Assembly: GCA_019654715.1 (NCBI GenBank)
Contig: BPEH01000007.1
Location: 1-34,475, forward strand
Reading direction: 5' to 3'
Source of the DNA: Fidelibacterota bacterium
GTDB taxonomy: Bacteria; Fidelibacterota; Marinisomatia; Marinisomatales; Marinisomataceae
DNA length: 34,475 bases
Shown here: positions 1 to 34,475 of the stretch, in pieces
How the letters are laid out: the number at the start of each line of letters is the position of its first letter
How positions within the stretch are numbered: the stretch's first letter is position 1
Notes under the pieces: model-generated
The model's input: only the letters and a program-made list of their open reading frames with translations
The model's database searches: none
Told to the model about the DNA's origin: nothing
Made by a program: the position numbers and the translations under genes

Positions 1-273
1 TAAAAAAAGACAGTGGGGAAATAGATCCAACAATCAGGCAATAAGGGTAGAAATGTTTTTTTTGTTTTTAAAAGGGGAATACTGTAGAGCAGCTTTTTGT
101 TGAAACTGGTATTGTTGGTGATGTAGACTATGAAATAATCTCTGGCCTTGAAGAAGGGAAGAAATTGTTGTCGGAGGTTTGTAGCAATTAGTCGAGATTT
201 ATATAATGGTGCAAAAGTTACCGTTAAAAAAAAATCTAATAATAATTCAAGATCTAGTCGAAAACGTGGCTAA
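1..273 (+). CDS. RND/MacA-like periplasmic adaptor, C-terminal fragment (frameshifted)
   Basis: This is the C-terminal end of a membrane-fusion (HlyD/MacA-type) adaptor, which links an inner-membrane exporter to an outer-membrane channel. The rest lies upstream of the window. After correcting slips, the reading holds the family's final beta-barrel pattern, VETGIVGDVDYEIISGLEEG, then SRDLYNGAKVTVKK and a basic, Asn/Ser/Arg-rich tail ending at TAA 271-273. The frame changes near the T and G runs at 55-80 and again near 175-190. The MacB-like ATPase begins within about 15 bases of this stop, so the adaptor, ATPase and permeases form one exporter operon. The substrate is unknown. The family call rests on a short stretch but fits the neighbours well. 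Confidence 0.7.
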
Positions 274-277
274 ATAA

Positions 278-954
278 AAAAAAGAGATAATATCTATAAA
301 ATCAATCTCTAAAATTTATTATTTAGGGACTAATGTTGTTAAAGCTTTAGATAATGTTTCGGTAAGCATTTATGAAAATGATTTTATATCGATTATGGGA
401 CCATCTGGTTCTGGAAAATCAACATTAATGAATATTATTGGCTGTTTGGATGTTCCAACCAAAGGAACCTATAAGTTTAATAAAGCATTAATATCCGAAA
501 TGAATGATAGTCACTTGCAAATATCCAAAAGAAAAATTGGATTTTTTTTTCAAACATTCAATTTATTGCCAAAACTCAATGCACTTCAAAATGTAGAAGT
601 TCCTCTAATTTATTCTTCTTTAAATAGAGCAAAACGAACTCAAAGAGAAAAAGAAGCATTAAAAATTGTTGGATTAGAAGATAGAATGACACATAAACCT
701 AATGAATTATCTGGAGGACAGAGACAACGTGTAGCAATTGCACGTGCTTTGGTCAATAAACCTTCTATTATTTTAGCTGATGAACCAACTGGTAATTTAG
801 ATTCAAAAAGTGGATTAGAAATTTTAAAATTTTTTTTGATCAATTACACAAAGCTGGCAATACTTTAATTGTTGTAACTCATGAGAAATCAATTGCAAAG
901 CGTGCAAAAAAAAGAGTAGAAATTTTCGATGGTAAAATTACATTAGATGAATAA
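278..954 (+). CDS. MacB-like ABC exporter ATP-binding protein (one frameshift)
   Basis: ATPase subunit of a MacB/LolD-type exporter. Visible motifs are Walker A GPSGSGKS (from base 398), Q-loop [10 protein letters not shown], signature LSGGQRQR, Walker [12 protein letters not shown] and, in the next frame, the H-loop VVTHE. An extra T in the T run at about 831-838 breaks the frame; the correct reading goes on as [17 protein letters not shown] and ends at TAA 952-954. The open frame continues upstream of the first ATG (395) to about 278, and the extra residues ([20 protein letters not shown]) are a normal ABC N-terminus, so 395 is not the start. No in-frame ATG is present there; a further slip in the A run at 276-283 may hide it. 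The stop overlaps the next permease start by 8 bases. Confidence 0.88.
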
Positions 955-2167
955 CATTCTTAAAAATATTTTAATTGGTCTTGGTGCAATTCGATCCAAC
1001 ATTACGCGAGTTGCTTTAACATCTCTTGGATTAACCATTGGTATCTTTACTGTTAGTATCGTTACTGCTGGAGCTTCTAGTATTGATAAAGAATTTGCAA
1101 GATCAATGGATTATTACGGAAATGATAAGATTTATGTATCAACATGGCCATGGTCATTTGATTTCGATTGGTGGAAATATCGTAATCGTCCAAAAATTGA
1201 GGAAGCATATCTCGATTATATCAATCAATATAGTGAATATGTTACAGATGTATCTATTAAAAAAAGTACTTGGATAAGATCTTCATACCAAAATAAAGCG
1301 TCTTGGTTACAAGTTAATGGTGTGTATCCAAGTTATGGTGAAATGTTAAGTGGAACAGAAGTGACTAATGGAAGATTCTTTTCTGAAAATGAATGGACCT
1401 TGCAAAGAAGAGTTGTAATTGTTGGTGGTACAGTAAGAGATGGATTTTTTGATGGTAAAGATCCAATAGGAAAAAAAATAAAAGTTGGTGGTGTTACTTT
1501 TGAAATCATTGGCGAACTCAAAAAGCAGGGAATGGGAATGGTCCCAGGAGGAACACTTGATAATCTAGTGATTATGCCTTCATCAACTTTTAAACGTATT
1601 TTGACAAGATGGGGTTTTGATGAATTGATATTACAAACAGAACCTGAAAATTTATATAAAGCAAAAGAGGAAGTAGGGATGATTATGAGAGTGGCTCGTA
1701 AATTACGACCTGATCAGGAAGATGATTTTGCTGTGAATTCTGCTGACGCATATCAGAGTCAGTTTGATGGTATGAAAATTGCTATTGCTGGAATGGCCTT
1801 TATGGTGACAGGAATATCTTTAGTTGTTTCTGCAATAGGTATTATGAATGTGATGTTTGTTTCTGTACGAGAACGCACTAAAGAAATTGGTTTAAGAAAA
1901 GCAATGGGTGCAACAAATAACAACATTTTGGTACAATTTTTAAGTGAAGCGATTGCTATTTCAATTATTGGAGGAACAATAGGAATTGTATTGGTCAAAT
2001 TAATGACAGTTGCTCTAGCTTCTTATGCATCCTTTCCAGTTGAATTTGATCTCCTATTAATTTTTTATACTTTTATGATTTGTGTATTTATCGGCATAAC
2101 ATCTGGTATTCTTCCAGCAAGAACTGCTGCCAACCTTCACCCAATCGATGCGTTACGTCATGAATAG
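947..2167 (+). CDS. MacB-like ABC transporter permease 1
   Basis: Intact 406-residue permease of the MacB/FtsX class. It has an N-terminal membrane helix (about residues 20-45), a large periplasmic MacB-type core domain (about 50-270), and a C-terminal FtsX block of three helices (about 275-400). The block includes the cytoplasmic coupling segment RERTKEIGLRKAMGATNNNI, a hallmark of this family. It ends LHPIDALRHE, the usual MacB ending. MacB-type exporters work by mechanotransmission: the ATPase drives periplasmic movement that pushes substrate through the adaptor and outer-membrane channel. It overlaps both the ATPase upstream and permease 2 downstream by 8 bases, so translation is probably coupled. 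Confidence 0.92.
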   Translation: MNNILKNILIGLGAIRSNITRVALTSLGLTIGIFTVSIVTAGASSIDKEFARSMDYYGNDKIYVSTWPWSFDFDWWKYRNRPKIEEAYLDYINQYSEYVTDVSIKKSTWIRSSYQNKASWLQVNGVYPSYGEMLSGTEVTNGRFFSENEWTLQRRVVIVGGTVRDGFFDGKDPIGKKIKVGGVTFEIIGELKKQGMGMVPGGTLDNLVIMPSSTFKRILTRWGFDELILQTEPENLYKAKEEVGMIMRVARKLRPDQEDDFAVNSADAYQSQFDGMKIAIAGMAFMVTGISLVVSAIGIMNVMFVSVRERTKEIGLRKAMGATNNNILVQFLSEAIAISIIGGTIGIVLVKLMTVALASYASFPVEFDLLLIFYTFMICVFIGITSGILPARTAANLHPIDALRHE

Positions 2168-3425
2168 ATTAATTAATTACTTAGGTGATGCAATTTCGGG
2201 TGTGCTATTTTATTTTGGCCAAACAAAACTACGCACATTTTTAACTCTGCTTGGTATTACTGTTGGGGTTTCCTCTATTATTGGTATTATGACTGTATTA
2301 ACTACTTTTGACAGAGCTACAACCGGTTTGGTTGAAGAAATGAAAACAAATATATTTTATATTACAAGAGACAATCCCGTTGAAATTAGTTTTGGTTCTG
2401 ATAATAGACATAATCGTAATAAGCCTCGTATTACATGGTCAGAATATGAACAATTAAAGAGAGTATTAACACTGACAAAACATGTATCCGCAGTTGTGGC
2501 GGAGGAGCCAAGTGACCGAACAATTAGTGTTGGAAAAAAAGAATTAAAAAATCGATTATCAAGTTTTTGGGGGGGCGATGGAGATGTTCTTGAAGCTTGG
2601 AAATATGAAATGGTTAGTGGAAGGAATATACGAAAACAAGATTTAGATAGTAATGCACGTGTTGCCGTAGTGGGTTATGATATCAAAGAAGAATTATTTC
2701 CTTATTCTGATCCAGTAGGTCAGATAATAAAAATTGATAATATTCCATTTGAAGTTATTGGTCTTCTAGGTGCTAAAGGAGAAATGTTGGGACAAAGCAT
2801 GGATTCTATGATTGGAATTCCAATTACCGCTTTTTTACAATATTTCCGTGGTCGAAGTTTTTATGGCGAAGGTTTACAACTTATATTAGAATCAGAATCT
2901 ATGGATGAGTTAGATGCTGCCACCGATGAAGCGATAGGAGCTTTTAGAGCAATCCGAAAGATACCACCAGGAGCAGAAAATAACTTCTATATTGCAACCA
3001 ATGATCAATTAATGGATACATTTGGTGATTTTACTAAATACTTGCAAATGTTTATCGGTCTAGTAGCTGGGATTTCTCTATTAGTAGCAGGAATTGGTAT
3101 TGCTAATATTATGTTAGTTTCATTAACAGAACGTATTAAAGAGATTGGTGTCCGCAAAGCGCTAGGTGCAAGAAAAATTGATATATTTTTACAATTTTTA
3201 ATTGAAGCAACTCTTATTTCTATAATAGGGGGAATTGTTGGTATTATCATCGGTTTATTATTTGGAAATGTGGTAGCATATTTTTTACAACAAGACCCAA
3301 TCATTCCGTTTAATTGGGTATTGTATAGTATTCAGATTTGTGTATTTATGGGTATAGTCTTTGGATTGTATCCTGCAATTAAGGCTGCAAATCTTAATCC
3401 TATTGACTCTATTCGCTATGAATAG
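2160..3425 (+). CDS. MacB-like ABC transporter permease 2
   Basis: A second, intact MacB/FtsX permease of about 421 residues, with the same plan as permease 1: first helix near residues 20-45, periplasmic domain, then the FtsX block with the coupling segment TERIKEIGVRKALGARKIDI and the ending LNPIDSIRYE. I place the start at ATG 2160 (MNRLINYLGD) rather than 2148, because it gives the same 8-base overlap seen between the ATPase and permease 1; 2148 remains possible. Two different permeases beside one ATPase suggest a heterodimeric exporter rather than the classical MacB homodimer, in which ATPase and permease are fused. Substrate unknown. Confidence 0.9.
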   Translation: MNRLINYLGDAISGVLFYFGQTKLRTFLTLLGITVGVSSIIGIMTVLTTFDRATTGLVEEMKTNIFYITRDNPVEISFGSDNRHNRNKPRITWSEYEQLKRVLTLTKHVSAVVAEEPSDRTISVGKKELKNRLSSFWGGDGDVLEAWKYEMVSGRNIRKQDLDSNARVAVVGYDIKEELFPYSDPVGQIIKIDNIPFEVIGLLGAKGEMLGQSMDSMIGIPITAFLQYFRGRSFYGEGLQLILESESMDELDAATDEAIGAFRAIRKIPPGAENNFYIATNDQLMDTFGDFTKYLQMFIGLVAGISLLVAGIGIANIMLVSLTERIKEIGVRKALGARKIDIFLQFLIEATLISIIGGIVGIIIGLLFGNVVAYFLQQDPIIPFNWVLYSIQICVFMGIVFGLYPAIKAANLNPIDSIRYE

Positions 3426-3450
3426 ATAAATTGTCTTAAATAATATTTTT

Positions 3451-3758
3451 ATGTCAAAAACAAAGAAAGTCACAAAGAAAGAATTAAATAAAATAGCCAA
3501 ACTTTCTAAACTTTCTCTCTCTGAAGCAGAGTTAAAAACACACACTAAGGATATGAATAATATTCTAGATTACATGGATTTGTTAAATGAAATTGATACA
3601 TCTAATGTAGAAGAATTAGTCAATGTTCATGATACGCATAGCGTATTAAGAGAAGATGTTACAGAAGAATCAATCCCCAAAGAAAAGGTTATAGAAAATA
3701 GCCCAAAATCAAAGGGGGATTATATCGAAATTCCTTTGGTGGTTAAAAAGGATAGCCA

Positions 3759-3762
<4 letters not shown>
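3451..3762 (+). CDS. gatC: Asp-tRNA(Asn)/Glu-tRNA(Gln) amidotransferase subunit C
   Basis: Small GatC subunit, which helps assemble the GatCAB complex that turns Glu-tRNA(Gln) into Gln-tRNA(Gln) and, in some organisms, Asp-tRNA(Asn) into Asn-tRNA(Asn). The 103 residues match family length and pattern: an N-terminal helix with KLSKLSLSEAE, then DMNNILDYMDLLNEIDTSNV, then the late VLREDV and IEIPLVV segments. Here it carries a slightly longer lysine-rich N-terminus (MSKTKKVTKKE). gatA and gatB are not in the window. It heads the cell-envelope operon, and its TGA overlaps the kdsB GTG start. Confidence 0.9.
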
Positions 3763-6052
<2,290 letters not shown>

Positions 6053-6056
<4 letters not shown>

Positions 6057-6845
6057 ATAAAGTTAAGTGTAATAATATTACTTTTGGTAGCGATGAACTT
6101 CCTTTCATTGGTGGTCCTTGTGTTATTGAGAGCAGAGACCATGTTTTAAAAATGGCTGAAGGAATTTTATCAATTACAGATAAACTCGGTATTCCTTTTA
6201 TTTTTAAGACATCGTTTGATAAAGCTAATAGAACATCAATTAAGTCATTTAGAGGGGCATGGTTTGGATGAAGGGCTAAAAATACTTCAAGAAGTTAAAG
6301 ATTCGTTGAAAATTTCTATTACAACAGATGTTCACCATCCAGAGCAAGCTAATATTGTTGGAGAGGTGGTGGACATACTTCAGATTCCAGCTTTTTTATG
6401 TAGACAAACAGATTTACTACTTGCAGCGGCCAATACTGGTAAAATTGTTAATGTTAAAAAAGGACAATTTTTATCTCCCTATAAAGTAAAAAATATTATT
6501 GATAAAATTTTGACCACAGGAAATAATAATATTTTAATTACAGAGCGAGGAAATTCATTTGGATATGATAGCTTGGTTTCTGATATGCGTGCAATTCAAA
6601 TAATGCAAGAATTTGATTTTCCAGTAATTTATGATGCAACACATAGTGCACAAATACCTGGGAATCTTGAAAACACAACATCTGGACATAGAGAATTTAT
6701 TCCAGGACAGGTTCGTGCTGCTGTAGCAACGGGTTGTGATGGAATTTTTATGGAAGTTCATGATGATGTTGGTAATGCACTGAGTGATGCAAGTACTCCA
6801 GTGGCCGTTGAAAAAATTGGAACCATTGTTGGTTTCAAGGGTTAG
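6053..6845 (+). CDS. kdsA: Kdo-8-phosphate synthase, metal-dependent type (one frameshift)
   Basis: Condenses phosphoenolpyruvate with arabinose 5-phosphate to Kdo 8-phosphate. Motifs: GGPCVIES near the start, [46 protein letters not shown], and FMEVHDD near the end. The Cys in GGPCVIES is the metal-ligand position of class II (metal-dependent) KdsA; the metal-independent E. coli enzyme has Asn there. One extra G in the run 6254-6257 breaks the frame, and the true reading is SFRGHGLDEG. Corrected length is about 263 residues, near the family norm. It overlaps pyrG by 4 bases. Confidence 0.93.
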
Positions 6846-6869
6846 AGTTTAGAAAGGCATATTTAAGTA

Positions 6870-7413
6870 ATGGATAATGTTTTAAAAGAAAAATTGCAAT
6901 CAATCAAATTACTTATTTGTGATGTTGATGGTGTTTTGACTGATGGAAAACTTATTTATATGACCAATGGAGAAGAAGCAAAAAATTTTAGTGTTTTAGA
7001 TGGTGTGGGATTCCATATGTTAAATAGATTAGATTTGGATATCAAAACTGCTTGGATTACGGGAAGAGAATGTGCTACAACTGCTCATCGTGCTAATAAA
7101 TTGAAGATTGATAAAGTCTATAATGGAGTTATTGAAAAGATAGAATCATATAATGATCTTAAAAAAGAATATAACTTGGAAGATCATGAGATTTGTTTTA
7201 TAGGAGATGATATTATAGATATCCCAATCTTTGAGAAAGTCGGTCTAGCAATTTCAGTTCCAAATGCACCAGATTATGTTACAAAATATACTCATTATAC
7301 TACAACAAAAGCTGGTGGAGAAGGTGCAGTAAGAGAAATTATTGATTTAATTATTGAGTCAAGGGGGCGATTTCGATGGTTCAATTAATAAATTGCTTTC
7401 TGATTTACGATGA
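6870..7413 (+). CDS. kdsC: Kdo-8-phosphate phosphatase, HAD family (C-terminal frameshift)
   Basis: Removes phosphate from Kdo 8-phosphate. It is a capless HAD phosphatase with motif I DVDGVLTDG, motif II in TAWITGRE, a lysine in motif III (NKLKIDKVYNG) and motif IV GDDIIDIPIFEKVG. As written, the frame ends at 7388 with an unlikely tail (RFRWFN). Dropping one G from the run at 7363-7367 gives GDFDGSINKLLSDLR and a TGA at 7411-7413 that overlaps the lptC start as ATGA, as at other junctions in this operon. I therefore place the true end at 7413. About 180 residues, typical for KdsC. Confidence 0.9.
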
Positions 7414-7934
7414 ATTCAAATTATTCCTTAATTTTCCTATTGTTCTTTTTCATATCTTGTTATAGTACCGATAGAGAAAGCAATGAAGAAAAAGAAGCTG
7501 TTCATAATCAACTATCTTCAAATGTTGAAATTACTTTGACAGAAATGGGTAATATAAAAGCATTAGTAACAGCAGAATTACTTGAAAAAAATGATGATAA
7601 TCTTGAATTACAATTGACTGATAATGTTGTAGTAGATTTATATGATAGTAATTATCACCATACATCAACCATTAAATCAGATTATGCTTTTGTTAGCGAG
7701 AAAGAAAATAAAATTAATGCTTTTGGAAATGTAATAGTGAAAGCTGATCAGGGAGAAGAATTATTGACCGATTCGTTGTTATGGAATAATAAAGTTGATA
7801 AGATTTTTACAGATTCTGAGTTGATATTTATTTCAGGAGATTTAGATACATTATATGGAAAAGGTTTTCAATCGAATATTGATCTTACAGAATGGAAAAT
7901 TAATCAACCAAGAGGCTCAGTAAAAGATGAGTAA
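7410..7934 (+). CDS. lptC: LPS export protein LptC, predicted lipoprotein
   Basis: LptC sits at the inner membrane, receives LPS from LptBFG and passes it to the periplasmic bridge. This 174-residue protein has a hydrophobic N-terminus ending FFISC, so Cys17 may be lipidated, unlike E. coli LptC, which keeps a membrane helix. The remainder (about 35-170) is a run of short beta-strands with the LptC/OstA-like pattern (LQLTDNVVVDLYD, INAFGNVIVKADQG, TLYGKGFQSN). The sequence is divergent, and the call is strongly supported by its place between kdsC and lptB. It overlaps lptB by 8 bases. Confidence 0.85.
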   Translation: MNSNYSLIFLLFFFISCYSTDRESNEEKEAVHNQLSSNVEITLTEMGNIKALVTAELLEKNDDNLELQLTDNVVVDLYDSNYHHTSTIKSDYAFVSEKENKINAFGNVIVKADQGEELLTDSLLWNNKVDKIFTDSELIFISGDLDTLYGKGFQSNIDLTEWKINQPRGSVKDE

Positions 7935-8656
7935 AGTATTAAAAACAGAAAATTTGAAAAAAAGCTACTCTGGGAAAACAGTTGTTGATGAAGTGAACAT
8001 TAATCTAAAAAAAGGGAGAAATTGTTGGATTGCTTGGTCCAAATGGTGCTGGTAAGACAACTACATTCTATATGATTACTGGAATGATTAGACCATCTTC
8101 TGGAAAAATATTCTTTGATGATAACAATATTACTAGTACACCGATGTACCAAAGAGCAAGAATGGGTATCGGTTATTTAGCACAAGAACCTTCCATCTTT
8201 GCTAAATTAACAGTAGAAAATAATTTAAGAATAGTTTTAGAAAATATTCTTCCATCTGTTCAAGAACAAACCGAATTAATCGATAAATTGCTTATACAAT
8301 TTAATATTAATCATCTTAGAGAAAATTTAGGTGGAAGTTTATCTGGCGGTGAACGAAGAAGAGTAGAAATATGTCGAACACTTGCATTAAAACCAGATTT
8401 TATCTTATTAGATGAGCCATTTGCAGGCATTGATCCCATAGCTGTTGAGGATATTCAACAGGTTGTTACTTCGCTTAAAGAACAAAATATTGGAGTATTA
8501 ATCACAGATCATAATGTAAGAGAAACTTTATCGATTACTGATAGATCATATTTATTATATAGTGGTAAAATTTTAAAATCTGGTGATGCAGAAACATTAG
8601 CTAATGATGAAGAGGTTCGAAAACTATACCTTGGTAAAAAATTTAGGCTTGATTAA
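7927..8656 (+). CDS. lptB: LPS export ABC transporter ATPase LptB (one frameshift)
   Basis: ATPase that powers LPS extraction from the inner membrane with LptF and LptG (not in the window). Motifs: Walker A GPNGAGKTT, Q-loop YLAQEPSIF, signature LSGGERRR, Walker B ILLDEPFAGIDP and H-loop LITDHNVRET, all typical of LptB. The ATG at 7927 begins MSKVLKTENLKKSYSGK, a normal ABC start. One extra base in the A/G run at about 8007-8016 breaks the frame just before Walker A; the corrected text is LKKGEIVGLLGPNG. Corrected length is about 242 residues. Its TAA overlaps the rpoN ATG by one base. Confidence 0.93.
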
Positions 8657-9945
8657 TGAATAAAATTTCTACAAAGATCCGACAAAAACAGTCGATTATT
8701 CCTCAACAAATATTACAATCTCGTTTTTTAGAGTTATCACTTCTTGATGTTGAAGAAGAATTGCAAAATGAAATTGAAAAAAATCCAGTTTTGGTTGAAA
8801 AAGATTTAGAAGATTTTAGAGATAAAAATACTCAAGAATATCAACTAGATAACCAAGACAATTATGATTTATTTCTATCAAACCTACCTGAAGATATAGA
8901 TGTTATAGGGAGTTTAACCAAACAAGTTGAAGAATCAGAAATGGATAGCAAAGAAAAAGATATCGCGAAACAAATTATATTTAATCTAGATGAAACTGGA
9001 TTTTTAGATATTGAAATTGAATTAATTGCCGATAATTGTCATGCAGATTTAAGTGAAATAGATAAAGTTCTAGATCTTGTAAAGAAATTGACTCCTCAAG
9101 GAGTTGGTTGTCGTGATGTTCAAGAATATCTTACTTTACAAATTGATGATAATCATTTTCTTGCTCATGAAATAATTACAAAATATTTTGACGAATTTTT
9201 AAACCAAAATTTTTCAGAAATTAAATCAAACTTAGCATGTTCAGATGCTGAATTTGATGATGCACTAGAAATTATCTCATCTAAAAATTTTTCTCCAATT
9301 ATTATGAGTAATAATTCTGATCAAATTATTCCTGATCTTATTATTAGAATGAAAGACAATAAATGGCTTATTTTGGTCAATGATAAAAATCTAAATCGAT
9401 TTAAAATTGCTAATGATTATTTGGGTGAAGCAATGACACAAAAACTTTCAGATAAGGATAAAAAATTTATTAAAGATCATACTGATAGTGCTCAAAACTT
9501 ATTAGATACCATTATGTTTAGGTCTCAAACACTTAAAAACGTAATGAATGAAATTATTGGTTTTCAAAATGCTTATTTATCTGGAAATCAAGACTATCCT
9601 AACCCACTTCGTTTAGAAGATATTGCAACCAAGTTAGATATGGATATATCCAGTATTAGTAGAGTGGTGAAAAATAAATATGTTGATACTCCTTTAGGTA
9701 TTATAAGTTTGAAAAGTTTCTTCAGTAGTAAGATTGTTAAAGATTCTGGTGAAGTGATTGGGACAAAAGAACTAAAAGATACTATTAAGGATTTAATTCA
9801 ATCAGAAGATAGTAATCATCCAATTTCTGATTTAGAAATAGCTAATCTTCTAAAGAAAAAAGATATCTCTATTGCTAGAAGAACAGTAGCTAAATATAGA
9901 GAATCAATGAGCATTCCTAATGTAAAAAAGAGACAAGTAAAATGA
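8656..9945 (+). CDS. rpoN: RNA polymerase sigma-54 factor
   Basis: Sigma-54 directs RNA polymerase to -24/-12 promoters that need an activator ATPase. The 429-residue protein is intact. It has a Gln-rich region I (IRQKQSIIPQQILQSRFLEL), an acidic linker, core-binding and DNA-binding regions, and the RpoN box ARRTVAKYR at about residues 407-415. It is shorter than E. coli RpoN (477), mainly in the linker. Its position directly after lptB is also found in proteobacteria. No sigma-54 activator gene lies in the window, and I found no convincing -24/-12 site. It overlaps argF by 4 bases (ATGA at 9942). Confidence 0.95.
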   Translation: MNKISTKIRQKQSIIPQQILQSRFLELSLLDVEEELQNEIEKNPVLVEKDLEDFRDKNTQEYQLDNQDNYDLFLSNLPEDIDVIGSLTKQVEESEMDSKEKDIAKQIIFNLDETGFLDIEIELIADNCHADLSEIDKVLDLVKKLTPQGVGCRDVQEYLTLQIDDNHFLAHEIITKYFDEFLNQNFSEIKSNLACSDAEFDDALEIISSKNFSPIIMSNNSDQIIPDLIIRMKDNKWLILVNDKNLNRFKIANDYLGEAMTQKLSDKDKKFIKDHTDSAQNLLDTIMFRSQTLKNVMNEIIGFQNAYLSGNQDYPNPLRLEDIATKLDMDISSISRVVKNKYVDTPLGIISLKSFFSSKIVKDSGEVIGTKELKDTIKDLIQSEDSNHPISDLEIANLLKKKDISIARRTVAKYRESMSIPNVKKRQVK

Positions 9946-10862
9946 ATGTTAGACATTGTATCAAGGTAGATGATTTTTCTAAAGAAGAAATTTTGGATTT
10001 ATTTGCTTTGGCTTCTGATTTAAAGTCAAAGTATCGCAATAAAGAGGAATTTAAACCATTTGCGAATCATTCAATGGCAATGATATTTGCCAAACCATCT
10101 GCAAGAACAAGAGTTTCTTTTGAAACTGGCTTTGCTTGGATGGGAGGACATGCAATTTATTTAGCTCCCCAAGATATTGGACTTGGCAAAAGAGAAAGTG
10201 CTGCTGATTTAGCACAATTATTTAGCAGATATAATGATTTAATCATGGCGCGTGTTTTTAGCCATCAAGATATCTTAGATTTTGAAGAACATGCTACCGT
10301 TCCTGTCATTAATGGATTAACTGATTACAATCATCCATGTCAAATTTTGACTGATATCTTTACAGTATGGGAAGAAAAGAAAGATTCGTTTGATAATTTG
10401 AAAATAGTGTATATAGGCGATGGAAATAATATTGTTAATTCTTGGGTTAGGTTAGCATCTGTACTTCCTTTTGAATTTGTTTGTGTTTGTCCTGAAGGAT
10501 ATTCTTCTGATGCAGATACAATTAAGCTTGCAAATGATGTTGGCATCTCTAATGTATCTGTATCCCATTCGCTTGATTCTGTTCATAATGCAGATGTAAT
10601 CTATACAGATGTATGGGCATCTATGGGTCAAAAAGAAGAAATTGATGAACGCATCAAAATATTTTCTCCATTTCAAGTAAATTCAGATTTAGTGAAGAAT
10701 GCCAAAGATAATTATTTGTTTATGCATTGCTTACCAGCAGAACGTGGAAGGGAAGTGACTGATAATGTGATTGATTCAGACAACTCAATTGTCTTTGAAC
10801 AGGCAGAAAATAGATTACACATGCAAAATGCAATTATGGTTACTTTGCACAATAAAGTTTAA
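9942..10862 (+). CDS. argF: Ornithine carbamoyltransferase
   Basis: Transfers a carbamoyl group from carbamoyl phosphate to ornithine, giving citrulline in arginine biosynthesis. Intact, 306 residues. Carbamoyl-phosphate site SARTRVSFETG (residues 53-63), HPCQILTDI in the middle, the DVWASMGQ loop, and HCLPAERG near the C-terminus, the ornithine-transferase signature. Acetylornithine and succinylornithine relatives differ around these loops, so ordinary OTC is the best call, though specificity is not proven. Its stop overlaps that of lpxH on the other strand by 4 bases. Confidence 0.92.
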   Translation: MNVRHCIKVDDFSKEEILDLFALASDLKSKYRNKEEFKPFANHSMAMIFAKPSARTRVSFETGFAWMGGHAIYLAPQDIGLGKRESAADLAQLFSRYNDLIMARVFSHQDILDFEEHATVPVINGLTDYNHPCQILTDIFTVWEEKKDSFDNLKIVYIGDGNNIVNSWVRLASVLPFEFVCVCPEGYSSDADTIKLANDVGISNVSVSHSLDSVHNADVIYTDVWASMGQKEEIDERIKIFSPFQVNSDLVKNAKDNYLFMHCLPAERGREVTDNVIDSDNSIVFEQAENRLHMQNAIMVTLHNKV

Positions 10863-11596
10863 AAATTCTTGATTTCTAATTTATCTCCATTAAAAACAGC
10901 ATAGTTATAATTTCTTTCATTACATTCACCAAGCAAAATTAATTCTCCACTATCTAATGTTTTTTGATAAGAGTGGTGATAATGTCCCATAATCACATAA
11001 TTAAAACCTTCATCAATTTTTTGTTGAGCAAAACTATCCAATTCATTGTGGACTCTATTAATTCTTTCTTGATCTAAATAATGTGAATCTTTTCTTTCAT
11101 GAGATATTTTTTTTGCAATTTTTAAGGCCATCTTTTCTGGCAGTAAAGAAAATAATGTAACAAACAGTTTGCTACGTAATATGCATCGTAATAAACGATA
11201 CGATTTGTCCCATGATAGAATTCCATCTCCATGGGTAATATAAAATTTCTTATTGTTAATCTCTGTCGTGGTATCATTAAGAAAAGAATCATTTACATGA
11301 CTTTTGAGATGATTTCCTATCCAATAGTCATGATTCCCAGCAATAAAGTAGATATCAAAACCTTTTTTTCTGATATCGTTTAGTGAGACAAATATTTCTT
11401 TGTAATACTCTGGAGTTTTATTTTTGTATTCAAAGTAATAATCAAATAAATCGCCCATAATAAACAAACTGCCTTTATTGTTTTCCTTTGAGATGGTTTT
11501 TAGGAATTGAGAGAATTTTTCAATTTTTTTATCTTCTTGACTTGATTTTTGGAATTTAAAGTGTGTATCGCCAAAAAAGTATATTGGTAATTGCAT
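10859..11596 (-). CDS. lpxH: UDP-2,3-diacylglucosamine diphosphatase (LpxH-like)
   Basis: A calcineurin-type metallophosphoesterase that cleaves UDP-2,3-diacylglucosamine to lipid X in lipid A synthesis, at the inner-membrane surface. Metal-site motifs in order: GDTHF (D10, H12), GDLFDYYFE (D49), GNHDYW (88-90), THGDGI and GHYHHS. The DYYFE segment and overall length (245) fit the LpxH group rather than general phosphoesterases. Intact. It stands alone on the minus strand between two plus-strand blocks, with Kdo enzymes nearby, which supports an LPS role. An LpxG or other UDP-sugar hydrolase is less likely. Confidence 0.88.
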   Translation of the reverse strand: MQLPIYFFGDTHFKFQKSSQEDKKIEKFSQFLKTISKENNKGSLFIMGDLFDYYFEYKNKTPEYYKEIFVSLNDIRKKGFDIYFIAGNHDYWIGNHLKSHVNDSFLNDTTTEINNKKFYITHGDGILSWDKSYRLLRCILRSKLFVTLFSLLPEKMALKIAKKISHERKDSHYLDQERINRVHNELDSFAQQKIDEGFNYVIMGHYHHSYQKTLDSGELILLGECNERNYNYAVFNGDKLEIKNF

Positions 11597-11689
11597 GAAA
11601 AAACTTAATTCTTATATTAAATCTGTCCAATATTTAATTATTTTTACTTTTTTCATATTTATTGTGTCTAATATTATATAAAATTATCA

Positions 11690-14600
11690 ATGCGTTTTAT
11701 TTTAATCTTAACACTATTCAGTCAAGCTTTGTTTGGACAATATTTTGGTCAAAACAAAGTTCAATACAATGAATTTGATTGGAATTTCATCGTTAGTCCT
11801 AATTTTAATGTCTACTATTATGGTGATAATTATGATTTAGCAATTTTTACATCAAAAATTGCAGAAGAATCACTTGATCAAATTGGGAAACATTTACGCT
11901 GGAGAAGCCAACAACCTATTAAAATTATTGTTTACACTTCTCATAATGATTTTCAACAAACAAATATTGTGAATGTCTATATGTCTGAAGGTATAGGAGG
12001 AGTAACTGAGCTCTATAAAAATAGAATTGTTATTCCATTCGAAGGATCGTACGCACAATTTAAACATGTCATACACCATGAACTTGTACATGCGATTATT
12101 AATGACATGGTATATGGCGGGAATGTTCAAGGAGTATTAAGTGGACGTGTTATACTTCAAGTCCCTTTATGGGCCAATGAAGGATTAGCAGAGTTTCTAT
12201 CTGTGGATTGGGATACCAATTCTGATATGGTTTTAAGAGATTTAGCCATTGAAGAAAGTTTACCTGAAGTTGATCAACTTAATTATTCAATCCTAGCATA
12301 CAAAGGTGGCCAATCAGTCTGGAAATATATAACAAATAAATATGGAAGAGAAAAAGTTGGAGAAGTATTTCAACAAATGAAAAGAACTCAGAATGCAGAG
12401 AAAGGTTTTGAAAATGCATTAGGAACTGATTTTGAGAAATTGACTGAAAATTGGCATGATTACTTGAAAAAAGAATATTGGGGAGATATTAACAAACGAG
12501 AGAAATTATCTGATTTTTCTGAAAAACTTACCGATAGATCAGAATCAAAGAATTTTTATAACATTAGTCCTTCATTTTCACCAGATGGGAATACCATTGC
12601 TTATTTTACTGATCAATCAGGATATATGGATTTAATTCTTTTGAATGCCGATTCTGGAGAACAGAAAAAAAGATTAATTCGTGGTAATAATTCTCCAGAT
12701 TTTGAAGAATTAAAATGGTTGCAACCTGGACTATCTTGGTCACCAAATGGTAAACAGATTGCTTTTGCTTCTAAAAGCGGGAAAGAAGATTCTATCATTA
12801 TTGTGAATGTGAAAAATGGAAAATATAAAAAAATTCCTATTGGATTAGATGGTGTGTTTACTACAGCATGGCACCCAAAAGATAATAAAATTGTATTTAT
12901 TGGTCATAAAAACGATGCAAGTGATTTATATCTTATTGATTTGAAAACGGAGAAAGTTACAAATTTAACAAATGATATTTTTTCTGATTTTTCTCCATCA
13001 TGGAGCTTAAATGGTGATAAAGTATTTTTTAGTTCCGATCAATCAAGTTATAAAGATAATACTGACATCTCAGAAATAGATTTTTCCAAAAAAGATATTT
13101 TTATGTATGATTTTACTACTGAATCTATTACACAAATTACTGATACTGATCACGATGAAGCTTATCCTGTAGCATCAAAAGATAATATTTTATTCTATAC
13201 AGCTGATTATAATGGAGTTTATAATATTTTTAGACATGATTTAATTACAAATGAAGCTTATCCTATTACTAATGTTATTACTGGTATTCAACAAATTGAT
13301 GTTGATAGAAATGCAGATAAAATAATTTTTGCTGGATATAAAGAAAGAGGTTGGGACTTATTTCTGATGAATAATCCAATTGAAGTGGAGAATAAGGAAG
13401 TTCCTGCTACAATATTTTATACCATGAAAGATGAACAAGAAGATTTTGAAGATTTACGTTTTGTCAGAAATGAACCGAGTATTGCTGAACCAGAAGATTA
13501 TTCAAGCTATATTTTTGCTCGCAATTATAAGAAATTTAATGATCCAGATCATGTAGACCCAGATCAGGAATTAACATCTGTTGATTCTTTACGTGTTTCT
13601 GGTAATTACAATCCACAAAAATATAAAACAGAGTTTTCATTAGATTATGTTTATACCAGTGCTTCTATTGATAATTTATTTGGGACTACTGGTCTTGCTA
13701 ATATTGCATGGAGCGATGTTATGGGAGATCATCAATTACGATTTGCTTCTAATCTTGTGATGGATTTAGACAATAGTGATATAATATTGGGTTATGGATA
13801 TCTAAAGAATAGAACAAACTATTATGGACAACTTTTCCAATATGCAAATTTATTCTCTCTAGGTTATAGTATTGATACTGATTATATAGGTTTCTTAAGA
13901 GATTATGGTGTTGGATTTTTTGCTCAATATCCGTTTTCAAAATTTAATAGAATTGACGTTGGTGCGACACTACGAGGTATTAGCTATGAAATAAAAGAGA
14001 TTGACTATTGGACTGGACAAGTTGAGACAAATTATTCAGAAAATTTAAAGTCATTTATTCCTTTGGTCAGTTGGGTCTACGATAATACAACTAATACTTA
14101 CACTGGTCCTAATGATGGATTAAGACAATATTTAACTTTCCAATTCAGTCCTGATATTGGTGATGACAGCCTTGCTTTTAAGACTATTAAATTTGATATA
14201 AGAAAATATTTTAAGATTAATAGGAATTATAGTTTTGCCACTAGGTTAATGTTGGGAAAAAGCTTTGGTGAAAATCCTGAAAAGTTTTTTCTAGGTGGAT
14301 CTTCTCAAATGACATTTTATTCTGATACTCAGACTGAAGGTAGAGACGATTCAGGATTTTATGCACAAAGAATCTTAGACTATGAGAGTTCTACTGTATT
14401 AGAAGATGTTTATTTTACAGAGTATGTATTTCCTGTTAGAGGAGCACGTTATAGAGAACGTACTGGTGAAAACGTTGCTGTTGCCAATTTTGAATTTCGA
14501 TTTCCATTTATTAATTATGTTGATGTTGGATTTCCTGCTAAAATTAGATTTGGTAATATTTTTGGTCATCTTTTCTTGGATGTTGGTGCCGCGTGGGATG

Positions 14601-14809
14601 ATAGTAAAGAATTTGATGATAGTGCCCTTGTTCGATCCAAGTATAATTTAACTCATCCTGATGCTTCCCCAATGATTTCTACCTTTGGAATGGGTATGAA
14701 AATATTTACTCCATGGGCATTGATAAGGCTCGATACTGCTTGGGATCGTTATCCTGATGGCGACTATTCTAAGCCTCAATATATTTTATCGATTGGGTAC
14801 GATTGGTAA
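11690..14809 (+). CDS. Peptidase-MA-like / TolB-type propeller / outer-membrane barrel fusion protein
   Basis: Intact 1039-residue predicted outer-membrane protein. A signal peptide (cleavage after LFGQ, about residue 17) is followed by a gluzincin-like domain with HELVH at 130-134 and WANEGLAEF at 161-169, which supply the expected zinc ligands H130, H134 and E164. Residues from about 185 to 560 carry repeated PD40/TolB-type blades (PSFSPDGNTIAYFTDQSGY, LSWSPNGKQIAFASKSG, WHPKDNKIVFIGHKND). From about 600 to the end, alternating beta-strands form a BamA/D15-like barrel that ends in an aromatic residue (YILSIGYDW), the usual outer-membrane insertion signal. Similar large PD40 proteins occur in related phyla, but I know of no assigned function. 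The lack of POTRA repeats argues against it being BamA itself. Confidence 0.8.
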   Translation: MRFILILTLFSQALFGQYFGQNKVQYNEFDWNFIVSPNFNVYYYGDNYDLAIFTSKIAEESLDQIGKHLRWRSQQPIKIIVYTSHNDFQQTNIVNVYMSEGIGGVTELYKNRIVIPFEGSYAQFKHVIHHELVHAIINDMVYGGNVQGVLSGRVILQVPLWANEGLAEFLSVDWDTNSDMVLRDLAIEESLPEVDQLNYSILAYKGGQSVWKYITNKYGREKVGEVFQQMKRTQNAEKGFENALGTDFEKLTENWHDYLKKEYWGDINKREKLSDFSEKLTDRSESKNFYNISPSFSPDGNTIAYFTDQSGYMDLILLNADSGEQKKRLIRGNNSPDFEELKWLQPGLSWSPNGKQIAFASKSGKEDSIIIVNVKNGKYKKIPIGLDGVFTTAWHPKDNKIVFIGHKNDASDLYLIDLKTEKVTNLTNDIFSDFSPSWSLNGDKVFFSSDQSSYKDNTDISEIDFSKKDIFMYDFTTESITQITDTDHDEAYPVASKDNILFYTADYNGVYNIFRHDLITNEAYPITNVITGIQQIDVDRNADKIIFAGYKERGWDLFLMNNPIEVENKEVPATIFYTMKDEQEDFEDLRFVRNEPSIAEPEDYSSYIFARNYKKFNDPDHVDPDQELTSVDSLRVSGNYNPQKYKTEFSLDYVYTSASIDNLFGTTGLANIAWSDVMGDHQLRFASNLVMDLDNSDIILGYGYLKNRTNYYGQLFQYANLFSLGYSIDTDYIGFLRDYGVGFFAQYPFSKFNRIDVGATLRGISYEIKEIDYWTGQVETNYSENLKSFIPLVSWVYDNTTNTYTGPNDGLRQYLTFQFSPDIGDDSLAFKTIKFDIRKYFKINRNYSFATRLMLGKSFGENPEKFFLGGSSQMTFYSDTQTEGRDDSGFYAQRILDYESSTVLEDVYFTEYVFPVRGARYRERTGENVAVANFEFRFPFINYVDVGFPAKIRFGNIFGHLFLDVGAAWDDSKEFDDSALVRSKYNLTHPDASPMISTFGMGMKIFTPWALIRLDTAWDRYPDGDYSKPQYILSIGYDW

Positions 14810-14813
14810 TTCG

Positions 14814-15927
14814 TTGAAATTTATAATTCAATCAAAAGATAAATATTCATTAGCAAGAACAGGACAAATTCAGACAGACCACTCTGTTATTGAAACACCT
14901 GTTTTTATGCCAGTAGGTACACATGGAGTTGTTAAATCGATATCACCCAATGAACTGTATGATTTAAACACACAAATTATGTTATCTAACACTTATCATC
15001 TTTACTTAAGACCTGGAACAGACATTATTGAAGAAAATGGTGGATTACATCAATTTTTGAATTGGTCTAATAGTATCTTAACAGATAGCGGTGGTTATCA
15101 AGTGTTTTCTTTAAATAAAATGAACAAGATTACCGATAATGGTGTTCACTTTAAATCACATCTTGATGGAAGTATGCATCTTTTTACTCCAGAAATTTCG
15201 ATGGAGGTTCAGCAAAAATTAGGATCAGATATTATTATGGCATTTGATTATTGTCCACCAGCAAATTGTACAAAAAGAGAATTAAAAAGAGCTTCTAGAT
15301 TAACTCATGATTGGACCAAAAGAGCGTATGATTATTTAGATACACACAAACCCTTTATAACCATACACAAATTTTGTTTCCTATTATCCAAGGAGGCATT
15401 GATAAAGATGAGCGACTAAAATGCTTGGAACAAATGCTTCCTTTTGCTAATTCTGGTATAGCAATCGGAGGATTATCAGTAGGAGAAAAAAAGGAACCAA
15501 TGTTTGATACCGTACATTTATTAGGTGAAGCGATTCCTGAGAATCATCCAAGATATTTAATGGGTGTGGGGAAACCAACTGATATTGTAAAATCAGTTTT
15601 AAGAGGAATCGATATGTTTGACTGTGTATTGCCAACAAGGAATGCAAGGAATGGTCAACTTTTTACTAGTGAAGGAATCATTAATATTATTAATAATAAG
15701 TACAAACACGATATTTCACCAATTGATGAAAATAGCAATATCGCTTTTGCCAAGGAATATTCTAAATCATACTTAAGATATCTATTCCAAATTAATGAAA
15801 TCTTAGGTATGCGAATTGCTACGCTAATTAATATTGCATATTACTTTGATTTGATGAATCAAATTAAATTTGAAATTAATAACCATACTTTCGTAAAATG
15901 GTCAGAAGATTATCTAAAAAAATATGA
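14814..15927 (+). CDS. tgt: Queuine tRNA-ribosyltransferase (Tgt), zinc site lost (two slips)
   Basis: Exchanges guanine at position 34 of GUN-anticodon tRNAs for a queuosine precursor. A TTG start at 14814 gives MKFIIQSKDKYSLARTG, the usual N-terminus; the frame also opens further upstream, but that part overlaps the barrel gene. Seen: the active-site region LTDSGGYQVFSL, PIIQGGIDKDERLKCL, GVGKPTDIV, and the nucleophile region MFDCVLPTRNARNG. One base is missing near 15351-15357, so the frame moves from 14814-15419 to the 15374-15973 frame. A base seems missing in the A run at 15911-15917 too; restoring it gives a TGA overlapping the next ATG at 15924-15927. The CxCxxC and His zinc ligands are absent (see findings). 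About 371 residues. Confidence 0.9.
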
Positions 15928-17017
15928 GAATAGCAAAAAAGTTATTTTTACTTTTGGCAATTATTTTTATTAATAATTGTGCATCAGTATCTGCACCACA
16001 AGGTGGAGCAATTGATGCTATCCCCCCAGAATTAGTTTCAACGACTCCAAAAATATTGACCGAAATTAATCCAACTCAAAAAATTACAATTCAATTCAAT
16101 GAATATTTACAGGAAGCATCTTTAAAAAAGGCAATTAAAATTTTTCCAAATGGAGACTATGACTTTAAATATGAATATAAAGGAGATGAAATTGATTTTT
16201 GGATGCCATCAAATTTAGATACTGATACTACATATATGCTTGTGTTTGATACCAACCTTAAGGATGAACATAGTGTAAATATTGCTCAAGATATTGTTAT
16301 TCCATTTTCAAGAGATTCTGTCTTTCATTCTGGTAGAATTGAAGGAACTATTTTTGGAGATTTTAATACTGCATTTATTCTCTTATGGTTGAACAATCCA
16401 AGTAAAGCTATGATGCTCGATACTCCCCCCGATTATATTTTGCGTGCATCATCAAATGGGGCATATCAGTTTAATTTTTTACCTAATACAGAATTTTCAA
16501 TTTTAGCAGTTCAACAATATGGATCAAATATTGATTATACAAAAGAAGCATTCTCGTTTTATCGAAAAAATAAATTATCGTTGCATAATGATTCATTAAG
16601 TAGTATTAATTTCTATCTTACAAGGCCTATAAAAAAAGAAGAGAGTGTTGTATCTTCTGATAGTTTGACAGTTGATGATACTGATAAGAAAACATTGGTA
16701 AAGACGGGTACTATATTGGGATCTGTTAAGGGTAATTTTCTTCATCCTATTAATGTATTTTTAAAAAATACAAAGAACAATTATACCAATGCGGTAGAAT
16801 TAGGAGGTAATTATACTATTGATGAAGTTTTGGAAGGGAAATATCAATTATTGATTTATGAAGATAGGAATAATGATTTAATCTTAAATATGGGATCTTT
16901 TACTGATAAACAATTTGCTGAAAGGTTTTATGTTTATCCTGATTCATTAAATTTTTGAGAGCCAATTGGGAATTAGAAATTCCAATGTGGAACTATAGCT
17001 TAGAAAAGGAAGAATAA
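15924..17017 (+). CDS. Ig-like (Big_5 type) domain lipoprotein (C-terminal frameshift)
   Basis: Predicted lipoprotein with a basic, hydrophobic N-terminus ending INNCAS (Cys19 probable lipid site). Residues about 30-130 form a bacterial Ig-like domain of the SbsA/Big_5 type: PPELVSTTP, ITIQFNEYLQ, TTYMLVFDTNLKD. A carboxypeptidase-regulatory-like beta domain follows, with YQFNFLPNTEFSILAV and YTIDEVLEGKYQLLIYEDRN. As written it stops at 16958. One slip in the T run at 16949-16955 lets it continue as RANWELEIPMWNYSLEKEE to TAA 17015-17017, two bases before the next gene, which is the more likely end. Probably an outer-membrane-anchored periplasmic or surface protein; ligand unknown. Confidence 0.75.
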
Positions 17018-17018
17018 C

Positions 17019-17431
17019 ATGGTTGTTGTAGCTGTAAGTGGATATTTTGATCCAATTCATGTAGGGCATTTAGAACTTTTAAAGCTTGCAAGACAACTGG
17101 GAGATAGATTGGTTGTGATTGTTAATAATGATCAACAAGCTTCTTAAAAAAAGGGAAGTCTTTCATGAATGAAAAGGATAGAATGGAAATTGTTTCTGCA
17201 TTACAGTCTGTTGATGAAGTATTTTTGAGCATTGATAATGACAAAAGTGTGTGTAAAAGTTTAGAATTTCTGAAACCAGATATTTTTGCAAATGGTGGGG
17301 ATAGAAGTCTAAGTGAAATACCAGAAACTGCTGTTATGGAAAAATATTCTATCAAAATGGTGGATGGTTTAGGAGAAAAAATTAGAAGTAGTAGTAAAAT
17401 TACTGGAATCAAATGCGACTCAAAGAAATAA
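17019..17431 (+). CDS. Cytidylyltransferase/adenylyltransferase family protein (one frameshift)
   Basis: Nucleotidyltransferase of the HIGH superfamily, related to TagD (glycerol-3-phosphate cytidylyltransferase) and RfaE domain II. Seen: SGYFDPIHVGHLELLKLA with the HVGH motif, then VVIVNNDQQA, RMEIVSALQSVDEVFLS, KPDIFANGGDR, and the late SSSKI replacing the common ISSS-type motif. One base is missing near 17143-17150, in a T/A run, where the frame stops; the corrected text reads QQASLKKGKSF. Total about 138 residues, usual for a single-domain member. The substrate cannot be told from sequence; a sugar- or polyol-phosphate for envelope glycans is plausible. A good ribosome site (aaaggaag) precedes ATG 17019, and the 3' end overlaps the next gene by 19 bases. 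Confidence 0.8.
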
Positions 17432-17701
17432 ATAAAAAATATGAAGAACTTATTAATGATTTTATCGAGTTAAGCGATCGGTTAAATATAAAGATTGTAC
17501 ATGATAAAGGAGATTTTAATGGAGATCATTGTTTGCTATTTACCGATAATTTGATTGTTATTAATAAACACAAGCCATTGGAACAACGTGTAAACATTTT
17601 AGCAAAATGTTTTGGTAAAATGGATCTCAATAATATTTATATTAAACCTATGTTGAGAGAATTAATTGATAAAAAAATTGGAAAACGAATATGTCACATA
17701 A
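17413..17701 (+). CDS. Small conserved-looking protein of unknown function (probable frameshift)
   Basis: I do not recognise this protein. It begins MRLKEINKKYEELINDFIE with an amphipathic helix, then has short strands (LNIKIVHDKGDFNGDHCLLF, LIVINKHKPLE) and a basic C-terminal helix. As written it runs to 17844 and overlaps the HIT gene by about 150 bases, which is implausible. One slip in the A run at 17671-17677 gives the ending KKLENEYVT with TAA at 17699-17701 and an 11-base overlap instead. Corrected length is about 95 residues. No signal peptide or membrane segment. Being translationally coupled to its neighbours suggests a shared housekeeping context, no more. Confidence 0.6.
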
Positions 17702-18185
17702 AAAACATTTATGGGCTCCATGGAAAATGGAATACATTAAGAACAAAGATGCATCTCAAAAGATTTTTTCTAGTAAACCGAATGAAGCTGAAGATAAAGA
17801 AAATCTTATTCTTTATCGTGGTGAATTTTGTTATATCATTATGAATTATTATCCATATAATAATGGGCATTTAATGGTTGTTCCATATGAGGAATCAGAT
17901 TCAGTAGAAAATTTAGCAGATGAAACATTAACAGAAATTATGCGAATTACTAAAAAAACCATGAAAATTTTAAGAGAAAATTTACAATGTCACGGATTCA
18001 ATTTTGGAGCAAATATTGGTAAAGGATCTGGTGCATCCATTGAAGGACATTTACATTTTCATATTGTTCCACGATGGACATCTGATACTTCTTTTATGCC
18101 AGTGGTAGGATCAACAAAAGTTGTTGCACAAGGGTTGTATGATACCTATGATCAGTTAAAACCATTCTTTGAGGAAATGAAATAA
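17691..18185 (+). CDS. HIT family nucleotide hydrolase/phosphorylase
   Basis: Intact 164-residue HIT-domain protein. The catalytic triad motif HLHFHIVPRW lies at about residues 120-130, preceded by NGHLMVVPYE (about 57-66) and GFNFGANIGKGSGAS. The WAPWKMEYI start and the segment TSFMPVVGSTKVV after the HIT motif resemble the Ap4A phosphorylase-like branch (Rv2613c type) rather than small Hint-type proteins. Such enzymes degrade diadenosine polyphosphates or related nucleotides in the cytoplasm. The TAA overlaps the next ATG by one base (taATGg at 18185). Confidence 0.88.
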   Translation: MSHKKHLWAPWKMEYIKNKDASQKIFSSKPNEAEDKENLILYRGEFCYIIMNYYPYNNGHLMVVPYEESDSVENLADETLTEIMRITKKTMKILRENLQCHGFNFGANIGKGSGASIEGHLHFHIVPRWTSDTSFMPVVGSTKVVAQGLYDTYDQLKPFFEEMK

Positions 18186-18469
18186 TGGATTTCTTTACTC
18201 ATTCTTGGCTTCCTCTTATGTATCAGTATGGTTTTGGTCTCCTAATTTTTGGTGGTGGACTTTTCACAATATTCCGTGCTTATGGCGGTAGTGAATTTTG
18301 GACGAAGCATAAAATATGGATGCAAGTTTTAGTATGGGGATTTATTTATATTTTTTCTATTCATTTATTGATGACATTATCATCATTAAATAATGCTCCC
18401 AAGATGTATCTACTCATTATCGCTTTGTATATATTAAACGTTGGTATCCTTGTGAGGAATATCAAATGA
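18185..18469 (+). CDS. Small three-helix membrane protein, possible symporter partner
   Basis: A 94-residue integral membrane protein with about three hydrophobic segments (residues 12-32, 45-65, 72-90), joined by a short basic, aromatic loop (RAYGGSEFWTKHKIW). No family is recognised; it does not look like the DUF4212 small subunit known from some sodium/substrate symporters. Its stop overlaps the symporter start as ATGA at 18466, so the two are probably translated together and may form a complex. The overlap with the HIT gene is also one base. Intact. Confidence 0.75.
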   Translation: MDFFTHSWLPLMYQYGFGLLIFGGGLFTIFRAYGGSEFWTKHKIWMQVLVWGFIYIFSIHLLMTLSSLNNAPKMYLLIIALYILNVGILVRNIK

Positions 18470-20395
18470 ACACAACTATTCCAACAACTGAATTATTTTG
18501 GGTAATCTTAGTTTGTTATGTTTTTTTTGTGTTGGGGGCAGGATTATTTTTTGCCCGCAATAACAAATCAACTGAAGATTTCTTTTTTGGTGGGAGACGA
18601 TTTTCTTGGTGGTTAATTGCAATGTCTATGTTAGCTACAGGGGTAGGATCGCATAGTTTTGCAAAATATGCTTCTAAGGGGTTTGAGTATGGATTTTCAT
18701 CTACAATGACCTATATGAATGATTGGTTTTTTATGCCATTATTATTATTTGGATGGATTCCAATTATTTATTATATGCAGGTTAATTCCATTCCTGAGTA
18801 TTTTCAACGTCGTTTCAATAGTACAGTCAGAAATTTATCAACCTTTACCATGTTATTATATTTGGTGGGATATATTGGTATTGGATTACTTGCTCTTGGA
18901 TCATTACTACAACCTATTTTAGGATGGGAAATTAACACCATCATCATCGTCGTAGCTGTTATTTCTGGTATTTATGTTTCTCTAGGAGGGCAAACAGCAA
19001 TTATCTTTACTGATTTTCTCCAGGGCGTTATTCTATTGTTTGCTGGCCTTCTAATCTTTGGATTAGGCATTGCTTATGTAGGAGGATTTGATTCATTTTG
19101 GGGTAATCTATCGATAGCAAACAAATTGCCTCTAGCTGATTTTAATTCTCCACCTGATTTTAATTTTGCTGGTATTTTTTGGCAAGACGGTGTGGTAGGA
19201 TCTGTAGGATTTGCTTTCATGAATCAAGCTGTTATTATGCGTTTCTTAGCAGCACGTTCCGTTGTGCATGCTAGGCGAGCAACTATGATGAATGTTTTGG
19301 TATTCTTACCCATTGGTACGGTTGCAGTATCAAACTCTGGTTGGATAGGAAGAGCTATTGTCAATTTTGATTCAGGTTTAACCGGGATGTATCACTCCGC
19401 TGGAAGTTCAATATTTACTCGTTGGGGTACACATTTTTCATCAACTATTCCAGAAACAACAGATCCAAATGGAATTTTTACGGTAGTAGCTGGTATTGTA
19501 TCAGGATCTGAAGCAATTTTTGCTTTCTTAGTGGCAGCAGTAGTTGCTGCACTAATGTCCAGTCTTGATTCTCAAATTAATGCATCAGCAGCAGTAGCGG
19601 TGAATGATATTTATACTCCATTGAGTAAAAATCCATCTGAAAAAACTCGACTACGTGTTTCGATGTTTACATCTTTATTAGTAACGTTTATTGGAATAAA
19701 AGGCTGCTTTTCTATTTAGTAAATATGGTACGATTTATGAAGCACATGGCGCATTCCATAGTGTTGTGACTCCTCCAATGGTTACGGTAATATTTTTAGG
19801 AATCTTTTGGAAAAGATTTTCTTCTAGAGCTGCTGTTCTAACATTTGTTATAGGAGCAATCTTTATTATGTTAGGCATTGAATATCCGAAGACATTTGTA
19901 CAACCATTTTCTCATGGTATCGAATTTGTTGAGGAAAAACCTTGGTCTTATATTAGAGCATTATATAATGTGGTTGCATGTGCATCTATTGGTATTATTG
20001 TAACCTTGTTTACAAAACCTCCAAAAGACTTTTGATCGCATTAAAGGATTGACCATTTGGACAATTAAGGATGGTCCACAATACTTTAAAGGATCTGATG
20101 TGAATAAAAATGCAGGCCTTTAAATATTCAGTTTGCTGGATCGGAAGTAGAAGTAACACAAAAAGACAACAATGAAGTATCATTGCCAAAGAACTATATG
20201 GATCAGATCAAAGGAAACAAAGGAGACCTAATTTATATTAGTGATCATAGATGGTATCTGGGAGGATTAAAATCTACCCATGCTCGTCTTGGATCAGTAT
20301 CAAATAACAATAAAGTTATTATTTCTAAGGATGTTTCAGATCACGCACAATTTAATTTATCTTTTAAAAAGATTTTTAATTTATTAAACTTTTAA
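18466..20395 (+). CDS. Sodium:solute symporter, SSS family (three frameshifts)
   Basis: Membrane transporter of the SSS family that moves a solute with sodium. The first 418 residues show the family start with FFFGGRRFSWWLIAMSMLAT, then GVGSHSF, SIPEYFQRRF, YVSLGGQTAIIFTDFLQG, and AALMSSLDSQINASAA near the end of the core. Slips: extra G at about 19701-19703, extra T at about 20030-20034, and a missing base near 20120-20124. Across them the frame continues through AHGAFHSVVTPPMVTVIFLG and more helices to a soluble tail that ends NLSFKKIFNLLNF at 20395. Total about 640 residues. Substrate unknown; sugars and carboxylates are common for the family. Confidence 0.85.
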
Positions 20396-20494
20396 ATTTT
20401 TTGATTAAAATTAATTAAAAAACCTTAAAAATTTTTTAAAATTATTTAAAAAAAATTTCCGGTTAAAAAAAGAAATTTCCCTTTTTTCTCCATT

Positions 20495-20567
20495 TCCGGA
20501 GTAGCTCAGTTGGTAGAGCGAGTGACTGTTAATCACCAGGTCGGGGGTTCGAGTCCCTCCTCCGGAC
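20495..20567 (+). tRNA. tRNA-Asn (anticodon GTT)
   Basis: Full cloverleaf with a 7-bp acceptor stem (TCCGGAG with CTCCGGA), D arm TAGCTCAGTTGGTAGAGC, anticodon loop CTGTTAA reading GTT, and T loop TTCGAGT on a 5-bp stem. CCA is not encoded. Two oddities: the first anticodon-stem pair is A-C instead of a Watson-Crick pair, and the discriminator base reads C where Asn tRNAs normally have G. Given the error rate of this sequence, either could be a read error. Confidence 0.93.
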
Positions 20568-20613
20568 CCGGGGCTATAAATAAAAGAAAAAAATTAATTA
20601 AAAAGGGGTTTAG

Positions 20614-21588
20614 AATGGATTTTCTTACATTATGGTCTTTATTTGGTTTTTATTTGCTGTTTATGCTGTTACAGCAAATGATAGTATCCAAACATTAGGA
20701 ACTTACATTGCATCCAATCGTGATGATTTTAAAATGGTATTGGATGTTTGCATACATGGGTTCTATTTTTGTATTTACCATGTTCAGGGTTTTAATGCTG
20801 GGGATCCAGCTTTTGGAAGGTTAGATAATTTTCCAGAGATAGAAATACAATGGTATCATGCAGTGCACCATTAGTTTTGATTATCTTAACAAGATTAAAA
20901 ATACCAGTATCAACTACATTTTAGTCTTATCCGTTTTTGCATCATCTGTTGTAATGGAAAAAATGTTATTAAAAAGTTTTCTAGGTTACGCGGTATCCTT
21001 TGTTTTTGCTTGGGGATCTTGGTGGTTAATCAGCAAGTATATTTTATATGAAGGAGAAAAAGGGGACAATAAATATAATAACCATTGGAGAGTTGCTCAA
21101 TGGTTGACCACTGGTTGGTTATGGGCAACATGGTTGAAGCATGATATGGCAAATATTATGGTATTTTTACCAAGATATAGTTCCATGGGTGGTATTGATT
21201 TTAAGTTCTTTGTTGTTGGTGCAATGCTTCTCGGTTTGGGATTCATGTTTTACGAAAGAGGTGGGAAAAAAACAAGAAATTGTTTTATCAAAAACCAATA
21301 CAAGATATGTTCGATCAGCGACTTTATTGATCTGGTTTATTGTTTTGTTTTGTATTATTTCAAAGAAGTCAATAATATACCAATGAGACTACATTTGTCT
21401 TTATGGGAATGTTGGGAGGTAGGGAACTTGGAATTTGGATGGCTATTGGTTATGGAGAACTAACATATACTAGTAGACACAAAAAAGCTATTTTCCCAAT
21501 GTTATATAAAGATTTCCTCCGATTAATGTTAGGGTTGATGATTAGTGTAGCGCTTGCATATACCATACAATGGTATAGTGCGCTTTAA
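20614..21588 (+). CDS. Divergent PiT-like (inorganic phosphate transporter) membrane protein (many frameshifts)
   Basis: A membrane protein broken by roughly six slips between 20640 and 21385, read here as one gene of about 325 residues. It has two related halves. The first holds YAVTANDSIQTLGTYIAS, then after correction KIPVSTTFLVLSVFASSVV. The second holds WLKHDMANIMVFLPR, then NIPMSTTFVFMGMLGG. PiT carriers have exactly this layout: a GANDVANA-like motif followed by a PVSTTH-like motif in each half. Here both motifs are altered, with Phe replacing the usual His after STT. The fragments run in order with no missing segment, and the last one ends VALAYTIQWYSAL. ATG 20614 follows an aaaggggt ribosome site. 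PiT proteins import phosphate or related anions with cations; the substrate here is uncertain. Confidence 0.6.
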
Positions 21589-21608
21589 ACTATATAGGGA
21601 ATATAAAG

Positions 21609-22354
21609 ATGGATATTAAAAAATTATTACCAATAATTATTTTTGTAATAGCATGTAATCAGAATAACACTGATGATCAATCTAATCCTGATGATAGTAC
21701 ATTAAATACATTTAAAAATTCTTTGAGTTATTCTATGGGGATTAATATTGGAAAAAATTTACCAGCCTATGCTAAACTTGATAAAGAACTAATCAAAAAA
21801 GGATTGGATGATTTTTTTACCAATGAGGAACCTTTACTGAATGTTGCTGAAAGACAAGAGATCTTAATGAAGTTTAATGTTGAAATGGCTGGTTTTGAAA
21901 GGGAAGAAATGAAAGAAGCAAGTGAAGAATTCCAAAAATTATCTAGAGAAAATAAAATAAAAAGTCAAGAATTTCTCGATGAGAATAAAACAAAAGAAGG
22001 TGTTCTAGTAAGAAGAAGCAATCTTCAATTTAAAAAAATTATCACTGGTACAGGAGATGTACCAGATTATGATGATGAGGTTACTGTTCATTATAGTGGA
22101 TATTTAGTTGATGGACATAAATTTGATAGTAGTCATGATCGCGGTACTCCTGCGACGTTCCCAGTACAAGGAGTGATACCAGGATGGACAGAGATATTAC
22201 AGATTATGCCGTTGGTTCTAAAAGGGAAGTTTATATTCCATATAATTTAGCGTATGGAGAATCTGGAGTTCCTGGTCAAGAGATGGGAACATTTGTTATT
22301 CCACCCGCCTCAACTCTTATTTTTGAAATAGAATTACTTGGTATTGTAAAATAA
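21609..22354 (+). CDS. FKBP-type peptidyl-prolyl isomerase, predicted lipoprotein (one frameshift)
   Basis: Periplasmic folding enzyme that turns prolyl bonds. The signal segment ends FVIAC, so Cys16 is the likely lipid site. Residues about 35-135 are a charged helical FKBP_N (Mip-like dimerisation) domain ([22 protein letters not shown]). The FKBP domain follows: [30 protein letters not shown], and after the slip [15 protein letters not shown] and [16 protein letters not shown]. One base is missing at about 22208-22213, where the literal frame ends at 22250; the true stop is TAA 22352-22354. About 248 residues. Likely tethered to the inner or outer membrane. Confidence 0.92.
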
Positions 22355-22366
22355 ATCTTATTGATT

Positions 22367-23329
22367 ATGAGATTTTATCCTACTTTTTATTTCAAGATAG
22401 CATCCATTTTTATCATACTTTTCTTATTCTCTAGCTGTGAGAGTGATAAAAAATTTATTGTATCTGATGCTTTATTTTATACTGATTCCAAACCAGAATC
22501 AGCGATTGATAGTATTGGGTTTCTTTTCAGAAAACATGTAATAGTTGTTACTGGAAAAGAAGCTAATCAATTGTACGTTTATAATGCAATGGATGGTGAA
22601 TTGCAGAAGACTATTAATCGCGATAATACATACCCTAATGGCGTTACAATAGTCAATGATGATCTTGTATTGGTTACAGAGCGAGATATGCGCCATGTAG
22701 CTGTTTTTAATGCATCAATGGATTTTCTTGGAACATTCGGTTCAGATGTTTTACGTCAACCTTATGGAATTACAAATTATAAACAAGAAGATGGTAGTTA
22801 TAAAATTTTTGTTACTGATAGCTATGATTATAATCAACCTCATCAAGATCGAATTATATCATGGGAACTACAACATGATGGAGACAAATTTTCTGTAAGC
22901 GAACATAGTGTGTTTGGTGAATATACTTTATATCAGGTGGAAAGTATTATGGTTGATAGCCATTATCGTCGTTTATTAGTTGCTGATGAAATGGAAGAAC
23001 ACTATAAGATAGCTGTATTGGATTTAGATACTGGTGAACATATTAATTCTACATTAGAGGATTTTAGTTTTACTGAAGACCCAGAAGGAATCGCTTTAGT
23101 ATCAACAGGAGATAATACAGGGTATTGGATTTGCACTGAACAAAGCAAGGACAATAATCGTTTTCATTTATTTGATAGAGAAAGTTTAGAATATATTGAT
23201 TCATTGTATTTAGAAGATATTAACTATACGGATGGGATTGCTACGGCTTATATGCATAGCAATTGGTATTTATATGCTTCTGATAATGATCATAGAGTAG
23301 GAGCATTTCTTCTACCTGAAATCAATTAG
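22367..23329 (+). CDS. Beta-propeller lipoprotein of unknown function
   Basis: Intact, about 320 residues. I choose ATG 22367 over the in-frame TTG 22361. The signal segment ends FLFSSCES, so Cys24 is the likely lipid site. The mature part reads as repeated four-strand blades of NHL/phytase-like propeller type: LYVYNAMDGELQKTI, GVTIVNDDLVLVTERD, VAVFNASMDFLGTFG, RLLVADEMEEHYKIAVLDLD, DPEGIALVSTGDNTGYWICTE and RFHLFDRES. The segment near DPEGIAL recalls phytase-type propellers, but the calcium and phosphate ligands cannot be checked here, so no enzyme role is assigned. It probably faces the periplasm or the cell surface. It lies 7 bases before the SGNH gene. Confidence 0.75.
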   Translation: MRFYPTFYFKIASIFIILFLFSSCESDKKFIVSDALFYTDSKPESAIDSIGFLFRKHVIVVTGKEANQLYVYNAMDGELQKTINRDNTYPNGVTIVNDDLVLVTERDMRHVAVFNASMDFLGTFGSDVLRQPYGITNYKQEDGSYKIFVTDSYDYNQPHQDRIISWELQHDGDKFSVSEHSVFGEYTLYQVESIMVDSHYRRLLVADEMEEHYKIAVLDLDTGEHINSTLEDFSFTEDPEGIALVSTGDNTGYWICTEQSKDNNRFHLFDRESLEYIDSLYLEDINYTDGIATAYMHSNWYLYASDNDHRVGAFLLPEIN

Positions 23330-23336
23330 AAATAAT

Positions 23337-24152
23337 ATGCTACAATACTTCTTAATGAATGCCTGGAGATTTCCTATTATAAAACATGCATGGGAATTAC
23401 CTAAAATGTCTGCTGATGCTTTCAAACGAGATTTAAACGATAATCGTCCAATTGTTCTTTGTTGTGGAGATAGCATTACGCATGGACATATAGGATATAA
23501 TTGGGTAGGAGCATTAAGAGAACAAGATTCTTCAAAAATATATGTCAATGCTGGAATCAATGGAGATTTAGCATGGAATCTAAATCAAAGACTAAAAAAT
23601 GCCTTAAAATGTAATCCAGATTATATTACTATTCTTATTGGTACCAATGATGCAATGGGGAGTCAAAAAATTAAGTTTATTCAAGAATATTATGTACAAA
23701 ACAAAGGATTGCCGCAATTACCATCAATGGACTGGTATGAAAAAGAATTAGAATCTATGATTCAATATATGAAATCTCATAGCCATGCAAAAATTGCTAT
23801 TAGTACGTTGCCGTGGATTGGAGAACGTGCTTCAGATGATATTATTGGTGTGGTTAAAGAATTCAATAATATTATTAAAAAAATGGCTAGCAAATATGAT
23901 TTAGTATTAATTGATTTCTTTAATCATCTTGGCCAGTTTATTGGTAATAATAGCTCTAGTGATCCCTATGAAACCACTCAATGGCGTACAATTCGAGTTC
24001 TTAGAGCAATAATATTGCACTATGTTTTTGGTCAAAATTGGAATCGAATTGGAAAAAGGTATGGTTTAAAAGCATTATGCGATCATATTCATCTTAATGA
24101 AGATGCTGGAATGATACTGGAGAATGAAATTAGGGAGTTTCTCGACGAGTAA
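23337..24152 (+). CDS. SGNH/GDSL-type hydrolase
   Basis: Intact 271-residue esterase-like protein of the SGNH fold. Block I is GDSITHG (44-50, nucleophile S46), block II NAGINGD (71-77), block III GTND (102-105, N104), and block V the Asp/His pair in LCDHIHLNEDAG near the C-terminus. The family cleaves ester bonds of lipids, acylated sugars and similar compounds. There is no signal peptide, so it is probably cytoplasmic, although ATG 23355 is an alternative start. It follows the propeller lipoprotein closely and ends one base before the 3' end of tRNA-Arg on the other strand. Confidence 0.85.
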   Translation: MLQYFLMNAWRFPIIKHAWELPKMSADAFKRDLNDNRPIVLCCGDSITHGHIGYNWVGALREQDSSKIYVNAGINGDLAWNLNQRLKNALKCNPDYITILIGTNDAMGSQKIKFIQEYYVQNKGLPQLPSMDWYEKELESMIQYMKSHSHAKIAISTLPWIGERASDDIIGVVKEFNNIIKKMASKYDLVLIDFFNHLGQFIGNNSSSDPYETTQWRTIRVLRAIILHYVFGQNWNRIGKRYGLKALCDHIHLNEDAGMILENEIREFLDE

Positions 24153-24153
24153 G

Positions 24154-24227
24154 TACCCCGGACAGGATTCGAACCTGTGACCTACGGATTAGAAATCCGT
24201 TGCTCTATCCAGCTGAGCTACCGGGGC
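24154..24227 (-). tRNA. tRNA-Arg (anticodon TCT)
   Basis: On the minus strand the sequence folds into a standard cloverleaf: acceptor GCCCCGG with CCGGGGT (first pair G-U), D arm TAGCTCAGCTGGATAGAGC, anticodon stem ACGGA/TCCGT around a loop reading TCT, variable loop AGGTC, T arm ACAGG TTCGAAT CCTGT, discriminator A. CCA is not encoded. TCT reads AGA and AGG codons, and AGA is common in these AT-rich genes. Confidence 0.96.
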
Positions 24228-24287
24228 ATAACAGCAAGGAATTTAATCAATTAGAAGGGATATTGGCAGGATTTTCACGTGATTTAG

Positions 24288-24394
24288 CGACGAGCCTCCG
24301 ACGAGAAAATTCTTGCTATAATTCGAGTTTAGCTGTAGAATTGTGAGATGCAGTCGAGAAATTGCGTTTTTAATTCAAAATTAAGGAGAAAAAA
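24288..24394 (+). promoter_or_regulatory. Promoter, leader and ribosome site of the 75-residue protein gene
   Basis: TATAAT at 24317-24322 is preceded by TGC, forming an extended -10 element; there is no good -35 hexamer 17 bases upstream. Just before it lie two direct copies of CGACGAG (24288-24294 and 24299-24305), 11 bases apart, about one helical turn. A leader of about 65 bases ends in AAGGAG, a strong ribosome site 7 bases before ATG 24395. The intergenic stretch is less AT-rich than its surroundings. The repeat may bind a regulator, but that is inference. Confidence 0.55.
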
Positions 24395-24622
24395 ATGGCT
24401 GAAAAAGTAAAGACAACTGGTGTTAGTAAAGCAAGTGGATACCTTTATTATTTAGGTAAAGATGGTAATGTATGGCGTTCACAAATGTCACGCGGAGGTT
24501 CCGGTGGTGGAAATGCTGAAAAAGTTGCTGACGCAGGTGTAACACGTGAAAGTGGCTATTTGTATTTCATCGATAAAGATGGTGATGTATCTCGTGCGCC
24601 TATGGCTAGAGGTAGAGGTTAA
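24395..24622 (+). CDS. 75-residue protein made of two tandem repeats, unknown function
   Basis: Intact small protein built from two copies of a unit of about 39 residues. Copy 1 (2-40) begins AEKVKTTGV and contains SGYLYYLGKDGNVWRSQM; copy 2 (41-75) begins AEKVADAGV and contains SGYLYFIDKDGDVSRAPM. About 19 positions are identical, including G-V, SGYLY, KDG, V, R, M and RG. Each unit looks like a beta-hairpin (SGYLY / KDGxV), followed by a basic Gly-Arg tail. There is no signal peptide or membrane segment. The codon mix is more GC-rich than the neighbours (cgcggaggttccggtggt), which may mean high expression. It has its own promoter, strong ribosome site and terminator. I recall similar short proteins annotated only as hypothetical, but I cannot confirm this here. 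Confidence 0.85.
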   Translation: MAEKVKTTGVSKASGYLYYLGKDGNVWRSQMSRGGSGGGNAEKVADAGVTRESGYLYFIDKDGDVSRAPMARGRG

Positions 24623-24648
24623 TTAACACATCTATATCTTAAGAAATG

Positions 24649-24680
24649 AAAAAAAAGGGCAATTTTTTGCCCTTTTTTTT
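24649..24680. terminator. Bidirectional rho-independent terminator
   Basis: An inverted repeat with GGGCAA (24657-24662) pairing with TTGCCC (24667-24672) around a TTTT loop, flanked by eight A on the left and eight T on the right. On the plus strand it follows the 75-residue gene; on the minus strand it follows the DUF502 gene, whose stop is 5 bases away. It can serve both convergent transcripts. Confidence 0.93.
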
Positions 24681-24684
24681 ATAA

Positions 24685-25326
24685 TTATTTTGAAATTGGA
24701 GTTTTATCTCCAGAAACCATTCCACTAGAGACAATCATCTGAAATCCTTCTTCAATGCTAATATCAGTTTCCTTAACATCTTCAACAGGGATAATTAAGA
24801 AAAAACCAGATGTAGGATTAGGTGTTGTTGGTACAAATAAATTATAAAATCTTTCGTCATTATCATTGTGAGTTTCTTTTGTAACAAATCCTAATGTCCA
24901 AACACCTTTTCTTGGATATTCAATAAATACTACTTTTTGAAATGAATTATTTTTTGTTCCAGGGGATTGATTGGATAATTTGTTTCGTTGTGCTATAAAT
25001 CATGCCAATTAATGGAATTCTAGTAAAAATTCCTTCAACCCAATTTACAACACGTTTTCCTAATACATTGCGTGCAAAGAAACCAACAATAATTAATATG
25101 ATTGATACGACAAATAATCCAATGAAAGAAGTCAACAAATCAAAACCAATAAAACTACCCTCAGCAAAATTCTTTAGAGCTTCAATCTGATTGAGAGGTT
25201 CTGCTATTTTCCCTCCGATTGTAAATATGAGAATCAGTATTGCTTGTAATACATATACGGTTAAAGCAATTGGTATCATTGTAATAATACCAGCGAGTAG
25301 TGATCTTTTTATCTTTTTTCCCTCAT
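24685..25326 (-). CDS. DUF502 family membrane protein (two frameshifts)
   Basis: Minus-strand membrane protein of the DUF502 family, about 214 residues. The literal frame (24947-25279) shows two transmembrane segments and the family segment FTRIPLIGMIYSTTKQII. A slip near 24955-24965 lets it continue through SFQKVVFIEYPRKGVWTLGF, ETHNDNDERFYN, LFVPTTPNPTSGFFLIIP and a final GDKTPISK, ending at 24685. Upstream, the frame extends to an ATG at 25326 (MREKKIKRSLLAGIITMIP) if one A is restored in the run at about 25314-25319. This matches the usual DUF502 start, a basic stretch then a helix. Function unknown; found in many Gram-negative genomes. Confidence 0.85.
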
Positions 25327-25355
25327 TATAGTGTTAATTTAAAAATTATACTCCA

Positions 25356-26232
25356 CTATTTCCTATATATAAGTACTGAACCACCTAAAATAAGAATTGT
25401 TCCTATTATTTCGTGTGGTTGAAATTGGTCGTTTAGAAATACATATCCAATGATAATTGCTACAATTGGGGGAAAGATTGCAACATATGTTACTTGAGTT
25501 ACAGTAAGGTGTTGATATAACCAAAAATAAATACCCCATGATATTACTCCCCCCATAATAATGAGATATAAGGTCGCAATGATTAATTCCTGATTCCAGT
25601 TTATAGCGTGAGTTTCTTCTCCTACAAAATAAGATAAAGATAGCATCACCACTCCTGTAATAATTTGACACACAGCATTCATCTGATAGTGATTAACTAC
25701 TTTTTGATTTTTTTTGTAAAGAACGCTTGGATATGCTGCTGCAAATATAGCAAATACTAAAAATCCAATTCCTAATGATCTTTTCCATCTCTCCACTAAA
25801 TGAAATAATGAATAATCCTATAAATCCAGTTACTAAAGCTATTAATTTATTTTTTTTTAATCTTTCATTTGGATCATGATATATCATAAAATGTGCCATT
25901 ATACTAGTTATTATAGGAAATAAACCCCATATAACAGCTGATATACTTGATTCTAATCCCTTAGATATTTCATTATAGGTAATTCCATAGGATAGACTAA
26001 AATTTAATAGGGAAAAATAAAGATACACTTTTATTGATTCTTTATTTATAGGAATAGATTCTCCTCTTAATAAAATTATTAATAAGAATAATAAACCTGA
26101 TGGAAGAAATCGTATTCCTACTGCATAGATTGGTGGCATATTATAATCAACAACACTAACTGTAATAAAATACCATGTTGATCCCCAAATGAGGCATAAT
26201 GCTACAAAAGGTAAAAAAGTTTTGTTATTCAT
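25356..26232 (-). CDS. EamA/DMT family transporter (one frameshift)
   Basis: Ten-helix drug/metabolite transporter superfamily protein with two EamA repeats. The N-terminal half begins MNNKTFLPFVALCLIWGSTW, a classic EamA start, and includes FLPSGLLFLLIILLRG and AVIWGLFPIITSI. The C-terminal half includes AIFAAAYPSVLYKK, GGVISWGIYFWLYQHLT, TYVAIFPPIVAIIIGYVFL and ILGGSVLIYRK. The frame breaks at about 25781-25792, near an A run in GEMEKWKRS, joining the pieces into about 292 residues, the standard length. Substrate unknown; family members export metabolites or amino acids. Its ATG overlaps the secF stop by one base. Confidence 0.9.
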
Positions 26233-27153
26233 TAATTAGATGATTTATAGAGTGAAACGAGTAGTCCACTAGCTATATAAATACTTGAATAAGTTCCAAT
26301 AATTACACCTACAAGCATAGTGAAAGCAAAAGGACGAATAATTTCTCCACCAGCATAGATTAATACGACAATTACCAATAAAGTGGTCAATGATGTAATT
26401 AATGTTCTACTCAGTGATTGATTAATACTTTTGTTGATTGTCGCTTCAAATAATACTGTTCCTGAAGATTTCATATTTTCTCTAATACGATCAAGAATTA
26501 CGATTGTATCGTTAAGTGAATATCCAACAATGGTTAAGAATGCTGCAACAGTACCTAGCGTAATTTCATATCCAGTAAGAGAAAAAATACCTAATGTAAT
26601 TATAATGTCATGAACTAATGCCAAAATGGCTCCTATAGCAAATTTGAATTCAAATCTAATGGAGATATAAAAAAGAATAAGTCCCAAAGCAGAAATAATA
26701 GACCATAATGCTTTTCCACTTAATTCTGATCCAACTTTTGGGCTCACGGTGTCAATTGATAAAATAAAGTTATTCTTATCTTCAGGTACTTTTTCATTCA
26801 TATTTTGATAAAGATGATTTACAATTTCTTGTTCAAAGTTTTCTGGAGCATCATCTCTTACTTTAAATTTGATCATTACGTTAGTACTATTCCCAAAATG
26901 TTTTATTTCTTCCGCACTAAAGATCAAATTCTTGTCCTTCAATGGAGATAGACTGCATTGCTGCTCTTACTTCCTGGATTTCAATATCTTCAGAGAAATT
27001 GAGTCCAATCATTGTTCCTCCTCTGAAGTCAATTCCAAGATTTAATCCTGACAATAGCATAAATAGAGACAAAACAAAACAAATAGAGGATACAATAAAT
27101 CCAACATTTCTTGCTGCCATAAAATTGATCTTAGTATTTTTCAGTATTTCCAT
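26232..27153 (-). CDS. secF: Protein translocase subunit SecF (one frameshift)
   Basis: Works with SecD to drive protein export using the proton or sodium gradient, pulling on substrates from the periplasmic side. N-terminal helix, then the SecD/SecF signature GIDFRGGTMI, a periplasmic domain, and five helices with VHDIIITLGIFSL, FLTIVGYSLNDTIVILDRIREN and SLSRTLITSLTTLLVI. One slip at about 26918-26940 separates the N-terminal part (26917-27153) from the rest; the joined protein is about 307 residues, normal for SecF. It begins just past the secD stop. Confidence 0.95.
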
Positions 27154-27154
27154 A

Positions 27155-28968
27155 TTAAATGCTTAGTTTCTCCACATTTCTCCTAGAGGTTGTAAAATCA
27201 AACAGAAATCTTGTTACTATGATTGCAGTAAACATGCTTACAACAATTCCCCAGAATAATACTGTTGCAAATCCTTTGATTGGTCCTGTTCCATATTGGT
27301 ATAATACACCTGCTGCAATTCCAGTCGTTAAATTTGCATCAACAATTGTTGTTATTGCTCTTTGATATCCGGAATCAATTGCAGATCGAACAGTTTTTCC
27401 TTTTCTTAATTCTTCTCTGATTCTCTCAAAGATGATTACATTAGCATCTATAGACATTCCAACAGTCAAAATTAATCCAGCAATACCTGGTAATGTTAGA
27501 GTTGCTTGTAATAATGCTAGTATGCCTAAGAGAAGAATGAGAGTCCATATAAGCGAAAAGCTCGCAATAAAGCCAGACATTCTGTAATAAAATATAATAA
27601 ATAATACCACAAGAACTAATCCAATCAAGATAGATGAAGTTCCTTGTTGTACTGAATCAGCACCAAGAGAAGGACCAACAATTTTTTGATCAATAATTGT
27701 GACAGGAACTGGTAAAGCACCTGCACGCAAGACAATAGCGATATCTTCAGCTTCTTCAACAGAATCTAGACCTTCAATGACTGTAGAACCCCCAAAGATT
27801 TGACTATTGATGACGGGTGCCATATGTACTTTTTTATCCAATACTATAGCAATTCTTTTTTTAATGTTTGCTCCAGTAATTCTTGCCCATTCACGAGAAC
27901 CTGCACTATTCATTTCCATTTGAACAAGAGGTTGTCCCGCAGTGACTCCTGATTGACTTAGTCTTACTTGAGCGTTTTCAATAACCCCACCAGTTAATTC
28001 AGCATTATTGACTAGATGATACACAATATACACTTCTTCTTCTTCACCAAAATCATTAAGAAATGTTCTTGAAGAATTACTAAAGAGAAAATTACTTCCT
28101 GTTGCTTCTAGGAGTTGTTTAATATTTTCTTGAGATAAAATACTTTTTAAACTGTTCTAAATTTTCCTTATCTATTGCAAGATCACTACCTATTCCAATG
28201 AGTAAAGATGAAAATTGTAAGTCACTTTTCTTCATTATCAGAACTAAATAAATCTCCAGCATTAGTTGCATCTTCATTTTGAGACCTAATTCCAATTTGA
28301 TTGTCAGAATAAGACAGATTATCAATTTGTCTAATAATGGTATTAGTACTTTCTACATCTTTTACAATCATTAATTCTAATAGTGCAGTGCTTTGTAATA
28401 GTCCTCTTGCACGTTCAGAATCTTGAATCCCCGCCAGTTCGATAATTACTCTATCATTTCCTTGTTTTTGAATCGTTGGTTCTGAAACCCCGAATTGATC
28501 TACGCGATTTTGAATAATTTCAATTATTCTGTTAATAGAATCATCGGCTTGAAATTTTAGTTGTTCAATAATTTGATTTTTAGTTTTTCCATAAGTAATA
28601 AAATATCGAGGAAGTTTTAAATCTTGGTCTGTAGCCTTGCTGTCAAAAAGTTCGAAAAAATCAACACTATTGTTAGTATATCCATCTTTTAGATCATTGA
28701 TAAATATATCAAACTTTTTATCTTTATTATTAGCAAGGTTGTTAACAAGTTGAGGTAAATCGACTTCAAGAACAATATAGATTCCACCTTTGAGGTCTAG
28801 TCCTTGTTTAATTGTATTTTTTTCTAAATATTCAACTTCATTTTTCGATAAATTATTTTTTTCTGTATCACTAAGAAGTTGATATTTAATCGTTGGCCAC
28901 AGAGAATAAATTCCCAATCCAAAGATAAATAATATCAATAATAATCTTGTTCTTAATTTGCTATTCAT
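27155..28968 (-). CDS. secD: Protein translocase subunit SecD (two frameshifts)
   Basis: Partner of SecF in the Sec export machinery. The N-terminal helix is followed by QGLDLKGGIYIVLEVD, the periplasmic domain with RIIEIIQNRVDQFGVSEPTI and VIIELAGIQDSERARGLL, and the C-terminal six-helix domain with GAGLPV-type AGALPVPVTIID, TLPGIAGLILTVGMSIDANV and FERIREELRKG. Slips lie at about 28226-28232 (after SSDNEE) and about 28135-28145 (before SQENIKQLLEATGSNFLF). Total about 604 residues. Full secD and secF genes are usual in this group of bacteria. Confidence 0.95.
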
Positions 28969-28981
28969 TTTTCATCACATT

Positions 28982-29002
28982 AAGTGGGAGAATTTACCAC
29001 TT
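28982..29002. other. Short inverted repeat in the kbl-secD spacer
   Basis: AAGTGG (28982-28987) and CCACTT (28997-29002) could pair around a 9-base loop. On the minus strand this sits between the kbl stop and the secD start, 13 bases before the ATG. No T run follows, so it is not a normal terminator. It may shape the secD leader or be chance. Confidence 0.25.
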
Positions 29003-29025
29003 TCCAATATTTTTGCACTATTTTT

Positions 29026-30204
29026 TTAAATTATCTTTAATTCTTTTCCTACGTCTTTAAAAGCATGAAGTGCTTTATTGATCTGTTCCTCGCTATGAGA
29101 TGCTGAAATTTGTACTCGAATACGTGCTTCATTTTCTGGAACAACGGGGAATGAAAATGCAATTACATAAATATTTCTTTTTAAAAGTTTTTCTGACATC
29201 ATTAGAGCCTTTTTAGCATCATAAATCATTATTGGTACAATAGGATGATTATCTCCTTTAATCTCAAACCCAATATTTTTGATTTCTTTTCTAAAGTGCA
29301 TCGTATTCTTTTCTAATTGATTTTTGTATTCATGATTTTCAGAAATAATTTGAAAAACTTTGATACATGCTGCTACCAAAGGAGGTGCTAAACTATTAGA
29401 AAACAAATAAGGCCTAGATTTTTGTCTTAATATTTCAATTATCTCTTTTGAAGAAGATATAAATCCTCCCGATGCTCCTCCTAATGCTTTCCCAAATGTT
29501 GATGTAATAATATCTATCTCATTTAAAACATTATGGTAATCTCCACTCCCACGACCTTGTTTTCCAAGGAAGCCAGTAGCATGACAATCATCGACCATAA
29601 CCAATGCATTGTATTTTTTTGCAAGTAAAACTATATCTTTTAATGGGGCAACAACTCCATCCATACTGAAAACACCATCTGTTGCAATTAATTTTAATCT
29701 ACCATTAGATGTCTTAAGTAATTCTTCCAAGTGATTCATATCGCAATGTCTATATCGATTTTTTTCAGCTTTACATAATCGTATTCCATCAATAATAGAT
29801 GCATGATTTAATTCATCAGAAAATACAGCATCATCTTTTGATAAAATTGTTTCAAAAAGACCACCATTAGCATCAAAACATGAAGAATAAAGAATAGTAT
29901 CTTCCATAGAATGGAATTCACTTACTATTTCTTCTAGATCTTTATGTATCGTTTGAGTTCCACAAATAAATCTTACTGAACTTAGTCCAAATCCCCATTC
30001 TTCAATTGCCTTGATTGCAGCTTTTTTTATTGTGCTGTTATTTGACAATCCTAAATAGTTATTGGCACAGAAATTAATTACAGATTTTCCTAGGACATTA
30101 ATTTCTGTTTCTTGTGGGGTTTGGATTACTCGTTCATCTTTAAATGTACCAGCTTCTTTAATGCTATCTATCTGTTCATTAAGAATTTTTTTAATGTCTT
30201 CCAT
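29026..30204 (-). CDS. kbl: Glycine C-acetyltransferase (2-amino-3-ketobutyrate CoA ligase)
   Basis: PLP enzyme that splits 2-amino-3-oxobutyrate with CoA into glycine and acetyl-CoA, the second step of threonine breakdown. Intact, 392 residues. It shows NFCANNYLGLS at the N-terminus, LNHAS (H134), VDDCHATG (D205, H208) and the PLP lysine K239 in TSTFGKALGG. The relatives BioF and HemA share this fold, but the neighbour upstream is a threonine dehydrogenase whose stop overlaps the kbl start by 14 bases, which settles the role. Confidence 0.93.
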   Translation of the reverse strand: MEDIKKILNEQIDSIKEAGTFKDERVIQTPQETEINVLGKSVINFCANNYLGLSNNSTIKKAAIKAIEEWGFGLSSVRFICGTQTIHKDLEEIVSEFHSMEDTILYSSCFDANGGLFETILSKDDAVFSDELNHASIIDGIRLCKAEKNRYRHCDMNHLEELLKTSNGRLKLIATDGVFSMDGVVAPLKDIVLLAKKYNALVMVDDCHATGFLGKQGRGSGDYHNVLNEIDIITSTFGKALGGASGGFISSSKEIIEILRQKSRPYLFSNSLAPPLVAACIKVFQIISENHEYKNQLEKNTMHFRKEIKNIGFEIKGDNHPIVPIMIYDAKKALMMSEKLLKRNIYVIAFSFPVVPENEARIRVQISASHSEEQINKALHAFKDVGKELKII

Positions 30205-31185
30205 AATATTCTTTTATTGTTGGAATCAAATACTCCATGAAAAAAGACTTTTTATCATGTTTATTTGAAAAACTCCATTCTTTCTCTGCCTTTTCACAAT
30301 TTAAACTATCAGGCCAAGTATCTGCAACAGATTGAAGTTTTTCTTCTATATTGTAGTTTATATTAAATTTTGGAAATTCTTTTTGTAACATTCCAATAAT
30401 ATCATTTGGTGTTAAACTGACTTCTTCAATATTGAATGTTCTTAATTTTGATTGAATATCATCGGCAGACATTAGCTGAATAATTGATTCAACTGCTTTA
30501 TGTATCCCAATAAATGGTAATTTTGTATTCTTATCTATTCTACACTCATAATTTTCTTTATTATTTTTTAATAAAAAGCAGCGGCAGCATGCAACATTTG
30601 TGGGGCAAAATCAGTTGTTCCTCCATTTGGAATTGTATATGGACTGATAATTCCTGGGAATCTTATAGATCGGAAATCGATTCCAGAATTTGATTTATAA
30701 CTTTGTTCATGTTTTTCAGCTCCATATTGTTCTATAACCAACTTATTTTTTCCATATATTGTTGTAGGTTGAATAATATCGGTCTCTTTTGCTTTGATTA
30801 ATTTTCTTGGACCATATACTGCAATAGAACTTGGGAAAAAGAAACGCACAAAATTCCTATTCTTAATCCCTGAATCAAATGCAGAATCAATAATTAATCT
30901 AGACCCCTCTTCATTAACTTGTTTTGCCAACTGTGGATCTTTGATTGCAGATTGACTTAGTAGTGCAGCAAAATGGTATACCTGAGTAATTGCAAAATCA
31001 TTAAATAATTTTTTAATAATTTTTTCATTGCTTATAGTATCCTTGATATATAATACATTTTTATAGTTTGTAATGGGTTCATTAATATCGAATGCAATAA
31101 TTCTAGTGTTATTTTTTTTAACAAATGAAAGTAATTGACTGCCAATTTCACCATTAGATCCGGTAATAAGTATTGTTTCCATCAT
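30191..31185 (-). CDS. L-threonine 3-dehydrogenase, epimerase (short-chain) type (one frameshift)
   Basis: NAD-dependent enzyme oxidising L-threonine to 2-amino-3-oxobutyrate, the substrate of Kbl. It has the extended short-chain fold: Rossmann motif GSNGEIG, catalytic YGKNK (YxxxK), plus VYHFAALLSQSA, SIAVYGPR and SIRFPGIIS, which are typical of epimerase-type threonine dehydrogenases. A base is missing in the run at about 30573-30578, where the literal frame ends; the true reading goes on as AFLLKNNKENYECRID, then PFIGIHKAVESI and a C-terminal TIKEYYGRH. Total about 332 residues. This type is typical of Bacteroidota-like bacteria and animals, unlike zinc-type Tdh of E. coli. Confidence 0.88.
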
Positions 31186-31264
31186 TGCTATAAATTAATC
31201 AATTCAACTCATTTGTTAAAAACTTTGTATTAGGAGCTAATACCAATTAAATTTTTTTATTTCG

Positions 31265-32029
31265 ATGAATAAAATTATCTCTATCATTAACCAAAAAGGA
31301 GGAGTTGGTAAAACAACGACAGCTATCAATTTAGCTGCTAGTTTTGCTATCCTAGAGAAAAAGACTTTGTTAGTTGATTTTGATCCACAAGCTAATGCGA
31401 CTACAGGTTTATCAAATTCCGGTCTAGAGAATGATTTCTCTATCTATGATGCTTTGAGTCAGAATAAAACTATAAAACAAGTTATATCAAAAACAGATTT
31501 AGATTTTCTTGATTTTATAAGATCAGATCAAAATTTAGTTGGGTGCGAAATTGAATTGGTTTCTATACCAAATCGAGAAAAACAATTACTAAGATTGATT
31601 AATAAAGTAAAAAAAGATTATGATTTTATATTAATAGATTGTCCTCCATCATTGGGCTTGTTAACACTTAATGCTTTGGTTGTTTCAGATAGTGTTTTGA
31701 TTCCAATTCAGAGTGAATTTTTAGCATTGGAAGGTTTAAAAAGTTTGAGTGAAACCATTCGATTAGTGAAAGGAAATTTTAATAAAAATTTAAAAATTTT
31801 AGGCATTTTAATTACTATGCACAGTAAGAGACTTAAGCTCGCAAGGAAGGTTGAAAATTTGTTAAAATCAAATTTTAAAAATAAATTGTTTAAGACCACA
31901 ATTAATAGAAATATTAGATTAGCTGAAGCGCCTGATGATGGCAAACCTGCTATTGTATATGATGTAGATTGTGCTGGAGCAAAAAATTATATGGATTTAG
32001 CAATAGAGATTTTAAATGGAAAAAAATAA
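31265..32029 (+). CDS. parA: Chromosome partitioning ATPase ParA (Soj)
   Basis: Deviant Walker ATPase that forms a nucleoid-bound gradient moving ParB-parS complexes. Intact, 254 residues. It has the deviant Walker A KGGVGKTTTAINLAAS (residues 11-26), LVDFDPQANATTGL, Walker B FILIDCPPSLGLLT, and a C-terminal pattern ending NYMDLAIEIL. It is short, without an N-terminal helix-turn-helix, so it belongs to the chromosomal Soj class rather than plasmid type Ia. It overlaps parB by 14 bases. Confidence 0.95.
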   Translation: MNKIISIINQKGGVGKTTTAINLAASFAILEKKTLLVDFDPQANATTGLSNSGLENDFSIYDALSQNKTIKQVISKTDLDFLDFIRSDQNLVGCEIELVSIPNREKQLLRLINKVKKDYDFILIDCPPSLGLLTLNALVVSDSVLIPIQSEFLALEGLKSLSETIRLVKGNFNKNLKILGILITMHSKRLKLARKVENLLKSNFKNKLFKTTINRNIRLAEAPDDGKPAIVYDVDCAGAKNYMDLAIEILNGKK

Positions 32030-32834
32030 AAAAATAGGACAAGGAATTAATGCATTAATTGCTCCAAAATCTGTAATTGATGTTCGACAAACAGATATTT
32101 TAATGAGCAGAGTTGTTCCTAATCCAAATCAGCCAAGAAGAATTTTTGGAGAGAAATCATTGAAACAATTATCTCAATCAATTGAAGAAAAAGGACTCAT
32201 TAGCCCTATTACAGTTAAGCAGTCAAAGAATAAATATATCATTATTGCTGGAGAAAGAAGATTTAAAGCGCATCAACTTCTAAAAAGAAAAAGAATTCCA
32301 GCATATATCCTTGAAAGTGATTCAAACAAAGATTTAATGTATATGGCATTAATCGAAAATATTCAAAGAGAAGATTTGAATCCAATTGAACAAGCAAAAG
32401 CATATAAATATTTAAAAGAAAACATGAATAGCTCTATTACTGAAATTGCAAAAACAATTGGAAAATCTAGACCAGCAGTATCCAACATATTGAGATTGTT
32501 AAAATTACCGATTCAAATTCAAGAAAGTATTCTTGCAGGAAAGATTAGTGAAGGTCAAGCTAGAATAATATTACAGAAAAAAACTACTCAAGGTATGATT
32601 TCACTATGGAAAAAAATATTAAGAGATAAAATGTCTGTTCGAAAAGTAGAGGCAGCCGTTTCAAAGAATAGAAAATGGCAGAAACAATTAGAAAGTATTG
32701 AGAACAAAATTGCTCGCATTATAGGTGTAAAAGTTACAATTAAGAAAAGCAAAAAAACTGGTAAAGGTTTTGTGAAGATTTATTTTGATTCAAAAACTTG
32801 GGATAGAGTTTTAGAAGCTTTAGGTATTAAATAA
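32016..32834 (+). CDS. parB: Chromosome partitioning protein ParB
   Basis: CTP-dependent DNA clamp that loads at parS sites and recruits SMC and ParA. Intact, 272 residues. N-terminal ParB/Srx domain with VVPNPNQPRR, LSQSIEEKGLISPITV and the CTP-binding GERRFKAH; then ENIQREDLNPIEQAKAY; a helix-turn-helix (TEIAKTIGKSRPAVSNILRL); and a C-terminal dimerisation part ending KIYFDSKTWDRVLEALGIK. No consensus parS (TGTTTCACGTGAAACA-like) was found in the window. The stop abuts the M23 gene start. Confidence 0.95.
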   Translation: MEKNKKIGQGINALIAPKSVIDVRQTDILMSRVVPNPNQPRRIFGEKSLKQLSQSIEEKGLISPITVKQSKNKYIIIAGERRFKAHQLLKRKRIPAYILESDSNKDLMYMALIENIQREDLNPIEQAKAYKYLKENMNSSITEIAKTIGKSRPAVSNILRLLKLPIQIQESILAGKISEGQARIILQKKTTQGMISLWKKILRDKMSVRKVEAAVSKNRKWQKQLESIENKIARIIGVKVTIKKSKKTGKGFVKIYFDSKTWDRVLEALGIK

Positions 32835-33543
32835 ATGAAACATAAAGACTACAAGTTACTTTTTATGTCTGTTTTAAATAAAAAGACATGGCAAATAGAG
32901 TTTACAAGATCAACGCTTATTACTAGTTCTATTATTCTGGGATTGTGTTTTATTATCTCGTTATCATTATTGGTTCTTTCTATTCCTATCGTGAGAGAAT
33001 ATCTTCAAATCAATGCAATTAATCGAAAAATCAGTACACAAAAAGAAACAATTGATAATCTTTCAGAGAGTTTAAATGATATTGGATTAATGCAATCTTA
33101 TATTGAAAATATTATTGGTTTAGAATCAGAAGATAAGTTAGATAATGCTAATATTCGATTTATGGTTACGAGCAATCTTCCTAGTATAAAGCCAAATAAT
33201 GGAATTATAAGTAAAGAATTTGATTTAGAGAGCAATCATTTTGGGATTGATATTGTAAATGAAGAAAATAGTCCAATTTTATCTACCGCAAATGGAGTAG
33301 TAATCTATAGCGACTTCTCAGTAAATTATGGTTATTCTATTATTATTGATCATGAAAATGGATACTATTCGCATTATTATCACAATGAAGAAAATTTTGT
33401 TAAAAGAAATGAACGTATTGAAAAAAATACAGTGATTGCTCAATTAGGAAAATACTGGAATGTCATCGGGGCCTCATCTACATTTTGAAATTTGGAAAGA
33501 TGGAAAACCAATTAATCCATTATCTTTTTTCCCAGATTATTAA
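32835..33543 (+). CDS. M23 (LytM-type) peptidase with membrane anchor (one frameshift)
   Basis: Cell-wall endopeptidase-like protein. A cytoplasmic N-terminus is followed by one membrane helix (about residues 28-52), a coiled coil (about 55-95), and a LytM domain. Zinc ligands: H135 and D139 in HFGID, then YSHYYH, and after the slip GPHLHFEIW. The frame breaks at about 33448-33455 by one extra A; corrected text is LGNTGMSSGPHLHF, then DGKPINPLSFFPDY and TAA 33541-33543. About 235 residues. All key residues are present, so it should be active on peptidoglycan cross-links. It directly precedes the bactofilin gene, a pairing known from other bacteria. Confidence 0.92.
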
Positions 33544-33575
33544 AAAAAAATCTGATAAATTGGAAACAAAAAATA

Positions 33576-33937
33576 ATGAGTAATAAATCTACCAATAGCC
33601 AAACAATAGTTGCTGAAGATGTTCAAATCGATGGTGATATGAATTTATCTGGTAATATTACAATCTATGGGGAAATAAGAGGATCAGTATCTACACATGG
33701 TTCAGTACAGCTTGCAAAAAAGGGAAAAAATTTTTTGGAGATGTTAAAGCAACTGCTATTCAGATGAATGGTTATGTTGAAGGTGACATTTACATTAATG
33801 GCACTGCGGAATTGTTAAGTAATTGTGAGTTAGTGGGAGATTTAAGATATAAAATTTTAAATATTCAAGACGGAGCACAATTTTCTGGTAGATGTGAGAT
33901 GATTGATAGCGAAATCGATTCTGATTTAACTGGATGA
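33576..33937 (+). CDS. Bactofilin (one frameshift)
   Basis: Cytoskeletal polymer-forming protein of the DUF583/bactofilin family: a right-handed beta-helix with short flexible ends. Seen: a short polar N-terminus, then VAEDVQIDGDMNLSGNITIY, GEIRGSVSTHGSVQLAKKG, and after the slip GDVKATAIQMNGYVEGDIYI, GTAELLSNCELVGDL, and the tail FSGRCEMIDSEIDSDLTG. The frame breaks in the A/T runs at about 33726-33738. About 120 residues. Bactofilins often position peptidoglycan enzymes; here an M23 peptidase lies directly upstream. Its TGA overlaps the next ATG (ATGA at 33934). Confidence 0.93.
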
Positions 33938-34143
33938 AAAAAGATAATAAATCTTTTATTTCTATTCTTGCAAAAGATTATTCTCTTTCCACCGCTTTTT
34001 TTTCAACAATAATTTTTTTTGGGTTATTAGGATTTATTTTGGATAAATATTTTAATCTAGAATATGCACTTATATTTGGACTTTTTCTGGGAATTATAAT
34101 TGGTTCTTATCAGATTTATAATTCAATAGTAAAAAATGATTAA
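33934..34143 (+). CDS. AtpZ/AtpI-like small membrane protein
   Basis: Intact 69-residue protein with two membrane helices (about 18-38 and 44-62) joined by a short DKYFNLEYALI turn. It is the size and pattern of AtpZ/AtpI family proteins, which precede ATP synthase operons and help assembly of the c-ring or cation uptake. Its position just before the subunit a gene supports this. It overlaps the bactofilin stop by 4 bases. Confidence 0.85.
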   Translation: MKKDNKSFISILAKDYSLSTAFFSTIIFFGLLGFILDKYFNLEYALIFGLFLGIIIGSYQIYNSIVKND

Positions 34144-34196
34144 AAATCTACATTTTTTCTATTTTCAGATTGATTTTTTTTTATTAGGTTCAAGCG

Positions 34197-34475
34197 ATGT
34201 TAATTGATAAAACCGATACTAGTCATAGCAAAGATCCAGCCGAAGTTGCAATAGATCATGTTGCAAATTCTTACGATCATATTATATTACATCTTCCATC
34301 ACTTGGGGTTTTTGATTTTTCCATTACAAAACATGTTTTTTTTTCTAATCTTAGTAGCATTAAATTTCAGTTTCATCGATGATTTTTTTGGTACAAAACT
34401 ATATTTCCAGTAAAACAAAAATACCAGGAAAAACCATGAATTTTTCGAAATGATTATTCTCTATATGAGAGAGAA
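34197..34475 (+). CDS. atpB: ATP synthase F0 subunit a, N-terminal part (window edge; three frameshifts)
   Basis: Start of subunit a, the stator part of the proton channel. From ATG 34197 the protein reads MLIDKTDTSHSKDPAE, then VANSYDHIILHLPSLG, then DFSITKHVFF, the family's first-helix entry. The frame breaks at the T run 34337-34345 (one extra T), near 34414 and at the T run in 34440-34446. Across them it continues LILVALNFSF, SKTKIPGKTMNFFEMIILYM and RE to the window end. SITKHVFF and the FFEMIILY segment are typical. The rest of the gene lies outside. Confidence 0.85.

What the first reader, a model, noticed from the sequence alone, without database searches (positions are those of the whole stretch)
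24395..24622. A stand-alone 75-residue protein built from two repeats, with its own strong expression signals
Seen: two 39-residue units share about 19 positions (AEKV, GV, SGYLY, KDG, V-R, M-RG). The gene has an extended -10 (24317-24322), a strong AAGGAG site, and a perfect bidirectional terminator, in a genome region where most other genes sit in overlapping operons. It is also the most GC-rich coding stretch nearby. Inference: a highly expressed small protein whose twin beta-hairpins may bind a ligand, RNA or a partner, with a basic Gly-Arg tail that could touch nucleic acid. I do not know a characterised family with this unit.
Basis: partly seen in the sequence, partly recalled or inferred. 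Interest (0 to 1): 0.62.

Follow-up and report, generated by a model that had tools for sequence, protein, structure and literature searches.

The report
Unnamed, widespread two-unit basic small protein
A 75-residue protein from a marine bacterium belongs to an unnamed family kept, usually as one copy, by most members of at least three phyla of bacteria and archaea; relatives repeatedly carry long lysine- or arginine-rich tails like those of histone H1, so it probably binds DNA or RNA, but nobody appears to have studied it.

Summary
A 75-aa ORF (24395-24622) is made of two units that share 19 of 36 positions at a spacing of 39 (0 of 2000 shuffles score as high). It has a conserved Shine-Dalgarno site, its own promoter and a two-way terminator. 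The high GC comes only from Gly/Arg/Ala content (GC3 is average).

The protein is far from a curiosity. The family is found in 169/245 genomes of its phylum (Neomarinimicrobiota), 116/120 Elusimicrobiota, 149/193 Nanoarchaeota (archaea) and 47/97 Omnitrophota, and patchily elsewhere, including viral contigs. It is under strong purifying selection (median omega 0.08). No Pfam, NCBIfam or PDB family fits; PHROGs gives only a weak match of unknown function. AlphaFold2 gives a confident all-beta model (pLDDT 91) with no Foldseek match.

In five phyla the same two-unit core is followed by a histone-H1-like Lys/Arg-Ala tail. The unit is also fused to HIT, nitroreductase, zinc-ribbon-like, EVE/ASCH, NOV_C, TIR and DUF2779 domains.

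Best reading: a polyanion (probably nucleic-acid) binding architectural protein, perhaps nucleoid-associated, whose unit also serves as a docking module. Binding itself is inferred, not shown.

The parts
24395..24622 (+). CDS of the 75-aa two-unit protein (pI about 9.6, net charge about +3.5 at pH 7)
   Evidence: homologs in 169/245 genomes of the phylum; median dN/dS 0.076 in the genus
24398..24496 (+). unit 1 (residues 2-34); predicted strands 3-6, 16-20, 26-30
24515..24613 (+). unit 2 (residues 41-73); predicted strands 42-45, 55-59, 65-69
24313..24341 (+). conserved promoter: TTGCTA (24313-24318), 17 nt, TAGAAT (24336-24341)
   Evidence: listed by scan; TTGC and TAGNNT kept in the upstream alignment of 21 same-genus loci
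24314..24322 (+).
   Evidence: TATAAT only in L001 and L002, TATAGT in L016 and L018, other sequences elsewhere
24383..24388 (+). Shine-Dalgarno AAGGAG, 6 nt before ATG
24649..24680 (.). bidirectional intrinsic terminator (14-pair stem, 4-nt loop, T runs on both strands)
24153..24227 (-). tRNA-Arg (TCT), a divergent neighbour kept in many genomes of the order but not outside it; context only

Best explanation
It is the short, tail-less Neomarinimicrobiota form of an unnamed family of small basic beta proteins. The core is two copies of a unit of about 35 residues (AEKVxKxGVKRExGYLYFIDKDGDVSRAKMARGG), each predicted as three short strands. I propose that the sheet and the basic MARGG/RGR loops bind nucleic acid (DNA more likely than RNA) without strong sequence preference, as an abundant architectural or nucleoid-associated protein. 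Many relatives add a probably disordered histone-H1-like Lys/Arg-Ala tail that would neutralise the phosphate backbone. In other proteins the same unit acts as a docking module that brings enzymes (HIT hydrolase, nitroreductase, nuclease-type, EVE/ASCH, TIR) to the same polyanion. Shown: sequence, repeats, conservation, distribution, tails, fusions, predicted all-beta model. Inferred: ligand, abundance, architectural role.
For: Usually one copy per genome, near-universal in Elusimicrobiota (116/120), common in Nanoarchaeota (149/193), Neomarinimicrobiota (169/245; 68 of 94 high-quality genomes) and Omnitrophota (47/97): a housekeeping-like pattern. Strong purifying selection. No conserved operon partner across phyla, so it probably acts alone. 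Basic tails (>=25 aa, >=40% K+R) in 26/48 Elusimicrobiota (a few of them unassigned), 15/41 Nanoarchaeota, 17/19 of the G249 phylum, 6/9 of the G255 phylum and 5/18 Omnitrophota loci sampled, in lineage-specific wordings (KKAVKK, KKKATKKK, RRKTARKK), which suggests repeated gain. Single-unit forms carry basic tails too (L105, L270, L287, L289). Fusion partners include nucleic-acid- or nucleotide-linked domains (HIT, EVE, ASCH, NOV_C, TIR). AlphaFold2 pLDDT 91.4, pTM 0.78. The H1-like-tailed AlgP of Pseudomonas is described as a DNA-binding protein (PMC9239181).
Against: No binding, localisation or abundance data. The window protein itself has no long tail and only a modest charge; none of 51 Neomarinimicrobiota sequences carries such a tail. 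HU is present in 23/25 relatives and archaeal histones in 147/193 Nanoarchaeota, so it replaces neither. Nitroreductase and HIT fusions fit a protein- or ribosome-docking module just as well. Basic tails also occur in RNA- and polyphosphate-binding proteins. No similarity to any known DNA-binding fold in sequence or structure.
Confidence: 0.52

Rival explanations
1. RNA- or ribosome-associated protein: a lineage-specific accessory ribosomal or translation factor whose basic loops and tails contact rRNA.
For: Single copy, near-universal within phyla, small, basic, highly conserved; Lys/Arg-rich extensions are also typical of ribosomal proteins (general knowledge); EVE/ASCH are PUA-like RNA/modified-base binding folds (general knowledge; found fused).
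Against: Not located in ribosomal operons; neighbours are lineage-specific. Patchy in other phyla and present in viral contigs. Fused to TIR, nitroreductase and DUF2779, unlike ribosomal proteins. Best Foldseek match to a ribosomal chain (3jcs_E) is E 1.3, i.e. noise.
Confidence: 0.22
2. Protein- or small-ligand-binding adaptor module: the hairpin GYLYFIDKDGDV works like one blade of a YWTD-type propeller or another beta-repeat adaptor, and the stand-alone protein is a hub or chaperone that recruits fused enzymes to a protein partner.
For: Weak profile similarity to LRP6 YWTD repeats (E 0.011) and DUF5050 (E 0.005-0.07); varied enzyme fusions; the most invariant residues (G15, L17, Y18, G24, G54, Y57, D60, G63) look structural and are not basic.
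Against: All those matches are below curated cut-offs or carry no significant single stretch; an isolated 75-aa core cannot form a propeller; Lys/Arg tails and conserved MARGG loops point to a polyanion.
Confidence: 0.15
3. Polyphosphate-granule protein, as AlgP is in Pseudomonas, with the H1-like tail binding polyP.
For: AlgP, a DNA-binding protein with an H1-like KPAA tail, associates with polyP granules (PMC9239181).
Against: No polyP gene linkage noticed; the Neomarinimicrobiota form has no tail.
Confidence: 0.05
4. Winged-helix or TetR-type transcription regulator, as the marginal Pfam matches suggest.
For: FaeA E 0.0011 and TetR_N E 0.04.
Against: Both are below the curated cut-offs (19.6 against 20.7; 14.1 against 24); the confident model is all-beta with no helix; the match does not strengthen with other members.
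Confidence: 0.01

Closest known systems
Histone H1-like lysine-rich-tailed bacterial proteins (e.g. AlgP, PMC9239181)
   Same: Small basic proteins with a low-complexity Lys/Arg-Ala C-terminal tail in many relatives; proposed to act on DNA as architectural proteins
   Different: Structured core is a two-unit all-beta module with no match to a known family; the window protein and its phylum lack the tail; DNA binding not shown
HU (Bac_DNA_binding, PF00216) and archaeal histones (PF00808)
   Same: Proposed role and housekeeping-like spread
   Different: No match to either model in the Pfam scans; all-beta prediction; co-occurs with both
YWTD propeller repeats / DUF5050
   Same: A 'GxLYYxDxxG' hairpin motif, weak profile matches
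   Different: Below cut-offs; two units only, not a ring of blades; very basic linkers
PHROG 9154 (unknown function)
   Same: Unit 1 matches at E 6.1e-5, consistent with a phage-borne relative
   Different: Only about 31 residues match; no function known
FESNov novel gene families of uncultivated taxa (PMC10849945)
   Same: Same kind of object: unknown families nearly ubiquitous in uncultivated phyla
   Different: Could not check whether this family is in that catalogue (no supplementary files); this one crosses several phyla and two domains, so it would fail that paper's 100% clade-specificity rule

Membership tests
HU/IHF (PF00216) | Profile match above cut-off; helix-dimer plus beta-arm fold | tested here: not met
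   No match in Pfam scans; all-beta model
Archaeal histone (PF00808) | Histone-fold profile match | tested here: not met
   No match in Pfam scans; no helices in the model
FaeA-like winged helix (PF04703) | Score above curated cut-off and helix-turn-helix fold | tested here: not met
   19.6 bits against 20.7; all-beta model
Histone H1-like tailed proteins | Lys/Arg/Ala-rich low-complexity tail | tested here: inconclusive
   Absent in the window protein and all 51 Neomarinimicrobiota sequences; present in many members of five other phyla
Histone H1-like tailed proteins | Binds DNA or polyphosphate | not testable with these tools
   No experiment available
YWTD propeller / DUF5050 (PF16472) | Score above cut-off; multi-blade propeller | tested here: not met
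   12.7-16.5 bits against 27; only two units
Ribosomal protein | Location in ribosomal protein operons; match to a ribosomal family | tested here: not met
   No ribosomal neighbour cluster recurs; no Pfam or PDB sequence match
Ribosomal protein | Stoichiometric presence in ribosomes | not testable with these tools
   Needs proteomics
Any solved fold | Foldseek E <= 0.001 to the PDB | tested here: not met
   Best E 0.34, alpha-crystallin domains, TM 0.27

The most novel reading that the evidence does not exclude
An unrecognised chromatin-type protein family shared by bacteria and archaea: a new small all-beta nucleic-acid-binding module, near-universal in several mostly uncultivated phyla, that repeatedly acquires histone-H1-like tails and is also used as a targeting domain in enzymes and in TIR-, EVE/ASCH- and NOV_C-containing, probably defensive proteins.
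Probability: 0.42. Interest if true: 0.85.

Novelty: new variant of a known kind. Interest (0 to 1): 0.66.

Why it matters
If right, several bacterial phyla and many small archaea carry an additional, overlooked architectural nucleic-acid-binding protein beside HU or histones. Its small size and single copy make it directly testable in cultured relatives (from general knowledge, Elusimicrobium minutum, Endomicrobium proavitum and Fidelibacter are cultured; presence of the gene in those strains was not checked here). Even if the ligand differs, a near-universal, strongly conserved, uncharacterised gene in at least three phyla is a clear gap in the annotation of uncultivated life, and the unit deserves a family model of its own.

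Tried and rejected
Pfam, NCBIfam, PHROGs and PDB sequence searches: only sub-threshold or unknown-function matches. FaeA/TetR winged-helix idea rejected because the model is all-beta. Phage GenBank records and PLSDB plasmids: no match; viral hits come only from IMG/VR. Conserved operon partner: none across phyla; the tRNA-Arg neighbour is confined to the order. Replacement of HU or archaeal histones: rejected, they co-occur. Ancient unit-1/unit-2 orthology: unclear, cross-unit identity is as high as same-unit identity. Single-unit AlphaFold model: three strands but low confidence (pLDDT 66, seven sequences). Foldseek against PDB and BFVD: nothing significant. Papers: no hit for five motif strings; no study of the family found. 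GC richness as an expression signal: rejected.

Full report
What was checked. The ORF at 24395-24622 (+) is real, intact and exactly as described. The two units align at a spacing of 39 with 19 identities in 36 positions; local score 101 against a maximum of 42 in 2000 shuffles. The Shine-Dalgarno site and the two-way terminator are real. The GC excess is in codon positions 1 and 2 only (GC3 0.187 against 0.186), so it reflects Gly/Ala/Arg content, not expression-related codon choice.

Who has it. The own genome has one copy. Of 61 genomes (its own and 60 relatives), 57 have a match; of 245 genomes of the phylum, 169 (68 of 94 high-quality), mostly at 68-100% identity. A scan of named genome contigs then found over 500 relatives; the best 80 are mostly Elusimicrobiota, with Omnitrophota, Woesearchaeota/Nanoarchaeota, Neomarinimicrobiota, a few Nitrospirota and Deltaproteobacteria/'Proteobacteria'. 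The window's phylum is taken to be Neomarinimicrobiota because one such named record is the same contig as a genome of the window's order (L103 and G036:C13, both 455430 bases) and others match the phylum's sequences. Profile searches by phylum gave 116/120 Elusimicrobiota, 149/193 Nanoarchaeota, 47/97 Omnitrophota, 28/190 in the phylum of G249, 14/179 in that of G255 and 3/148 Nitrospirota. These phylum names are inferred from the titles of the records used as entry points; those of G249 and G255 are labelled only uncultured proteobacterium and Deltaproteobacteria. Most genomes hold one copy. Viral contigs in IMG/VR carry two-unit and single-unit forms, one beside what look like DNA methyltransferase genes (by eye).

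Selection and shape. Median dN/dS in the genus is 0.076 (210 pairs). AlphaFold2 on 70 sequences gives pLDDT 91.4 and pTM 0.78, with six strands, three per unit, and no helix. Foldseek finds nothing at E <= 0.001 in the PDB or BFVD. No Pfam or NCBIfam model reaches its cut-off; PHROG 9154, of unknown function, matches unit 1 weakly. Five motif strings searched in 5.39 million papers returned nothing.

Tails. The most telling comparison is outside the window. The same core is followed by Lys/Arg-Ala tails of tens of residues in Elusimicrobiota, Nanoarchaeota, Omnitrophota and the phyla of G249 and G255, each with its own wording (KKAVKKVAKK, KKKATKKKAAKK, RRKTARRKPARR); one Nitrospirota member (L230) has a shorter one. 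By a rough motif-based count, tails of at least 25 aa with at least 40% K+R occur in 26/48, 15/41, 5/18, 17/19 and 6/9 of the distinct sequences sampled in those five groups, and in 0/51 Neomarinimicrobiota (a few sequences counted with Elusimicrobiota are unassigned, and sampling was not random). Such tails resemble those of histone H1 and of bacterial H1-like proteins such as AlgP, described as DNA-binding (PMC9239181). Different tail wordings on the same core suggest that the core already works on a polyanion.

Fusions. In Nanoarchaeota one or two units end HIT proteins (L181, L185, L186) and nitroreductases (L184, L187), or follow a CxxC..CxxC zinc-ribbon-like segment (L188, L195, L196). 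In other genomes units sit with EVE plus ASCH (L163/L191), NOV_C (L189) and TIR (L190). In the window's own genus a degenerate pair lies inside a 782-aa DUF2779 protein (L056) (HIT in L185/L186 and the zinc ribbons by eye). This is how a docking or recognition module behaves.

Explanation. I commit to a nucleic-acid-binding, probably nucleoid-associated, architectural protein (0.52), with an RNA/ribosome role as the main rival (0.22) and a protein-docking module next (0.15). It is an addition to HU (23/25 relatives) and archaeal histones (147/193), not a substitute. The step from 'basic and conserved' to 'binds DNA in the cell' is inference.

Novelty. As a protein family it is unnamed in every library at hand; COG, eggNOG, UniProt and AlphaFold DB could not be searched. 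As a proposed kind of system (small basic nucleic-acid architect, often tailed) it is a new variant of a known kind, with an apparently new domain.

Noticed in passing
window 4435-6056, 6053-6845, 14757-15973, 18466-20035: Several housekeeping genes are split between overlapping or adjacent frames (CTP synthase, KDO-8-P synthase, tRNA-guanine transglycosylase, a sodium/solute symporter; names by eye). The genome's HU gene on contig C6 also carries in-frame stops. The assembly probably has indel errors; the 75-aa ORF is unaffected.
   Followed up: partly
window 24270-24312: A G/C-rich element (CGACGAGCCTCCGACGAG) just upstream of the -35 is kept in modified form in same-genus loci; it lies between the divergent tRNA-Arg and the gene and may be a shared regulatory or UP-like site.
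   Followed up: no
L189, L190, L191 (genomes G635, G649, G255): Degenerate two-unit modules fused to NOV_C, TIR (with an upstream SAP-like stretch, by eye) and EVE+ASCH domains: candidate defence proteins with an undescribed recognition module.
   Followed up: partly
L056 (G004:C1:218949-219122): In the window's genus a unit pair is inserted in a 782-aa protein with a C-terminal DUF2779 domain; smaller degenerate copies are in L057 and L058.
   Followed up: partly
L181, L185, L186: Archaeal HIT-family proteins with the unit as C-terminal extension: a lineage-specific fusion worth its own look.
   Followed up: no
L060-L070: Viral contigs (up to 430 kb) encode one- or two-unit versions; possible host mimicry or use by the virus.
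   Followed up: partly
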